The notes under the pieces were generated by a model that had not been told where the DNA came from, ran no database searches, and worked only from the letters and a program-made list of their open reading frames with translations. Source: Vagococcus penaei (GTDB taxonomy: Bacteria > Bacillota > Bacilli > Lactobacillales > Vagococcaceae). Taken from it: DNA of 64,000 nucleotides. Position numbers and translations under genes: made by a program. Positions 1 to 64,000 of the stretch are shown in pieces; positions within the stretch are counted from its first letter, which is position 1, and every line of letters begins with the position of its first letter. The stretch is taken from assembly GCF_001998885.1 (NCBI RefSeq), contig NZ_CP019609.1:124001-188000 (forward strand), read 5' to 3'.

Positions 1-58
1 ATGGCTTCTTTTCCTGATAATAGTAAGTTTGTCTTGATATTTTAAGGACTCGGCACAT
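1..58 (-). CDS. IS3 transposase OrfB, N-terminal fragment (continues off the window)
   Basis: By comparison with the complete copy (10110-10946), the first 19 codons of orfB, starting MCRVLKISR, lie here on the minus strand and the rest is beyond base 1. OrfB carries the DDE integrase domain. It is probably made as an OrfAB fusion by -1 frameshifting near the end of orfA, where an A4 run follows CGG-ACG. Confidence 0.8.
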   Translation of the reverse strand, partial: MCRVLKISRQTYYYQEKKP

Positions 59-93
59 CGCTGATATAGAATATTTATGTTTGTTGGCTTTAA

Positions 94-423
<330 letters not shown>

Positions 424-461
424 ACCTTATTTTTTCTGTCTAGTCAAGTGTAGCCTATCCA

Positions 462-1078
462 TTGTTTAATTTCCGGCTTGGTAATATATCAACTAATTCT
501 CCTGTTTTGCCATCGGCACAGATAAAGCTCATTTTATCTTCGTAGCTAGCGTGAGACCTAAATTCGTCTACCATTAAAACTTCAGGGAAACTACGTGGTT
601 TAAGTTGATGAGGTAGTTGAGATTCAACGGACTTAAGAACTCTTAAAACAGTAGTTAATGAGACTTGGCATAGCTTAGCGATAAGTGTCATAGAGATTTT
701 CTCAGTTAAAAGCTCTAAGATTTTTAAGGTGACAAACTTACTAATATGACAGTTCTTTTCAACAATTGAGCATTGTGCAGTCCAATTATGACAGCAATTT
801 TTACAATAAAATCTTTGTTTCTTGAGCTTTAGAATAGCAGGTAGGTTTTGATAAGAATCAAGGCGAATAGTGACTTCCTTTTTTCCGTTTCTGACAATAA
901 TAATTTTTCCTTCTCCATCAATAACAGATGAGCCACAGTTTTTACAAGCCGAAGGCATAGGAGAATAAGCTCCTTCGATAACCAAAGTATTTTTCCCTTT
1001 AATTTTAGTTTCCTCAGTATTAGTTAAATCTAAATCTGCATCTGTAATTCTCAGCATTTTTTTGATATGATTGTTCAT
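462..1078 (-). pseudogene. ISL3-family transposase, truncated by IS3 insertion
   Basis: The 205 intact codons closely match the N-terminal half of the complete transposase at 57543-58847. They contain the zinc-ribbon pairs CKNCGS and CKNCCHNW (about residues 45-95), a helix-turn-helix (TLIAKLCQVSLTTVLRVLKS) and the first catalytic aspartate in VLMVDEFRSHASYEDK. After the codons for PSRKL the frame runs into the IS3 end and stops within a few codons. The catalytic C-terminal half is therefore missing and no active transposase can be made from this copy. It starts with ATG, whereas the complete copy starts with GTG. Confidence 0.9.
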
Positions 1079-1216
1079 AACATGTCGTACTTTCTACCTA
1101 ACATTTTTGTGTGGTGCTTAAATTTTACTAGATAGACGACATGTTTTTAAATAAAATAAACTAAAAAGGACTGGTGAATCAGATTTTGATTCATCAGTCC
1201 TTTAAATTATAGAGCC
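462..1216 (-). mobile_element. ISL3-family element, 5' portion, truncated by IS3 copy 1
   Basis: The outer end at 1211-1216 reads GGCTCT on the minus strand, followed by the hairpin GGACTG(G/A)TGAATCA...TGATTCATCAGTCC, the same terminus as in the complete ISL3 copy at 57405-58930. The leader and about 205 codons of the transposase follow, then the sequence jumps into IS3 at 461. The remainder, if present, lies left of the window. No duplication can be scored because only one end is visible. Confidence 0.88.
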
Positions 1217-1242
1217 ATTTTTGATACTTTGTCTACAGTCTG

Positions 1243-1280
1243 AAATCGTGTTGATAGAATTTAATCTATCAACACGATTT
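1243..1280. repeat. Perfect 16-bp inverted repeat (hairpin)
   Basis: The arms AAATCGTGTTGATAGA (1243-1258) and TCTATCAACACGATTT (1265-1280) are perfect complements around a 6-nt loop. They are flanked by the imperfect inverted words CAGTCTG and CAGACTA. A second weaker inverted repeat (TTAAAAGGA / TCCTTTTAA) lies at 1350-1387, just before the next IS. Neither has a good T-tract. They may be old terminators or remnants of a mobile-element end. No gene is visible in 1217-1391. Confidence 0.6.
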
Positions 1281-1467
1281 AGTGTACAGACTAAATAATT
1301 AGCAAGTGGTTTTTTTTGAATGTATTAAATAATGAACTACTAACATAACTTAAAAGGATTGCTATACGTTCAAAGTATTCCTTTTAAATATTGAATAGGT
1401 TACACTTAGTTGAACAAAAAAGATAAGGTGTCTATACTTAATAAAAAACAGATTAGGAGCTTATCTC

Positions 1468-1758
1468 ATGACAACTAACAGAAAACCGAGACGGACCTTT
1501 AAAGAATCATTTAAGAAACAAATGGTGGAACTCCATAAATCAGGAAAACCTAGAAAAGATATTTTAAGAGAATATGATCTAACGCCATCAACTTTTGACA
1601 AATGGGTCAAACAGTACAATCAGTCAGGATCATTCAAAGAGAAAGATAATTTGACGCCAGAAGAAAAAGAGTTGCGTGAATTACGTAAACTAAATAAAGA
1701 ATTGATGATGGAGAATGATATTTTAAAGCAAGCAGCGCTGATATTCGGACGAAAGTAG
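1468..1758 (+). CDS. IS3-family transposase OrfA
   Basis: This 96-residue protein has the N-terminal helix-turn-helix (RRTFKESFKKQMVELHKS, then STFDKWVKQ) followed by a leucine-zipper helix (LRKLNKELMMENDILKQAA). It is clearly related to, but not the same as, OrfA of the element that disrupts xerS. The start ATG follows AGGAGC at 6-7 bases. The reading frame ends FGRK-stop. The minus-one frame is open from about 1749 into orfB, so a frameshifted OrfAB fusion near CGAAAG is likely. Confidence 0.9.
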   Translation: MTTNRKPRRTFKESFKKQMVELHKSGKPRKDILREYDLTPSTFDKWVKQYNQSGSFKEKDNLTPEEKELRELRKLNKELMMENDILKQAALIFGRK

Positions 1759-1799
1759 AAGTTGTTAGAAAAAATAAAAAGAAGTACAGTGTATCAGCG

Positions 1800-2597
1800 A
1801 TGTGTCGAAAATTAGAAATTTCTCGTGGGGCTTATTACTATGAAGTTAAAAGAAAAAAATCAGAAGCTATTGTTGAAAAAGCAGTCATTGAGTCCTTCAC
1901 AAATAGCCGTAACTCCTACGGAGCAAGAAGAATTAAAGATGATTTAAACGATCAAGAATTAATTGTTTCAAGAAGAAGGATACGACGAATCATGAATAAG
2001 TTCAATTTCATTTCAAGCTACACAACACTGAAATTTAAGCCACAGGCAACGAGTAAAAATGAACAGAAAATCGCTAATGTTTTATCACGTCAATTTGATA
2101 GAATGCAACCTATGGAAGCTTTAGTGACAGATTTAACCTATGTTAAAGTAGGTCAAAAGTGGCATTATGTCTGCTTTATTCTTGATTTATTCAATCGAGA
2201 AATAGTTGGCTATTCTAGTGGTCCTAACAAATCTGTGGACCTTGTGTTACAGGCAATCGGAACGATTGAACAGCCATTAGATGATGTTGAAATTTTTCAT
2301 ACAGACCGAGGAAAAGAATTTGATAATCAAAGTATTGATGAATTATTAGCTGCGTTTCAGATACAGCGTTCTTTATCACGCCCTGGTTGTCCCTATGATA
2401 ACGCCGTGGCAGAAGCAACTTATCGAGCATTTAAGATTGAGTTTATTTATCAACAATCTTTTGAATCATTGTTCGAACTGCAATATGAGTTAATGGATTA
2501 TGTCAATTGGTGGAACAAGTTTAGAAAACATGGCAAGCTTGGGTATCAATCTCCGATTAATTACCGTTTAGATTGGGAGTTGAAACAGGCTATTTAG
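1800..2597 (+). CDS. IS3-family transposase OrfB (DDE integrase)
   Basis: This 265-residue protein has an N-terminal HTH_21-like segment (MCRKLEISRGAYYYE) and an rve integrase core. The acidic triad is visible as D in VTDLTYVKVGQKWHYVC, D in FHTDRGKEFDNQ, and E about 35 residues later in NAVAEATYRAFKIEF. The C-terminus is the usual YVNWWNKFRKHGKLGYQSP motif. The listed ATG is probably not the native start, since the frame stays open upstream into the end of orfA with coding-like sequence (KKYSVSAMCRKL). Length and motifs look intact, so this copy may be active. Confidence 0.9.
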   Translation: MCRKLEISRGAYYYEVKRKKSEAIVEKAVIESFTNSRNSYGARRIKDDLNDQELIVSRRRIRRIMNKFNFISSYTTLKFKPQATSKNEQKIANVLSRQFDRMQPMEALVTDLTYVKVGQKWHYVCFILDLFNREIVGYSSGPNKSVDLVLQAIGTIEQPLDDVEIFHTDRGKEFDNQSIDELLAAFQIQRSLSRPGCPYDNAVAEATYRAFKIEFIYQQSFESLFELQYELMDYVNWWNKFRKHGKLGYQSPINYRLDWELKQAI

Positions 2598-2800
2598 CGG
2601 GACATAATATAACTATCAAAAGAAAATAAAGACCTTATAATTTTTGTACAGAAAAGTGTTGCCAATTCACTCAACAAATCCAACTCCTCGTGTTTTATGT
2701 TACCCTTAAGATTATCATAAAACAGAATGAATAAATATAGTTCCATGACATTATTTTTGCTGGTAGAGTAGTTTAACCATTTATTGTACGAAAATTATTT

Positions 2801-2845
2801 ATTATGACAATTCTATAAAAAAGCTAATTATAGAATTGTCATAAT
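2801..2845. repeat. Perfect 18-bp inverted repeat, 9-nt loop
   Basis: The arms ATTATGACAATTCTATAA (2801-2818) and TTATAGAATTGTCATAAT (2828-2845) match perfectly. There is no T-tract immediately after the second arm on either strand, so a terminator role is uncertain. Confidence 0.75.
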
Positions 2846-2928
2846 AGATAAAATATTATAATAAGTAAGAAAGTCTTAAAAATAGTAAAGTTTAAGTAAA
2901 TAATTTTAATGTCTTATTTTAATAAATT

Positions 2929-2979
2929 TGCTAAACTATGTTTTATTATATACTAGATATAACAAAACATAGTTTAGCA
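2929..2979. repeat. 23-bp inverted repeat with one mismatch, 5-nt loop
   Basis: Arm 1 (2929-2951) begins TGCTAAACTATGTTTT. Arm 2 (2957-2979) ends AAAACATAGTTTAGCA. A single A/G difference in the middle corresponds to a wobble or mismatch. This is the longest hairpin in the desert. Confidence 0.75.
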
Positions 2980-3043
2980 TGCGTTAAGAGAGTCAATAAT
3001 CAGATTAACTCGATTTTATATAAATATAAAAATTTTAGTACAG

Positions 3044-3074
3044 CTAATATTAACTAAATAAATAGTAATATTAG
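3044..3074. repeat. Short perfect inverted repeat (9 bp)
   Basis: CTAATATTA at 3044-3052 is complemented by TAATATTAG at 3066-3074, with a 13-nt spacer. In AT-rich sequence such a repeat can occur by chance. It is listed because it lies in a run of stronger hairpins. Confidence 0.4.
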
Positions 3075-3604
3075 TAGCAGGGTAGTTCATATTTAATTTA
3101 ATTTTCCTTTGGTTTACATAATATATATTATAGAAAGTTAAATAAAAGAGTACCTTAGACAAAGTTAGCTCACGTAAATTATGATTTACAGCACAAATAT
3201 AAGACTCGTTAAATTTTTTTCATTCTGTCAATTTATTTGAGTTAGTTTTTTAATTAAGGATTTAACAATAATTTTATTATAAACTAGTGTTAAAAAGTTT
3301 TTGAATGATCAGCTTAAAAAAATGTTCTAATTTAGGTATAATTACTTCAATAACAAATAAATTTAAGACATAATAATTATGATTTTAGCCAATATACATA
3401 GATTTAAGTGACTTAAAACGTCAATTTGAAAAAAATACTTAATCAAATATCTATAAATCAAATCTAGCTAAAATTCTTATAATCAATAATCAATTAAACC
3501 TTAATTCTGATTATTTAGTGTAGTAATTGACTAATGTTAAGTGCTTACTAATGTTTGAATATTCCTATCTTAAAGGTACAGCAACAGTAAAAAATAATTT
3601 ATCT

Positions 3605-3638
3605 ACCTTTCCTGAAAGTATTATCTTTCAGGAAAGGT
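3605..3638. repeat. Perfect 14-bp hairpin, terminator-like
   Basis: ACCTTTCCTGAAAG (3605-3618) and CTTTCAGGAAAGGT (3625-3638) flank a TATTAT loop. The GC content is well above the surroundings. Neither strand carries a clean T-run, but the structure is compact like an old intrinsic terminator. Confidence 0.65.
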
Positions 3639-3897
3639 GAACTTTTATATAATTTAACACATTAATATTCGTTTTTTAGATTAATTTATATTTTTAATTC
3701 CCTTGTTACGACTAAAATTATCCTTTCCTAGTCAAAATTTAATTGATAAGGTTTTTATGTCTTGGTATCATCTAAAAAAATCAATCTCCTCTATCTTATT
3801 CCATAGATAAAGGTCACTAACTTCGGAGTCTCCCTTTTTTTAAATACCTACTGCTCCTAAATAACCGTCATTTTATGTGTCTAACCCCTTCCAAAAT

Positions 3898-3939
3898 CTA
3901 TATGTAAGATTAAGTATTACTATTTAATCTTACATATAG
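3898..3939. repeat. Perfect 16-bp inverted repeat, 10-nt loop
   Basis: CTATATGTAAGATTAA (3898-3913) pairs with TTAATCTTACATATAG (3924-3939). It lies near the 3' side of the decayed IS6-type transposase on the minus strand and may have been the terminator of a lost gene. Confidence 0.65.
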
Positions 3940-4059
3940 AAAGAAATCTTATTGTTTAGAACATCTTCGAGTATTTAATTTGAATACTACTTCAATTAGA
4001 CATTGTTTGTACTTAATAATTCTAATTATTTTTCTATGATAAGAACTAAATCATTTTTT

Positions 4060-4448
4060 TCTAAAAAATATTCACCACTGGCTTTACTCGATTTCAACTT
4101 ACCCGATATAATACCTTAATGTTATTCAAATATTTACTCGTCCGATGTTCTGTTTTGGTAAATAAATCTTCTGATTTAAGTCAATTAAAGGTAAAGTTTA
4201 ATAATTTAACGTTGTCCGTTACAATGGTTCACAGTTCTCCAAACTATTTAGTTAACCGTTTAAAGAAAGAGTAAGCAGATTGACTATCACAATTTTCTAG
4301 TCACCAAGAATTTCTATCAGAAAGATTCTTTTTTCTACACGTAATAAATAATTTGATAGCACTCAAATGTCTAACAGTAAATAGTTGTGTGACAAATATT
4401 AATGTCACGATCAGCAGAGATAGATTTTAAAAATTTTGCAACAGAATC
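4060..4448 (-). pseudogene. Decayed IS6/IS1216-type transposase with one terminal repeat
   Basis: At 4424-4448 the minus strand reads GATTCTGTTGCAAAATTT, close to the IS6-family terminal repeat GGTTCTGTTGCAAAGTTT. Downstream, a conceptual minus-strand translation gives SAYSFFKRLTK, then TIVTDN, then TKTEHRTSKYLNN. These segments follow the order and spacing of the IS1216/IS26 transposase core (AAYAFLKRL, VVTDKA, TEHRTIKYLNN). Several stop codons and the loss of the N-terminal and C-terminal parts make it non-functional. The opposite terminal repeat was not found. The 3' boundary is approximate. Confidence 0.7.
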
Positions 4449-4502
4449 TGATTTTTATATATTATGAACCTACTCAATTTATTAATTATTAGTTCAAAAA
4501 AT

Positions 4503-5012
4503 TTATTTTTCCAATACCAACTCTGAAAACTGACCATATCGATTGGTTTCTACAAGATTCCATTGTTTAACTCCCTCTCCTTGCGTAAACAACGGAATCC
4601 CCTCACCTAGCAGTACAGGTGCAATTTGAACGTACATTTTATCTACTAAGCCAGCATCTAAAAGAGGGCCTAAAATAGTATTTCCACCAACAATCCAAAT
4701 ATTTTTTTCAATAGATAAGCTTTTAACAAATGTAACTATATCACCTGAAACGACATGAAACATTTTGGACTCTATATCATCTCTATGAGAAAAAACAAAA
4801 TTTTCAGTATGGTCATAAATGGAATCAAGTTCAGCTAAATGCTCTATTTCAGAAAATGTTTTGCGTCCCATAATAACAATATCGATATCTTTATAAAAAT
4901 CATTGTAACTGGTTTCTGTTTCAGAACCAATGCTGTGTAACCATCCTAAACCATGATTTTTGTCAGCTAAGTAACCATCTAACGATATACAGCCGTAAAA
5001 AATAACGCTCAT
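4503..5012 (-). CDS. Dihydrofolate reductase family (RibD C-terminal-like) protein
   Basis: This 169-residue protein of the YyaP/YwjB-like group shares the fold of DHFR and the RibD reductase domain. Visible features are SLDGYLAD near the N-terminus, VIMGRKTF (nucleotide-binding turn, about residues 45-53), IWIVGGNTILGPLL and the closing VQIAPVLLGEGIPLF. These fit an NADPH-dependent reductase of unknown substrate. I start at the ATG before SVIFYGC because GGGAGAGAT precedes it at the right spacing; an upstream ATG adds 11 unlikely residues. The gene stands alone between the IS graveyard and a convergence-type hairpin at 5109. Confidence 0.85.
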   Translation of the reverse strand: MSVIFYGCISLDGYLADKNHGLGWLHSIGSETETSYNDFYKDIDIVIMGRKTFSEIEHLAELDSIYDHTENFVFSHRDDIESKMFHVVSGDIVTFVKSLSIEKNIWIVGGNTILGPLLDAGLVDKMYVQIAPVLLGEGIPLFTQGEGVKQWNLVETNRYGQFSELVLEK

Positions 5013-5108
5013 ATTATCTCTCCCATGTTTCATCATCTTTATCACTTTAGTATATCATAATATGTCGTTCTTTGAATTCCTATCTACCCACTGAAAGTTA
5101 GTCAAAAT

Positions 5109-5145
5109 AAAAAAGAAGAAGCCGATTTACGAGTTCTTCTTTTTT
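5109..5145. terminator. Bidirectional-looking hairpin between reductase and VOC genes
   Basis: The A6GAAGAA arm at 5109-5120 pairs with TTCTTCTTTTTT at 5134-5145. On the minus strand it follows the VOC gene stop by only a few bases and ends in a T-run. Confidence 0.6.
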
Positions 5146-5151
5146 ATAAGA

Positions 5152-5529
5152 TTAGTCATTTTCAGCAAAAATACTCAATAAATTACCGTCAGGGTCTTCA
5201 ATAATAGCATATCGTTGTCCCCAGAATGCATTCCATGGTGTTTTAAAAATAGTATATCCAGCTGATGACATTTTTGCAGCAATATCATCTACCTCATCAG
5301 GTGTGTCACATAAGAAAGCTAATTCAATTTTTTCTCCCTTATTGTCAGGTTCAAAACCATAAAGACTAGTAATCATCTCACGCGTATTTAAAGAAATTCT
5401 AACCCCTTGATTAGTCAGTTCCACATATGCCTGAGATTGATCACCAATCGGAGTAAATCCTAGTAATTCATAGAACTGAATGGCTTTTTCCATGTCTTTA
5501 ACAATAATACCTACCATATCTAGTTTCAT
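5152..5529 (-). CDS. VOC (glyoxalase/bleomycin-resistance fold) family protein
   Basis: This 125-residue single-domain VOC protein shows the repeated beta-alpha-beta-beta-beta pattern: VGIIVKDMEKAIQFYELLGF at the N-terminus and a second half closing YAIIEDPDGNLLSIFA, where the final E is the usual metal ligand position. The substrate cannot be deduced; members include glyoxalases, dioxygenases and antibiotic-binding proteins. The ATG before KLDMVG is preceded by GGAGAAAGAAA and is preferred over an upstream in-frame ATG. Confidence 0.88.
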   Translation of the reverse strand: MKLDMVGIIVKDMEKAIQFYELLGFTPIGDQSQAYVELTNQGVRISLNTREMITSLYGFEPDNKGEKIELAFLCDTPDEVDDIAAKMSSAGYTIFKTPWNAFWGQRYAIIEDPDGNLLSIFAEND

Positions 5530-5885
5530 TTTCTTTCTCCTTCTCATTTTTGATTAATTAATGTGCTAAAGATTATGTTACAAATACTATTACTAATAAT
5601 GACTATTTTTTTCTTCAGCTCGTACTCATCAAAATTATTTGTATTCCCGCAATAATTAGTCTTGTATCATTGAATAGCTAACGAAAATAGCCCTCCAAAC
5701 GACACACAACACTACCATTCTTCTGTGTTAATCTTATTTCTATTCTTAATTATATCAAATGTCATTCGTAATAACGATAATCTATACCTATTAATCTTAT
5801 AAATAGATTATTAAGCTATTCACTGTATTCTCTTTCTTAAGTCATCTATAATGAAACAGAAGCTAATTTGAGAGAAGGTTATTTT
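5530..5885. other. Intergenic region between divergent VOC and methyltransferase genes
   Basis: No credible gene was seen. A TATAAT box at 5847-5852 lies about 25 bases before the methyltransferase ribosome site with only a weak -35. On the opposite strand a TATAAT-like word near 5749-5755 could serve the VOC gene. The rest is plain AT-rich sequence. Confidence 0.5.
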
Positions 5886-6653
5886 ATGTATAAAAATTAT
5901 GGTCCCTTAGCGGCACAAGTTTACGAACTAACAAAACCTGTTGGCAACATGTTAAACGGTGATATCGATTATTACTGTGAACGATTACAAGGAATTAAGG
6001 GGAAAATCTTAGAAGCAGGTGTTGGGACTGGAAGAATGCTTATTCCACTTTTACAAGAAGGCTATCAAATTGAAGGGATCGATCAATCACATGATATGTT
6101 AACAATCTGTCAAAATAATTTAGCTAAGTACCAATTGCAAACTGCTATTTATCAAGGTGATTTAGCTACTTTTGAACTTCTAACACGTTATGATGCGATT
6201 ATTATGCCCACTGCTACCTTTTGTTTGATTGAAACGGAAGAATTAGCTAGTCAAGCATTGATTAACTGTTATCAACATTTATCCCCAGGAGGACGATTGA
6301 TTATTGATTTAGACCTTCCATTCTATCCTGAAGCTGGTGAAACGGAGACATCAACCTATAGACTCTCATCGCATAAAGGTATCACGTTAGAACGTAAAGT
6401 CATTGAGATTGATTGGCTAGCACAACATGTATTAACCCATGTTAGATATGAGGAATGGCAAGATGGTGTTCTAATATCGACTGAGCTTCAACGACTGTTG
6501 TTGCGTTGGTATGGTCTAACTGAATTACGCTTAATTCTTGAAAAAGTCGGTTTCGAATCAATTACAATTAGTGCTGATTACGACTACCTTGTACCGCCAG
6601 TAGATAGTAACCAAACAATAACATTTGAGGCAACTAAAAAAGGGATCGATTAA
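5886..6653 (+). CDS. Class I SAM-dependent methyltransferase
   Basis: This 255-residue protein has a Rossmann methyltransferase core. Motif I is ILEAGVGTGRMLIPLL (about residues 41-56), followed by the acidic motif IEGIDQSHDM and motif IV-like YDAIIMPTATFCLI, then LSPGGRLIIDLDLP. The substrate is unknown; small-molecule methylation is the usual guess for this group. The ATG before YKNYGPLAAQVYEL follows GAGAAGG and is preferred to the upstream TTG. It is transcribed away from the VOC gene from a TATAAT at 5847. The gene ends in a region able to form a weak terminator hairpin (6641-6670). Confidence 0.88.
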   Translation: MYKNYGPLAAQVYELTKPVGNMLNGDIDYYCERLQGIKGKILEAGVGTGRMLIPLLQEGYQIEGIDQSHDMLTICQNNLAKYQLQTAIYQGDLATFELLTRYDAIIMPTATFCLIETEELASQALINCYQHLSPGGRLIIDLDLPFYPEAGETETSTYRLSSHKGITLERKVIEIDWLAQHVLTHVRYEEWQDGVLISTELQRLLLRWYGLTELRLILEKVGFESITISADYDYLVPPVDSNQTITFEATKKGID

Positions 6654-6816
6654 ATTCGGTCTTTTTTTAATGTTCGGTTATTTAAAATAAAATATTTTAA
6701 AAATAGCTTTATCGATTCTATTTATTGTGATAATATACCATTGTTGTTTGTTTTAAGTGTTCTAACACATTAAAAACGCCTAAAAACGAACTAAGTTAAT
6801 CAAAAGGAGAGCTAAA

Positions 6817-8061
6817 ATGGTTTATTTGACTCATTTAAAGAAATTTACGCAAGATTTATTTGATCATCCGGAATTAGGATTCAAAGAATTTAGAACATCT
6901 AAAAAAGTAATTGATGAGCTTAAGGTACTGAATCCAACATGCCAAATTGAAAGGTTCTCAGAAACAGGGATTAAAACATGTTTGAATCCTGGAAAAGAGT
7001 TAAACATAGCATTTATCGCTGAACTTGATTCTGTCTATGCACCTAGTCATTTTAATTCAGATAAAGAAACAGGTGCGGCTCAAAACTGTGGACATTATAC
7101 GCAAGTAGCCATTGCAATGGCACTGTATCAAAAACTTATCATGAATGAGGACTACAAAAAGTGGGACTACACTCTTCATTTTATTTTTGTTCCAGCCGAG
7201 GAATATCTAGATTTAGATTATCGACAACAGTTAGTCGATGAAGGAAAAATTGTCCATTTTGGTGGAAAACCAGAAGCTATGCGGTTAGGTATTTTTGACA
7301 ATATTGATGCAGCCTACTGTGTCCACTCGATTGGAGAAAAATTTTCTGAACCGACGATTGAATTAAATTGTAATCTTGCTGGCTTTCTCTATAAATACTA
7401 TACATTTAAGGGTAAAGCAACACATGCGGGATTTGATCCTTTTAATGGTGTCAATGCTTATAGCATGTCTACTTTATTTAATACTGGTATTGGCTTAAGC
7501 CGGCAGCAATTTAATGACACCCAATCGATTCGTATTAATCCAATTATTATGAAAAGTGATATGTCAACTAATGTCATTCCTAATGAAGTGACAATTGGTA
7601 CGGATCTAAGGTGTCAATCGATTGACTATATGACACATGTTGCAGAAAAATTAGATAAAATAGCTCAAGGAAGTGCATATGCGTTAGAGGGTCAAGTCGA
7701 TATTACTACACAGATGGGTTACTTGCCATTTGTACAAAATGACTTACTGAATGATCTAGCAAGAACTGTCTATGAACAAACACCAGCTATTACTCGATTA
7801 ATTGATGATCGCGGTAGTATTGCTGCGGCTGGTGATATTGGTGACTTAGCATTTATGATACCCTGTGCACAAATCAGTTATGGTGGTTTTGCTGGCACGA
7901 TTCATGGAGATGATTTCCAATTAGTTGATGAGGATTTTGTTTTAGATACTTTCCCAAATTACTTACTCAATTTGTTTAATCATCTAAATGGAAACCTATC
8001 CAAAGAAATGTTGTATAAAAAAACTTATCATGAATATAAAGCGTTAATTGAGTCAATATAA
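6817..8061 (+). CDS. M20-family amidohydrolase/peptidase
   Basis: This 414-residue M20D-type zinc amidohydrolase contains HPELGFKEFRTSK near the N-terminus, the metal-binding NCGHYTQVA (Cys91, His93), the catalytic VPAEE pair (Glu128-Glu129), VHSIGEKF and a late His in GTIHGDDF. The usual CGHDxH has become CGHYTQ, but the known ligands of the aminoacylase-like family remain. It would hydrolyse an amide bond in an N-acyl amino acid or small peptide in the cytoplasm. It follows a GGAG ribosome site and is tightly followed by two membrane-protein genes, suggesting an uptake-and-hydrolysis operon. Confidence 0.88.
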   Translation: MVYLTHLKKFTQDLFDHPELGFKEFRTSKKVIDELKVLNPTCQIERFSETGIKTCLNPGKELNIAFIAELDSVYAPSHFNSDKETGAAQNCGHYTQVAIAMALYQKLIMNEDYKKWDYTLHFIFVPAEEYLDLDYRQQLVDEGKIVHFGGKPEAMRLGIFDNIDAAYCVHSIGEKFSEPTIELNCNLAGFLYKYYTFKGKATHAGFDPFNGVNAYSMSTLFNTGIGLSRQQFNDTQSIRINPIIMKSDMSTNVIPNEVTIGTDLRCQSIDYMTHVAEKLDKIAQGSAYALEGQVDITTQMGYLPFVQNDLLNDLARTVYEQTPAITRLIDDRGSIAAAGDIGDLAFMIPCAQISYGGFAGTIHGDDFQLVDEDFVLDTFPNYLLNLFNHLNGNLSKEMLYKKTYHEYKALIESI

Positions 8062-8078
8062 AATTAGAGGAGAAAATA

Positions 8079-8879
8079 ATGAAAAAAAATTGGTTGATTA
8101 TGGTTGGTTATGTTTTAGTTATTATCGTTATTGCAGAATTAATTGGTATTCGCTTTTTCCAAGTAGGCAAAACAACGATTGGTATTTTGCCCCTAGTATT
8201 TGCTGTGGTGATAACCATGATTTTGGGCATCCCCGCTATCCGAAAAGGTTTATTGAAAAAAATCTATACAAAAGAAACGATTGAATTTGCTGGTAAAAAT
8301 TTATTATTTATTATGTTACCTTTAATGGCACGTTATGGTGCAGATGTTGCACCTGAAATTCGTAATATTTTAAAAGTTGGTTGGGTCTTTCTTTTCCAAG
8401 AAATTGGTAATGTTGGAACAGTATTATTCGGACTACCAGTCGCTATTTTACTTGGGTTAAAACGAGAAGCGATTGGTGCTACGTTAGGTTTAGGACGTGA
8501 AGGTGAACTAGCGTATATTTCAGAAAAATATACGCTAAATTCACCAGAAGGTCGTGGCGTACTGACTCTCTATTTAATCGGAACAATTTTCGGTTCAATT
8601 TTCTTTAGTTTTTTTGCACCAATTTTATTATCATTTGGTTTTGATTATCGTGCATTAGCTATGAGTTCAGGTGTTGGTTCTGCGAGTATGATGACCGCTG
8701 CGTCTTCTTCACTAGTGGCTATAATGCCAGACAAAGAAACAACAATTTTATCTTACGCTGCAGCTAGTCAGTTGTTAACGAGTTTCTTAGGAACATATAC
8801 AATGGTCTTTGTTGCTGTGCCATTACAAAGAAAAATGTATGCACTACTTACTAAAACACGTCAAAAGGAGGTCATCTAA
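8079..8879 (+). CDS. DUF3100-like integral membrane protein
   Basis: This 266-residue, strongly hydrophobic protein has about seven membrane segments starting at residue 5. Recognisable pieces are a charged loop KREAIGATLGLGREGELAYI and a small-residue helix SSGVGSASMMTAASSSL. I associate this pattern with DUF3100 proteins, which from memory often sit beside M20 amidohydrolases; the family name needs a profile search. It begins 17 bases after the amidohydrolase stop with GAGGAGA before the ATG, and its stop overlaps the next start (TAATG). A transport or channel role for the amidohydrolase substrate is inferred. Confidence 0.7.
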   Translation: MKKNWLIMVGYVLVIIVIAELIGIRFFQVGKTTIGILPLVFAVVITMILGIPAIRKGLLKKIYTKETIEFAGKNLLFIMLPLMARYGADVAPEIRNILKVGWVFLFQEIGNVGTVLFGLPVAILLGLKREAIGATLGLGREGELAYISEKYTLNSPEGRGVLTLYLIGTIFGSIFFSFFAPILLSFGFDYRALAMSSGVGSASMMTAASSSLVAIMPDKETTILSYAAASQLLTSFLGTYTMVFVAVPLQRKMYALLTKTRQKEVI

Positions 8880-9361
8880 TGACAATTAAACAATATACTC
8901 AAAAAGGTGCTGTTTTGGGGTTAAGTGTATTATTAATTTTATTTACGCAATGGATAAAATTAATAAAAAATCCAGAATCAACACCAATTACAACGGATAC
9001 TTTGGTCGGTCTAATTATTTTATGGAGTTTTGCTATGTTAGGTATTTTAGTATCAATGATTTTTAAAAAATACAACTTACCTATCTTAGCTGATTTTCCC
9101 ATATTAGGTTGGGTATCCATTGTGTCACTAGTTTTTTGTCTAGCCTCTGATTTTTTTGTTGTCAGAATTGGGGCCGTTGACTTTCTCTCTATTACAACCC
9201 CTATCTTAGCATTCGCTGGTATTTCAGTGGCTAATAGTCTAGCCGATTTATCAAAAGCATCTTGGAAAATTGGTATTGTTGCCATTTTTGTTTTTATTGG
9301 AACTTATCTTGGAAGTTCAATTATTGCGCAAATCGGTTTGATGTTATCTGGCAAGCTATAA
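8879..9361 (+). CDS. Small integral membrane protein, partner of the DUF3100-like protein
   Basis: This 160-residue protein has five predicted membrane helices (about residues 8-28, 40-62, 72-92, 100-120, 132-155) and short loops. I recognise no named family. Its start overlaps the preceding stop by one base, with GGAGG just upstream, so the two are translationally coupled and probably form one membrane complex. With the M20 enzyme it makes a three-gene unit closed by a strong terminator at 9361. Confidence 0.75.
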   Translation: MTIKQYTQKGAVLGLSVLLILFTQWIKLIKNPESTPITTDTLVGLIILWSFAMLGILVSMIFKKYNLPILADFPILGWVSIVSLVFCLASDFFVVRIGAVDFLSITTPILAFAGISVANSLADLSKASWKIGIVAIFVFIGTYLGSSIIAQIGLMLSGKL

Positions 9362-9403
9362 AAGTAGACAAGACAACTCTATAAATGTTGTCTTGTCTAC
9401 TTT
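9361..9403. terminator. Strong bidirectional terminator
   Basis: A perfect 17-bp stem (AAAGTAGACAAGACAAC / GTTGTCTTGTCTACTTT) with a 9-nt loop is followed by TTATTT on the plus strand and by an A/T-rich tail on the minus strand. It separates the amidohydrolase operon from the convergent gene at 9412. Confidence 0.9.
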
Positions 9404-9411
9404 TATTTGTT

Positions 9412-9759
9412 CTAAGTCAGTTGTTCCAATTTTTGAATAGTTTGTTTGACTAATCGAATTGGTGGGCAATATCTATCACGACTTATCGGTTTAGAAGCTA
9501 TTAAATCTAATCGACCAATACCAGATAGTTGACTAAGTTCATCTACTGATAGTCCTAATTGATCAGATAATCGCCACATTTTTGCTAAGTTTTTCATTTG
9601 ATTCTCTCTATAGATAACCACACTTACTAATAAAATGAGGTAAGAAAATAAGGAGCCTATACTATTTGTCATCCAGTAAATGCCCAGTAAACCAATGAAA
9701 AATATAATCATTAACAAAATACGCTCTTTTTTACTTTTCATCAATTGTTTGAATACCAT
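9412..9759 (-). CDS. Small membrane protein of unknown function
   Basis: This 115-residue protein has a basic N-terminus (KQLMKSKKER), two membrane helices (about residues 15-30 and 33-52), then a cytosolic tail with a short helical module (LSDQLGLSVDELSQLSGIGRLDLIAS) reminiscent of a helix-hairpin or HTH-like fold. No family is recognised. The ATG is preceded by GAGGTGAT. It is divergent from xerS and shares the 9760-9912 gap with the xerS promoter. Confidence 0.7.
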   Translation of the reverse strand: MVFKQLMKSKKERILLMIIFFIGLLGIYWMTNSIGSLFSYLILLVSVVIYRENQMKNLAKMWRLSDQLGLSVDELSQLSGIGRLDLIASKPISRDRYCPPIRLVKQTIQKLEQLT

Positions 9760-9836
9760 CGTACATCACCTCTTTTTTATAATTATAACAAATAAAAAAG
9801 TTATTTTAAATAAATTATCATTAGTTCGTTCTAAGA

Positions 9837-9865
9837 TTTACAGAATTGCGGTTCTATACTATAAT
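9837..9865 (+). promoter_or_regulatory. Promoter of xerS
   Basis: TTTACA at 9837-9842, a 17-bp spacer and a perfect TATAAT at 9860-9865 precede the xerS start at 9913, which has AAAGGA at 9898-9903. The promoter is intact even though the gene downstream is split. Confidence 0.75.
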
Positions 9866-10109
9866 ACAAGAAGAACTGACGTTCCCGTTATCTTTTATGA
9901 AAGGATGTTACTATGCGAAATGATAAAATTTTAGAAAGATTACAAGTGGAACTAACGACACTCCCATGGTTTGTCCACGAATATTGGAATGGCAACACTT
10001 TTTTTGACAAATATTATAAGGTGTCAAAACATTGGTACTGTTATCCGATTACCCTTGACCATGAGCCTCTCAAACTGTGACTCTTTCGCGGTGTGTTGAC
10101 TTATAAAAA

Positions 10110-10946
10110 TCAACCCGCTATCTCACACGTATCACAGTTTGACTCATCCTCAAGGGAAGCTATCGCTAATCTCTGAGCTCTGATACTAAGCGGAGTGACA
10201 TAATTCAATGCTCCGTGTATTCTGAAATGATTCCACCAATGAACATAGTCATAAAGAGCCACAGATAATTCTTTTAGTGTCTCAAACTGATTGGGATAAA
10301 CGAACTCTGCTTTAAAGGATTTATAAGTTGACTCGGCGACGGCATTATCCCAGGGATTTCCTTTTCTACTCAACGATCGCTTGATATTAAATGTATTTAG
10401 TATGGTATCAATCACTTGGTTATCAAATTCTTTTCCTCTATCAGTATGAAACAACTGAATGTTTGTTAAGGCGTACGGAATCGTATAAAATGCCTGTTTA
10501 ACTAATTCGGCATCTTTTGATGCCCCACAACTAAATCCAATGATTTCTCGATTAAATAAATCAAGAATTAAACAGACATAGTGCCAACGATTGCCAACCT
10601 TGACATAAGTTAAATCGGTGACAACTTTTTCTAATGGCATAACGGAGTTAAAATGACGTTTTAATTGATTGGTTATTTTAGACTCATTCACATTAGAAGA
10701 TACCACCTTAAAATAAGCTTTCGTATACACAGAAACGAGGTTTCTGTGTCGCATAATCCTTCTAATTTTTCTTCTACTGAGAATGATGCCTTCTAAACTA
10801 AGTGCTTTTTTTATTTTACGAGCGCCATAAGCTTTTTTATTTTGGCGAAAAATCATTTCCACAATTTCTTCTAGTTCACTTTCTAGTAATGGCTTCTTTT
10901 CCTGATAATAGTAAGTTTGTCTTGATATTTTAAGGACTCGGCACAT
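10110..10946 (-). CDS. IS3-family transposase OrfB (DDE integrase)
   Basis: This 278-residue protein has an HTH_21-like N-terminus (MCRVLKISRQTYYYQ) and an integrase core with D in VTDLTYVKVGNRWHYVC, D in LFHTDRGKEFDNQ, and E in DNAVAESTYKSFKAEF, then YVHWWNHFRIHGALNYVTP. It belongs with OrfA at 10982-11311 and is normally produced as an OrfAB fusion by -1 frameshift at the A4 run in CGAAAAGG near the end of orfA. All catalytic residues are present. Confidence 0.93.
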   Translation of the reverse strand: MCRVLKISRQTYYYQEKKPLLESELEEIVEMIFRQNKKAYGARKIKKALSLEGIILSRRKIRRIMRHRNLVSVYTKAYFKVVSSNVNESKITNQLKRHFNSVMPLEKVVTDLTYVKVGNRWHYVCLILDLFNREIIGFSCGASKDAELVKQAFYTIPYALTNIQLFHTDRGKEFDNQVIDTILNTFNIKRSLSRKGNPWDNAVAESTYKSFKAEFVYPNQFETLKELSVALYDYVHWWNHFRIHGALNYVTPLSIRAQRLAIASLEDESNCDTCEIAG

Positions 10947-10981
10947 CGCTGATATAGAATATTTATGTTTGTTGGCTTTAA

Positions 10982-11311
<330 letters not shown>

Positions 11312-12352
11312 ACCTTATTTTTTCTGTCTAGTCAAGTGTAGCCTATCCATATATTCAATCAAAGAGTGTTGTCCCCTACTCAACGGTGACACTCTATGAG
11401 TATGCTAAAGAATTCCGTCGCTTTTTTGATTGGCTTTACGAAGAAGGTTTTATCTCATCAAACAATGTGAGTATTGATGATTTAAATAGTTTAACAAAGG
11501 AAGATGTTGAATTATATAAAGGTTTTTTAATGCACTCACCTAAAACTGGTTCTGTTCAAGATGGCCGTAATCGTTCTTTTGTAACGATTCAACGCTCCAT
11601 TACCGCTCTAAGGTCCCTATTTAATTATCTATCAACAAAAACCGAAACGGATAATCACACAACCTATTTAGCGCAAAACGTGATGCAAAAAATTGAAAGT
11701 GTAAAGACGGGTAAAACGCTTAAAGAACGATCCCGTTCACTAGAAAAAAAGTTATTACTCGATGATGAGGCAATGAACTATCTTTTATTTATTGAAAATG
11801 AGTATGAGAATAAATTGACTAGTCATCAAGCTAAAGCTGCGTTCCAACGAAATAAAGTCCGTGATTTAGCGATTAATGCGTTATTCCTAGGAACTGGCAT
11901 GCGCTTATCGGAGCTAGTGAACATGCAAGTCTCTGATTTAGATATTCCCAATATGGAAGCAACAATCATTCGAAAAGGCGGATTTAAAGACATCACGCTT
12001 ATCTCATCTCTTTTTATGGATTATATCATTCAATACGTTAATACACGTGAGTCACTTTATAAACCAGATAAAACAGAGAAAGCACTATTTTTAACGACTT
12101 ATAAAAATCATGCCCAACGTATTAGCACATCCACAGTTGAAAAGATGGTCGCAAAGTACTCGGAGCATTTTAATGTCCGGATTACACCACATAAATTAAG
12201 ACACACAGTTGGGACTCAACTTTACAAGAAAACCAATAGCCTCTTAACAGTTTCCCATCAACTTGGCCAACGTGGGACAAGTGCAACAGCAATTTACACT
12301 CATATAGTTGATGAAGCACAGCGTAGTGCCATGAACGATTTATGGATTGATG

Positions 12353-12392
12353 AAAAAGAGTAAGATTCTCAATTGAGAATATTACTCTTTTT
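12353..12392 (+). terminator. Terminator of xerS
   Basis: An 18-bp stem (AAAAAGAGTAAGATTCTC / GAGAATATTACTCTTTTT, one mismatch, 4-nt loop) overlaps the xerS stop codon and ends in a T-run. Confidence 0.85.
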
Positions 12393-12422
12393 TATTTCAC
12401 ATGACAGATAAGACAATTTTAT

Positions 12423-12812
12423 CTAGTCAACGTGTGCTAAGATTATCTGTTGGTCTTTTTTCGTCAATTTTTTAAAGACTAAATCATAGGACTCTTTAAT
12501 TAATTGCTGTAATAACTGGTTGGTTACTTCATCATCGCTCAATAAGATAGAATTCCAATGTTTTTTATTCGTGTAGTAGCCAGGTGTAATAACTTCTGGA
12601 AACATCTCACGCAGCAACACGTTTTTGTCTGGATCATTTTTCAGTGTAATAAAACTTGCTGGAGTTGACTCAGGCGTCATTAAGCCAAATTGTTTTTGAT
12701 TAACACTAAAATAAACTGTTCCCCAGTCTGGGCGGTAAGTCACTGTTGCTCCTGGTAGAGTTTGACCATATTCTTTACAAAATACTAACTTACTTTCAAT
12801 TGCTTTTATCAT
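12423..12812 (-). CDS. MmcQ/YjbR family DNA-binding-fold protein
   Basis: This 129-residue protein of the MmcQ/YjbR (CyaY-like fold) family carries the characteristic TPGYYTNKKHWNSILL segment and the following helix LLQQLIKESYDLVFKKL, with KQFGLMTPES upstream. The family is thought to bind double-stranded DNA, though its role is unclear. I start at the ATG before IKAIESK because GAGGTGA lies 5 bases upstream; the GTG three codons earlier falls inside that ribosome site. It is convergent with xerS. Confidence 0.85.
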   Translation of the reverse strand: MIKAIESKLVFCKEYGQTLPGATVTYRPDWGTVYFSVNQKQFGLMTPESTPASFITLKNDPDKNVLLREMFPEVITPGYYTNKKHWNSILLSDDEVTNQLLQQLIKESYDLVFKKLTKKDQQIILAHVD

Positions 12813-12913
12813 CAATTTCACCTCATTATTTTCATTAATATAGTTATAAAATAGTTTTTTAGTTTTTTAAAATACATAAAGGTGTATAATAACTATTAAA
12901 AGGAGCTGATTAG

Positions 12914-13102
12914 ATGAAACTTAAATACTTTATTCAATTATTCTTATGTTTTACTATAGCTATTATTATTCCATTTAGTATCATTCATTTATTTAACATA
13001 ACTGATATTGCTTTGCAACTCGTACTTTACTTAACTTTAGGTTATTTATTACTAGTCCTACCATTAACAATTATAAAGTTAAATCAAAATAAAGAAATTT
13101 AA
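12914..13102 (+). CDS. Small two-helix membrane protein
   Basis: This 62-residue protein consists almost entirely of two membrane helices (about residues 5-25 and 32-54) with a short basic, polar tail. No family is recognised. It is supported by a good ribosome site (AAAGGAG, 8 bases before the ATG) and a TATAAT at 12885-12890. Its last four bases overlap the end of the convergent acetyltransferase gene. Confidence 0.65.
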   Translation: MKLKYFIQLFLCFTIAIIIPFSIIHLFNITDIALQLVLYLTLGYLLLVLPLTIIKLNQNKEI

Positions 13103-13566
13103 TCTCTGGACACATGGAGAGTCTTTTTCAATAAAATCCGGTCTTTTAAAATTAATTTATTTTCTATAATCTTATCAGGATAATTATCAACAAAAAAATT
13201 GGTATCAATACGGTCAAAGCGGAAGCCACATTTTTGATAGAGATAAAGTTGCTTCAAGCTAGTCGTTCCTGTAGCAATATATAGTTCCGAAACATCATAG
13301 TCAATTGCAAATTTTTCTAATGTTTCTATCAATCGTGTCGCAATCCCTTGGTTTTCAAACCTTGGACTCACAGATAGGTTCATAATTTCTAATCCATTAT
13401 TCTGTTTTAGGAGACCAACAATTAGCCCAACACATATTTCCTTATCTAAGCACTCATAGATTAGACTATCAGATAAATAATTCTTGATTTTCATTTCTGA
13501 AGGGTCTGCTTCTAATAATAATTGCCAATGTGTATTTGTTAATTGAGTGACCGGTCTAATTTTCAT
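13099..13566 (-). CDS. GNAT-family N-acetyltransferase
   Basis: This 155-residue GNAT protein has motif A with the acetyl-CoA pyrophosphate loop in [22 protein letters not shown] (about residues 85-106) and the motif B tail [15 protein letters not shown]. The substrate is unknown. The start ATG follows AAAGGAGA at 9 bases. The gene overlaps the 3' end of the broken DfsB-like gene upstream by a few bases, so the two were probably co-transcribed. Confidence 0.88.
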
Positions 13567-13973
13567 GTATTGGTGTCTCCTTTTCTTGCAGATATAGTTT
13601 TTTCCATTTACAGATTTTAGGACGGAAATTAGTAAATGGCGCTACTGTATTAATATGAATCCATTTTGCCACCGACCACATTGCCGTTGTTGATGCCCAG
13701 TCTCGTTGCTTTGGAATAAATAACTCCATCTCTGATAACAACTCAATCCAACGGCGTTAAAACAACCTCACCACGGCTTTTAAGGGCTTCCCAATCAAGC
13801 AACAAGCTTGTCCAACCTAATTGATAGGCTAAATGCTCATAAGGTGTTTTTAATTCAGTTCCTAAACATTTATTTTTATCGATGTCAGGAATCACTTCAA
13901 ACTCGTTTATGTATTTCTGAAACGAGATGGTAATTGCTGATATCAACTCTTCTTTTGTTTCGTACGTTCTCAT
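13556..13973 (-). pseudogene. ClbS/DfsB-family four-helix protein, internally deleted
   Basis: Two out-of-frame pieces match the two ends of one family. The N-terminal piece (start 13973, MRTYETKEELISAITISFQKY ... LAYQLGWTSLLLDWE) ends at LTPLD-stop. The C-terminal piece ([13 protein letters not shown] ... [17 protein letters not shown]) follows directly in another frame. Family members are about 165-175 residues, so roughly 45-50 residues (the GYKWN...LY segment) are missing at the junction near 13741. This is a deletion with frameshift, and no functional protein is expected. ClbS/DfsB-fold proteins include DinB-like hydrolases and toxin-resistance proteins. Confidence 0.82.
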
Positions 13974-14101
13974 ATAGTGTATGCCACCCTTTTTAACTAT
14001 TATATCAAAATAGTAGGAACAAGAACAAGTGTTTGTTATAATCGTCATGAAGACTATTAATGACCACTTATATTAGGTCCGAAAGCCCTGGAGGAAAACT
14101 C

Positions 14102-15124
14102 ATGAAAATGACGGAAGAAAAATTTTTACGAATGAAATTAGATGAACGCTTATTAAATTTTACTCCAACTATGCGCTTATTTATTGAAGATGTTTTACAA
14201 CATCGGTCAACTGCCACAGCTTATGAGTATACAAAAGATTTATCTTTGCTACTTGAATTTACAAAAATGACAGATAAAACAACAGTAGTATCTGATGATC
14301 GAATGTGCCATTTATCTTTTGTCCATTATACCGATTTTTTTCAATATATTAAGTCCTATCGTTTAAGTTTCGTTTCCCCAACTGGCAATCAACTCAATCA
14401 AACATTTACTAATTCCACGACTGGAGTCAATCGTAAAATCGCAACGATGCTACGTTGGACTAAATTTATTGAGGAAAACAATTACTCTAGCTTCGTTGTC
14501 TATCCAGACTTAGCTTTGTATGACGATACTCGTCCTGCTAAGACCTACCTAATGCCAGAAACGATTCAAACTTTACTACAGGGAGTTAGCCAAGCGCGGG
14601 CGGTAACCAATTGGCAAGCGCAGCAATACGCTGAAAAGACGAAGCAGAGAGATTTGGCACTTATTGTTTTAATGTTATATTCAGGATTAAAGGTAGAAGA
14701 GTGTCTTAACTTAACCTTAGAAGATATTGATTTAACACGACACCAAGTATTTGTCGAACGAAACCCCACTCGTGAGCAACAAATTATTCTACCATTAGAA
14801 AGCCAAGAATATCTTAGAGACTATTTAAAATTACGTACTCATATAGAATTGGGTGACTCGAATCTATTGTTCGAATCACTACATCAAGGGAAAATGCATC
14901 AAAAAACAGTGAGATTAATGTTAAAAAAATATTCAGAACGGTTTAATTTAACGACAATCATTACACCACAATTATTACGTAATACATGTGAGCATCAACT
15001 TTATCTATTATTTGATAAAAGTAATAATAAAGTTAATTGGGCCGTGGGACGACGTTATAACGAGTTTAAAAATCAAATGGAGCTGCAAAACAGGTGGTTA
15101 AACCTAACTTATACAACTGATTAG
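14102..15124 (+). CDS. XerS-like tyrosine recombinase paralogue, catalytically degenerate
   Basis: This 340-residue protein aligns with XerS over both domains: RSTATAYEYTKDLSLLLEF in the core-binding domain, RDLALIVLMLYSGLKVEE, then a KKYSERFNLTTIITPQLLRNTCEHQLY segment. The catalytic set is largely lost: the first Arg is Lys (SGLKVEE), the beta-hairpin Lys region reads ERNPTRE, the HxxR motif is QLLR, and no LGH or nucleophilic Tyr motif is visible at the end. It is probably a DNA-binding pseudo-recombinase. The start is the ATG after CTGGAGGAAAACTC. It lies 1.7 kb from the disrupted xerS and 18 bases before a UDG-like gene. Confidence 0.82.
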   Translation: MKMTEEKFLRMKLDERLLNFTPTMRLFIEDVLQHRSTATAYEYTKDLSLLLEFTKMTDKTTVVSDDRMCHLSFVHYTDFFQYIKSYRLSFVSPTGNQLNQTFTNSTTGVNRKIATMLRWTKFIEENNYSSFVVYPDLALYDDTRPAKTYLMPETIQTLLQGVSQARAVTNWQAQQYAEKTKQRDLALIVLMLYSGLKVEECLNLTLEDIDLTRHQVFVERNPTREQQIILPLESQEYLRDYLKLRTHIELGDSNLLFESLHQGKMHQKTVRLMLKKYSERFNLTTIITPQLLRNTCEHQLYLLFDKSNNKVNWAVGRRYNEFKNQMELQNRWLNLTYTTD

Positions 15125-15142
15125 AATCGAGGTATTAAGAAT

Positions 15143-15724
15143 ATGAATGATATTTTTACAACTATATTCAAAGAAATTAAACAAGATCCAATGAATCACT
15201 CATTTACGAGTAAAGGGATTGATCCACTTTATTTTGCTGGACCTGAAGCAACAGTTTTAATTATTGGACAAGCACCTGGAAAAAAAGCAGAACAGTCGAG
15301 ACTCTATTGGAATGATGCCAGCGGGGATCGCCTACGTAATTGGATTGGCATGTCCCGTAAAGAATTTTACACATCTAACAAGTTAGCTATCCTACCAATG
15401 GATTTCTACTTTCCTGGCAAAGGAAAGTCAGGCGATTTACCACCGCGTAAAGAATTTGCAAAAAAGTGGCACCCTCGTTTAATTGAAGCTATGCCAAAAC
15501 TCCAACTAATTATTTTAGTTGGTTCTTATGCTACACACCATTATCTACAGTTAAAAACATCGATTCGTTTAACGGATATTGTGTCAAATTATGATAGGTA
15601 TTATCCACCTTATTTTCCATTAATCCATCCTTCACCACGCAATCAAATTTGGATGAAAAAAAATCCGTGGTTTGAGAACACTGTTTTGCCTAGTTTAAAA
15701 ACAGTTGTACAAAAATTAATATAA
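15143..15724 (+). CDS. Uracil-DNA glycosylase family protein
   Basis: This 193-residue protein has the superfamily motifs GQAPG (motif A; about residues 42-46) with WNDASGDRLRNW following, and HPSPRN near the C-terminus (motif B). This is the arrangement of the family related to bacterial UDG-like single-domain proteins. It would remove uracil or related lesions from DNA in base excision repair, though this subgroup has little direct characterisation. GAGGT precedes the ATG. It follows the pseudo-recombinase by 18 bases and is closed by a strong terminator. Confidence 0.85.
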   Translation: MNDIFTTIFKEIKQDPMNHSFTSKGIDPLYFAGPEATVLIIGQAPGKKAEQSRLYWNDASGDRLRNWIGMSRKEFYTSNKLAILPMDFYFPGKGKSGDLPPRKEFAKKWHPRLIEAMPKLQLIILVGSYATHHYLQLKTSIRLTDIVSNYDRYYPPYFPLIHPSPRNQIWMKKNPWFENTVLPSLKTVVQKLI

Positions 15725-15753
15725 TAATATTATGTAAACTAATCCATCATAAC

Positions 15754-15793
15754 AAAAAACCGTAGACTTCCATGGTTAGTCTACGGTTTTTTT
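15754..15793. terminator. Bidirectional terminator between UDG-like gene and rpmF
   Basis: The perfect 14-bp stem AAAAAACCGTAGAC / GTCTACGGTTTTTT with an 11-nt loop has T-runs in both directions. Confidence 0.92.
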
Positions 15794-15811
15794 AACATTT
15801 CTAAAAATGTT

Positions 15812-15991
15812 TTATGCTTCTTTAGTCATAACGTCTTTTCCATCGTAATGACCGCATGATGGACATACGTGATGGCTTTTTCTCATTTCACCACAGTTAC
15901 TACAAGCTGTTAAACCTGGTACTGATAATTTGTAATGAGTACGACGTCTAGCTTTTTTAGCTTTTGACGTTTTTCTAGCTGGTACTGCCAT
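15812..15991 (-). CDS. rpmF: 50S ribosomal protein L32
   Basis: This 59-residue protein begins [20 protein letters not shown] and carries a zinc-ribbon with four cysteines (SNCGE after TAC, and CPSCG), the C-plus form of L32. It is a structural protein of the large ribosomal subunit. AAGGAGGTG lies just upstream of the ATG. It follows yceD on the same strand, the conserved yceD-rpmF pair of bacteria, and ends at the bidirectional terminator. Confidence 0.97.
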
Positions 15992-16049
15992 TGATATACA
16001 CCTCCTTAAACGATAAGACGTGCAATTAGATTACACATATATTCCAATC

Positions 16050-16613
16050 TTACTCCGTATCTTCTTTAAATAATTCCGATAACTTCGCAAGACGAGGATC
16101 AATTGTTGGTTCTGAATCAGTTATAGTTGGTTCAATATAATCTGACTCAGATACGACATGCCAAAAATCTCCTTTAGGCAATTCTGTCGCATGTTGTTCT
16201 TCTTCGGTTAGCACCTGTAAAGGTAAGTTTAGAAGAATAAAATCTTCGATTGCTTCTTTTAAGTCAATTAAATCTTTTTCTAAAGGCATAATTAGACTTT
16301 TCTCTTCCTCTGATACATCAGAAAGATTGGCTAACTGCTGCTCTGTCATGTAAACTTCGTCAATCACTAAATTTAAAGGCACATCAACTGGTTCTAAGGA
16401 ACGTGTTGATGGTAAAGTTACAACGGTATCCATTGTAAAATGTGCCACATAACTTGTTGGATCGACATCAATAAATCCGTCAACTTTGACAGGGGTTATC
16501 TTTAATATAGATGGTTCACGATTTAGTAAAGAGTCCGAAACGTCTACCTCTTCATTAAAGGTGACTTGCGTTCCTCTAAACTTATTTAACTCCGCTAAAG
16601 ACCACTTCATCAT
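16050..16613 (-). CDS. yceD: YceD (DUF177) family protein
   Basis: This 187-residue acidic protein has the DUF177 signature around VDPTSYVAHFTMDTVVTLPSTRSLEPVDVPLNL and the LNLPLQVL segment, and typically precedes rpmF, as here. Its role is linked to 23S rRNA and large-subunit maturation in the literature I recall, but the mechanism is unsettled. I place the start at the first ATG after AAGGAG with 5-base spacing; a GTG two codons earlier overlaps that site. It is driven by a consensus promoter at 16639-16667. Confidence 0.9.
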   Translation of the reverse strand: MMKWSLAELNKFRGTQVTFNEEVDVSDSLLNREPSILKITPVKVDGFIDVDPTSYVAHFTMDTVVTLPSTRSLEPVDVPLNLVIDEVYMTEQQLANLSDVSEEEKSLIMPLEKDLIDLKEAIEDFILLNLPLQVLTEEEQHATELPKGDFWHVVSESDYIEPTITDSEPTIDPRLAKLSELFKEDTE

Positions 16614-16638
16614 TTTCACTCCTTAAGCAACAAAAGTA

Positions 16639-16667
16639 ATTATACTAGTCTCGTTTCCCTTTGTCAA
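16639..16667 (-). promoter_or_regulatory. Consensus promoter of yceD-rpmF
   Basis: On the minus strand TTGACA (16667-16662), exactly 17 bases, then TATAAT (16644-16639). Both hexamers match the vegetative sigma consensus perfectly, as expected for a ribosomal protein gene. Confidence 0.9.
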
Positions 16668-16723
16668 TGAGTTTCTTACGAGAAATCTGAGATTCAGGTG
16701 TTATCTTTTGTTTCATTCTTTTT

Positions 16724-17653
16724 TTAATAATTTCGTCGGTTTTGACCAATCATATTTACTTCTTTTGTGAGGTAACGTATTCTTTCCATAATTCTTTTGG
16801 CTTTCATTGGTTCGTCTTCTCCACGTTGTGTGACACGTAAATGTTCATGTTCTAATTGTTGCCTATCAAAATTAGAAGAAAAAAATGTTGGTAATTGTTC
16901 TTGCATGCGATATTGTAAAATGACACCAAGAATATCATCTCGAACCCAACTACTCATAGCATCTGCCCCAATGTCATCAATCATTAGAATTGGGGATTTT
17001 TTAATAGTATCTAATTTATCAAATACATTATCTGTCTTAATTGAATTTTTCATTTCAACCGCAAAAGTTGGAAAATGGATTAATGTGGTACGATATCCTT
17101 TTTCTGCTAATGTATTAGCAATTGCCCCTAACAAATACGTTTTACCAACGCCAAAGGCCCCTTGTAAATAAAGCCCTTGATGAAAAGCTTTAGGATTATC
17201 TTCGTAATCATTAATAAATTTTAAGGCCAGTTGCAATGCTTCTTTACGTTCAGTCGTCATCTCAAAGCCACTAAGAGTTGCTTCTTGAATATCTTTTGGC
17301 ATGTCCACAGCTTTCACGCGATTTTTAATCTCTTGTTGACGTTTTTGCTCTAGTAAATCTTTTGTTGGAACATACGTTACATCGATATAGTGAAAATTTA
17401 AAAATAACTGTGGTTCATAGCCAGGAGCAAACATGGTCGGATCATTTAACTGGAACTTGCGTTTTTCTTGAATAAACTCAAACAATTTGGATAAACTTTT
17501 TTCAACATCATCTTCAGTCAAAACATCTCGATGTTTGTCAATAAATGCTTTAACGTCAGCATCCTCAAAGGTAATTTGTCTTAATTTTTGGAATTTTTCC
17601 ATTCTTGATTTGTTGGTCATTTTTTGTCCAAGTTCTTTCCCTATATTATTCAC
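16724..17653 (-). CDS. dnaI: Primosomal protein DnaI, helicase loader
   Basis: This 309-residue AAA+ helicase loader delivers the replicative helicase to the origin and to stalled forks. The N-terminal region (about 1-135) is the helicase-binding domain. Walker A is GAFGVGKT, Walker B is ILMIDDIGAD, and a sensor-like FFSSNFDRQQLE and a C-terminal RIMERIRYL arginine-finger region follow. The start is a GTG whose G is shared with the dnaB stop (TAGTG), with AGGTGAT upstream inside dnaB, so the two are coupled. It is the last gene of nrdR-dnaB-dnaI. Confidence 0.95.
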   Translation of the reverse strand: MNNIGKELGQKMTNKSRMEKFQKLRQITFEDADVKAFIDKHRDVLTEDDVEKSLSKLFEFIQEKRKFQLNDPTMFAPGYEPQLFLNFHYIDVTYVPTKDLLEQKRQQEIKNRVKAVDMPKDIQEATLSGFEMTTERKEALQLALKFINDYEDNPKAFHQGLYLQGAFGVGKTYLLGAIANTLAEKGYRTTLIHFPTFAVEMKNSIKTDNVFDKLDTIKKSPILMIDDIGADAMSSWVRDDILGVILQYRMQEQLPTFFSSNFDRQQLEHEHLRVTQRGEDEPMKAKRIMERIRYLTKEVNMIGQNRRNY

Positions 17654-19074
17654 TATGAATCACCTGCTTTCTTTTCTTGAATTCGTTTAATTTGTTCATC
17701 AAAAAATGCCAATTCTTCTTTAGACATTGGAGTATCCTGTTTTTTCACATCAGAATTTGCCCAATCTGGAAGCGTCTCTTTACGCACAGATTGGTTTTTA
17801 CGATACGTTTTAGGCTTAGGCTGATTAGCTTTTTTCTCTTGATAATTTTTCACCTTAGTCAACGCCAATTCTGGTGAGAAAGTTTCAGATTGAGCCCAGT
17901 CATTAGCAATTGAATTCGCAATATTTTGATTTAAAGATGGTTTATCTTGAACAACTAACATATAGTGAATTAACATATTTATCACACTATTCGGCAAACT
18001 AGACTGTTTCGTTAAATTTTCTATTAGCCAGCGCTCATTCGACGAAACAAAGCCACCACGTTGTTCTTTAAGTGCTTGTAGAAAAACCATTGGTGGTAAT
18101 TGGTCACACATTTTTATGACTTCAATTTCCGGTTCACTATACCCTTCCCTAAGTAATGTATTATAACGTAAAGTCGCTTTATCTGCTTCTGTCTTTAGTT
18201 GTAAGTCTGACAAAGAAAGATTGGATGGTGTTTCAGTAGCAGAGACTTGTTGTTTTTTGCGTTTATGATACTCTGTATAAACGGCTTGTTTTAATTTTTT
18301 TATATCTACTAGATTGGTTACATAATCTGCAGCTTTCATAATAAAAGTTTGCATTTCTAGTTCATTGATACCATAAAGTTGATGAAATGATTCAATCACA
18401 CGTTTTAATTCACTTGAAAATTGTTTTTTTTCTAGTCCAAGGTTAGCAATGGTTGCCATAAAAAATTCCCAGTCAAATTGACTATCTAGTTTAATTTCTT
18501 CTTTTGATGATGGCATGTTTTTGAAAATTGCTTTAACGTTAGCTAGTTCCTGTTCATGGTTGACCATTGATTGGGCAGCAGATGGGAATACTTTAACAAA
18601 ATTAGCAGTCACATCAACATAATGCGTCAAGTCATCTACAATGCTTTCATAGTGGGCCGTCAACTTATTAAATTCAGTTTGTCCAATTCTATCTAATAAC
18701 ATCATACTTAGTAAATCATCATTTAGAAACTTATCTGGTGTAATAGGTACTTGGACAATATATAAAAACTGATGGTTTGTCTCACTAGTACGCGTATATG
18801 CTTTCAAAAGGCCAACTGCTTCTAGTTTTAGCCGAGCTTGGTAAAATGTTGGCAAGCTGATATCTAACTTGTCTAACAAGCTACTGTGCGTTTTCAAGCT
18901 ATCCGTAGACGATTCGGCTTCAGTTAGAAATAAAGTTATCAAAGAAAAAGCCGTTGCTCCAATAATTGGTAAATATAAAGTGGAAAGTGTGCGGTAGTCT
19001 TGACCATTATATAAAGAGATGGCTTTAACTCTGTAATTATCTTTGGGTTTTAATTTATCCCAGGCTTCATGCAA
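17653..19074 (-). CDS. dnaB: Replication initiation and membrane attachment protein DnaB
   Basis: This 473-residue Firmicutes DnaB-type primosome protein (not the helicase) has an N-terminal winged-helix-rich DDBH1 half (NGQDYRTLSTLYLPIIG, then LKLEAVGLLKAYTR) and a C-terminal DDBH2/DnaD-like domain around SEPEIEVIKMCDQLPPMVFLQALK, ending in a basic, polar tail. It acts with DnaD and DnaI to load helicase at oriC. The only start preserving the N-terminus is a TTG at 19074 behind GAGAG. It sits 18 bases after nrdR. Confidence 0.92.
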   Translation of the reverse strand: MHEAWDKLKPKDNYRVKAISLYNGQDYRTLSTLYLPIIGATAFSLITLFLTEAESSTDSLKTHSSLLDKLDISLPTFYQARLKLEAVGLLKAYTRTSETNHQFLYIVQVPITPDKFLNDDLLSMMLLDRIGQTEFNKLTAHYESIVDDLTHYVDVTANFVKVFPSAAQSMVNHEQELANVKAIFKNMPSSKEEIKLDSQFDWEFFMATIANLGLEKKQFSSELKRVIESFHQLYGINELEMQTFIMKAADYVTNLVDIKKLKQAVYTEYHKRKKQQVSATETPSNLSLSDLQLKTEADKATLRYNTLLREGYSEPEIEVIKMCDQLPPMVFLQALKEQRGGFVSSNERWLIENLTKQSSLPNSVINMLIHYMLVVQDKPSLNQNIANSIANDWAQSETFSPELALTKVKNYQEKKANQPKPKTYRKNQSVRKETLPDWANSDVKKQDTPMSKEELAFFDEQIKRIQEKKAGDS

Positions 19075-19092
19075 ATCATTTCTCTCACTTTC

Positions 19093-19551
19093 TTACTTTT
19101 CTTTATCAATAATTTCTTGTAATTCTTTTAAAAAGACACTCATATCTTTAAATTGACGGTAAACACTAGCAAAACGGATGTAAGAAATCTCATCTAAATT
19201 GACTAATTCTTCCATAACGTATTCACCAATTAAAGTCGTTGATACCTCATTTTCTCCTTGGTTACGCACTCTATTTTCAACATGATCAACGACTTGTTCC
19301 ATTTGTTCCATAGATACAGGTCGTTTTTCAGCTGAACGAATTAAGCCGCGTAATACTTTATCTCGACTAAATTCTTCTCGTGCCCCATTCTTTTTAATCA
19401 CCAATAAAGGTGTTACTTCAATTCGCTCAAATGTAGTAAAACGAAATCCACACTCTTCACATTCACGTCTTCGTCGAATAGAACGACCTTCATCTGCAGG
19501 TCGACTGTCGACAACGCGTGAGCCATTATAGTGGCATTTAGGACATTGCAT
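19093..19551 (-). CDS. nrdR: Transcriptional repressor NrdR
   Basis: This 152-residue protein has a zinc ribbon at the N-terminus ([22 protein letters not shown] ... [19 protein letters not shown]) and an ATP-cone domain ([31 protein letters not shown]). NrdR senses ATP/dATP and represses ribonucleotide reductase genes. The family begins MQCPKC, so I start at that ATG, six bases after GAGGTG, not at the GTG three codons upstream. It leads the nrdR-dnaB-dnaI operon. Confidence 0.96.
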
Positions 19552-19683
19552 ATTAGTCACCTCTTCATCATTATACTTCTTAATTACTGGTTACATTATA
19601 ACATGTCGCTTTTCATTGGTATACTATGGAAATAAAATATAAAAAGTCTTAAAGAATAACTAAATTTCACTAATTAGAGTAAG

Positions 19684-19712
19684 CAAAAAAAGAAGTGGAT
19701 TTCTCCACTCCT
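19684..19712 (-). terminator. Terminator downstream of the PTS operon
   Basis: On the minus strand GGAGTGGA-GAAA-TCCACTTC is followed by TTTTTTT. It lies 40 bases after the IIA stop codon. Confidence 0.75.
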
Positions 19713-19749
19713 TTATCTAGATTGTTTTATGCTTAAATGAAACTGTCAT

Positions 19750-20139
19750 TTAGCCTAAACGTTCTTTAATATATTTTGTTATATCGACACTGTTTGTTTT
19801 AGTTTTTTCTAAATCAAACGGCTCTCCCAGCATCTCGCTATTTAGATAGGCAATAAGCATTGGTAAATTCATACCTGCATAAGCTTCAATTGTTTCTCCA
19901 ACCATAATTTTATTTGTAATCACATTAGCTGGTGTTCCCCCCAATAAATCAGCGAAAACAACATAATCACCATCTAATTCAGATGTTAGGCGGTCAAATT
20001 TGTCTGCAAAATCACTGCCTTCCTCATCAGGTAGTAGTGATACCGTATGAATATTTTCTTGTGGCCCTAAAATCATTTCAACACTTTCTTTTAAGCCTTC
20101 GCATAATGATCCGTGACTAATTAAAATAATTGATGTCAT
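19750..20139 (-). CDS. PTS mannose/fructose/sorbose family, EIIA component
   Basis: This 129-residue EIIA of the mannose class carries the phosphorylated histidine as His9 in ILISHGSLCEGL, and the fold-defining DLLGGTPANVITNKI follows at about residue 64. It accepts phosphate from HPr and passes it to EIIB. It is the last gene of the unit IIB-IIC-IID-IIA here, 31 bases after IID, and is followed by a terminator. Confidence 0.93.
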   Translation of the reverse strand: MTSIILISHGSLCEGLKESVEMILGPQENIHTVSLLPDEEGSDFADKFDRLTSELDGDYVVFADLLGGTPANVITNKIMVGETIEAYAGMNLPMLIAYLNSEMLGEPFDLEKTKTNSVDITKYIKERLG

Positions 20140-20170
20140 TTTTTCGCTCCCCTTACTAATTAACTATTTA

Positions 20171-20980
20171 TTATTTACTAATAATCCCTAGAGCAGATAA
20201 AGCAATTGAAACAAACAAGACAATGAAGATTGCTCTAGTAGATGTCATTTTTTTACGTCCTAATAACCAGTAAACTAAACCTACGATAGTTAATGGTACT
20301 AGTTTTGGTAAAATCATATCCAAACTATTTTGGATATTAACCGTTAAATCACCAATCTGTGGTGCATAAGCTATTTTAACATTAATCATAGTTGCTACTA
20401 ATGCTCCGACCATGAATACCCCCATAATCGTTGCTGCATCGGTAATAGCGGTTAATTTATGTTGCATAGTAGTTACTAAAGATACACCTTCCTTATAAGC
20501 GAATTGAAGCTGTTTCCACCTAAAAACCATGACTAGCACGTTGGCTAAGACCCAAATTAACATGCCGACAGGATTACCATTTGATGCCATATTTGCAGCC
20601 ACTGCCCCAAAAATTGTTGGCCATAATGCACCGAAAATAGAGTCTCCAATTGCTGCGAAAGGACCCATTAGTCCAGTTTTCAAACCAGATACTGTATCTT
20701 TTGATGCAATACCTTCTTTTTCTTCAATGGCTAAATCAATACCTGTTACTAATGTATTTAAGAAGTTACTGGTATTAAAGAATTGTGCATGTGTTTTCAT
20801 CATTTCTTTTAATTCTGGTGTACCGTCACCATAAATTTTGCGGAGTTGCGGTAAAATAGTAAATAAGTAACCCGATCCTTGCATTCTTTCATAGTTCCAA
20901 CCTAATTGAAAACCTAATAGACTACGACGGTTAATTTGATTAAAATCTTTTTTAGTTAATTTATATTTAGAGTTCGTCAT
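20171..20980 (-). CDS. PTS mannose/fructose/sorbose family, EIID component
   Basis: This 269-residue membrane subunit opens with the family motif RRSLLGFQLGWNYERMQGSGYLFTILP and has the GLKTGLMGPFAAIGDSIF loop around residue 105, followed by membrane helices to the C-terminus. EIIC and EIID together form the sugar channel. Its ATG overlaps the end of the EIIC gene by 14 bases, so translation is coupled. Confidence 0.93.
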   Translation of the reverse strand: MTNSKYKLTKKDFNQINRRSLLGFQLGWNYERMQGSGYLFTILPQLRKIYGDGTPELKEMMKTHAQFFNTSNFLNTLVTGIDLAIEEKEGIASKDTVSGLKTGLMGPFAAIGDSIFGALWPTIFGAVAANMASNGNPVGMLIWVLANVLVMVFRWKQLQFAYKEGVSLVTTMQHKLTAITDAATIMGVFMVGALVATMINVKIAYAPQIGDLTVNIQNSLDMILPKLVPLTIVGLVYWLLGRKKMTSTRAIFIVLFVSIALSALGIISK

Positions 20981-21878
20981 CTTCGATTTCTCCTTCCACT
21001 ACATCAATTGCGACATTATTTGTAACGTTATTAACTGGAACACCTGTTTTGGCACTGTTATCGATAGTTCGTTTATATTGTAGATAAGCAAGACCAAAAC
21101 CGATTAATGCGATTGCTAACATAGATAAGTTGTTTAAAGGTTGTGCGAAATCTTTTGACAAAGTACCAACGACACCACCGATTGCTTGAATATTGACAAA
21201 GACAGTGGATAATAATGCTGTAATAACGAAACCTAGAATTAAGTAAGCAATGTGTTTTTTAACTGGTAAGTAGCGTAATAAAATAGCAAATCCGACAGCT
21301 GGTAAAACTGCCCCTGCAGTTGACAATCCATCACCTAACCATTTTAAATCGGTATTTAAATAATTTACAACAGTATTAACCACTTCACCACCGAAACTAA
21401 TTGCTAAGAAAACTGGTAATGCACGTGAAAGACTCCAAGATAAGATACCCATTAAATAATTGCGTTCAATTTTTTTGTATTCCATATTTTCAATGTGTGT
21501 GTCAATACGATGAGCGAAGAAAGTATTGGCAAAGCGACCTAAGATATCCATTTGAATCATTAAACTCGCTACTGGTACCGCAATAGCAGCAATAGCTTGT
21601 TCAGGATTCATACCCAAACCGACTGAGAAAACAGTTGCTAAAATAGTTCCCGAGTTCGCATCGATTCTTGAAGCACCACCAAATGTTCCTACACCTAAAA
21701 TAGCTAACTGCATACTACCACCGATAATTAATCCAGCTTTCATATCACCCATAATAATACCTGTAATTAAACCTGCAAAAACTGGTGAGCCAGCTCCTGA
21801 ATAAATTGTTAACTCGTCAATAATTTGATACCCTGCATAAAATGTAATTAATAATATTTGCCACCATAGGATTTCCAT
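20967..21878 (-). CDS. PTS mannose/fructose/sorbose family, EIIC component
   Basis: This 303-residue polytopic EIIC of the sorbose-type family has the N-terminal ITFYAGYQIIDELTIYSG, PVFAGLITGIIMGDM and FGGASRIDANSGT segments. The C-terminus carries an unusually polar acidic tail (NNVTNNVAIDVVEGEIEDDEL) beyond the last helix. The start overlaps the EIIB gene by 31 bases. Its neighbour set (GH35, GalM) suggests uptake of a galactose-containing disaccharide or amino sugar, not mannose. Confidence 0.92.
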   Translation of the reverse strand: MEILWWQILLITFYAGYQIIDELTIYSGAGSPVFAGLITGIIMGDMKAGLIIGGSMQLAILGVGTFGGASRIDANSGTILATVFSVGLGMNPEQAIAAIAVPVASLMIQMDILGRFANTFFAHRIDTHIENMEYKKIERNYLMGILSWSLSRALPVFLAISFGGEVVNTVVNYLNTDLKWLGDGLSTAGAVLPAVGFAILLRYLPVKKHIAYLILGFVITALLSTVFVNIQAIGGVVGTLSKDFAQPLNNLSMLAIALIGFGLAYLQYKRTIDNSAKTGVPVNNVTNNVAIDVVEGEIEDDEL

Positions 21879-22375
21879 GTGTTACACTCCCTTATTTTAT
21901 GATTTTTTAATAAAGTAATAAAACTACTTTCATTATCAGATGGAACCATTTGATGTACCAACTTAACTCCCTTAGAATCTAGATACTCAAAATCTTCAAT
22001 ATCTTTTTCTAAGACATTCACTGATTTAGTAATTGATTTAGACCCTTCTACTCGTGACATGTTACCTACATTGACAATTTCAAGTGGTACACCCAAATTA
22101 ACTAATTCAACTAGAACACTTGGTTTTTTTACAACAATTAAAACTTTTTGTGAATCGTAACGTCCTGCTAAAATATTAGTCGCTGCTTTTTCAGCTGTTA
22201 ACACACTGATTTTAACTCCAGATGGTGTTGCTAATTTTAAACTCTGTTTTTCAATTTGGCTATTAACAATATCGTTGTCAACAACCATCACTCGAGTAAT
22301 CCCTAGTTTAGGTATCCAAAGATTCGCTACCTGTCCGTGGATTAATCGGCCATCAATTCGTACTCCTGTAATCAT
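21848..22375 (-). CDS. PTS mannose/fructose/sorbose family, EIIB component
   Basis: This 175-residue EIIB starts with the family signature VRIDGRLIHGQV, whose His13 is the phospho-acceptor, and continues MVVDNDIVNS. It phosphorylates the incoming sugar at the EIIC/IID channel. The last ten or so residues run into the EIIC gene in another frame, giving a tail slightly longer than the usual 155-165 residues. This could be real coupling or a small frame change at the end. It lies 25 bases after the 672-residue GH42-like gene. Confidence 0.92.
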   Translation of the reverse strand: MITGVRIDGRLIHGQVANLWIPKLGITRVMVVDNDIVNSQIEKQSLKLATPSGVKISVLTAEKAATNILAGRYDSQKVLIVVKKPSVLVELVNLGVPLEIVNVGNMSRVEGSKSITKSVNVLEKDIEDFEYLDSKGVKLVHQMVPSDNESSFITLLKNHKIRECNTWKSYGGKYY

Positions 22376-22400
22376 TTTGTTTCCTCCTTTTAATTGTTTG

Positions 22401-24419
22401 TCAATCTAATAATTCAATAATAATTGTTTCAAACGCTTTCATTGGATAAGATAATGTAAAGTTTTCTCCTTCTTTCTCAAAGGTAACATTATCTAATCGT
22501 TTTTTCCTAGTGACAATATTAGCAGTGACACTTGGACTATTAATATAATCATGTAAATTAATTTGAATTGATTCGTAATCATCTAATGTAAAATTTGTGA
22601 TATATAAACGTTTACCATCTCGAATTAATTGACAGACAGGCATATTGACTAAGTAATCAGTTGTCATTTTACCCAAATAATTTTTAATAATCGTTTCTTT
22701 ATACGTCACATATTGCGCATCCCAACCATATTTTAAATGGTAACTAATTGGTAAAATAAAATGTTTACGATTGATTACACTCATACCATTACCAATCCAT
22801 TGATTTTTTTCATTATATAGTGATGTTAAAACTGCTGTGTCATCAGAATTCGTATAGGTAATATTTGCTAAATCACCAGTTTGCTGCATAACAGTCATCC
22901 GTGCATGTTCAACACCTTCTATTAATTCTGGGCCATTCCATTCTTCATAAGTATGGTAACCAGTGTGCGGTGTTAACCAATTATAAGATTCAGCATGAAT
23001 TAAATGATTCAGTTGGCGATCAAATAAGATTTCAACGCTTGTACCATCGAGCATCACACGATTGTGAGTAAATAAATGATTAATGTCATCATCTGATAAA
23101 TTCCGTAGTACTTGATCACTGACTGCAACGACTTGATTGGTTAATCCTGTTACCTTTGTCGTATTGATTAGTTTTGTTGCAATACCAAATGAACCAAGTA
23201 ATGCCAACCATTCATATTCTCTTGGTAACATTTCCTCTAATTGACCAGTTTTAGATTCTCTAGTGTAAACTGTATCTTGAGAATAGAGAACAGCTACTCC
23301 ATGTAAATTTTCTAAGTCAATTGGATGCTTAACGGAATAATTTAGTAATGGTTTACTTTCACTTAAAATCTTTTGATGATTGTAGCTAAAGACAACACCG
23401 TTACCCATCATATCGTAAAAATTAAATAGTATGCCTTTTGCTCCAATCAATATCACAGTCTCTAGTTGTAATTGGGTGAACTTGTTTGATTTGGCATAAG
23501 TTGAATACATATAATTCTCTAACTCAGGCATCATTTGAGCATTTGGTCCCATCATTTGAGCGACTGGTCGGACATTACGGTTAAACTCCCTGACATATTT
23601 CAAACCAGGTATTTCATTGTAACTTGGTAAGTGTGGCCGAGATGTGGGTAACTGATTAATTGATAAGTGTTCAAATAATTTATGCCAATCACGTGCCTCT
23701 AATGCATGCCACTCCGGTTGTGATGTCATTAAACCAAGATTTGTTGTATCTGATTCTTTTCTCACGGCTTTAGCAATAGTATCTGCAATATCAATCATTT
23801 CTTGACGTGATTGATTTAAAAATACGTGTCTTTCCTTTGTAGGAAGTCCTGGTTGGAAGACTTTATCAACAAATTCTTCTCTTGTATAATGACTATCTAA
23901 AGTTTCATTGTAAATTGCCATGTGTTGATCACAAAAACAACCAAATACTAATGGCTTATGGTTAAAATGTCTAAAGTCATCATCCATCCAAAGATAAGCT
24001 GGTTTCTTTTTGGCATATTCACCATAAATATCAGCAATGTAGTCAATGAATTCACGATCGGCTGGACATGCGACTGCTGTTGCTTTTCTACCCTGGTAAT
24101 CCACCATTGTTTTAAATTTAAACTCATCACTCAGTATACGACCACGATCACTGTGTAATAAATTAGTCCAAGGATTCATAGAAACAGATATACCTAGGGG
24201 TTCTAATTCATCTTTAAAGAATTGGGTTGTTTCTAACCACGGTGTTAATTCTGGTTTAGTGATATGACCAACGTTTAATTCTTCACTGTTAATAATAATA
24301 TTCACGTCATCTAACTGTCCTTCTGAAATGAATGTTTTTAGGTCAGTCATTTTCTTTTGATCCCAGCTACTAGGATCGACCCCCAAACGAAGTGAATAAA
24401 AAAATTCTTTATCTGCCAC
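22401..24419 (-). CDS. Putative GH42-like glycoside hydrolase, paralogue A
   Basis: This 672-residue cytosolic protein has no signal peptide. It is plainly a paralogue of the protein at 29979-31979: shared blocks include YLWMDDDFRHFNHKP, GCFCDQHM, RPHLPSYNE, PELENYMYS, SNKFTQLQLET and MMGNGV. The N-terminal 370 residues look like a TIM barrel. Residues about 385-500 (VAVLYSQDT..., LLGSFGIAT, MLDGTSVEILFDRQL) resemble the Rossmann-like trimerisation domain of GH42 beta-galactosidases, and a beta-rich tail follows. The acidic DDD/ELEN residues are candidate catalytic groups. The family assignment is inference from architecture. The GTG start follows GGAGG. A cre-like word lies at 24477-24491. 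It is upstream of and probably co-transcribed with the PTS genes. Confidence 0.6.
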   Translation of the reverse strand: MADKEFFYSLRLGVDPSSWDQKKMTDLKTFISEGQLDDVNIIINSEELNVGHITKPELTPWLETTQFFKDELEPLGISVSMNPWTNLLHSDRGRILSDEFKFKTMVDYQGRKATAVACPADREFIDYIADIYGEYAKKKPAYLWMDDDFRHFNHKPLVFGCFCDQHMAIYNETLDSHYTREEFVDKVFQPGLPTKERHVFLNQSRQEMIDIADTIAKAVRKESDTTNLGLMTSQPEWHALEARDWHKLFEHLSINQLPTSRPHLPSYNEIPGLKYVREFNRNVRPVAQMMGPNAQMMPELENYMYSTYAKSNKFTQLQLETVILIGAKGILFNFYDMMGNGVVFSYNHQKILSESKPLLNYSVKHPIDLENLHGVAVLYSQDTVYTRESKTGQLEEMLPREYEWLALLGSFGIATKLINTTKVTGLTNQVVAVSDQVLRNLSDDDINHLFTHNRVMLDGTSVEILFDRQLNHLIHAESYNWLTPHTGYHTYEEWNGPELIEGVEHARMTVMQQTGDLANITYTNSDDTAVLTSLYNEKNQWIGNGMSVINRKHFILPISYHLKYGWDAQYVTYKETIIKNYLGKMTTDYLVNMPVCQLIRDGKRLYITNFTLDDYESIQINLHDYINSPSVTANIVTRKKRLDNVTFEKEGENFTLSYPMKAFETIIIELLD

Positions 24420-24476
24420 GTAGTTTCCTCCTTTTATTAAATTATGAATGATTTAGTACTTCATAAGTAAATTCTA

Positions 24477-24491
24477 ATATAGCGCTTACAA
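24477..24491 (-). promoter_or_regulatory. Candidate cre (CcpA) site upstream of the GH42-like/PTS unit
   Basis: On the minus strand TTGTAAGCGCTATAT matches the cre consensus WTGNAANCGNWNNCW except at the penultimate C. It lies 58 bases upstream of the GTG start, where a promoter is expected, so glucose repression of the PTS unit is plausible. Confidence 0.5.
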
Positions 24492-24537
24492 TTACGGAAT
24501 GGATAATCAGTTTAAATAATGGACTATTTTACACTGA

Positions 24538-25536
24538 TTAATAAAATTTATAGTGAATTACCTCTCGATAAATAGTATTTTCAGCAAGTCGGTTAGTTCC
24601 GAAATATCTTAATCGGTCTACATCAGGGAAATTTTGACATTCTATTGCAACACCACAATATTTTTTGAATTTTTCATCATTAAAATGATTTCCGGTATAG
24701 CAGACAGCACAAGGATAAGATGTTGTTATTTCTACTTTCCGACCGCTATTTTTATGGGATAATATCACATTTGATGTAGTATTTTTGTTTAAAACAAATG
24801 GATGATTCAAACCATCTTCTAGTAAAATATGTTGATTAGTCAATGATAAAATTGACCCTAAATTTTCTTGATTTTCTGTTAAATATTTTTTAAAGTAAAG
24901 CTCCCCCGTTGGTAAATGCTGTGTGTCTAAAGGCAAAAAATAATTGCTGCCAATAGATAAATCATGTGTGTAGATTGTAGATTCCATACCAGCGCTTAAG
25001 TTAAAATACACATGATTTGTCGGATTTAGTAACGTTACTTGGTCTGAGATGCCATTGAATGTAATTGTTAAGGTACCATCTAGCTTAACTGTATAGGTAA
25101 TTGTCATTTCCAAATTCCCCGGATAACCACCTTGACTATCTGGAAAAACCTTAGAAAAAATAATACTCGTACTAGAGGCGTCTGATGTCATTGTAGACTC
25201 CCAAAAAACATTATCGAATCCAATAGTTCCACCATGAAGATGATTGATTTCTTCATTTTGTTCTAGTTGTATTTCTCCCCAACATCCGTTTTTGATTCGA
25301 CCAGCCACTCGTCCAACACTAGCACCTAAAAAACTGCGTGTCTTTAGATAATCAGTCGCTTGTGGATAGTTTACAATAATGCTGCCCCAACAATCGTCTT
25401 TATCAGGAGTTTGGATATCAATAATAGAAGCACCATAGTTAGAAACATGCAGTGTCAATTTCTTTGTTATTAGTAGATATGTTCTTAATTCATTCTGATT
25501 GTCTACTTTTATCACAGTTTCGTTGATTTCTATCAT
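24538..25536 (-). CDS. galM: Aldose 1-epimerase (galactose mutarotase)
   Basis: This 332-residue GalM-family protein interconverts alpha and beta anomers of galactose or a related sugar before phosphorylation or isomerisation. Visible family blocks are SFLGASVGRVAGRI, INHLHGGTIGFDNVFWE, NPTNHVYFNLS (catalytic His) and GVAIECQNFPD (catalytic Glu). Its presence beside GH35 points to released galactose as one product of the pathway. It begins about 100 bases after the DUF5107-TPR gene. Confidence 0.93.
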   Translation of the reverse strand: MIEINETVIKVDNQNELRTYLLITKKLTLHVSNYGASIIDIQTPDKDDCWGSIIVNYPQATDYLKTRSFLGASVGRVAGRIKNGCWGEIQLEQNEEINHLHGGTIGFDNVFWESTMTSDASSTSIIFSKVFPDSQGGYPGNLEMTITYTVKLDGTLTITFNGISDQVTLLNPTNHVYFNLSAGMESTIYTHDLSIGSNYFLPLDTQHLPTGELYFKKYLTENQENLGSILSLTNQHILLEDGLNHPFVLNKNTTSNVILSHKNSGRKVEITTSYPCAVCYTGNHFNDEKFKKYCGVAIECQNFPDVDRLRYFGTNRLAENTIYREVIHYKFY

Positions 25537-25568
25537 GTGATTCTCCTTTCTAATTACTTTTCTTGATA

Positions 25569-25630
25569 CTGACTAAAATCAATGAAATCAGATAGGTGTC
25601 TCAATCCATCCAATTCCATTGATTAGTCAG
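25569..25630. repeat. Intergenic inverted repeat between the TPR and galM genes
   Basis: CTGACTAAAATCAATG (25569-25584) pairs with CATTGATTAGTCAG (25617-25630), with two unpaired A bases and a 32-nt loop. It has no T-run, so an mRNA stability or processing element is more likely than a terminator. Confidence 0.5.
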
Positions 25631-25639
25631 ATTAATTAA

Positions 25640-28600
25640 TTAAAGTGACTGATTGTCAATTAACCATAAGTGACTTAATGCCCCTTGATGATCTGGAACT
25701 TCTGTAACAACGTCCATTAATAAATGTCTGGCTTTTTCTTTATCACCTAATCCCAAGTTACCCAAAGCAATTAGGTACTTGCAGTATATTTGATTTTCTT
25801 TAGTTAGATCGCGTTTAAAGACTACTGTTTCTGGCATTGATACAGCAAAATAATCATAAGAAATATCTTTAAAGATATTTGTCTCACCGTAACGAATTAA
25901 TTGATGGAACCATTTATTAGCCGCTTTAGTATTACCTAATTTGTTTTCAGCCAGTCCACGATATAAAATTGAATCTGCTGGTTGATCATAATAATAAAGG
26001 ACACTTTCTGGTTGGCTAGTACCAAGAGCTGCTTTTCGATAATATTCAGTCGCTAAATTTTTTTGTCCCTGAGCTTCGTAAATTCTGGCTATAAAATAAT
26101 CAGAGATATTATCTTGCACATTAGGCAACTTACCTTCACCAAGATTTTCAGGATACGTTTGAGACTGTTTTAATAAGTCAATCGCTAGCTCTGGTTGGTC
26201 TACCATCATCTCTTTTGCAAGTTCAATTAAATTAAACATGTACTGACCAGATGCTTTACCTTCTCCACCTTCCCAAGGATGGAATTGTCGTGACATCATT
26301 AAATCATACGCTTGCTTAAATGATTTTTTAGTACTTAACAACCCTAAATAAGTTAAGAATAAATCGTCTCGGTCTTTTGTCGTTTCATGATATTGTTCTA
26401 AAATTTCTAGACGTGTATCAACTGAAGCTTGGCTGATTTTCAATAAAATATCTTTTTCCAATAAAACACGTGCATCTGTTGTGTCTAAGTTAAATGCAAC
26501 ATCGATCATTGATAGAGCTTTGTCTAGGTCATCTTGACGATTGTAATACGCCATTGATAAATTTCTGAAGACAGTTGGAAATTCCGGGATTTCTCTAGTT
26601 GCTTGCTCCCATAATTTGATTGCTTCGTCATACCGTTTTTTATCATAAAACAAGTTGCCTAAATAATATTTAGCAAAGCCAGTATCATTCGGCAATAAAT
26701 CGATGGCTGCTCCCAAAATTGGTATTTCTAATAATTTATTTGGGAAACAGTAATCAGACGGAGCCATCTCAGCCAATTTGACGGATTGTCTAGCCTCTTC
26801 TACTTGACCTAAATTCAATTTAGCGAATGCTAAGTAATAATGTACTAACGGACTCTCTTGTGGTGCGTGTGTTAAAACGGTAATCGCATCATTAAACAGT
26901 CCCCAGTTAATATAATCTAGCGCTAGTTCAAGATAATTATTGACTTCATTGCGCATGTATTTTTGCCAATCATAAGTTGTATCAACTAAGTATTTTTCAA
27001 AATGGAAACCTAAATATAAAGGATCAATAGCAAAATTACTGTTAAAATCACTCGTAACTTGAGTTAATCGTTGAATTGCAAGAATTAAATGACGCGCTTT
27101 CAAATGATGCCAATTTTTTATTAAACTACGATTTAAATGTTTTAATGCTCCTGACCACTTCATTTGTCGTGAATCAATCATTGCTAAATAATAGAATGCC
27201 GAAGATTGTGTGTCTTCATTCCAAGTCGCTTTATAAAAACTATCAATCGCTTGATTAATTTTGCCTAATTGAAGCTGAGCTAAACCTAAATTGAATAATG
27301 GCTCACCATAGTATGGATTAGGTGATTTCCATTTTTGTTTTGCGACAGCTTTTTCAAAATGTTTTTCACTTTCTTCAATTAGTCCACGTCTGTATAGATT
27401 TAGTCCATAACCATTATTCAAACGGATATCTTCTGGATCACGTCTTAAACCTTCTAAGTAGTAATCACGCGCATCTAAAGTCGCATGACGATACTGTTCA
27501 ATATGTGTCGCAGCTAAGAATAATTCTTCCGTTGTTTTCAATTTTTCAGGAACTGGGAGTGCTTCAGCTGGTTCTGGTAATTCACTAATTGTTTCATCAA
27601 CACCAATATAGTCGACAATAAGACGATTAGTTTGATCAAATAATTGAATCATTAAATCAGAGGTCATTGTTTCTTGAGGACTTAAAAGCTCTCCTTCATG
27701 ATATGTTGCAGGAGTTAAATCAAAGCATTCCTCAAAAATGATTGTCTCTTTATGAGTAATAACTAACTTCAAATTATCTTGTTGACTAGTTGTATAGCAC
27801 GCATAACTTAAACGCCCGTCTTTAATTTCTAAGTTGACAGCACCGTCAATGGTTGCGTTTTTAACTCGACCGACACCCTTATAAGGCATAAAGTATTGTT
27901 GAAATTCTTTTTCTTCATAGGGTTTTAACCATGTGAAGTCTGGTTGGTTATCCGTAAAAACACCAGTCATTAACTCTACATATGGCCCATCTTCATCAGT
28001 TAAATTACGATCCCAGGCAATACCAAAGTCACTATTTCCCCAAACCCATTGTTTTTTACCTGGTGAAATATGATGATTAGCAACATGTAATAATCCAGCT
28101 TTTTTTGATTCATCATAATTACCAATAAAGTCATAATTTGAATGATGTGCCATATAAGAAGTCGGTACTTTGATATTTTTATAGCGAGAGATATCTACGC
28201 CATCTGAGTAATCGTATTTATAATAAGTTCCAGTTGCAATCGGAAAATCTGATACTGCTCGTTTACCATGGTCCATCACTGCGTGGACATCTGGTGGGAA
28301 AATTGAAGCTGTGTGATCATTAGCTGGTACAGCAGGATTCGCCCACCATAAAAAAGTTTGTGGGGTATCTGTCAAATTATTAACTTTCCCTGTAATTTCA
28401 ATATACGCTTTATCAGGATATAGTGTGAATCCAGCCATACCTTTTGTCCCATACATTTTATCAATATCACTAACCCAAACTGTTTTACTACCATCTTCAT
28501 TTTCATCAACATGGTACTCTGTTGGCATATAAGTTGATGGACGATGATGTTGTGGCCAGTTAAATTCAATTCCTCCAGAAATCCATGGTCCGATTAAACC

Positions 28601-28912
28601 AACTAATGCTGGCTTGATTACTTGGTTATAATAGACAAAATCGTAATTATTAGTTTTATCATAAGCTCTTTGAATACGACCTCCAAGTGTCGGTAAAATG
28701 ACAACTTTCAGATAATCATTTTCAAGAATTACTGCAGGATAATCGACATCAACTTTTTCATCTAAAATTTTTTCTGTCATAGCATGGGGATAAATTTTCC
28801 CGCTACTTCCTTGATAGACTCTTTTTTCAAAGAATAATGGATTTTTATCTGGTTTTGCCGTTAAATAGGTTGGCATACTAATTAGCTCTTCTTTTACAAG
28901 TACATTATTCAT
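25640..28912 (-). CDS. DUF5107 mutarotase-like domain fused to TPR array
   Basis: This 1090-residue cytosolic protein has no signal peptide. Residues about 1-350 form a galactose-mutarotase-like beta-sandwich of the DUF5107 type: YLKVVILPTLGGRIQRAYDK, GPWISGGIEFNWPQHHRP, NPAVPANDHTASIFPPD. From about 440 onward there are many tetratricopeptide repeats, for example NPYYGEPLFNLGLAQLQLGK, AKYYLGNLFYDKKRYDEAI and RGLAENKLGNTKAANKWF. Proteins of this design accompany glycosidases in carbohydrate loci of gut Firmicutes, but their biochemical role is unproven. A scaffold or sugar-sensing part is inferred. Divergent from the AraC regulator, it starts the galM/PTS transcription unit. Confidence 0.8.
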   Translation of the reverse strand: MNNVLVKEELISMPTYLTAKPDKNPLFFEKRVYQGSSGKIYPHAMTEKILDEKVDVDYPAVILENDYLKVVILPTLGGRIQRAYDKTNNYDFVYYNQVIKPALVGLIGPWISGGIEFNWPQHHRPSTYMPTEYHVDENEDGSKTVWVSDIDKMYGTKGMAGFTLYPDKAYIEITGKVNNLTDTPQTFLWWANPAVPANDHTASIFPPDVHAVMDHGKRAVSDFPIATGTYYKYDYSDGVDISRYKNIKVPTSYMAHHSNYDFIGNYDESKKAGLLHVANHHISPGKKQWVWGNSDFGIAWDRNLTDEDGPYVELMTGVFTDNQPDFTWLKPYEEKEFQQYFMPYKGVGRVKNATIDGAVNLEIKDGRLSYACYTTSQQDNLKLVITHKETIIFEECFDLTPATYHEGELLSPQETMTSDLMIQLFDQTNRLIVDYIGVDETISELPEPAEALPVPEKLKTTEELFLAATHIEQYRHATLDARDYYLEGLRRDPEDIRLNNGYGLNLYRRGLIEESEKHFEKAVAKQKWKSPNPYYGEPLFNLGLAQLQLGKINQAIDSFYKATWNEDTQSSAFYYLAMIDSRQMKWSGALKHLNRSLIKNWHHLKARHLILAIQRLTQVTSDFNSNFAIDPLYLGFHFEKYLVDTTYDWQKYMRNEVNNYLELALDYINWGLFNDAITVLTHAPQESPLVHYYLAFAKLNLGQVEEARQSVKLAEMAPSDYCFPNKLLEIPILGAAIDLLPNDTGFAKYYLGNLFYDKKRYDEAIKLWEQATREIPEFPTVFRNLSMAYYNRQDDLDKALSMIDVAFNLDTTDARVLLEKDILLKISQASVDTRLEILEQYHETTKDRDDLFLTYLGLLSTKKSFKQAYDLMMSRQFHPWEGGEGKASGQYMFNLIELAKEMMVDQPELAIDLLKQSQTYPENLGEGKLPNVQDNISDYFIARIYEAQGQKNLATEYYRKAALGTSQPESVLYYYDQPADSILYRGLAENKLGNTKAANKWFHQLIRYGETNIFKDISYDYFAVSMPETVVFKRDLTKENQIYCKYLIALGNLGLGDKEKARHLLMDVVTEVPDHQGALSHLWLIDNQSL

Positions 28913-29046
28913 TATGTTTTCATCTCCTCAATCTTTTTATACCTTTATTCTAATTAGTAACCGCATACAAGAACATAGCATTTTTGATATTTAGATGGAT
29001 TATCTTCTACTTATATGCTAAAATCCATTCAAAAGGAAGTGACCGT

Positions 29047-29931
29047 ATGTTAGCAATTAAAAAGAAAGATGGCTTTAAAGATGAACGCCATATCATTATT
29101 CCAGATAGTTTCGCTGAACAATTATTAGACCATCCATTATCTCACGGTACACAAATTAAAGAGATGGGTTACTATCCAAAAGTAAAATACCACTATCGTG
29201 AGCGCTATGACAATTTAACAGATTTCATTCTGATTTATTGTGTTGATGGTGAAGGAGTTGTTTCTTTAAATCAAGAAAAAACCTATCAATTAAAGCATGG
29301 CGATATTTTTTGTATCCCTAAACACACACAACATTACTATTATAGCTCTGAAAATAATCCTTGGTCGATTTTATGGATACATTTCGATACACAAAGACCT
29401 AATGAGTTTAATTTAGAAAAACAACTTTTAACACAAATATCTTCTCCCGAGAAAAGTCATTTAATTCAAGAGGACTTCATTCGTCTATTTAATTTATCAG
29501 AAAAATGCAATGATTTTGAAACTAATCTATGTGTAGTTAGTTTGCTAAATTCTTTATTAACTCAGATTGTCTATTTAAAGAATGAATTGCAACAGGATAA
29601 ACAAAATATTTATTTAACGCATAGTATCAAGTACTTAACAGACAACCTTCACCGGACACTAACATTACAAGAAATGGCCAATCATTTAAATATTTCCCAA
29701 AGTTATTTGAGTACAATTTATAAAAAATATTTGAAAAAATCACCGATTGAGTATTTTAATGAGATTAAAATAGAACAGGCATGTAAGTATTTAAAGATGA
29801 GTGATTTAAAAATTTATGAAATAGCGAATCAATTAGGCTTCTCTGATCCATATTACTTTTCAAGAGCTTTTAAAAAAGTCACTCAGCTCTCACCACGAGA
29901 ATATCGTCAAAAGTATAAAGGCTCAGTCTAA
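29047..29931 (+). CDS. AraC-family transcriptional regulator
   Basis: This 294-residue protein has an N-terminal cupin sensor (about residues 20-150, with YQLKHGDIFCIPKHTQHYYYS) and a C-terminal double helix-turn-helix (LTLQEMANHLNISQSYLSTIYKKYLKKSP and IYEIANQLGFSDPYYFSRAFKKVTQLSPREYR). It probably senses a sugar and activates the divergent DUF5107-TPR/galM/PTS unit. GGAAGTGACCGT precedes the chosen ATG; an upstream in-frame start would add 21 hydrophobic residues and lacks a ribosome site. Confidence 0.92.
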   Translation: MLAIKKKDGFKDERHIIIPDSFAEQLLDHPLSHGTQIKEMGYYPKVKYHYRERYDNLTDFILIYCVDGEGVVSLNQEKTYQLKHGDIFCIPKHTQHYYYSSENNPWSILWIHFDTQRPNEFNLEKQLLTQISSPEKSHLIQEDFIRLFNLSEKCNDFETNLCVVSLLNSLLTQIVYLKNELQQDKQNIYLTHSIKYLTDNLHRTLTLQEMANHLNISQSYLSTIYKKYLKKSPIEYFNEIKIEQACKYLKMSDLKIYEIANQLGFSDPYYFSRAFKKVTQLSPREYRQKYKGSV

Positions 29932-29938
29932 TCATCTA

Positions 29939-29986
29939 CTACTAGTCACTTAATCAATAATTGAATGAAGTGACTAGTTTATTTTT
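29939..29986. terminator. Bidirectional terminator between araC-type gene and GH42-like gene
   Basis: The arms ACTAGTCACTT (29941-29951) and AAGTGACTAGT (29968-29978) are perfect, followed by TTATTTTTC. The second arm overlaps the stop codon of the convergent gene at 29979. Confidence 0.8.
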
Positions 29987-31979
29987 CGACAAAAACTTTC
30001 ATTTCTAAACTAGCTAGTGACGTCTGTAAATGATTATCTTGATAAGTGACCGTTTGTTTACCAGTGAGGCTATATTCATCATAACAAGCTGTTTCATTAA
30101 CTAGCTGGCATCTAATAGTCTCATAGGATTCAGTAGAAAAATTGGCTACTAGATAATAATTTTTTTGATTTTTTTGATAATGGATTAAATTAACATATGG
30201 CATATCAATTGTCAGAGCAAGTGTTTTTGTATTTATCGATTGGTGTAGCAAAACATCTCGAATAATTTCTTCTTTAAACGAAATATACTGACTACTCCAA
30301 CCAGCTTTTTTGTCCCAGGAAATCGGTAAAATAAAGCTATTTTTAGAAACAGCACATACACTACCCTCATCTTGATCGTATTCATTATAGGCTCTTGAAA
30401 TAATTGAACTCTCATCTGATTCATAAGTTATATCTAAAAAATCACCCGTTTGTTGCATCAAGGACATACGTGCTTCGCTCACACCATAATAATTTTTATG
30501 ATTTGTCACTTGTTCATATGATTGTTGCCCTGAGCGCACAGCTTTCCATGAACAGTCTGTCACACCAATTAAATAACCCAACTCTCGTTCAACTAAAATA
30601 GCGACGGTTTCTCCATCAATTAAAGTAAAATTTTCTTCGAATAATTGGCAAATTTGTTGATTTGTTAATGTTCTTAAGAATTGTCCAGAAATTGCAATGA
30701 TTTCTTGGCTAATCTTTGGGTCATAGCGTGACGGTTTCACACTAAAACCAAAAGAACTTAACAATTCTAGCCAGCTATACTCTTGAGAAATTAATTCATT
30801 ACGTTCCTCACCAATCGATGTTTCTACTTGATAAGCAGTATTAGGTGAGTACAACACTCGAATACCGACTTGTTCAGAGACTTTCAAATCTAATTGACTA
30901 ATATCATTCAGATAAGGTTTTACTGTAGCCAACATTTCTTGAATATGGTAATCATTTACTACACCAGTTCCCATCATATCAAATAGATTCATCGTTGTTC
31001 CTTTTGGATGAAGCATTAGCGATGTCACTAATTGAAATTGGGAGAAATGATTTGATTTTGTATAACGCGAATACATATAGTTCTCAAGTTCTGGAAACAA
31101 TTCAGCATCATCACCTAATAAATCTGCGGTGACACGACTCACACGATTAAAGTCTTTACTATATTCTTTGGCAGTTACCTCATTATAGGCTGGCAGATGA
31201 GGACGAGCAACAAAGGGCTGTTTACCAGAAAGACTTGTAAATAGTTTCTGCCAGTCTCTACCTTCCGTTGTATGCTGATCTGGTTGTGATGTCATTAAGG
31301 CCAATTTGGTTTTGGGAGAGATGCTGTGGACCTTAATTTGAATCTTTTTAACTATATCAATCATGGTTTGACGAGCACAATCTAAGTAAACTTTACGTTC
31401 ATTACTTGCTAGGCCTGGTTGTAAAATTTTAGAAACAAGTTCTTCGCGTGTCAATGTTTGATTATTTAATATTTGACGATAAGTGTCCATGTGTTTTTCA
31501 CAAAAACAGCCCCATTGAATTGGTTTATGATTAAAATGTCGCAAATCATCTTCTATCCATAAATAGTTAGGTTCAAGTGTGGCATACATTCCATATGTAT
31601 CAGCAAGGTAATCTTGGAAAATTGGATCAAGTGGACACGCCACAGCAGATGCTTGAACCCCATTAGCGTCTACCATTGTACCAAAAGCTAATTTAGTATT
31701 TAGTTTTCTTCCACGATCACCATGCATCAATGTGATGCCTGGATTTAACGAGAATGTTAGATTGTGTTCTATTGAGAAGTCTTTCATCTCACGTGCAAGT
31801 CTAATCCATTCTTCCGTTTCATTATTTAATAAGTGACCACGACCAATTTCTTCATGATTAATAAAAAAATTAATATCATCAATTTTAGCATCATGACAAA
31901 ATTTCGCTAACTCTTTTAAACGTGTCGTATTGTCCCTATTTAAAGCTAGTGCATAGCGTAATGAATAAATATAAGCCAT
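29979..31979 (-). CDS. Putative GH42-like glycoside hydrolase, paralogue B
   Basis: This 666-residue cytosolic protein is a paralogue of the product at 22401-24419. It shares YLWIEDDLRHFNHKP, WGCFCEKHM, RPHLPAYNE, PELENYMYSRYTKSN, MMGTGV and a C-terminal GWSSQYISFKEEII block. It probably has an N-terminal TIM barrel, a Rossmann-like GH42 trimerisation-type domain (VRVLYSPNTAY, LIDGETVAILVERELG) and a C-terminal beta domain. Two diverged copies in one locus suggest a heteromer or two linkages. The family is not one I can name with certainty. It lies 17 bases after the GH35 gene and is co-transcribed with it. Confidence 0.6.
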   Translation of the reverse strand: MAYIYSLRYALALNRDNTTRLKELAKFCHDAKIDDINFFINHEEIGRGHLLNNETEEWIRLAREMKDFSIEHNLTFSLNPGITLMHGDRGRKLNTKLAFGTMVDANGVQASAVACPLDPIFQDYLADTYGMYATLEPNYLWIEDDLRHFNHKPIQWGCFCEKHMDTYRQILNNQTLTREELVSKILQPGLASNERKVYLDCARQTMIDIVKKIQIKVHSISPKTKLALMTSQPDQHTTEGRDWQKLFTSLSGKQPFVARPHLPAYNEVTAKEYSKDFNRVSRVTADLLGDDAELFPELENYMYSRYTKSNHFSQFQLVTSLMLHPKGTTMNLFDMMGTGVVNDYHIQEMLATVKPYLNDISQLDLKVSEQVGIRVLYSPNTAYQVETSIGEERNELISQEYSWLELLSSFGFSVKPSRYDPKISQEIIAISGQFLRTLTNQQICQLFEENFTLIDGETVAILVERELGYLIGVTDCSWKAVRSGQQSYEQVTNHKNYYGVSEARMSLMQQTGDFLDITYESDESSIISRAYNEYDQDEGSVCAVSKNSFILPISWDKKAGWSSQYISFKEEIIRDVLLHQSINTKTLALTIDMPYVNLIHYQKNQKNYYLVANFSTESYETIRCQLVNETACYDEYSLTGKQTVTYQDNHLQTSLASLEMKVFVEK

Positions 31980-31996
31980 TTAAGTACCCTCTCTCT

Positions 31997-33769
31997 TTAA
32001 ATTGTATCAATAATTGGCAACTCGGTGGTTTTTAATTCGGTTTGATAAATCCCTTCTGTTTCAAAAATAATAATGTCGTTAACACCCTGTTTCAATATGG
32101 GGGCTGGCAGATAGAGTGAATGAGCTGGACCAACTTGCCAAAAACGACCAAGATTGACACCATTTACAAATATACAGCCCTTACCGAATCCACGACAATC
32201 AATATATGTGTCTGCAATATCGGTGGTTATCAATTCGAATTTATGGAAACCCACTCCACCTTGATAGTCTTTTGAAAAATCAATTGTCGCTAATTTAGTA
32301 AAGTCTAAACAATAATGTGCCCAATCAGCATGAAAATGTAAGTCTAGCATAACACCGTTTCGGATACCCTTTCTTTGGGTTGGCGAAGTCAATTTAGTAC
32401 CATAATTCACTCGTCCCATATTCTCAACTAAAATCGCCAGTTGATTATCTGTTTTTTTCGGTAAATTTAATGAAAATTCTGTACCAATTTCTTTTTTTAA
32501 TTGTGTGATCTGTTCTTTTTGATTTAAATAAACCTTTACCCGATCACTTGCCTCAATAATTCTAACTTTATCGATTTTACGTGCATTACCAATTATCGAT
32601 TGATATAATATGTAACCGTAGCCATGGTTTAAGTCTTCCATAGGTAATGGCCAACTATTGCGTACAACTGGTTTACTAACCGAATCTAATACATCAAATA
32701 AAGAAACCGAGTCAATATATGTTATCTCACTGTATGCTCTTTTTGCATGATTACGAATTTTTTGATTATTCACTTTTCTCGACCCGGTGAATAACTCTTT
32801 TAATTCGTAGTATTTCTCAGTTATATCTCCACATTCTGTTAATGGTGCATCATAATCATATGATGTCACTTGATGCAAATCCATTGTGCCTCGGGCTGAG
32901 CAACCATTCATAAAACCAAAATTTGTCCCACCATGGAACATATATAAATTTAAACTGCCTAAGTCATACATTTCTTTCACCGAATCACGTAATTCAATTG
33001 GATTACGCTTAACAACTGGTTCATTCCAACGATTAAACCAACCATCCCAAAATTCCATACACATCAAAGGAGCAATAATATTTTTTGATGTCATGAATGA
33101 CTTTAATGCTGCAATATTAACAGATGCGTTCGAACCAAAATTACCAGTTGGAAACACTTGTGAATTAGGTAAATAACCAGCTTCAAGTGCTTCTTCCCAA
33201 GATCCATCAGATGTAAAAATGGGCACACTAACATTATTTTCAAGCATGATGCGATGAATCTCTGCAAGATAAGTCTTATCATTGCCATACGAACCGTACT
33301 CGTTTTCCAATTGTAATAAAATAATGGGGCCGTTTTTATTCCACTGTAATGGTGTTAACAAATCAAACAAACGAGAATAGTAGCGTTCAACGTATGCAAT
33401 AAAGTTAGGATCACTCGAGCGTATCTTAAGTTTTTTTGTCAATAACCAATAAGGCAATCCTCCAAACTCCCATTCTGCACAGATATAAGGAGATGGACGA
33501 GCAATCACATATAATCCTTTTTGTTCAGCCAATTTAATAAATTTGACAATATTATGTTGAGGTGAAGTAAAATCAAATTGATTCTCTTCTTGTTCGTGAA
33601 AATTCCAAGGAATATACGTTTCTACAGTATTACACCCCATTTCCTTTAACTTTTCTAAACTATCCTCCCAATAATCTTCCATAATACGAAAATAGTGTAT
33701 CGCACCAGAAATTAATTTGACTGGTTTACCATTAATTAAAAAATCTTTTGAAATTTTTATTGTGTTCAT
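31997..33769 (-). CDS. GH35 beta-galactosidase (BgaC-like)
   Basis: This 590-residue family 35 glycoside hydrolase lacks a signal peptide. The acid/base is Glu157 in LLQLENEYGSYG and the nucleophile Glu239 in CMEFWDGWFNRW. GAIHYFRIMEDYWEDSL and VETYIPWNFHEQ mark the N-terminal barrel, and C-terminal jelly-roll domains close with FVNGVNLGRFWQVGP. Length and context match pneumococcal-type BgaC, which cleaves terminal beta-1,3-galactose from Gal-GlcNAc units, so a lacto-N-biose or galacto-N-biose-like substrate is inferred. It is divergent from gntR with shared operators and a cre site. Confidence 0.93.
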   Translation of the reverse strand: MNTIKISKDFLINGKPVKLISGAIHYFRIMEDYWEDSLEKLKEMGCNTVETYIPWNFHEQEENQFDFTSPQHNIVKFIKLAEQKGLYVIARPSPYICAEWEFGGLPYWLLTKKLKIRSSDPNFIAYVERYYSRLFDLLTPLQWNKNGPIILLQLENEYGSYGNDKTYLAEIHRIMLENNVSVPIFTSDGSWEEALEAGYLPNSQVFPTGNFGSNASVNIAALKSFMTSKNIIAPLMCMEFWDGWFNRWNEPVVKRNPIELRDSVKEMYDLGSLNLYMFHGGTNFGFMNGCSARGTMDLHQVTSYDYDAPLTECGDITEKYYELKELFTGSRKVNNQKIRNHAKRAYSEITYIDSVSLFDVLDSVSKPVVRNSWPLPMEDLNHGYGYILYQSIIGNARKIDKVRIIEASDRVKVYLNQKEQITQLKKEIGTEFSLNLPKKTDNQLAILVENMGRVNYGTKLTSPTQRKGIRNGVMLDLHFHADWAHYCLDFTKLATIDFSKDYQGGVGFHKFELITTDIADTYIDCRGFGKGCIFVNGVNLGRFWQVGPAHSLYLPAPILKQGVNDIIIFETEGIYQTELKTTELPIIDTI

Positions 33770-33791
33770 CGCTAACTCCTTTTAGTTAATA

Positions 33792-33809
33792 TGTTAATAT
33801 ATTAAGTTG
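33792..33809. promoter_or_regulatory. Candidate GntR operator 1 (GH35 side)
   Basis: TGTTAATATATTAAGTTG is a near-palindrome with core TTAATATATTAA. It lies just downstream of the GH35 -10 box, where binding would block transcription. It shares the ATATTAAGT(T/G)G word with operator 2. Confidence 0.6.
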
Positions 33810-33814
33810 TCATT

Positions 33815-33843
33815 ACTATAGCATAATGTGTTTAATTTATCAA
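33815..33843 (-). promoter_or_regulatory. Promoter of the GH35 / GH42-like operon
   Basis: On the minus strand TTGATA (33843-33838), a 17-bp spacer and TATAGT (33820-33815). The -35 overlaps the cre site and operator 1 lies just downstream, so both regulators can act on this promoter. Confidence 0.65.
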
Positions 33844-33853
33844 CCGCTTTCAT
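33839..33853 (-). promoter_or_regulatory. Candidate cre (CcpA) site
   Basis: ATGAAAGCGGTTGAT on the minus strand matches WTGNAANCGNWNNCW with one mismatch. It covers the -35 of the GH35 promoter, consistent with catabolite repression. Confidence 0.6.
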
Positions 33854-33864
33854 AATCATGATGA

Positions 33865-33882
33865 CACTTCATATATTAAGTG
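33865..33882. promoter_or_regulatory. Candidate GntR operator 2 (gntR side)
   Basis: CACTTCATATATTAAGTG is a palindrome with two mismatches and shares ATATTAAGT(G/T)G with operator 1, 73 bases away. Its position next to the gntR start suggests autoregulation and possibly looping between the sites. Confidence 0.6.
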
Positions 33883-33915
33883 GTACTATTACATTAAAAT
33901 CAACGGAGGTTTGTT

Positions 33916-34620
33916 ATGAGTATTCCAAAATATGTTCAAATAAAAAATACACTACTTAACCAGATTAAAAATGGAGAATTTGAACCTGGTGATAAATTTT
34001 ATAGTGAAGCAGAATTAATTGATATCTTCAAAGTTAGCTCGATTACCGTCATTCGCGCGTTAAAGGAGTTAGTCAATGATGGTTATTTATTTAGTGTACA
34101 AGGAAAAGGACGCTTTGTGTCGAAAGGAAAAATCGGGCAGAAAGTTCGTTTTACTGATATTAATCGATTCCCAGATGAAGAAATAGAGACAGTCGTACTA
34201 AGTATTAGAGAAATTGATGATGAGCGTATCCGCAAAAAACTCAACGCTGAAGCGACTAAAAAAATCTATTGTTTTGAGCGACTAAGAAAAAGTGCGGGTG
34301 TTCCTTTTTTCTTACAATATTCTTATCTAACATCAGATTTTATTCATGACGAAGACCTAACTAATCCTGATTCTTTTGTTTCAATTAATGATAAAATCAA
34401 ACATGACTTTAATATTCAATTAAGCACATCAACTTCAGTCGAATTTTATGCCATACAATTCCCCACCCCAAAAAAAATTGCTGAATTACTTGAGATTGAC
34501 GAAATGGCACCTACTAGTTTTGCTAAACGAACGACCTATCTTGATCATGAACGTGTGATTGAATATGTAGAGAGCTATAAACATTGGGAACATTACGAAA
34601 GTAAAATTGAAACAATTTAA
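33916..34620 (+). CDS. GntR-family (HutC/UTRA) transcriptional regulator
   Basis: This 234-residue protein has an N-terminal winged helix (YVQIKNTLLNQIKNGEFEPGDKFYSEAELIDIFKVSSITVIRALKELVNDGYL) and a C-terminal UTRA effector domain (about residues 85-230) ending with a YVESYKHWEHY segment. Such regulators bind phosphorylated sugars and usually repress adjacent catabolic genes. It is divergent from the GH35 gene and bounded by two palindromes at 33792 and 33865. The ATG follows CGGAGG. Confidence 0.92.
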   Translation: MSIPKYVQIKNTLLNQIKNGEFEPGDKFYSEAELIDIFKVSSITVIRALKELVNDGYLFSVQGKGRFVSKGKIGQKVRFTDINRFPDEEIETVVLSIREIDDERIRKKLNAEATKKIYCFERLRKSAGVPFFLQYSYLTSDFIHDEDLTNPDSFVSINDKIKHDFNIQLSTSTSVEFYAIQFPTPKKIAELLEIDEMAPTSFAKRTTYLDHERVIEYVESYKHWEHYESKIETI

Positions 34621-34686
34621 AAAGTCACCTAAAGAGATATCCAGCAATTACTAGTTTTGCTGGACATTCTCCTTAGGTGACTTTTT
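34619..34686. terminator. Bidirectional terminator between gntR and coaE
   Basis: The outer stem AAAAAGTCACCTAA / TTAGGTGACTTTTT encloses an inner stem CCAGCAA / TTGCTGG. T-runs occur in both directions. Confidence 0.88.
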
Positions 34687-34693
34687 TAGATAA

Positions 34694-35299
34694 TTATATC
34701 AATGTTTCCTTAAATTTTTCTAACCAACCTAATAATTGATGATTAGTTGCTACTATAGTGTCATTATTATCAATGACATAATCGGCCAGTTCGACTTTTT
34801 TATCAATTGACCATTGACTATGAATTCTATTTAGTGCATCGACTTGTGACAAATTATTTCGTTGCATCAAACGTTCTAATTGCGTTTCTTTTGATGTGTA
34901 AATAACCATAACTGCATCAACCATTTTATCGTATGATCCTTCATAAAGTAATGGAATATCCACCACTACTAATGGTTCATTTTTATTCGCTAGTTCTGTC
35001 ATTTGCTCAATCATTTTCTTGTAAATGAATTGACTAAGTAATTCATTTAACTGCTCTTTTTTTTCTTTATCACTAAAGATAATATTACCTAATTGCTCTC
35101 GATTTAATTCACCATTAGGTAATAGAATATCAGGACCAAAAAAATTAACAATCGCTTGCAAACCATCTGTACCTGGAATAACGACTTCTCTCGCAACTAA
35201 ATCCGCATCAATAACTGGAATATTATGCATTTGAAAAAAACGGCTAGCCGTACTTTTACCTGTCGCAATGCTGCCAGTAAGACCTAAAAAAAATGTCAT
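34694..35299 (-). CDS. coaE: Dephospho-CoA kinase
   Basis: This 201-residue P-loop kinase catalyses the last step of coenzyme A synthesis, phosphorylating the 3'-hydroxyl of dephospho-CoA. Walker A is GLTGSIATGKST at the N-terminus, DADLVAREV and VVVDIPLLYEG follow, and the lid reads QLERLMQRNNLS. I use the ATG before TFFLGLTG, which overlaps the mutM stop as ATGA with GGAGGA upstream; the longer frame adds residues from mutM coding DNA. It is the last gene of polA-mutM-coaE. Confidence 0.95.
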   Translation of the reverse strand: MTFFLGLTGSIATGKSTASRFFQMHNIPVIDADLVAREVVIPGTDGLQAIVNFFGPDILLPNGELNREQLGNIIFSDKEKKEQLNELLSQFIYKKMIEQMTELANKNEPLVVVDIPLLYEGSYDKMVDAVMVIYTSKETQLERLMQRNNLSQVDALNRIHSQWSIDKKVELADYVIDNNDTIVATNHQLLGWLEKFKETLI

Positions 35300-36150
35300 G
35301 AGGAATATCCTCCAGAATTCTGATAGAGTGGTTGACATTTAGGGCAATAGTGAGTTCCTCTTTGGGCAACTTTGATTTTTTTGATTGTTGTTCCGCAAAT
35401 AGGACAAGGCTCTTCATTATGACCATAAACGGCTAATTCAACCTGAAAAGTACCAGCATTACCTAATGCATTTTTATATGTTCTAATCGTTGTCCCTCCT
35501 GCTTCAACTGCTCTAGCTAACACATCAATAATTGCTTGATGTAAAAGAGTCATTTGTTTTTTAGACAATTGATTAGCTGGGGTCTCCGGATGAATTTTGG
35601 CTTGAAATAGAGCTTCATCAACATAAATATTTCCTAATCCTGTTACAAGAGTTTGATCTAATAACAAGGGTTTGATATTTTTTTTATATTTTTTCAACTT
35701 TTCGGAAAAGATAGATAAGTCAAAATCGGGTACGATTGGTTCTGGGCCTAATTTTAAAATTCCTTTATAAGTCTGGCTGCCGTTTTTAGGTAATAGCGTA
35801 AACCGACCAAATTTCCGAACGTCAAGATAGCGTAATTCAGTTCCATCAGTGAATTTAAAAAGTACGTGTGCATGTTTCGTCACCTCATCATCTTGCGTTG
35901 GATGGTAATCAAACTTACCTTCCATCCGTAAATGTGACACCATATCATAGTGACTTAATTTAAAAATTAGATATTTTCCACGACGCTCAATAGATTCAAT
36001 GGTTTCGCCGATTAACAAATGGCAAAATTCATCGTCAGATGGCTGTTCAATAATTCTTGGCCATCTGACAATTACAGATTGAATCGTTTTTCCATTAACT
36101 AATTTAGTTAAACCCTTTCTGACTGTTTCCACTTCAGGTAATTCAGGCAT
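35296..36150 (-). CDS. mutM: Formamidopyrimidine-DNA glycosylase
   Basis: This 284-residue DNA repair enzyme excises 8-oxoguanine and formamidopyrimidines. The N-terminal PELPEVETVRKGL carries the catalytic proline and glutamate (MPE), LLLDQTLVTGLGNIYVDEALF is the H2TH region, and a C-terminal zinc finger CPICG ... CPKCQ closes it. It lies 20 bases after polA and overlaps coaE by 4 bases. Confidence 0.97.
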   Translation of the reverse strand: MPELPEVETVRKGLTKLVNGKTIQSVIVRWPRIIEQPSDDEFCHLLIGETIESIERRGKYLIFKLSHYDMVSHLRMEGKFDYHPTQDDEVTKHAHVLFKFTDGTELRYLDVRKFGRFTLLPKNGSQTYKGILKLGPEPIVPDFDLSIFSEKLKKYKKNIKPLLLDQTLVTGLGNIYVDEALFQAKIHPETPANQLSKKQMTLLHQAIIDVLARAVEAGGTTIRTYKNALGNAGTFQVELAVYGHNEEPCPICGTTIKKIKVAQRGTHYCPKCQPLYQNSGGYSS

Positions 36151-36170
36151 TTAACGACACCTCTTTATAT

Positions 36171-38822
36171 TTATTTTGCATCATACCATGTATCACCAAC
36201 ACTACTATCAGCTAAAAGCGGGACGTGAAGGTCAACAGCATGTGCCATAGTTTCTTCAACTAATTGTTGTAATTTTTCAATTTCTTCTTCTGGTGCTTCA
36301 AAGACTAGCTCATCATGAACCTGTAAAAGCATAGTTGCCTGCATATTTTCTTCTTTTAATCTCTCAGATATTTTAATCATGGCAATCTTTAAAATATCTG
36401 CCGCACTACCTTGGATAGGCGTGTTAATTGCCGTTCTCTCAGCAAATGAGCGTAAATTAAAATTTCGTGAATTGATGTCCGGTAAATAACGACGACGGTG
36501 GTACAATGTTTCAACATAGCCTAACTCTTTCGCATCACGAACAATTGATTCCATATATGTTTTTACACCAGGATATTTTTCAAAATAACGGTCAATAAAC
36601 GCTTTAGCTTCTTTACGTGAAATCCCTAGGTTCTGAGATAATCCATAGTCGCTAATTCCATAAACAACTCCGAAGTTAACAGCTTTTGCTTGACGTCGAG
36701 TGTTGCCATCGATATCTTCAGGATTAGCAATATCAAAGACACGCATAGCTGTTGCAGCATGAATATCTTCACCGTTAATGAACGCTTGTTTTAAGTGTTC
36801 ATCATTTGAAATATGAGCTAAAACCCGCAATTCAATTTGGGAATAATCAGATGAAAATAATTTCCACCCTTTTTGACGTGGGACAAATGCTTGACGTATT
36901 TTACGACCTTCTTCTAAACGAATTGGAATATTTTGTAAGTTGGGGTCAACAGAACTTAAACGACCTGTTTGCGTCAAAGTTTGTAAGTAACGTGTGTGAA
37001 TTTTATGATCCGCAAAAATAACCTTTAGTAATCCTTCAACATAAGTCGATTGAATTTTCGCCAATTGACGATATTCTAAAATATAATCAATGATTGGTGC
37101 TTCATGTTGTAATTTTTCTAGTACGTCGACGGCTGTCGAATAGCCGGTCTTAGTTTTTTTAATAACAGGTAATTTCATTTTTTCAAACAAAATGACACCT
37201 AATTGCTTTGGTGAATTCAAATTAAATTCCTCACCAGCTTCTGTGTAGACTTTTTGTTCAATTTCTTTTAGGCGTTCAGCAAATTCCCCCTTCATTGCCA
37301 CAAGGCGACTAGCATCGACGGTGATTCCTTCGATTTCCATATCTGCTAAAATTTTAGCTAAAGGTAATTCCATCTGATAAAATAAGTCAACTTGCTCTTT
37401 TTCTTCCAATTCACTAGATAATTTATCATATAAATAATCAATGGCTAATACTTTTCGTGCTAAATGCTCAGCAAAGACACTCATATCATCTGGGATGCCT
37501 TTTTTAGCTCCTTTTCCATAGATGACTTCATCACGATCAACATCATGATACCCGAATTTTTCAGATACCTCAGCGACATCATCACTATTATTCGTTGAAT
37601 CAACTATATAAGCAGCCAATAGCGCATCAAATTTCACTTGTTTAAGCTGTTGATTATAACGTCTTAATGCAACATAGGTCCGTTTCATATCATAGGTTTT
37701 TTTAGTCATATCAACATTTTCAATCCATTGTTTAAATAGCGGATGATCAAAAATCAAATCATCTGTAGCGACATATAGATGATTCTGTTTTCCCCATGCT
37801 ACTCCAATAATTGGCGATGTATGATAGTTGTCTTCCAACATTTCAATATAAAGTGACATATCCGATTGAAACATCTCTTCTGTTGGTACATCAACTAATG
37901 TATAGACGATATCTTCTTTTTTTTCAACTGGAATATCAATAGATGATGTATCTAGCTTAGCTAAGAAAGAATTAAAGTCCATTTCTTGATAGAAAGACAC
38001 TAATTTATCCAAGTTCTTCCCTTTATAATCAAGTTCATCGACTGAAATTGTAATGGGACTTTGCGTATCAATCTTAGCTAATCGTTTACTTAATAGTGCT
38101 GTTTCTTTTTCATTAATGAGATTTTCTTTCATTTTACTTTTTTTCAAGTCATCAATGTGCTCATAAACTCCTTCAACAGTTCCAAATTGCGTTAAAAGTT
38201 TAATTGCTGTCTTCTCACCGATTTTAGTCACACCAGGGATGTTATCTGATTGATCACCAGCTAAGCCTTTCATATCCACAATTTGTTCAGGCGTTAGTGT
38301 ATATTTTTCTTTAATATGCTCTGGTGTGTAGCTTTCAATCTCACTCACGCCTTTAACCGTAACTTTAACGGTAATGTGATCATCCGCTAATTGGAGTAAA
38401 TCCTTATCACCAGTTAAAATAACAACTTCGTATTCATCAGATGCGACTTGTTTCGCTAACGTGCCAATGATATCATCGGCTTCATAATTTGCCAATTCAT
38501 AATGTTGTAAACCAAAACCCTCAATTAAATCTCTTAAATAAGGCATTTGTTCCTTAAATTCACTTGGAGTTTTCGAACGACCACCTTTGTATTCATCATA
38601 AAAAGCGTGCCTAAACGTTGTCTTACCTGCATCAAATGCAATCAGTGCATGAGTGGGCTTCTCTGCTTCTAAAATATTTTCTAGCATATTATTAACGGCA
38701 TACAGCGCATTGGTGTGTAACCCGTGTTTATTTTTAAATCGTTCTAATGATTGGTACAAAGCAAAAAAACCGCGAAAAGCGACGCTATTACCATCAACTA
38801 ATAATAATTTCTTTTTTTCCAT
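36171..38822 (-). CDS. polA: DNA polymerase I
   Basis: This 883-residue polymerase has an N-terminal 5'-3' exonuclease (LLVDGNSVAFRGFFAL ... YEADDIIGTLAKQ), a middle 3'-5' exonuclease-like domain (about 305-470) and a C-terminal family A polymerase with SSDYSQIELRVLAH, RRQAKAVNFGVVYGIS and LLQVHDELVFE. The DxE proofreading motif expected near residue 327 reads YIEML, so the proofreading site appears inactive, as in other Bacilli. It leads the polA-mutM-coaE operon. Confidence 0.97.
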   Translation of the reverse strand: MEKKKLLLVDGNSVAFRGFFALYQSLERFKNKHGLHTNALYAVNNMLENILEAEKPTHALIAFDAGKTTFRHAFYDEYKGGRSKTPSEFKEQMPYLRDLIEGFGLQHYELANYEADDIIGTLAKQVASDEYEVVILTGDKDLLQLADDHITVKVTVKGVSEIESYTPEHIKEKYTLTPEQIVDMKGLAGDQSDNIPGVTKIGEKTAIKLLTQFGTVEGVYEHIDDLKKSKMKENLINEKETALLSKRLAKIDTQSPITISVDELDYKGKNLDKLVSFYQEMDFNSFLAKLDTSSIDIPVEKKEDIVYTLVDVPTEEMFQSDMSLYIEMLEDNYHTSPIIGVAWGKQNHLYVATDDLIFDHPLFKQWIENVDMTKKTYDMKRTYVALRRYNQQLKQVKFDALLAAYIVDSTNNSDDVAEVSEKFGYHDVDRDEVIYGKGAKKGIPDDMSVFAEHLARKVLAIDYLYDKLSSELEEKEQVDLFYQMELPLAKILADMEIEGITVDASRLVAMKGEFAERLKEIEQKVYTEAGEEFNLNSPKQLGVILFEKMKLPVIKKTKTGYSTAVDVLEKLQHEAPIIDYILEYRQLAKIQSTYVEGLLKVIFADHKIHTRYLQTLTQTGRLSSVDPNLQNIPIRLEEGRKIRQAFVPRQKGWKLFSSDYSQIELRVLAHISNDEHLKQAFINGEDIHAATAMRVFDIANPEDIDGNTRRQAKAVNFGVVYGISDYGLSQNLGISRKEAKAFIDRYFEKYPGVKTYMESIVRDAKELGYVETLYHRRRYLPDINSRNFNLRSFAERTAINTPIQGSAADILKIAMIKISERLKEENMQATMLLQVHDELVFEAPEEEIEKLQQLVEETMAHAVDLHVPLLADSSVGDTWYDAK

Positions 38823-38884
38823 TTAGACACCTCTTCTATCCTTATCACCTTATTCTAACAAAAAATAGGTTGCTTTGCGAAAAG

Positions 38885-38924
38885 AAAAAACTCATGAGTC
38901 AATTTCTCATGAGTTTCTCTTTTA
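38885..38924 (-). terminator. Terminator downstream of the DUF1648-type gene
   Basis: GAAACTCATGAG pairs with CTCATGAGTTT across a 7-nt loop on the minus strand and runs into TTTTTTC. It separates the 38922 gene from polA. Confidence 0.8.
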
Positions 38925-40031
38925 ATTACCTAATACAGCAATCATTACGATTGGAAAGACAATAACAACTACTAATAAAAACCAACTTTGCCAATGAGCA
39001 AAATTCAATGATAACCCAGTCCCAACTTTTTTCTCAACCCAAATACTTGGATCATTAGTATTCCAATAAATCAAACCAAACTTCCAAAATTTATCATCTT
39101 TCATCATATCAAAATTAATATTAGGTGTCAGTTGCTCACCGCTTTGGCGATATTTAATACCTAAATATAAATTAATCCCTATAGTTCCAACTAACGTCCA
39201 AATCACAACTGGTAATAATAAACCATAGTTAGCATCAGGAGTAACTGTGACAACTTGAATCATCGTTAGTAAAATTTGGATAAAAATTGAAGATATCAGC
39301 AAGCCTATCGAAGAAATGCGTCGAAATTTCATATCATTTGCTAAGTAGATACTAGTTTTCTCACTTGCTAACTGTTGCTTAGCTTGTTTAAATCCGCGAT
39401 TAGTTAATACAAAAACTCCAAGTAAAAATAACTGTAATATGGGCATCGTCATTACATGTAGTGGTGATTTGGATACAAATGCATCAGGCTCCATTTGAAA
39501 ATTAAAATTAGTAGGAATTTCGCTAGGAATTTTACTATAAGTTAGCAGTGTATAAACAACTCCCACTAATAAAATCAAACAATTAATCCCCACGATTAAC
39601 CAGTTTGACACCAAAATTAAATTTTGTCTGAAATTCAAGTCCAGACGAATCGTTGATTGAGAATTACTAACATTTTTTTGACTTAAATAACAGATTAATT
39701 TCTTTCTTGTGTCTGCATAAAGAATAAAATAAACAATAAAAATTAGTAAAATAGCTAATCCCAGATAACCAGAAAAAATCATCTCATTCTCTTTTGTTAG
39801 AGGTAGATTATTAAAGACAATTAGCGGTAAACAAAGTGGAACGTTAAGCCACAGCATTCCTTTGATAAAACGTTTTCCCATTTTTTTTATGTCAGGATCG
39901 TTTTGTAAACTGCTAGGAATGGTAATTCCAAATAGATTACTACGACGGCTATATAAAGGCGTTAATCCCATTGTTACATCAATTGCAATTATTAAAACTG
40001 ACATGATACTTGTCATCACCATGTTAATCAT
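38922..40031 (-). CDS. DUF1648/DUF5808-type integral membrane protein
   Basis: This 369-residue polytopic protein has about eight helices. It has the DUF1648-like SKIPSEIPTNFNFQMEPDAF segment after a membrane helix (about residues 165-185) and the C-terminal DDKFWKFGLIYWNTNDPSIWVEKKVGTG pattern of DUF5808. Proteins of this type usually follow a short GntR/YtrA regulator and are linked to cell-envelope stress, with no defined biochemical activity. It overlaps the regulator gene by 8 bases and shares its operator-rich promoter. Confidence 0.8.
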   Translation of the reverse strand: MINMVMTSIMSVLIIAIDVTMGLTPLYSRRSNLFGITIPSSLQNDPDIKKMGKRFIKGMLWLNVPLCLPLIVFNNLPLTKENEMIFSGYLGLAILLIFIVYFILYADTRKKLICYLSQKNVSNSQSTIRLDLNFRQNLILVSNWLIVGINCLILLVGVVYTLLTYSKIPSEIPTNFNFQMEPDAFVSKSPLHVMTMPILQLFLLGVFVLTNRGFKQAKQQLASEKTSIYLANDMKFRRISSIGLLISSIFIQILLTMIQVVTVTPDANYGLLLPVVIWTLVGTIGINLYLGIKYRQSGEQLTPNINFDMMKDDKFWKFGLIYWNTNDPSIWVEKKVGTGLSLNFAHWQSWFLLVVVIVFPIVMIAVLGN

Positions 40032-40419
40032 TCCCCTTCATAATATCTTCCGTTACTTTTGCTTGCCACTCACTGAATTCTTCATAGGATAAATTAAACA
40101 TGGCTGCATCAATCAAAATTTGACGTAAACGTTCATTAAATTCTTTTTTTAAAGTCCGATTCATTTGTCGTTTAGACAACGCTCCGACTTTAAAACCTTT
40201 GGTATCTTTGACTAAAATTCCCTCAGCGACTAATTGTTTATAAGATTTATTAACCGTATGCATATTAATTCCAATATCTCCAGCTAAGTTCCTGATACTG
40301 GGTAAAAATTCTCCTTGTCTCAAGCTACCAGTAATGATTAATCGTTTGATTTCATAAATAAGTTGTAGATAAACAGGTATATCTGATTCAATATCAATAT
40401 TGATAAACAAAGGTTCCAC
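40024..40419 (-). CDS. GntR-family regulator, YtrA subfamily
   Basis: This 131-residue short GntR protein has the N-terminal winged helix PVYLQLIYEIKRLIITGSLRQGEFLPSIRNLAGDIGINMHTVNKSYKQLVAEGIL followed by a two-helix dimerisation tail and no large effector domain, as in YtrA. It probably represses its own operon through the two tandem 23-bp palindromes at 40426-40474. The membrane protein encoded downstream overlaps it. Confidence 0.92.
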   Translation of the reverse strand: MEPLFINIDIESDIPVYLQLIYEIKRLIITGSLRQGEFLPSIRNLAGDIGINMHTVNKSYKQLVAEGILVKDTKGFKVGALSKRQMNRTLKKEFNERLRQILIDAAMFNLSYEEFSEWQAKVTEDIMKGND

Positions 40420-40425
40420 CTCTTT

Positions 40426-40474
40426 TCGTTATATATATACTATAACAATTTTTGTTATATGTAAAGTATAACAA
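40426..40474 (-). promoter_or_regulatory. Promoter and two tandem palindromic operators of the YtrA-like operon
   Basis: Two 23-bp copies of TTGTTATA-N7-TATAACAA occur at 40452-40474 (perfect arms) and 40426-40448 (one mismatch). They enclose a minus-strand promoter with -35 TTTACA (40465-40460), a 17-bp spacer and -10 TAGTAT (40442-40437). One operator covers the -35 and the other the -10 and start region, an ideal arrangement for autorepression. Confidence 0.8.
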
Positions 40475-40484
40475 TTTTTGATGC

Positions 40485-40520
40485 AAAAAAAAGCCCCTAA
40501 TTACTATTAGGGACCGATTT
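40485..40520 (-). terminator. Terminator of the Bax-inhibitor-1 gene
   Basis: On the minus strand CCCTAAT-AGTA-ATTAGGG with flanking pairs is followed by CTTTTTTTT. It lies 8-40 bases after the stop of the 40528 gene. Confidence 0.85.
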
Positions 40521-40527
40521 TTTTAAA

Positions 40528-41211
40528 TTAGTCGCGGCTAAAAATTCTTAAAAAGGCATAGAACAAGTTAATCAAATCTAAATATAAACTTAAAGCACAA
40601 TAGATAGCTAAGTTTGATGTTGCTTGATCACCCATTTGAGAATAGAGAACTTTAATTTTTTGGTTATCGTATGCTGTAAGTCCAGCAAATACAACAACCA
40701 TTGCTAATGAAATAAAGAAATCAACAGGGCTACTTTTTAATAAAAATATATTTAGTAATGAGGCAATAATAATCCCTAAAACTAAACTATATAACGCATG
40801 TCCAATAGCGCTTAGATCTTTTTTAATAACCACACCAACTACAGACATTGCAATAAATGTTGCAGCAGAAGTTACAAATGCATTAACAATTGTGCCTCCA
40901 GAATAAAGTTGTAAAGTAATGGATAATGTGACACCTGTTAAAGCCGAATATGCGATATAACCGATAATCGACTTACCAGAATCACTAAACGCATTTTTAC
41001 CTAGATAAAAAACTAATACTAATTGCGCGATCCAAATACCCCAAAAAGCAAACGAACTTGTAGCTAATAATGCAGCCATCTGAGCTTTAAAAACTGTTAA
41101 AACTAAAAACGATGTCAATGCACTAATACCAATTCCTAAGCCTAAAAAACCGTAAACTTTACTATAAAATTTTGACAAGCCACTTGCTTGTGTATGTTCC
41201 ATATTATTCAT
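40528..41211 (-). CDS. Bax inhibitor-1/YccA family membrane protein
   Basis: This 227-residue protein has seven membrane helices. The family's conserved aspartates lie in the last helices (LTAYDNQKIKVLYSQMG and the C-terminal LYLDLINLFYAFLRIF). BI-1 family members are pH-sensitive calcium-leak channels or protease-associated proteins; the bacterial role is not settled. Its start overlaps the preceding MaoC-like gene by 8 bases, so the pair is coupled. Confidence 0.93.
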   Translation of the reverse strand: MNNMEHTQASGLSKFYSKVYGFLGLGIGISALTSFLVLTVFKAQMAALLATSSFAFWGIWIAQLVLVFYLGKNAFSDSGKSIIGYIAYSALTGVTLSITLQLYSGGTIVNAFVTSAATFIAMSVVGVVIKKDLSAIGHALYSLVLGIIIASLLNIFLLKSSPVDFFISLAMVVVFAGLTAYDNQKIKVLYSQMGDQATSNLAIYCALSLYLDLINLFYAFLRIFSRD

Positions 41212-41686
41212 TGTTAATTGTCACTTCCTCTTCAATTTGAGTTGTTTTAATTAATTTTGGAGGATGAACCATAACCACACTATCTAAAACTCGATCATCT
41301 TCATAATTATGTGCTTTGATTGAGATAGTTACTACATCTTTCATTTTATCAATTTTAATAACTTCAAAATGAAACGTGAGCGTCTCATAATGATAAACTG
41401 GTTGAACTAAATTAAACGAAAAATTAACAATGTTTGATCCAGGTCCGGGCAGATGTTTTGAAATCGTACTAGAAATAATCCCCATCAACATAATTGTTGG
41501 TACGATTGGTTGTTCATACTCAGTTTCCTTACCATAATCATGTTGAATAAACAGTGGATTAGCATCATTCGTTAACCCTAAATACAGCAATAACTGACTG
41601 TCTTCGATTGTTTCAGTCAAACTTATCGATTGTCCTTCAACTAACTCATCAATTGTTTTTCCGATTTTTCTAGAATAGTTTAGCAT
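41204..41686 (-). CDS. MaoC-like hotdog-fold protein
   Basis: This 160-residue protein of the hotdog superfamily resembles MaoC/FabZ-type hydratases: GLTNDANPLFIQHDYGKETEYEQPIVPTIMLMGIISSTISKHLPGPGSNI carries the hydratase-2 pattern (D-N-P-H-like acid and G-P loops), then NFSFNLVQPVYHYETL. It could hydrate or bind an acyl-CoA or acyl-ACP, but the pathway is not evident here. The start is uncertain: the ATG before LNYSRKIG is 13 bases from GGAGG, and the upstream GTG falls inside that site. Confidence 0.78.
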   Translation of the reverse strand: MLNYSRKIGKTIDELVEGQSISLTETIEDSQLLLYLGLTNDANPLFIQHDYGKETEYEQPIVPTIMLMGIISSTISKHLPGPGSNIVNFSFNLVQPVYHYETLTFHFEVIKIDKMKDVVTISIKAHNYEDDRVLDSVVMVHPPKLIKTTQIEEEVTINNE

Positions 41687-41756
41687 TATAATATACACAC
41701 CTCCAATGATTACATTTTACCAGTATTTGCTACAGATACCTATCAAAATGCTTTTA

Positions 41757-43094
41757 TTACATATTATTTTTACGCGTACTACTTAATAATTTTTCATATG
41801 CAGCTTCAAACTTTTGTACGTCGCCTGCTCCCATGAAAATAACTACAGCTTCGTGATAATCAAGTAATGGTGATAGATTTTCAACTTTTAATACTTGTCC
41901 ACCTTTACTTACTTTGTTACCTAAATCTTCAATTTTTACAGCACCAGCATCTTCACGTGCTGATCCAAAAATATCGCATAAGTAAACTTTATCAGCTAAG
42001 TCCAATGATTCAGCAAATTCGTCTAAAAGAGCGATTGTTCGAGTAAAGGTATGTGGTTGAAAGACAGCAATAATTTCTTTACCAGGATACTTTTGACGGG
42101 CCGCATCAATTGTTGCTTTAATTTCGGCGGGATGATGGGCATAATCATCAACGACAATCATGTCATTCACTTGTTTCTCACTAAAGCGGCGTTTAACCCC
42201 ATTAAACGTTTGTAACTCGTGAGAAACTTCTTTCATATTCAATCCTTCAAGATAAGCAATTGAAATGACACCTAATGCATTTAGTACATTGTGTAAACCA
42301 TAAGCCGGTACAATAAAGTGACCAATATTTTTTTCGTTATGCAAAACATCAAAACGAGAACCTTCAGTTGTACGTTCAATATTAATTGCCTGAAAATCAT
42401 CTTTATCAGTAACACCATAGTAATAAATAGGAACAGTGGTTTTTAATTTTCTGAGATTAACATCATCACCAAAAGCAACAATACCTTTTTTGACACCAGA
42501 ACTAAATGTTTGAAAAGCGTCAAAAACATCATCGATTCCCTTATAGTAGTCAGGGTGATCGAAATCAATATTAGTAATAATGGCGTAATCTGGTTCATAA
42601 GATAAGAAGTGTCGACGGTATTCGCACGCTTCAAAAGCAAAGAATTGTGCCCCAGGTACACCGTGTCCCGTTCCATCGCCAATCAAATAACTTGTAGGCG
42701 CCACTCCAGATAATACATGCGCTAACATACCTGTCGTACTAGTTTTCCCATGTGATCCTGTAACAGCAATGCTTGTATAGTCATTAATAAATTGCCCTAA
42801 GAATTTATGGTAGCGAATAACAGGCATCCCTTTTTTAAGTGCTGCCTTAATTTCGACATGGCTGTCTGGAAAAGCATTTCCTGCGATAACGACAAGATCG
42901 CCATCAATATTTTTTTCAGAAAAAGGCATAATTGATACATTTTCTTTTTCTAGTTCATGTTGAGTAAAAAAATATTCCTCAACGTCAGAACCTTGTACAT
43001 TGAAACCTTTTTGATGTAATAGTAGAGCTAAAGAGCTCATACCTGATCCTTTAATACCTACAAAATGGTAAGTATTATTTTTATGAATTTCCAT
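41757..43094 (-). CDS. murC: UDP-N-acetylmuramate--L-alanine ligase
   Basis: This 445-residue Mur ligase adds L-alanine to UDP-MurNAc, the first amino acid of the peptidoglycan stem. It has the N-terminal Rossmann [20 protein letters not shown], the ATP-binding loop [17 protein letters not shown], and [18 protein letters not shown] with [10 protein letters not shown] in the C-terminal domain. It is a single transcription unit with its own leader between 43095 and 43182. Confidence 0.97.
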
Positions 43095-43181
43095 AAAAAT
43101 CCCCTTTTCTGTTTGACTAACAATTTATAACCATAAAAAGTTACGCAGTCAATATTATCTTACATTTTAATCTATTTTTCA

Positions 43182-43222
43182 ATAAAAAAACTTACATTGA
43201 TCATAAAAAACAATGCAAGTTT
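43182..43222 (-). terminator. Terminator of the disordered-protein gene upstream of murC
   Basis: AAACTTGCATTG / CAATGTAAGTTT (one G-U pair, 11-nt loop), then TTTTTTATT on the minus strand. The first arm overlaps the stop codon of the 43221 gene. Confidence 0.8.
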
Positions 43223-43985
43223 AATCGAAATAATGACCGGCAGACGATGTATTTTCATCAGCCATAATACCACTTAATGATTTATCTAAACGCTGATGTT
43301 TATTTTCATTCTTTGGTTCAGTCGCTGTTTCCAAATAATCTGGGTCAAATGCCATTCTAAGTTGATTTTCATCAGCAGTTTTACGAAGTTCTGACATTAA
43401 TTCCTGCTTGTTTTCGACACTTTTTAGTTTTGTATCATAAGTATCATCAATCATAGATGCTGGAATATGTTTGGGTTTAAAAATTTTGCCTTCGTCGTCG
43501 CCTGGCAAATGATAACTCGATTGAAATTGTTGTCTTGAACGTCCACGGTTTTGATAACGTGCTTTACCAAGTCGATCTGTTTCTACTAATCGATTGGAAA
43601 AGTTCGACTGCTCAGACTTCAAACTATTGGATTTATTACCCGTTGTATAATTTTTTTGCGCAATTTTTTTATCAGGCAAAGTCAAATGTTTCTCATGAAA
43701 AGGTGTTTTCGCCTGAATATTTCGCGATGTTCTTGGTGAGCTATACACTTGTTTCTGACTTTCCATTCGGTCAGATCCAAAATAATCTGGCTCATCAGTC
43801 ATCTCAACAGGGTCTATTTCTGACTCTTGACTAGATAAGTTAAATTTTGTTCTATGGACAAAACCATCATCTAAGAAATCTTGAAATAAATCACGTTCTT
43901 TTTTAGTTTTTAATTTTACACCTTCATCATCATCATATGCAGGAAAACGGAAGTGTTTTCTAGTTCTTGACTGTCTTTCCATCAT
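43221..43985 (-). CDS. Hydrophilic, largely disordered protein of unknown function
   Basis: This 254-residue protein has no hydrophobic core, is rich in K, R, S, D and N, and has scattered short conserved-looking pieces: RKHFRFPAYDDDEGVKLK at the N-terminus, PDYFGSDRM, KHIPASMIDDTYD, and MAFDPDYLE near the C-terminus. There is no membrane segment and no enzyme motif. The location next to murC hints at a cell-division or envelope adaptor, but that is only context. AAAGGA lies six bases before the chosen ATG. I do not recognise a family. Confidence 0.6.
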   Translation of the reverse strand: MMERQSRTRKHFRFPAYDDDEGVKLKTKKERDLFQDFLDDGFVHRTKFNLSSQESEIDPVEMTDEPDYFGSDRMESQKQVYSSPRTSRNIQAKTPFHEKHLTLPDKKIAQKNYTTGNKSNSLKSEQSNFSNRLVETDRLGKARYQNRGRSRQQFQSSYHLPGDDEGKIFKPKHIPASMIDDTYDTKLKSVENKQELMSELRKTADENQLRMAFDPDYLETATEPKNENKHQRLDKSLSGIMADENTSSAGHYFD

Positions 43986-44032
43986 TATCATTCCTTTTAA
44001 TTAACTAGTGCTAGTTTATCACAAGTGTATCT

Positions 44033-44070
44033 AAAAAAAAAGTTTAGCCAGTCACCCAGCTAAACTTTTA
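44033..44070 (-). terminator. Terminator of the 44068 membrane-protein gene
   Basis: On the minus strand AAAGTTTAGC, a 10-nt loop, and GCTAAACTTT followed by TTTTTT. The stem starts at the stop codon. Confidence 0.85.
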
Positions 44071-44400
44071 GGTTAAACTATGGAATATTTGCCATAATAC
44101 TGGAATATACACATCAAAAATAGGCGCTAAAATACAAAAAGCTATAACACTGAAAATTAATACACCTATTACTACGCTACTAATTTTACGAGATTTTCTT
44201 AATATCATAAATATTAGCAATATTAGCATACTAATAACCAAAATAACCGCAAGTTCTTTTGATGCCACATCAATTACTTGATTATTAGCTAATTTTTTGA
44301 AAATTTGAGAATAAAAAAACCACACTAATTCAATCACATAAAACCCTAATATCAAATACAAGATTGGACCATATTTTTTATTAGTATTTTTTTTAACCAT
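44068..44400 (-). CDS. Small integral membrane protein
   Basis: This 110-residue protein has a basic N-terminus (VKKNTNKKYG) followed by three hydrophobic helices (about residues 12-30, 48-66, 76-95). No recognised family. The ATG after GGAGGAAGAGAAA is preferred to an upstream TTG inside the ribosome site. It stands alone between two terminators. Confidence 0.65.
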   Translation of the reverse strand: MVKKNTNKKYGPILYLILGFYVIELVWFFYSQIFKKLANNQVIDVASKELAVILVISMLILLIFMILRKSRKISSVVIGVLIFSVIAFCILAPIFDVYIPVLWQIFHSLT

Positions 44401-44520
44401 TTTCTCTTCCTCCAATGTAATTATAAAACAAAGTATATCAAATAAACTATATAATGTTAATTAAATTTTGCAGTTTATTACAATGTACTTTGGTTAAAAC
44501 TAATATAATTTTAATTTTTC

Positions 44521-44549
44521 ACACAAGTAAGCGCTTAATATGTTATAAT
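44521..44549 (+). promoter_or_regulatory. Promoter with cre-like palindrome ahead of the candidate sRNA
   Basis: A perfect TATAAT lies at 44544-44549. The -35 region is weak (ACACAA at 44521-44526). Between them is TAAGCGCTTA (44528-44537), and the 14-mer AGTAAGCGCTTAAT matches the cre consensus at most positions. CcpA binding there would occlude RNA polymerase. Confidence 0.55.
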
Positions 44550-44555
44550 CCTTCT

Positions 44556-44624
44556 ATGAATAAACTATAAGGTGCAAACTCCCCCTCCCCCTAAAAATTT
44601 GCGCCTTATGGTTTTACTTTTTTT
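44556..44624 (+). ncRNA. Candidate small regulatory RNA with C-rich loop
   Basis: A transcript from the TATAAT at 44544 would be only about 65-70 nt: a short 5' tail, a 17-bp stem (44562-44578 with 44598-44614, two G-U pairs, otherwise perfect), a 19-nt loop CTCCCCCTCCCCCTAAAAA, and a terminal T-run at 44615-44624. No open frame fits. C-rich single-stranded loops of the UCCC type are used by Firmicutes sRNAs (RsaE/RoxS, RsaI) to pair with the ribosome-binding G-rich regions of mRNAs. The cre-like element in the promoter recalls CcpA-controlled RsaI. Homology to a named RNA is not claimed. Confidence 0.6.
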
Positions 44625-44753
44625 AATCGACTTCAAAAGCGAATTATTCATCAAAATAATACTAATTAGTTTGTGATAATTCATAAATTTTGCTTTGTTC
44701 GTTTTTTTTATGTTATAGTTAAGATGTTAAATAAATATCGAGGAGGATTTTTT

Positions 44754-44948
44754 ATGACTGATCGAGGTTTTACGGATAAGGTAAAAGGGAAAGCAAAAGA
44801 AGTCGCCGGTGATATCACAAATGATCGTGAGAAAAAAGCTGAAGGTTTGGCTGATCAAGCAGTAGGTAAGGCAAAGGAAATGTCATCCAATGCTAAAGAT
44901 ACTGCAGATGAATTAGTCGACAAAGCGAAGAAAAAACTAGATAAATAA
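44754..44948 (+). CDS. CsbD-family stress protein
   Basis: This 64-residue, highly charged helical protein has the CsbD pattern: DKVKGKAKEVAGDITNDREKKAEGLADQAVGKAKE. Members are abundant general-stress proteins with no defined biochemistry. The ATG follows GAGGAGG. The transcript appears to end at the ISL3-end hairpin directly downstream (44963-45006). Confidence 0.9.
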   Translation: MTDRGFTDKVKGKAKEVAGDITNDREKKAEGLADQAVGKAKEMSSNAKDTADELVDKAKKKLDK

Positions 44949-44951
44949 TAA

Positions 44952-45062
44952 GGCTATATCATTTAAAGGACTGATGAATCAAAAATTGATTCATCAGTCC
45001 TTTTTTAGTCTATTTAATTACCAAACCATTTTCTATCCGAAAAAATTTAAGTACCAAATAAA
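44952..45062 (+). mobile_element. Degenerate ISL3 end (left) acting as terminator
   Basis: From GGCTATATCATTTAAAGG on, this follows the left terminus of the complete ISL3 at 57405: same palindrome GGACTGATGAATCA...TGATTCATCAGTCC, then TTTTTTAGT, then a diverged leader with AAATTTAAGTACCA. The inner transposase is absent. The hairpin plus T6 makes a strong plus-strand terminator for csbD. A perfect 32-nt AT palindrome lies further on at 45113-45144, and nothing else was seen up to 45296. Confidence 0.75.
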
Positions 45063-45296
45063 ATCAAAGCCAAAATGGGAGCTATGCTAGTATTTTGCCA
45101 TATTAGAAAATATTATTTATTAAAAATATATTTTTAATAAATAAGACAATTACCGCTTAGGACTAAGTCTTTTTAACACATAAAAGTAGGATAATCAAAG
45201 ATTTTTAACCTTATAGACTTATCTCATTTTTCTAATTTGACAAAGAATACATGTATCATTGTTTTTTATTTTCAAATCTCTAAATTATCTCTAGCT

Positions 45297-45704
45297 TTAT
45301 ATCATTAATTTTTCGATTCTATCTTTTATTTCATTTCTTGTTTCACGAAACATGCTCATGATTTCTTCTTCTGTTCCAGTAACTTTAGCTGGATCTTCTA
45401 ATCCCCAGTGCTGATGTTCGACAGTTGCCGGTATTACTGGACAATTTTCTAAAGCATCACCACATAAAGTAATCACTAAATCAGCTGAGTTAAGATAGTT
45501 TGTATCAATAATTTCAGACTTGTTTTTACTAATATCAATATTGATTTCATCCATTATCTTTACAGCTCTGGGATTAAGCCCGTGTGCTTCAATTCCGGCA
45601 CTTCTAACTTCCCATTCATCAGAATTTAAGATTGATATTGCTAGACCATCTGCAATTTGACTACGACACGAATTACCAGTACATAGGAAATAAATTTTTT
45701 TCAT
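45297..45704 (-). CDS. arsC: Arsenate reductase, thioredoxin-coupled (LMW-PTP type)
   Basis: This 135-residue protein reduces arsenate to arsenite. The P-loop is [10 protein letters not shown] with catalytic Cys8, and the redox relay pair is Cys81 and Cys88 in [10 protein letters not shown], the arrangement of the plasmid pI258 enzyme. The conserved [11 protein letters not shown] and HWGLEDPAK follow. AAAAGGAG precedes the ATG. Directly upstream on the same strand is a remnant of an ACR3-type arsenite exporter, so this is the surviving end of an ars operon. It may no longer protect the cell without an exporter elsewhere. Confidence 0.93.
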
Positions 45705-45758
45705 TATTATAACAACTCCTTTTGAGTAAACAATTTATCTGGTCATTTAAAAGCTAGG

Positions 45759-46010
45759 TTAACTAATATAGTCAATGAATGTGGAAACCTTAACTAAAAG
45801 ACCAATAATTAAAATAAAAGCTATAACTAAATTAATCAGAACTACTCTAACTTCAATAGCATTTCCCAAATTAACCTTACTACTAGTCAATGTGTTAATG
45901 AACATAATGAAACAACATACTATCACTATCTTAGACAAAAAGAATGTTACAAAGAACATAATAATTGGCATTACTATTCTAACAGGACTTATTAATAATT
46001 CAATATTTTT
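45759..46010 (-). pseudogene. C-terminal remnant of an ACR3-type arsenite efflux protein
   Basis: The minus-strand frame reads ISPVRIVMPIIMFFVTFFLSK, then, after divergence, TSSKVNLGNAIEV and AFILIIGLLVKVSTFI. These follow the order of the last part of ACR3 transporters (IPLxIYFxxMFFVSFFxSK, TASGNNFELAIAV, AFAxVIGPLVEVPVLI), with conserved functional residues replaced and the N-terminal three quarters missing. A 70-codon open frame with an ATG remains (45759-45971), but a functional transporter is not possible. It lies 54 bases before arsC. Confidence 0.55.
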
Positions 46011-46140
46011 TTACAATTATCACAGACTAATTATACGAGACTTGAGCCAATTAGAGAGATAACTTAACCTTTAAACAAGCAATTGATATCTATCGTATTT
46101 AAGCTAATAGAATCATAACGAATTTCCCTAATAAACATCT

Positions 46141-46242
46141 GAAAAACGATGATATAAATTAAAGAAGATGATAAATATGAGGGAAATCTCACATTTATCA
46201 TCTTCACAATTTATCTCATCTATTCGATTTTGACAAAGAGTC
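46141..46242. mobile_element. Degenerate ISL3 end (right)
   Basis: The sequence AGATGATAAATATGAG...CTCACATTTATCATCTT followed by CGATTTTGACAAAGAGTC parallels the right end of the complete ISL3 (58853-58930: AGATGATAAATCTGAG..., ATTTGACAAAGAGCC). Together with the left end at 44952 it brackets the arsenic module. The hairpin at 46163-46204 may also terminate pgi on the minus strand. Confidence 0.7.
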
Positions 46243-46256
46243 TTTTTTACAAATTA

Positions 46257-47603
46257 TTATAGACGTTCATTTAATTCTTTTGCTAGCTCTTCAAATCCTG
46301 GTTTACCTAAAAGTGCGAACATGTTTTTCTTATACGCTTCAACACCCGGTTGATCAAAAGGATTGACACTATTTAAGTAACCCGAAATACCTACTGCTAT
46401 TTCAAAGAAATACATTAAATAACCTAAAGTAAAGGCATCTGTTTGTGGAATAGTTACTACAAAGTTAGGAACATCACCATCTGTATGAGCTAAAAGTGTC
46501 CCTTGGAAAGCCTTTGTATTAACAAAGTCAATTGTTTTTCCTTGAATATAGCCTAAGCCATCTAAATCTTGATCCATTGATGGAATAGTCAATTCATGAC
46601 GAGCTTTATCTACTTTAATCACTGTTTCGAAAATATTACGGCGTCCTTCTTGAATATATTGTCCCAACGAATGTAAATCAGTTGAGAAGTTAGCACTTGA
46701 TGGGTAAATACCTTTTTGGTCTTTACCTTCAGATTCGCCAAATAATTGTTTCCACCATTCAGAAAAATACTGTAAACTTGGTTCGTAATTAATTAATAAT
46801 TCTGTTACTTTACCTTTTCGATATAAAACATTACGTAATGCCGCATATTGATAGGCTTGATTTTTTTCTAAGTCATCTACAGAATACTCTTCACGAGCTG
46901 TAGCAGCACCAGCCATCAATTCATCTACACTAGCACCTGTTACAGCAATTGGTAGTAAACCTACAGCTGTTAAAACAGAGAAACGGCCACCTATATCATC
47001 TGGAATGACAAATGTTTCCCAGCCTTCAACATCAGCTTCAGTTTTAACTGCTCCACGAGCTTTATCAGTTGTTGCATAAATACGTTTGTTTGCTTCTTCT
47101 TTACCATATTTTTTAATTAATAATTCTTTAAAAACACGGAAAGCAATTGCTGGTTCAGTCGTTGTCCCAGATTTTGAAATAACATTTACAGAGAAGTCTT
47201 TGTCACCAATCACATTAATTAAATCTGCTAAATAAGTTGAACTAATACTATTTCCTGCAAAGAAAATTTGTGGTGCTTGACGTTCTTCCTTATCTAGTAA
47301 GTTATAAAATGAATTATTTAAGAAGTCAATTGCAGCTTTTGCACCTAAATAAGAACCACCAATACCAATAACAACTAAAACTTCTGAATCAGATTGGATT
47401 TTTTTAGCCGCCGTTTTAATACGTGAAAATTCATCTTTGTCATAATTTACTGGTAAATCAATCCAACCTAAGAAATCACTACCAGCACCTGTACCTTCTC
47501 GTAATTGTTTGTGAGCAGCAGTTACTTCAGCTTGCATATAACCTAATTCATGCTCACCAATAAACTTGCTTACTTTAGAAAAATCAAAATTAATGTGTGC
47601 CAT
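46257..47603 (-). CDS. pgi: Glucose-6-phosphate isomerase
   Basis: This 448-residue protein is the glycolytic interconversion enzyme for glucose-6-phosphate and fructose-6-phosphate. The SIS fold shows [58 protein letters not shown] (signature) and [16 protein letters not shown] near the C-terminus. GGAGGA precedes the ATG. Monocistronic, with its own leader. Confidence 0.97.
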
Positions 47604-47678
47604 AATAATCCTCCTATTTATATATAGATAACAACGCAGTTCACTTGTATTTTACCACTTTTCGATTCTTTAATCACT

Positions 47679-47718
47679 AAAAATTCCAAAATGTTACTGT
47701 AACATTCTGGAATTTTTT
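47679..47718 (-). terminator. Terminator of gdhA
   Basis: On the minus strand AAATTCCAGAATGTTAC pairs with GTAACATTTTGGAATTT around a single-base loop region, then TTT. It lies right after the gdhA stop. Confidence 0.8.
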
Positions 47719-47726
47719 CAAATTAT

Positions 47727-49076
47727 TTAAACAAGACCTTGGCTAATCATTGCGATGGCTACTCTTTCGAAGCCAGCAATATTAGCTCCCGCCATTAAAT
47801 CCATAGGTTCAGCATATTTTAAAGCTGTATCACGACAATTTTCATAAATATTTTTCATAATACTGTTTAACTCATCATCAACTTGTTTAAACGTCCACGG
47901 AACACGCTGTGAATTTTGTGCCATCTCCAATGCTGAAACTGCTACACCACCAGCATTTGCTGCTTTACCTGGACAATAGACTATTCCTGCTTTTTTTAGC
48001 ACAGTTACAGCAGCTAAAGTTGTTGGCATATTTGCTCCTTCGGCAACGATTTTCACACCATTAGCAACTAATTGATTGGCTTCTTTTTCATAAATTTCAT
48101 TTTGTGTCGCACATGGAAGCGCAATGTCGTAATCCAACGAATGATTCCAAATCGATCCCTTTTCATAAAAGGTTGCATTGGGTCTTTTTTCCGCATAATC
48201 ACGAATACGTTCCCGTCTAATCTCTTTGATTTCTTTCAGTAAATCAACATCAATACCATCTTCGTCAATAACATAGCCAGAAGAGTCGGAACAACCAAAA
48301 ACTTGTGCACCAAAAGCTTGCGCTTTTTGAATAGCATAGATAGCTACATTACCACTACCTGAAACTAAAACTTTTTTATCTGTGAAAGAATCTTGCGCAT
48401 CTGCCAATAAATGCTGTACAAAATACACTAAGCCAAATCCTGTTGCTTCAGTACGAGCTAAACTACCCCAGTAAGCTAATGGTTTACCTGTAAGGACACC
48501 AGCTTGGTAACCATTTAATCGCTTGAATTCTCCAAAAAGATACCCTATTTCACGTCCACCAACACCAATATCACCTGCAGGGATATCGATATCAGCGCCA
48601 ATATATTTTTGTAGTTCTTGCATAAAGCTTTGACAAAAGCGCATGATTTCACCTTCAGATTTTCCTTTTGGATCAAAATCACTACCGCCTTTACCACCAC
48701 CAATTGGTAAAGAAGTTAAAGCGTTCTTAAAAATTTGTTCAAAGCCTAAAAATTTAATAATACTTTGATTGACTGTAGGATGGAAACGAAGTCCTCCTTT
48801 AAATGGACCTAATGCTGAATTATATTGGACTCTATAGCCAGTATTAACACACCACTCACCATTATCTGTCATCCAAGGAATCCGAAATTCAATCAAACGT
48901 TCCGGTATAATTAGCATTTCTAAAATATTTTTTTCACTATACTGTGGATTAGCTTCCATAAAAGGTGCGACAGTGTGTAAAAACTCATCCACAGCTTGTA
49001 AAAATTCCTCCTGGTGTCCATACGTATCATGAACTTTTTTTTGTAATCCCTCTAGATATCGTTTAACATTTGTCAT
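47727..49076 (-). CDS. gdhA: NADP-type glutamate dehydrogenase
   Basis: This 449-residue enzyme makes glutamate from 2-oxoglutarate and ammonia. It has GYRVQYNSALGPFKGGLRFHPTVN, the catalytic-lysine loop LPIGGGKGGSDFDPKGKS, DIPAGDIGVGGREIGYLFG and the dinucleotide-binding VLVSGSGNVAIYAIQKAQ. The length and PAGDIGVG motif match the hexameric NADP type. I start at the ATG before TNVKRYLEGL, eight bases after GGTGAG, not at an upstream GTG. Confidence 0.96.
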   Translation of the reverse strand: MTNVKRYLEGLQKKVHDTYGHQEEFLQAVDEFLHTVAPFMEANPQYSEKNILEMLIIPERLIEFRIPWMTDNGEWCVNTGYRVQYNSALGPFKGGLRFHPTVNQSIIKFLGFEQIFKNALTSLPIGGGKGGSDFDPKGKSEGEIMRFCQSFMQELQKYIGADIDIPAGDIGVGGREIGYLFGEFKRLNGYQAGVLTGKPLAYWGSLARTEATGFGLVYFVQHLLADAQDSFTDKKVLVSGSGNVAIYAIQKAQAFGAQVFGCSDSSGYVIDEDGIDVDLLKEIKEIRRERIRDYAEKRPNATFYEKGSIWNHSLDYDIALPCATQNEIYEKEANQLVANGVKIVAEGANMPTTLAAVTVLKKAGIVYCPGKAANAGGVAVSALEMAQNSQRVPWTFKQVDDELNSIMKNIYENCRDTALKYAEPMDLMAGANIAGFERVAIAMISQGLV

Positions 49077-49269
49077 ATAACCCACTCACCTTCCTATTGT
49101 TAACTTCAGTATACTAAAATTTCAGTAAAACAAAAGATATTTCATGAGAATCATTTAATTTTTCTGATAATTTCAACGAATAATAATATGAAGCAAGACT
49201 AGTAAATAAAAGGAGTTTTGCTTTAACTAGTAATATGATACACTAACAAACGAATAAGGAGGCGAATAC

Positions 49270-50541
49270 ATGACATACGATGTGGTTATCATTGGTGCTG
49301 GTACCAGTGGATTAATGGCAGCGATTGCTGCAGCAGAAAATGGAGCAGAAGTTGCCATTATCGATAAAAATAAAAAAGCTGGGAAAAAATTACGATTAAC
49401 AGGTGGTGGTCGCTGTAATGTAACAAATAATAGAGCACCTGAAGACATTATCAATTTTATTCCAGGGAATGGGAAATTTCTGTATAGTGCATTTTCACAA
49501 TTCAATAATTATGACATTATATCTTTTTTTGAGTCGCTTGGTGTGCATTTAAAAGAGGAAGATCATGGACGGATGTTCCCAGTAGCAAATACGTCAAAAG
49601 CAATTGTTGATGGTTTAATGAATCAAGTCAACCAACTAGGTATTACATGTTTTATGCAAACCACTGTTAAAAAATTAATCACTGATACAGAGCAAATCAC
49701 TGGTGTATTAACCGATACAGGTGAAGTGATTTATTGTCATTGCGTGATTATTGCTACTGGCGGTAAAACCTATCAATATACTGGGTCAACTGGCGATGGT
49801 TATAAACTAGCTAAACAAGTTGGGCATACCATTACAACACTCTATCCAACGGAATCACCCTTAAAATCAAAAGAATCATTCGTAAAAACAAAAACGCTTC
49901 AAGGGCTTGCATTACGTGATGTTACACTATCTGTTTTAAATGATGCACATAAAATTGTCGTGTCACATCAGATGGACTTATTATTCACACATTTTGGTGT
50001 GTCTGGTCCAGCTGCATTGCGATGCAGCATGTTTGTCAATCAAGAATTAGCTAAAGGTTTCTCAACAGTCACAATGAGCTTAGATAGTTTGCCAAACTAT
50101 ACAGTAAGACAATTAACAGAACATATTCAATCAATCAAGCAAGTAGCCCCAAAAAAATCAATTAAAAATGCATTGAAATCTTTAGTACCAGAACGATACT
50201 TAGAATTTTTACTTGATAAAGCAATAATCGATACTAGCTTGCCAATTAGTCAATTGACAGATGAGCAGTTACAAAATTTTGTTACTTTATTGAAAGAATT
50301 TGAATTTAAAGTTTTTGAGACCTATCCACTTGATAAGTCTTTTGTTACAGGAGGCGGCGTTAATTTAAAAGAAATAAAGCCCAAAAGTATGGAAAGTAAA
50401 TTAGTAAATGGTTTATTTTTTGCAGGTGAAGTCTTAGATATCAATGGCTATACCGGTGGTTATAATATTACGGCTGCTTTTGTGACGGGACATACAGCTG
50501 GTCAGCATGCAGCGGAAATTTCTAGCTACTTTAATTACTAA
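49270..50541 (+). CDS. NAD(P)/FAD-dependent oxidoreductase, YhiN/HI0933 family
   Basis: This 423-residue flavoprotein has the N-terminal dinucleotide fold DVVIIGAGTSGLMAAIAAAE, the family hallmark GKKLRLTGGGRCNVTNN, IIATGGKTYQYTGSTGDGYKLAKQ, and C-terminal FVTGGGVNLKEIKPKSMESK with LFFAGEVLDINGYTGGYNI for FAD closure. The substrate is unknown; some relatives may act on RNA or small molecules. AAGGAGG lies upstream of the ATG, and the gene is divergent from gdhA. Confidence 0.93.
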   Translation: MTYDVVIIGAGTSGLMAAIAAAENGAEVAIIDKNKKAGKKLRLTGGGRCNVTNNRAPEDIINFIPGNGKFLYSAFSQFNNYDIISFFESLGVHLKEEDHGRMFPVANTSKAIVDGLMNQVNQLGITCFMQTTVKKLITDTEQITGVLTDTGEVIYCHCVIIATGGKTYQYTGSTGDGYKLAKQVGHTITTLYPTESPLKSKESFVKTKTLQGLALRDVTLSVLNDAHKIVVSHQMDLLFTHFGVSGPAALRCSMFVNQELAKGFSTVTMSLDSLPNYTVRQLTEHIQSIKQVAPKKSIKNALKSLVPERYLEFLLDKAIIDTSLPISQLTDEQLQNFVTLLKEFEFKVFETYPLDKSFVTGGGVNLKEIKPKSMESKLVNGLFFAGEVLDINGYTGGYNITAAFVTGHTAGQHAAEISSYFNY

Positions 50542-50555
50542 TAAAGATAACTCAT

Positions 50556-50601
50556 AAAAAATGCCAAAAGCTATTTAATCAATTAGCTTTTGGCATTTTT
50601 T
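50556..50601. terminator. Bidirectional terminator between flavoprotein and GNAT genes
   Basis: An 18-bp perfect stem (AAAAAATGCCAAAAGCTA / TAGCTTTTGGCATTTTTT) with a 10-nt loop. The right arm includes the last codons (KMPKA) of the convergent gene at 50579. Confidence 0.9.
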
Positions 50602-51055
50602 TATATAAATAGATTGAAAAATTAGTAGCACTATACTGTTTCTTTCCTAGCTCTTTAAAACCGAGTTTTTGATAAAATTTACGATTACTAAGAGAATACT
50701 CTGGCGTCTCAACAGACCAATCATCTAATTCAAACATACTTTCTATTTGATACCAAATTTTAGTACCTAAGCCTTTACCAATATATTGTGGATAAAGGCA
50801 AAAATACTCAAGACTATGTTGATTCAAATTAATAGTTATTAACCCCATATCTAATCCGTTATAATCAATGATTAGGGTCTTTAGTTCCAGCGAATCAATT
50901 AGTTTATGTGCCAGTACACCAGTATCATAACCCGGCGGTCCAGCGAATATCCTTGAGCCTAAATGTTTCTGACTATCATAATGAAAAGCTTGTATCATCA
51001 CATCTGTCATAAACTTTTGGTCCTTTAATATAGCAGGTCGATAACTTATTGACAC
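50579..51055 (-). CDS. GNAT-family N-acetyltransferase
   Basis: This 158-residue GNAT protein has the acetyl-CoA loop in YPQYIGKGLGTKIWYQIESMF and the following NRKFYQKLGFKELGKKQY. The N-terminal YRPAILKDQKFMTDVMIQAF is the usual first strand and helix. The substrate is unknown. It starts only four bases after the YbaK-type gene stop, so the two are co-transcribed. Confidence 0.88.
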   Translation of the reverse strand: MSISYRPAILKDQKFMTDVMIQAFHYDSQKHLGSRIFAGPPGYDTGVLAHKLIDSLELKTLIIDYNGLDMGLITINLNQHSLEYFCLYPQYIGKGLGTKIWYQIESMFELDDWSVETPEYSLSNRKFYQKLGFKELGKKQYSATNFSIYLYKKMPKAN

Positions 51056-51058
51056 TAT

Positions 51059-51553
51059 TTAACCCTCCAATGATATATCTGCAAAGTTTGCCTCAACAAT
51101 AGCAGCTAAATCGATTGGAGCAACAGACAACTGTAAGCCCCTAGCACCGGCTGAACAATGCATCGTTTTTAAATTCTGTGCTTCTAGCGCGAAGTAAGTT
51201 GGTAGCAATTTTTTCATTCCCACTGGAGAACAGCCACCGTGTACGTAACCAGTTAATGGTTCTAGTTCTTTTAGTGGTAACATGTCAACTTTTTTATTGC
51301 CACTAATTTTTGCTAGTTTTTTCAAATCTAATTCTTTATTACCAGGAACGACAGCAACTATTGGTCCCGTTTTATTTCCCACAGCAACAAGCGTTTTAAA
51401 AATATGATCAGCTGAAATACCTAGTTCTTTTGCTGTATCTTTTGCTCCAACATGATTTTCTGTCCAACAATACTCATCGACCGTAAAATCTATTTTCTTT
51501 TGCTCAAGTAGACGCACAGCATTTGTTTTTATTGGTTTCTTTTTCTTAGACAA
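51059..51553 (-). CDS. ybaK: Cys-tRNA(Pro)/Cys-tRNA(Cys) deacylase, YbaK/EbsC family
   Basis: This 164-residue trans-editing protein removes cysteine wrongly attached to tRNA-Pro. Family features are AKELGISADHIFKTLVAVGN with the catalytic lysine, KKLAKISGNKKVDMLPLKELEPLTGYVHGGCSPVGMKK, and the C-terminal GARGLQLSVAPIDLA. Upstream of the GNAT gene and downstream of aroD. Confidence 0.94.
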   Translation of the reverse strand: MSKKKKPIKTNAVRLLEQKKIDFTVDEYCWTENHVGAKDTAKELGISADHIFKTLVAVGNKTGPIVAVVPGNKELDLKKLAKISGNKKVDMLPLKELEPLTGYVHGGCSPVGMKKLLPTYFALEAQNLKTMHCSAGARGLQLSVAPIDLAAIVEANFADISLEG

Positions 51554-51577
51554 GTTAATCCCTTCTTCTATTTTAAG

Positions 51578-52345
51578 TTAATTTTCGTCGTCACCAATTA
51601 AATCCATGGCAGCTTTTACCTCAGTAATTGATAATTGACCAGGTGCAGAGCTAACTTTACCATTAGCCGCATAGGTTATAACTGAACCAAATAATTCTCC
51701 CGTCATGCGTGTTAATTTTCCAGTATTGCCCATACCAATTAAAATAAAATTTAGACTTGGTTGTTCTATTTGTAATTCATTTGATGCAGTTAAAATTGTA
51801 AGGACATCGGTCAAATCACTAGGTGTCACAGCTAATTTACAGATATCCGCGCCACTTAATGCCATCTCATTAACCATTTCTTTAATGGATTGTTTATTCG
51901 GTGTGGTATCAAATTTATGGTTACTTAATAAGACTCTAACGTTATTCATTTGCGCATAGGTAATCAGTTCTTTCGTTTCTTTTGTTACCTTGTCTAGTTC
52001 AATATCAATAACATCAACAAGCCCGGTTTGAATCATTAATCGATTTAACTCTAGATAGTAATCATCGTCAATGATTTGACCGCCGCCTTCTTCGTGAGAG
52101 CGAAACGTGAAAATCAACGGTTTATCTTCAATAGCATATCGAATAAAATAAGCTGCTTTACGCATGAATGTCATGTCATTGACATACATGAAATAATCCG
52201 CACGCCACTCAATAATGTCACAATCTAAACGGTTTAAACGTGTTGCTTCCGCAAAAAGTTCTTTAAAATTACTAGCGATAAGTGACACGCATACTTTGGG
52301 TTGACCTTGACCTAACGTTAAATTTCTAACTTTCAACTTAGACAT
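51578..52345 (-). CDS. aroD: 3-dehydroquinate dehydratase, type I
   Basis: This 255-residue TIM-barrel enzyme of the shikimate pathway dehydrates 3-dehydroquinate through a Schiff-base lysine (the K in GADICKLAVTP). Also visible are DIIEWRADYF, FTFRSHEEGG, VRVLLSNHKF (catalytic His) and the C-terminal GQLSITEVKAAMDLI. It lies between ybaK and a frameshifted methyltransferase and is isolated from other aro genes here. Confidence 0.95.
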   Translation of the reverse strand: MSKLKVRNLTLGQGQPKVCVSLIASNFKELFAEATRLNRLDCDIIEWRADYFMYVNDMTFMRKAAYFIRYAIEDKPLIFTFRSHEEGGGQIIDDDYYLELNRLMIQTGLVDVIDIELDKVTKETKELITYAQMNNVRVLLSNHKFDTTPNKQSIKEMVNEMALSGADICKLAVTPSDLTDVLTILTASNELQIEQPSLNFILIGMGNTGKLTRMTGELFGSVITYAANGKVSSAPGQLSITEVKAAMDLIGDDEN

Positions 52346-52368
52346 TCTACATCGACTCCATCTATCAT

Positions 52369-53551
52369 TTAGTTAACTTCATATATAAATACTTTTAGGT
52401 AATTACCTTCTTTAAATTTTTGTGATACAACAAAATCACTTGGTAATTGATAAAATGCCAACTGCTTACCACGGCGTTTCTGCGCTTTAATCCCCGTATC
52501 AATTAATTGTTTGAATTTTTCAACTGGAACGTTAGCAGCATTACTTGATGCAATTAATATACCATTTTTGTTAAGCAACTGAACAGCCTCAGCTACTAAA
52601 TCGTCATAATTTTTTGCAACTGAGAATGTTCTTTTTTTATTTCTGGCAAAACTTGGTGGATCAAGTACAATTACATCGAACGTTTTATTTTTTTTAGCAG
52701 CATAATTAAAATAATTGAACACATCCATAACAATGATTTCTTGACTAGATGAATCAAAACCATTAATTTCAAACATCTCTTTAGTTTTTTCTAGACTGCG
52801 CTTTGCTAAGTCAACGCTCGTTGTGTGACTTGCTCCCCCCCATCAAAGCTGCTGTAGAAAAAGCCCCAGTATAACTAAACGTATTTAATACTGTTTTTCC
52901 AGACGCTAGTCCTTCCACTAATAAATTCCGTACATCTTTTTGATCAAGAAAAATTCCAGTCATTAATCCTTCATTCAAATATGTTGCATAGGATACACCG
53001 TTCTCTAAAACTATCAGCGGCTCAGGTGCAGTCACTCCCCAAACATGTTGGGTCTCGGGTAAATCATGATGGTTTAATCGATTTTTTTCATATATACCTA
53101 GTAATTTATCACCAAATAATTGCTGTAATATACTTAGTAATAAGGGTTTTATCGTTAAAATTGTATCATTATACCAAGAAATGACAATATATCCATTGTA
53201 CCAATCCATTGTGACACCACCAAGTCCATCACCTTCACCATTAAAAAGACGAAAAGCAGTGGTATGAGTGCTATTAAAAAACGATTGTCTTCTAGCTATT
53301 GCTTCTGAAATTAAGAACTGCATAAACTTATCAGTTATTGACTGTTGCTCGTCAAAACTAACTAGCCAACCTACTCCTTTATTTTGTTTACCTAAATACC
53401 CATAACCGATAAATTGTCTATCTTCTGATTGAAAAATAGCCCATTCTTCTTTTTTACTATCACTTTTTATGACTAAATCATTCTCATGTATTAAAGGATA
53501 ACCAGCTAAAAATTTTTTTCTTGCGTGATTTTTTATTAAAATTTCATTCAT
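52369..53551 (-). pseudogene. RlmI-type 23S rRNA cytosine methyltransferase, frameshifted at a G7 run
   Basis: The first 246 codons (53551 down to 52811) encode a PUA-like N-terminal domain and the start of the Rossmann core (TVLNTFSYTGAFSTAALMGG), then a garbled KSHNER and a stop. The continuation (52776 down to 52369; FDVIVLDPPSFARNKKRTF, the PP catalytic motif) is in the next frame. Dropping one G from the seven-G run at 52845-52851 gives GGASHTTSVDLAKRSLEKTKEMF, exactly the family sequence, for a protein of about 393 residues. The cause may be a real mutation, slippage variation or an assembly error. Confidence 0.88.
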
Positions 53552-53674
53552 TTTTCAAAATCTTCCTCAATTCTTCATTCAATTATTATATAGTATACTA
53601 TATCAGTTTTAATTAAACTAAGAAAATTTTTATATATATAGAATTGACGTATTTTTTACTCAAATCATAAAATA

Positions 53675-53703
53675 TTGACAGTCAAGAACTTAAATTGTAA
53701 AAT
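53675..53703 (+). promoter_or_regulatory. Promoter of the ltaS-type gene
   Basis: TTGACA at 53675-53680, exactly 17 bases, TAAAAT at 53698-53703. A small hairpin TGTTCAAT-TTTTT-ATTGAACA (53713-53733) lies in the 5' leader, between promoter and start codon. Confidence 0.8.
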
Positions 53704-53763
53704 TGCTTTGTGTGTTCAATTTTTTATTGAACAATGACTGTTGTCAGAAAGGAAGTATCGCTC

Positions 53764-55908
53764 TTGAAACATACTTATAAAAAAAATTGGCTAAATACCA
53801 GATTGGGTTTCTTTGCACTTTTAGCAGGGCTTTTTTGGATTAAAAGCGGCATCGCCTACTCAACTGAGTTCCATTTAGGTGTTGAAAATGCGTTTCAACA
53901 ATTTATTATGTACATAAATCCAATTGCAACAACACTTTTTCTCTTGTCTGCTGCATTATATATCAGAGGACCAAAGAAATCGTATATTGCCTTGTTAGTT
54001 ATTTACTTTTTAACAACGGCATTACTTTTCTCAAATATTGTTTATTATCGTGAATTTACAGATTTTATTACGGTCAACACCATGCTAGGTGCTGGAAAAG
54101 TTAGTTCTGGTTTAGGTGAAAGTGCTGCTAAAATGTTTAGACCGTATGACGTCATTTATTGGTTAGACTTAGTCGTATTAATCGGACTTTTGGCTTTCAA
54201 AAAAATCAAAATTGATCCGCGTCCAATAAAGGCTCGTACTGCTTTAGCTGTGACAAGTTTTTCAGTTTTCTTGTTTTCTGTGAACCTCACGTTAGCCGAA
54301 GCCGATCGACCTGAATTATTAAAACGGACATTTTCTCGTGACCATATTGTTAAATATTTAGGTATGAATGCTTTTACAGTGTATGATGGCGTTCAAACTT
54401 ATAATGCAAGTCAACGACGTGCCCAAGCAAGCGAAAATGACTTAATGGATGTTGAAACTTATGTTAAGGATCATTATGCTAAACCGAATGATGAATTGTT
54501 TGGTATTGCTAAGGATCGTAATGTCATTTATATCCATTTAGAAAGTTTTCAACAATTTTTAATTGATTACAAATTAAAAGATGAAAATGGTGTTGAACAT
54601 GAAGTAACACCGTTCTTAAATAAATTGTATCACTCAAATGAAACCTTCAGTTTTGAAAATAATTTCCATCAAGTTGGTTCTGGTAAAACTAGTGATTCTG
54701 AAACCTTACTAGAAAATTCTTTCTTTGGTTTAGGACAAGGTCCTCTCTTTACCCAATTAGGTGATAAAAATACTTTCCAAGCTGCTGCTAATATTTTAAA
54801 ACAAAACGGTGACTACACAAGTGCTGTTTTCCATGGTAATAATGGTTCATTCTGGAATCGTAATGAAACCTACAAACGTTTCGGTTATGATTACTTCTTT
54901 GATGCTAGTTATTATGATGTGAATGAAAATAACAGTTTCCAATATGGATTACACGATAAACCATTTATGGAACAATCGGTTCAATACTTAGAACATTTGC
55001 AACAACCGTTTTATGCTAAATTTATTTCTGTTACTAACCACTACCCTTATTCACAATTAAAAGGTGATGAAGGTGGGTTCCCATTTGCTGCAACACCTGA
55101 TAGCACGATTAATGGTTATTTTGCGACTGCCAATTATCTTGATAAAGCAATTGAAGAATTCTTCAATTATCTAAAAGAAACTGGTTTGTATGAAAACTCA
55201 ATCATCGTCATGTATGGTGACCATTATGGTATTTCTAATTCTCGTAACAAGTATCTTGCTGAATTAGTAGGTAAATCAAAAGATGACTGGAATGAATTTG
55301 ATGATGCTCAGATGCAAAGAGTACCATTAATGTATCATATTCCCGGTCAAACTAATGGTAAAATTTCTAATGTTTATGGTGGCCAAGTCGATATGTTACC
55401 TACCTTATTACATTTACTTGGTGTTAATACATCAAACTATATGCAACTAGGACAAGATTTCTTCTCGAAAGATAAAGATCAAATTGTTAACTTTAGAAAT
55501 GGTACGTTTATCACACCAAAATATACGGTCATTGGACAATCAATTTATCTAAATGAAACTGGTGAATTAATAGAAGAACCCACTGAAGAACAGATTAAAG
55601 AAGTAGCTGATTTGCGTGAAAAAGCTGGTGCTCAACTTAAGGCTTCAGATGCTTTAACAAATGGTGACTTATTAAGATTCTATACTGAAAGTGGTCTTCA
55701 ACCTGTTGATTCAACTAAATATGATTATAAAAATGCTGTAGAAAAAATGAAACAAATTGAAGCTGATAAAGGTGATAAATCTACTAGTCTCTTCAATCAA
55801 AAAGGAAATAAATCAACAGTTGATTTATATAAAACCAAAACGTATCTGGATTACCACCCTGAAGCAAAAGAAACCCTACCAAATAGTAGTGAATCTGACA
55901 ATAAATAG
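53764..55908 (+). CDS. ltaS: Lipoteichoic acid synthase (LtaS family)
   Basis: This 714-residue membrane enzyme polymerises glycerol-phosphate from phosphatidylglycerol. The N-terminal part (about 1-200) has five membrane helices and the extracellular part is a sulfatase-fold domain. The nucleophilic threonine is in GSGKTSDSETLLENSFFG; metal-site segments include YIHLESFQQFLI, VFHGNNGSFWNR and VMYGDHYGIS. The C-terminus has a long charged tail. Start choice: the TTG at 53764 follows AAAGGAAG by 8 bases; an ATG at 53734 lacks a ribosome site. Confidence 0.93.
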   Translation: MKHTYKKNWLNTRLGFFALLAGLFWIKSGIAYSTEFHLGVENAFQQFIMYINPIATTLFLLSAALYIRGPKKSYIALLVIYFLTTALLFSNIVYYREFTDFITVNTMLGAGKVSSGLGESAAKMFRPYDVIYWLDLVVLIGLLAFKKIKIDPRPIKARTALAVTSFSVFLFSVNLTLAEADRPELLKRTFSRDHIVKYLGMNAFTVYDGVQTYNASQRRAQASENDLMDVETYVKDHYAKPNDELFGIAKDRNVIYIHLESFQQFLIDYKLKDENGVEHEVTPFLNKLYHSNETFSFENNFHQVGSGKTSDSETLLENSFFGLGQGPLFTQLGDKNTFQAAANILKQNGDYTSAVFHGNNGSFWNRNETYKRFGYDYFFDASYYDVNENNSFQYGLHDKPFMEQSVQYLEHLQQPFYAKFISVTNHYPYSQLKGDEGGFPFAATPDSTINGYFATANYLDKAIEEFFNYLKETGLYENSIIVMYGDHYGISNSRNKYLAELVGKSKDDWNEFDDAQMQRVPLMYHIPGQTNGKISNVYGGQVDMLPTLLHLLGVNTSNYMQLGQDFFSKDKDQIVNFRNGTFITPKYTVIGQSIYLNETGELIEEPTEEQIKEVADLREKAGAQLKASDALTNGDLLRFYTESGLQPVDSTKYDYKNAVEKMKQIEADKGDKSTSLFNQKGNKSTVDLYKTKTYLDYHPEAKETLPNSSESDNK

Positions 55909-55915
55909 CTAATAG

Positions 55916-55957
55916 AAAACACTTTAATTGGTTAAATCAACCAATTAAAGTGTTTTT
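55916..55957 (+). terminator. Terminator of the ltaS-type gene
   Basis: AAAACACTTTAATTGGTT pairs with AACCAATTAAAGTGTTTTT around a 5-nt loop, followed by CTTTG. Confidence 0.88.
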
Positions 55958-56031
55958 CTTTGTTTAATTCGTTATTATTCATATTTTATTCACATTATCC
56001 CGTTATAATCTGTAACGTGGAGGCAACAAAT

Positions 56032-56817
56032 ATGACATCAATTAAACAATATTATTTATCCTTAAAATATCATAAAAAACTAGCTATTGTTTTTTTCTTG
56101 ATATTTACCTGTTTGTTATTTTTATTTGTCTTATTGTATCAATTGCGAGTAACTCAGTTAAATTCTCATGAGCTGATTCAAGAAAAATGGAATTACTTTA
56201 CTGGCCTTTCAGTCGATACAAAAGCTAATGTCCAAGAAGCATTACTTGAAAATAATTTTTCTCTCTTAACTTTTTATAATCATTTATTATTTGGCTTAAT
56301 TCTATTAAGTTTCATGATAATCTATTTATTCGGCTATATTAGTTCTAAAAAAAGGCGACCTGAAATCAACTACATGTTAAACAATGGTGTAAAGACTTTT
56401 GAAATTATTGCTCGCTTTATGATTGATGCACTAATTGCAGCAATTTGTAGTTTGCTTATTTTGACACTTGTTCTTAGCATTTTACAAAATACCTTTATCA
56501 AATCAACAGTCTATTTAAATCAATGTGTTAGTACAAAAGAATTAAGCAAGCGAAACTTAGTCATCGAACATGCCCCTGATTTAAAATCTTTAGCTCGACC
56601 TGAAACTACTGAGATACCTAAAAATCCCGAAAATAATCTGTTACCATTTAATGAAAACTCAATGTTTTCAAGTCATTTAGAAAAACATACCATTACCGAA
56701 ATTATAAGAAATGTCAATCAACACTTTGTACTTTTACTCATAATTAGTGCTTGGTCACTATTTCTAGGTAACTATTCTTATATGCTCATTCATGTGAAAA
56801 ATAGGAGGATTGAATAA
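56032..56817 (+). CDS. Membrane permease-like protein of a degenerate ABC-type pair
   Basis: This 261-residue protein has a short N-terminal tail, a membrane helix at about residues 17-37, further helices at about 80-102 and 125-150, an extracellular hydrophilic loop (about 155-220) containing NQCVSTKELSKRN, and a last helix at about 230-250. This is the layout of FtsX/MacB-type ABC permeases, but I see no clear family motif. GTGGAGG precedes the chosen ATG. The next gene begins three bases after its stop and encodes the ATPase-like partner. Function unknown. Confidence 0.6.
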   Translation: MTSIKQYYLSLKYHKKLAIVFFLIFTCLLFLFVLLYQLRVTQLNSHELIQEKWNYFTGLSVDTKANVQEALLENNFSLLTFYNHLLFGLILLSFMIIYLFGYISSKKRRPEINYMLNNGVKTFEIIARFMIDALIAAICSLLILTLVLSILQNTFIKSTVYLNQCVSTKELSKRNLVIEHAPDLKSLARPETTEIPKNPENNLLPFNENSMFSSHLEKHTITEIIRNVNQHFVLLLIISAWSLFLGNYSYMLIHVKNRRIE

Positions 56818-56820
56818 TCT

Positions 56821-57363
56821 ATGCTAAATTTATCGCTCACTTATACGAATGATTTGGATAATCAAGCGACTAATATTACTAATGAAAAAATTACTGTCTT
56901 TTATTCAGCGTCCCCTGACAATTATTTTTTCTTTGATAACTACCTGACTGATGATACTTTTATTGTTCCAACGCAAGACATGATTCCTTTTTTAACCGTT
57001 CAAGATAATTTACTATTAGGTATTAAGCGTAAAAATCGAGCAGATGTTTTAACTTTTATTACATCACATTTAGATAAGTTTAAATTAAGTCCTGATATTT
57101 TAAGTCTTTGTGCTAATGAAGTATCGCGTAATCAACAAACGGCTCTGCATATTATGCGAGCTATCGCTTTAAAACAACCTGTTTTAATCAATCAATTAAC
57201 TGATAGTGGTATATCAGATAAGTTTTTATTTAACTTACTACCGGTTTTATCATTTTTTGTTAAAAAAAAGCAATCGACAATAATTATTTTAACTAACTCG
57301 ACAAAATTACTCGATTCAACTTATTATGACCAATGTATTAATTTGCCAAGCGAAAAAGACTAA
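56821..57363 (+). CDS. Degenerate ABC ATPase-like protein lacking Walker motifs
   Basis: This 180-residue protein has the outline of a small ABC ATPase without its chemistry. The Walker A position reads FYSASPDNYFFFDN (no GxxGxGKST), a Q-loop-like PFLTVQDNLLLGI is present, the signature region reads EVSRNQQTALHIMRAIALKQPVLIN in place of LSGGQ...ARAL...LLLDEP, and STIIILTNSTKLL resembles the switch region. It may act as a structural partner of the permease. The gene is intact, not frameshifted, so the loss looks tolerated and not recent. Closed by a strong terminator. Confidence 0.55.
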   Translation: MLNLSLTYTNDLDNQATNITNEKITVFYSASPDNYFFFDNYLTDDTFIVPTQDMIPFLTVQDNLLLGIKRKNRADVLTFITSHLDKFKLSPDILSLCANEVSRNQQTALHIMRAIALKQPVLINQLTDSGISDKFLFNLLPVLSFFVKKKQSTIIILTNSTKLLDSTYYDQCINLPSEKD

Positions 57364-57399
57364 GATAAAGGACGTTTTACTCTTTATCTTAGTCTTTTT
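57353..57399 (+). terminator. Terminator of the permease/ATPase-like pair, T-tract holding an IS
   Basis: An 18-bp perfect stem (AAAAAGACTAAGATAAAG / CTTTATCTTAGTCTTTTT, 11-nt loop) overlaps the stop codon. The T-rich tail was the insertion site of the ISL3 element: TTTATTTT (57397-57404) is duplicated after the IS at 58931. Confidence 0.92.
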
Positions 57400-57404
57400 A
57401 TTTT

Positions 57405-58930
57405 GGCTCTATAATTTAAAGGACTGATGAATCAAAATTTGATTCATCAGTCCTTTTTTAGTTTATTTAAATATAAAACATGTCGTCTATCTAGTAAAAT
57501 TTAAGTACCACCAAAAATCTAAGATAGAAAGGACGACATGTCGTGAATAATCATATCAAAAAAATGCTACGAATTACAGATGAACATTTATATTTAACAA
57601 ATACGGAGGAAGCTAAAGTTAAAGGAAAGAACTCTTTAATTATCTTTGGCATCTATTCTCCCATGCCTTCGGCTTGTAAATCCTGTGGGTCAACTGTTGT
57701 TGATAATGAAGGAAAAAGTGTGGTTGTTAGGAATGGAAAAAAAGAAGTAACTATTCGATTAGATTCTTATCAAAATATGCCTACTGTTTTAAAACTAAAG
57801 AAACAACGATTCCATTGTAAAAACTGTTCTCACAATTGGACCGCACAGTGTTCTATTGTTGAAAAAAATTGTCATATCAGTAAATTTATTACTTTGAAGA
57901 TTTTAGAATTATTAACTGAGAAAATCTCTATGACAGTTATATCTAAACAATGCCAAGTTTCTTTAACTACAGTTTTAAGAGTTCTTAAGTCCGTTGAATC
58001 ACAGCTCCCACAACAACTTAAACCTCGATCTTTTCCAGAAGTTTTAATGGTAGATGAGTTTAGATCTCACGCTAGTTATGAAGATAAAATGAACTTCATA
58101 TGTGCTGATGGGAAAACAGGTGAATTAGTGGACGTTTTACCTAGTAGGAAATTAGAGAAAATCATTCCTTACTTTAATCGCTCTTCATTGGAGGAACGGA
58201 GAAAAGTTAAATTTTTAGTAACAGATATGAATGCAGCTTACTTTCAATTGACTAAAACAGTCTTTCCTACTGCTAAGCTAGTCATTGATCGATTTCATAT
58301 TGTAAAGCATTTGAACACTGCTTTTAATGATTTGAGAGTACGAGAAATGAAGACATTAGTTGCCAACAAGAAAAATTCAGAAGCCAATAAATTAAAATCA
58401 AACTGGAAATGTCTTCTGAAAAATCAAACAACTATTTCCATTTCAGAATTCAAAACCTGGAGAAGCTTTCCTTCTCCAAAGCATCCTCTTTTAACGGAAT
58501 CTATGATGATTGATCGACTACTTTCATTCTCTTCTAATCTAAAAGAAGCTTATGATATCTTTCATTTACTAATGTATCACTTTAGAAACAAAGATGACCA
58601 GTCATTTTTCGAACTATTGAAAGATTTACCCGATAGCTTGGATAGACAATTTAGAAATAAAATAGACAATCTGATTTCCTACGAGGAAGGTATTCGAAAT
58701 GCCCTAAAATATAATTTTTCCAATGGAAAAATCGAAGCTAAGAACACTCATATAAAAACTCTTAAAAGAGTTTCCTACGGGTTCAACTCCTTTACGAATA
58801 TGCGCATAAGAATTTTCTTGATAAACGGCCTTATTAAAATTAAATAACTAAAAAAGATGATAAATCTGAGAATAATCTCAAATTTATCATCTCATATATC
58901 CGACTCATCAGTCCGATTTGACAAAGAGCC
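57405..58930 (+). mobile_element. ISL3-family insertion sequence, complete
   Basis: This 1526-bp element has imperfect terminal repeats GGCTCTATAATTTAAAGGAC (left) and GGCTCTTTGTCAAATCGGAC (right, minus strand). An exact 8-bp duplication TTTATTTT flanks it (57397-57404 and 58931-58938), the size expected for ISL3. The left end carries a palindrome GGACTGATGAATCA...TGATTCATCAGTCC with T6 that can terminate incoming transcription. The transposase frame is full length. Confidence 0.96.
57543..58847 (+). CDS. ISL3-family transposase
   Basis: This 434-residue protein has an N-terminal zinc-ribbon (CKSCGS, then HCKNCSHNW), a helix-turn-helix (TVISKQCQVSLTTVLRVLKS) and the DDE domain with D in LMVDEFRSHASYEDK, D in LVTDMNAAYFQL and a C-terminal E in NGKIEAKNTHIKTLKR, plus the DRFHIVKHLN segment. 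GTG start. The start region can pair with a repeat about 60 bases upstream (ACATGTCGTC / GACGACATGT), which may mask translation. Intact and probably active. Confidence 0.95.
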   Translation: MNNHIKKMLRITDEHLYLTNTEEAKVKGKNSLIIFGIYSPMPSACKSCGSTVVDNEGKSVVVRNGKKEVTIRLDSYQNMPTVLKLKKQRFHCKNCSHNWTAQCSIVEKNCHISKFITLKILELLTEKISMTVISKQCQVSLTTVLRVLKSVESQLPQQLKPRSFPEVLMVDEFRSHASYEDKMNFICADGKTGELVDVLPSRKLEKIIPYFNRSSLEERRKVKFLVTDMNAAYFQLTKTVFPTAKLVIDRFHIVKHLNTAFNDLRVREMKTLVANKKNSEANKLKSNWKCLLKNQTTISISEFKTWRSFPSPKHPLLTESMMIDRLLSFSSNLKEAYDIFHLLMYHFRNKDDQSFFELLKDLPDSLDRQFRNKIDNLISYEEGIRNALKYNFSNGKIEAKNTHIKTLKRVSYGFNSFTNMRIRIFLINGLIKIK

Positions 58931-58945
58931 TTTATTTTATGATCT

Positions 58946-59509
58946 TTAATTTTCTAATTCAATTAGAAGATTTGGCCACTTCGATAGCCAATTTTTAGCT
59001 AATACACGCTGATTATACGCTTTTCTCCTAGCATCTGTCGCTTTAAAATGCGGTGTAGCCACTACTCTAAAGTTAATTAAATCTTCAATTCCATGTGGTA
59101 CAAATAATTCGATTGCTTGTTTATCTAAGCGTAAAGCCAGTGCTGTACAAGTTTCAGGGAATTTCGTTATCGCATCTCGTGTATGACAATATGGTGCCGT
59201 ATCAGAATTGTGAAAATGCATGTAGACTTGGTTTTTAAGTTCCCAATTATAATTCGGATAACTTGTCCTTAATGTTGTTTCAATCATTTGCGTTTCTTCA
59301 TAGCTTAAGCTTTTATCATAAAAGACAATATCAATGTCTATCACATCATCTAGAGCTGTCTTTTGCCCAGACAAGCTATTCCAGACCGTCTGACGTAATA
59401 CACCAGCACACAGCCAACAATCGCTTAATTTTAGTTCCTCAACTATTTTTAATATCCGCATAATATCATTATGTTCTAAAAATAATTGAATTAACTCTGA
59501 TTCACTCAT
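58946..59509 (-). CDS. Nucleotidyltransferase family (COG3575-like) protein
   Basis: This 187-residue protein of the DUF925/nucleotidyltransferase-like family contains CWLCAGVLRQTVWNSL (glycine-rich substrate turn), DDVIDIDIVFYD (metal-binding DxD of the polymerase-beta fold) and the C-terminal RVVATPHFKATDARRKAYNQRVLAKNWLSKWP, typical of the family. The substrate is unknown. Its start overlaps the end of the ATP-grasp gene by 8 bases, so translation is coupled. It lies just after the ISL3 insertion. Confidence 0.85.
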   Translation of the reverse strand: MSESELIQLFLEHNDIMRILKIVEELKLSDCWLCAGVLRQTVWNSLSGQKTALDDVIDIDIVFYDKSLSYEETQMIETTLRTSYPNYNWELKNQVYMHFHNSDTAPYCHTRDAITKFPETCTALALRLDKQAIELFVPHGIEDLINFRVVATPHFKATDARRKAYNQRVLAKNWLSKWPNLLIELEN

Positions 59510-61226
59510 ATCTACTAGCTTCCGGAAATAATTTTAGCAATAATTTACTTGCCAAAGGTCTTCGCGTACCTTGATATGGGAACATATGCATATGAATCGC
59601 TGGATTAAAATTGGCTTCTATAATACCATAATCATTAGACATTCGACGTGCTTTTTTGTGATAATCTGGAATCATCAAATCAATTCCTGAAACAAATGCG
59701 CCTAAAGCTGCTACAGCATCAACCGCAATTTTTTTATAACTATCATCGACTTGGTCAGTCATATCAATCGAATCACCACCAGTACTTACATTAGAATTCT
59801 CTCGCAAATAGACGATCTCATCTTCTTTAGGAATATCAGTAACTTGATAGCCTTGCGTTTTAAGCATTAGGCGTTCGATTTCTCCCAAGCGAATTTTTTG
59901 GAGTGGCTTCCGATATTCTGTTCCTCTTAGTGGATCATTGTTTTTTCTGTCCACCAATTCAGTAATTGTGTGAATACCGTCTCCTTTAACATTAGCTGGA
60001 ACACGTAAAATAATGCCCTCCACTTGATTATCAAGCACATAAAAACGGTATTCAGTTCCCTCTATAAATTCTTCAATCAAAATACTAGTATCCTCTTTAA
60101 AAGCTAAATGAATAGCTTCCTTAAAGTCACTTTGTTGAAAGCCTTTTTGAAAAATAGAAATTCCCAAGCTAAAATTAGTTGATTTTGGTTTTACAACGAT
60201 AGCCATTTGACGAAATTCTTGATAAGCTGCTTCTGCATCCATTTGATTATTATATTCGCAACCATTAGGCACACGGAAACCATCTTGTCGTAGTAATTCT
60301 TTCGTAACGGTTTTATTTTCCATTATCAAAGGCGAAATATAAGAATCTAATCTTGTCATATTCGTATTTTTAACATACTCTATGTGATTACCATATGTTA
60401 ATTTTACAACTTGTTCATTTTTATCAAGAACTTGAAAACCAAGATCTAATTCAATTGCACTCGCAAGCATTAATTGTGTTGAGAGTTCCATATCCGTGAA
60501 ACCAGATAACTCAAAATGATTCTCCCAAACTTGAGTATGAAATGTTTGACTAGCATTAGACTCATATTCATACTCATCAACTTTTAATGATTGGTAATGT
60601 CTCATCAAATTAATAACCTTTTGACTGTAATTTAACTCGCTCAGCATCTCATCTACTAATTGATAGATATCTGCTAAAGACATACATGATAACTTATCAA
60701 TGTCATACTCACCTACCTGATAGTATGCACACATAATTAAAAGACTCATATAGGTTATATCAGATTCACTAATTCCTTGCGGTAGATTCGGATTTATTTT
60801 AATCCCTTCTACAACAATTGCCGGTCCCAAATCGTCATTACATATAGTAGTAAAGTTTAATGTTTGATTCATATTATTACCTGTTAGTTGCTGAAAAGCT
60901 TTAGTCCAATTTACTAAAATACTAGTAACTTCTAGGTGAAGAATATCTTGATCATCAATAAAAAGTGAACTTATTTCATTTATAAAAAAGCGATTCATAA
61001 AAAAATAAAGAGACATCGTGTTATCAACTTGATTATCTACTGTATCATAGCCTAAAAAAATTGTTGGCCCGACTGACCGTAATGCAATTTCCTGAATCGC
61101 TGCTAAATAATCTGTAATAGGATTAATTTGATTGACTATTGGTGTCTTTAATTTAAGCAATTTTTCGTCAAAATCAAAAGTAATCATCGAATGATTGGGG
61201 TATAACACACTACTAAATTGAGTCAT
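59502..61226 (-). CDS. GshAB-like ATP-grasp protein with eroded glutamate-cysteine ligase domain
   Basis: This protein has 574 residues from the first ATG. The C-terminal half (about 235-570) is the ATP-grasp glutathione-synthetase domain of GshAB: MELSTQLMLASAIELDLGFQVLDK, SYISPLIMENKTVTKELLRQDGFRVPNG, AIVVKPKSTNFSLGI, ILIEEFIEGTEYRFYVLDN and IEANFNPAIHMHMFPY. The N-terminal part resembles the ligase domain only in pieces (NHSMITFDFDEKLLKLKTP, GIKINPNLPQGIS) and is about 200 residues short; no FGLEKE catalytic block is seen. The frame stays open and coding-like for 44 codons upstream (to 61358) but has no ATG, GTG or TTG there, so the true start is unclear. It probably ligates a different gamma-linked or peptide substrate. 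Confidence 0.7.
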   Translation of the reverse strand: MTQFSSVLYPNHSMITFDFDEKLLKLKTPIVNQINPITDYLAAIQEIALRSVGPTIFLGYDTVDNQVDNTMSLYFFMNRFFINEISSLFIDDQDILHLEVTSILVNWTKAFQQLTGNNMNQTLNFTTICNDDLGPAIVVEGIKINPNLPQGISESDITYMSLLIMCAYYQVGEYDIDKLSCMSLADIYQLVDEMLSELNYSQKVINLMRHYQSLKVDEYEYESNASQTFHTQVWENHFELSGFTDMELSTQLMLASAIELDLGFQVLDKNEQVVKLTYGNHIEYVKNTNMTRLDSYISPLIMENKTVTKELLRQDGFRVPNGCEYNNQMDAEAAYQEFRQMAIVVKPKSTNFSLGISIFQKGFQQSDFKEAIHLAFKEDTSILIEEFIEGTEYRFYVLDNQVEGIILRVPANVKGDGIHTITELVDRKNNDPLRGTEYRKPLQKIRLGEIERLMLKTQGYQVTDIPKEDEIVYLRENSNVSTGGDSIDMTDQVDDSYKKIAVDAVAALGAFVSGIDLMIPDYHKKARRMSNDYGIIEANFNPAIHMHMFPYQGTRRPLASKLLLKLFPEASRYE

Positions 61227-61372
61227 TCGATAGTTTTCTTGATCTACTAAACTTCGTATGGATTCGATTTGATAGCTATAGTCTTTAAAATAATTAATTA
61301 AATAGTTTTTGTCACATAATATTTTTTTTATTACACCGATTCTAATCGCCCCCCAAAATTAATAAAATACGT

Positions 61373-61834
61373 TCAATTAAACTCTGATATGACAGATGAT
61401 TCATAAGTATCAAGTAATGCTTGATGCAGTGTATCTATTGGTATATCATTCGCCAAATATCCAGCTAAAATGGCTGAGTAATAGCTAATAGTTGGTGGTG
61501 TTAAAGATGGATCTCCATTCATAATATAAACCATTGCTTGATAACTTTCTTGATTAATTTTTACATTAATTTCTTCTTTTCGGTATAGATTAGGATAGTC
61601 TTCGTAAACATCTAAAGCTAACTCATCTTGTTCGCTAATTGCCCACAGAATAATTGGAACAACTGTCCCTTTGTTAGGAATAATAGTTGCATAACTGTCG
61701 GGATAGGTGCCTTTAAAAAGCAACTGATAGTTATCCAATTCACCTTTACCAATTATACTAGCATCTGGACATCGCTTGCTCATTTGTTCAAGATTCATAT
61801 TAGAACCATATGCTAAATAATATGTTTTTGTCAT
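61373..61834 (-). CDS. Gamma-glutamylcyclotransferase-like (GGCT fold) protein
   Basis: This 153-residue protein begins YYLAYGSNMNLEQMSKRCPDA, the YGSN substrate-binding motif of GGCT/AIG2-like enzymes, with the catalytic glutamate expected in VYEDYPNLYRKEEI. Members release 5-oxoproline from gamma-glutamyl compounds. Its position just upstream of a GshAB-like ligase suggests the two act on the same gamma-glutamyl or related amide. It is separated from the ligase by about 15 bases from the open frame. Confidence 0.88.
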   Translation of the reverse strand: MTKTYYLAYGSNMNLEQMSKRCPDASIIGKGELDNYQLLFKGTYPDSYATIIPNKGTVVPIILWAISEQDELALDVYEDYPNLYRKEEINVKINQESYQAMVYIMNGDPSLTPPTISYYSAILAGYLANDIPIDTLHQALLDTYESSVISEFN

Positions 61835-61866
61835 AAATAGTTACCTCTTTTCAAATTTAAATGAGT

Positions 61867-61913
61867 AAAAAATAAAGATGACATATTTAATCTTTCAATT
61901 AAATACATCATCT
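61867..61913 (-). terminator. Terminator of rlmD
   Basis: On the minus strand AGATGATGTATTTAAT pairs with ATTAAATATGTCATCT (two G-U pairs) and runs into TTTATTTTTT. Confidence 0.75.
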
Positions 61914-61954
61914 AGTTTACAGTTAACCAAACGCTATTAGATCTAACTATAAAC

Positions 61955-63337
61955 TTATTTCTTTGTTAGAACAGTGACACATTCTACATGAGTTGTTTGT
62001 GGAAACATATCTACTGGTTGAACTTCTTTGACTTTGTAACCTTTTTCAGCATATAATGCTAAATCACGTGCTAAAGTACTTGGGTTACATGAAATATAAA
62101 CGATTTTAGTTGGCGCCATCTCAACTGATGCTTCAATAAAGTCAGGATCTAATCCTTTACGCGGTGGATCAACAAAAAGGACATCTGCTGACATCTGACC
62201 TTTATTTAACTCAGCAAAGATTTTTTCAGCCTTACCAGTAATAAATTCAGCATTATCAATACCATTTAATTGTGCATTGATTTTAGCATCTGAAATAGCA
62301 TCTTCGACAGAATCAATGCCATATAACTTAGATACTTTTTTCGCAATTGATAAACCAATTGTTCCAATACCACAATACGCGTCAATAACCGTATCAGTTG
62401 ATTTTAAATTAGCTAATGCAATAGCTTCTTCGTATAATCGTTCAGCTTGACGTGTGTTAATTTGATAAAAAGAACGTGCTGATATCTTATAAGTATTATT
62501 TAAAAGTGTATCAGTAATATATTCTTGTCCATATAAACACAGTGTTTCTTCACCAAATAAACCATTAGAATTATGTGGTTGAATATTTTGCATAATTGAT
62601 TTTACTTGTGGTAAAGCTTCTACAATTAGGCGACAAATTTCATCATTTTTAAAGATTTTTTTCTTCTTCGTGATGAAAACAACCATCATGTCTTTTGAAT
62701 AATGTCCTTGGCGAATCATAATTGTCTTTAAATTACCAGTATCATTCGCTTCATCATAAGGTTTGACTTGGTAACGAATTAAAATTTCTTTAATGACAGC
62801 CAATGCCTCATCAATATTTTTTTCTTGAATATAAAAATCTGACATAGGGACTAAATCATGGCTATTTTTACGGAAAAAACCAATTTCTAATTGATTATTG
62901 ATTTTTCTCACTGGAATTTGCGCCTTATTACGATAAGCATACGGCTCATCCATGCCAATAATCGGCTTAACCGTTACATCATCAAGTTTGCCAATTCGTG
63001 TTAAACAATTAACTACTTGGTGTTCTTTGAATGCTAATTGTGCTTCATAAGTCATATGATGTAAAGGTGCGATACCAGTACGAATTAAATGATTTTGAAC
63101 ATCTTCGACACGGTTAGGACTTGCTGTTTCAATTGACACTACTTTACCAAAGCTAAATTTTTTACCAACTTTAACAATTTGAACCAGAATTGTTTCACCT
63201 GGCAACGCATTTTCAATAAAAATTGGGTAGCCATCTACTTTGGCAACGCCTAAGCCATCATGTGTTAAATCGACTATTTCAACCTCAATTTGTTCATTTT
63301 TTTTCACTGGTAACATGTTTTCTTCTGATTTTTTCAT
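61955..63337 (-). CDS. rlmD: 23S rRNA (uracil-5-)-methyltransferase RlmD/RumA family
   Basis: This 460-residue protein has an N-terminal TRAM domain (about 12-70, IEVEIVDLTHDGLGVAKVDGYPIFIENALPGE), a central linker and a Rossmann methyltransferase: DAYCGIGTIGLSIAKKV (SAM site), VLFVDPPRKGLDP, and the nucleophile Cys in VYISCNPSTLARDL. It methylates U1939-type or similar uracils in 23S rRNA or tRNA. AAAGGAATTTT precedes the ATG. It follows the diacylglycerol kinase gene, as in many Firmicutes. Confidence 0.93.
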   Translation of the reverse strand: MKKSEENMLPVKKNEQIEVEIVDLTHDGLGVAKVDGYPIFIENALPGETILVQIVKVGKKFSFGKVVSIETASPNRVEDVQNHLIRTGIAPLHHMTYEAQLAFKEHQVVNCLTRIGKLDDVTVKPIIGMDEPYAYRNKAQIPVRKINNQLEIGFFRKNSHDLVPMSDFYIQEKNIDEALAVIKEILIRYQVKPYDEANDTGNLKTIMIRQGHYSKDMMVVFITKKKKIFKNDEICRLIVEALPQVKSIMQNIQPHNSNGLFGEETLCLYGQEYITDTLLNNTYKISARSFYQINTRQAERLYEEAIALANLKSTDTVIDAYCGIGTIGLSIAKKVSKLYGIDSVEDAISDAKINAQLNGIDNAEFITGKAEKIFAELNKGQMSADVLFVDPPRKGLDPDFIEASVEMAPTKIVYISCNPSTLARDLALYAEKGYKVKEVQPVDMFPQTTHVECVTVLTKK

Positions 63338-63361
63338 AAAATTCCTTTCGAATTGGTCACA

Positions 63362-63397
63362 GGGAAAAACGAAGACAAAGCGTTACGCTTTGTCTTC
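63362..63397 (-). terminator. Terminator whose loop is the dagK stop codon
   Basis: On the minus strand GAAGACAAAGCG, then TAA, then CGCTTTGTCTTC: a perfect 12-bp stem with a 3-nt loop that is exactly the stop codon, followed by GTTTTTCCC. Confidence 0.8.
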
Positions 63398-64000
63398 ATT
63401 ACTAATTTTCCCATCACCATTAATATCTTCTTTAGTTAGTATTTCTACTTGTTTTACAAACTCATCACTCGCCGAATCAAGTTCATCTGAGACTGCTGAG
63501 TCTGGTATTTCATCAAGATTCGCATAAAATTCAATATGCTGTTTTAAATTAGTAAAGGTCATTGGTACATCGCCACCATATTCACCATCAAGATTAATCA
63601 TCATCTTAAAATTATCATCTGTTGTATCAGCATGTAATTTGGAAGTTTTGATATACTCTATTTTTGAATCATTGATATGTTTACCACCATTAATCATTAA
63701 TGCGACTAGCCGCATAATTTCAAGAATATTAGCAGTTTTCACAATAATTAAAGAAAATTTTCCATCATTTAATTGTGCGTCTGGTGAGATAGTTTCAAAA
63801 CCACCAATTGAATTGGTCAAGCCCAAGAAAAACATCGATGCTTCCCCTTCATAAACACCGTCATCGTAAGTCAAACGAACATTAATTGGTTTGATTCGAG
63901 GTAACATCTCGGCACCTTTAACTAAATAGGCCAAATAACCGAAAACACTCTTTAAGTGAGAAGGAACTTCATAAGTTAATTCTGTTAAGTGACCAGCTGC
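63383..64000 (-). CDS. Diacylglycerol kinase (DagK/YegS family), C-terminal part
   Basis: The gene is cut by the right window edge; 205 codons are visible. The frame is open from base 64000 (AAGHLTELTYEVPSHLKSVFGYLAYLVKGAEML) and includes the beta-sandwich domain typical of the lipid kinase: FFLGLTNSIGGFETISPDAQLNDGKFSLIIVK and VPMTFTNLKQHIEFY. It recycles diacylglycerol left by LTA synthesis to phosphatidic acid. An added tail ends DINGDGKISNEDKA, which resembles an EF-hand or dockerin calcium loop. The start lies outside the window. Confidence 0.9.
   Translation of the reverse strand, partial: AAGHLTELTYEVPSHLKSVFGYLAYLVKGAEMLPRIKPINVRLTYDDGVYEGEASMFFLGLTNSIGGFETISPDAQLNDGKFSLIIVKTANILEIMRLVALMINGGKHINDSKIEYIKTSKLHADTTDDNFKMMINLDGEYGGDVPMTFTNLKQHIEFYANLDEIPDSAVSDELDSASDEFVKQVEILTKEDINGDGKISNEDKA

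Follow-up and report, generated by a model that had tools for sequence, protein, structure and literature searches.

A candidate hairpin small RNA with a C-rich loop and a cre-like promoter element in Vagococcus penaei

Introduction

In Staphylococcus aureus, the small RNA (sRNA) RsaI is repressed by CcpA and pairs with ribosome-binding sites through a CU-rich stretch (PMC9266662, PMC8383071); the latter source ascribes two regulatory regions to it. That source also presents C-rich loops that pair with ribosome-binding sites as an established mode of sRNA action, and unpaired UCCC motifs in loops as a feature of further sRNAs, such as the UCCC sRNAs of S. aureus and LhrC of Listeria (PMC8383071).

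Here, we analysed a locus within a 64,000-nt stretch of Vagococcus penaei DNA (the window), for which an initial annotation had proposed a free-standing, glucose-responsive sRNA of this kind, on the premise, in keeping with the literature on this mode, that C-rich loops target ribosome-binding sites. RsaI is also known as RsaOG, and RsaE/RoxS and FsrA likewise carry an unpaired UCCC or CU-rich loop motif. Titles and abstract openings on Vagococcus sRNAs and CcpA revealed no RNA such as the present candidate, nor did those on enterococcal CcpA-linked sRNAs, and a literature search for CcpA-linked sRNAs with a C-rich loop returned none; a study of lactic acid bacteria that deals with 6S RNA reportedly names Vagococcus. 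As detailed below, a small RNA is the best available reading of the locus, which constitutes a plausible, ordinary example of a kind of regulator known from related bacteria.

Results

Fold prediction revealed a plus-strand hairpin (44562–44614) whose arms (44578 being the last base of the 5′ arm from 44562, and 44598–44614 the 3′ arm) form 17 pairs, two of them G-U, around a 19-nt loop, CTCCCCCTCCCCCTAAAAA (44579–44597), which contains UCCCCCU twice. With a fold energy of −19.9 kcal/mol compared to −7.2 kcal/mol (s.d. 2.1) for shuffled sequences (z = −6.1), none of the 200 shuffles was equally stable, and the same helix was recovered in the minimum-energy fold of its 205-nt context (44556–44760). 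Seven T (44618–44624, plus strand) follow as the tract of a putative intrinsic terminator; the TAC that separates them from the stem leaves a 3-nt gap, which counts against the sRNA reading.

Twelve bases ahead of the hairpin lies an extended –10 element, TGTTATAAT (44541–44549, plus strand), that is, a TATAAT at 44544–44549 preceded by TG. Rechecking of the coordinates thus confirmed the TATAAT box, the 17-bp stem with its two G-U pairs, the C-rich loop and the T-run of the initial annotation. The –35 element that it implied was not borne out: nothing resembling TTGACA is recognisable 16–18 bp upstream of TGTTATAAT, and a consensus sigma-70 scan of the window does not contain this promoter in its output. 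Extended –10 boxes of the same type number 11 in the window vs. 7.2 expected, the box alone hence not being rare. Placing the RNA start 7 nt past the –10 box and its end at the T-tract, we infer a candidate RNA of ~69 nt (44556–44624, plus strand), in line with the proposed 65–70 nt, with a leader of 6 nt before the hairpin. As to coding capacity, of which the initial annotation saw none, the putative 5′ end offers ATG-AAT-AAA-CTA-TAA, and a 34-aa ORF starts at the GTG at 44572 and reaches beyond the T-tract; nothing else was found.

To place the hairpin among the terminators of the region, the whole window was screened by script for hairpins of at least 12 pairs, at least three of them G-C, with a T-rich 3′ flank and outside ATG-initiated ORFs of at least 80 aa. 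This returned 20 hairpins at 16 places, four of which carry hairpins on both strands. Four of the 20 were flagged as not following a same-strand gene; of these, we read one as the terminator of a csbD-like gene, which is too short for the ORF cut-off, and two as the reverse strands of hairpins terminating plus-strand genes. By script and by our own reading of the flagged cases, 44562–44614 is the sole hairpin of the 20 without a same-strand gene to end, the genes on its upstream side lying on the opposite strand. The locus combines a promoter-like box, which matches the consensus without a –35 element, with a terminator-like hairpin lacking a same-strand gene to terminate, and this combination fits a small RNA. 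Two of the minus-strand proteins, of 256 aa (43221–43991) and 110 aa (44068–44400), are encoded upstream of murC and had no Pfam match; the former is present in 14 of 14 genomes of the genus.

The csbD-like gene (44754–44948, plus strand; PF05532, 51.9 bits) begins 129 bases past the T-tract on the same strand, an arrangement in which the hairpin could act in cis as its leader or attenuator. We judge this very unlikely, and the gene separate from the RNA, since csbD has, by eye, an extended –10 element of its own (TGTTATAGT, 44711–44719; likewise absent from the sigma-70 scan output) and its own terminator (44965–45003), since a 6-nt leader is too short for an upstream antiterminator, and since the minimum-energy fold of 44556–44760 keeps the hairpin and holds no structure competing with it. 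A C-run scan of loci with csbD homologues yielded a few C-run hairpins (e.g. L094, L097 and L098), none of them alike by eye.

Between the –10 box and the expected –35 position, and centred ~23 bp upstream of the presumed transcription start, lies a cre-like near-palindrome, AGTAAGCGCTTAAT (44526–44539, not assigned to a strand), with the core GTAAGCGCTTA. It shares 11 of 14 bases with the palindrome TGTAAGCGCTTACA, i.e. it has three mismatches. At no more than one mismatch, the core occurs three times in the window compared to 0.62 expected, two of the three being the two strands of this very site. A search of the genome with a CcpA model gave 15 matches, only one of which exceeded the curated cut-off (546.7 vs. 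442.35 bits) and represents the CcpA orthologue.

Genome-wide, TGTAAGCGCTTACA is found with up to three mismatches in 43 places, the reversed control being commoner (89). Twenty-one of the 43 were inspected, comprising all eight with at most two mismatches as well as 13 out of 35 that differ at three bases; the 13 were the first seven in the list plus six picked by hand, and are not a random sample. Six of the eight better matches lie outside ATG-initiated ORFs of at least 70 aa, and one more falls only within a doubtful 71-aa ORF; 11 of the 13 three-mismatch places are inside ORFs (one being a doubtful 77-aa ORF), the two exceptions being the site at 44526–44539 and one other. The 11-base core was listed at five places, namely at the present site, upstream of a 399-aa ORF that begins 41 bases past it (L124), and three times within ORFs. 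Good cre-like palindromes, with one and two mismatches, precede two ORFs of ~400 aa that look related by eye (L124 and L129; positions 1501–1514 of each) and may encode acyl-CoA dehydrogenases; a Pfam search with the 50 N-terminal residues of one of them gave no match.

Given the imperfect match and the location of most inspected sites of its class within ORFs, the argument for the site rests on its position rather than on the match. The near-cre palindrome claimed initially is thus present upstream of the –10 box in a genome encoding CcpA, while its assignment as a cre, at three mismatches, is weak. A repressor bound at this position would obstruct the promoter, and CcpA control of the candidate RNA is possible. 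Rather improbably, the site might instead serve the divergent gene for the 110-aa membrane protein, whose start is ~125 bp away, or nothing at all, given its imperfect match, in which case an sRNA, if made, would escape CcpA. The best promoter-like hexamers of that gene, however, are at 44460–44432, and the site sits in the spacer of the plus-strand promoter-like element.

The loop would be the seed of a trans-acting sRNA: in the predicted fold it presents an unpaired C-rich stretch, and in predicted duplexes this pairs with Shine-Dalgarno (SD) sequences. As a pattern count of putative ribosome sites, GGGGGA followed by ATG after 4–14 nt occurs in 75 places of the genome vs. 24 for the reversed control. 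Complements of 12 loop bases with up to two mismatches are hardly commoner than control (17, own locus included, vs. 15). Duplex energies, calculated for the loop alone against 60 start contexts (some being alternative starts of one gene), disregarding target accessibility and with no shuffled-loop control, were most favourable around the start of a MarR-family gene (−26.2 kcal/mol), followed by kdpA (−23.5 kcal/mol) and a gene for an ArsR-type regulator (−21.0 kcal/mol). Pfam searches with the N-terminal 70 residues of candidate targets returned MarR (25.1 bits; cut-off 24.6), KdpA, ArsR-type and DUF969 matches. The MarR-family ORF is open upstream of the ATG used, so the stretch paired with the loop may be coding. 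As the loop fits many G-rich SD sequences and the predicted targets are mixed in function, we do not claim a pathway.

Conservation of the stem and C-rich loop in relatives, a supporting trait of trans-acting sRNAs of this type and the refutation test set by the initial annotation itself, was not observed in the genomes covered: searches of 13 further Vagococcus genomes, of 28 from the rest of the family set and of 394 in the order sample besides V. penaei found no orthologue of the candidate RNA. The 12-base loop core occurs in one of 14 genus genomes, that of V. penaei itself, and a C-run scan of the regions surrounding the neighbouring 256-aa protein in the genus uncovered no comparable hairpin in the other species. 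A covariance model made from one sequence entered twice, i.e. a structure-aware single-sequence search, covering promoter plus hairpin, matched 17 of 29 family genomes at E ≤ 10 and seven of 395 order genomes (own included) at E ≤ 0.05, where stricter filters lost the match in genome G009. The own locus scored 137 bits and the next two matches, both C-rich-loop terminators at gene ends, 42 and 40 bits. Foreign matches L065–L073, L075 and L120–L122 were folded (L074 and L119, near contig ends, were left unfolded, and L076–L091 were covered by the C-run scan only); other than L065 and L066, none of those folded has a C-rich loop on the matched strand (in L072, CCCC is present on the opposite strand).

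Searching 161 bp against 60 genomes with blastn (E ≤ 1) gave matches in 59, own included, the best foreign one among the matches listed spanning 26 bases (E = 6.4e-4). Ten places touching the cre-like site, promoter or hairpin were inspected (L007 and nine more), and at none of them does a C-rich hairpin come after a cre core. A cre-TATAAT-CCCCC pattern is present in five of 395 order-sample genomes, and the four besides V. penaei have no comparable hairpin. Searches of plasmids and viral contigs gave no match. V. vulneris retains both flanks (87% identity for MurC, 92% for Gpi and 64% for the divergent membrane protein) and by eye lacks the candidate RNA; the content of window positions 44420–46250 (the RNA, csbD and an ORF that by eye resembles a low-molecular-weight phosphatase) is there replaced, again by eye, with a 144-aa lipoprotein-like ORF. 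With no orthologue found on which covariation could be assessed, the argument that the G-U pairs preserve the structure is left without support.

These results bear on the possibility that the locus has no regulatory role, a chance promoter having joined a chance or relic terminator in fast-changing intergenic DNA. Detection in a single genome among those searched, the different content between conserved flanks in V. vulneris, the near-chance frequency of extended –10 boxes and the C-rich loops of gene-terminal hairpins in two further Vagococcus genomes all speak for it. A 17-bp stem that none of 200 shuffles matched in stability, closed by a loop that carries C5 twice, is however unusual in AT-rich DNA, and there is no same-strand gene that could have left a relic terminator; we regard this explanation as somewhat unlikely, though the most serious of the alternatives. 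There is also a slim chance that the RNA is recently born and species-restricted, its terminator loop CCCCCUCCCCC alone acting as a broad anti-SD element under CcpA that dampens dozens of mRNAs with GGGGGA sites as glucose runs out.

Discussion

The odds that a functional sRNA is encoded at this locus are about even, and we give the same balanced credence to the full proposal of a ~69-nt non-coding, trans-acting and CcpA-repressed sRNA that masks G-rich ribosome-binding sites. The sRNA reading draws on the fold z-score, the lone hairpin without a gene, the CcpA orthologue, the position of the cre core, the excess of GGGGGA upstream of ATG and the duplex with the MarR-family start region. Against it stand the lack of a detected orthologue, the missing –35 element, the imperfect cre, the near-chance number of –10 boxes and the control-like number of loop complements. 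The interpretation initially offered is partly supported by the promoter-like box with its gene-less terminator hairpin, the CcpA orthologue and the established pairing of C-rich loops with ribosome-binding sites, and weakened by the absence of conservation in the genomes searched and the imperfect cre. Exclusive production in the absence of glucose, as put forward initially, is an inference.

According to this proposal, the extended –10 promoter would drive a 6-nt leader and the 17-bp hairpin, the latter doubling as intrinsic terminator. The loop would pair with G-rich SD sequences (GGGGGA, GGAGG) of several mRNAs, most likely blocking ribosome binding. While glucose is abundant, transcription of the RNA would be held down by CcpA occupying the cre-like element of the promoter spacer.

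If transcribed and CcpA-repressed, the RNA would represent a carbon-source-controlled sRNA in Vagococcus and would extend RsaI-like logic, a CcpA off-switch combined with a C-rich anti-SD loop, beyond staphylococci to an RNA with just one hairpin. Otherwise, the locus is a modest illustration of how variable intergenic DNA can bring a promoter-like box together with a terminator. As no relative was found, the candidate remains an ordinary one.

Membership in a known family is not indicated: at gathering scores, the whole window had no Rfam match, RsaI/RsaOG included, and a search of 44400–44760 at E ≤ 5 gave four weak matches far under their cut-offs (e.g. rli28, 20.9 vs. 45 bits; mir-586, 21 vs. 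89 bits), none of them RsaOG. The nearest structural counterparts are from two other Vagococcus genomes (L065 and L066; positions 1501–1599 of each), where a 20-bp stem, a C-rich loop (CCCCCTTTCCCTAA and CCCCCTTTCCATAA) and a T-tract resemble the candidate in type. The C-rich stretch in these loops reads CCCCCTTTCCC or CCCCCTTTCCA. Unlike the candidate, these hairpins are flanked on both sides, by eye, by the 3′ ends of genes that run towards each other, with no cre or free-standing promoter seen.

The likeness to RsaI drawn initially stands for the logic, not for the family. CcpA repression and an unpaired C/U-rich stretch there correspond to a cre-like site and a C-rich loop here, whereas RsaI has two regulatory regions and the candidate a single hairpin. 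With the sRNAs bearing UCCC or CU-rich loops, the candidate has in common a C-rich loop, here predicted to pair with G-rich ribosome sites; it differs from them in that its C-rich element, CCCCCUCCCCC, is longer and forms the loop of its only, terminator-like hairpin.
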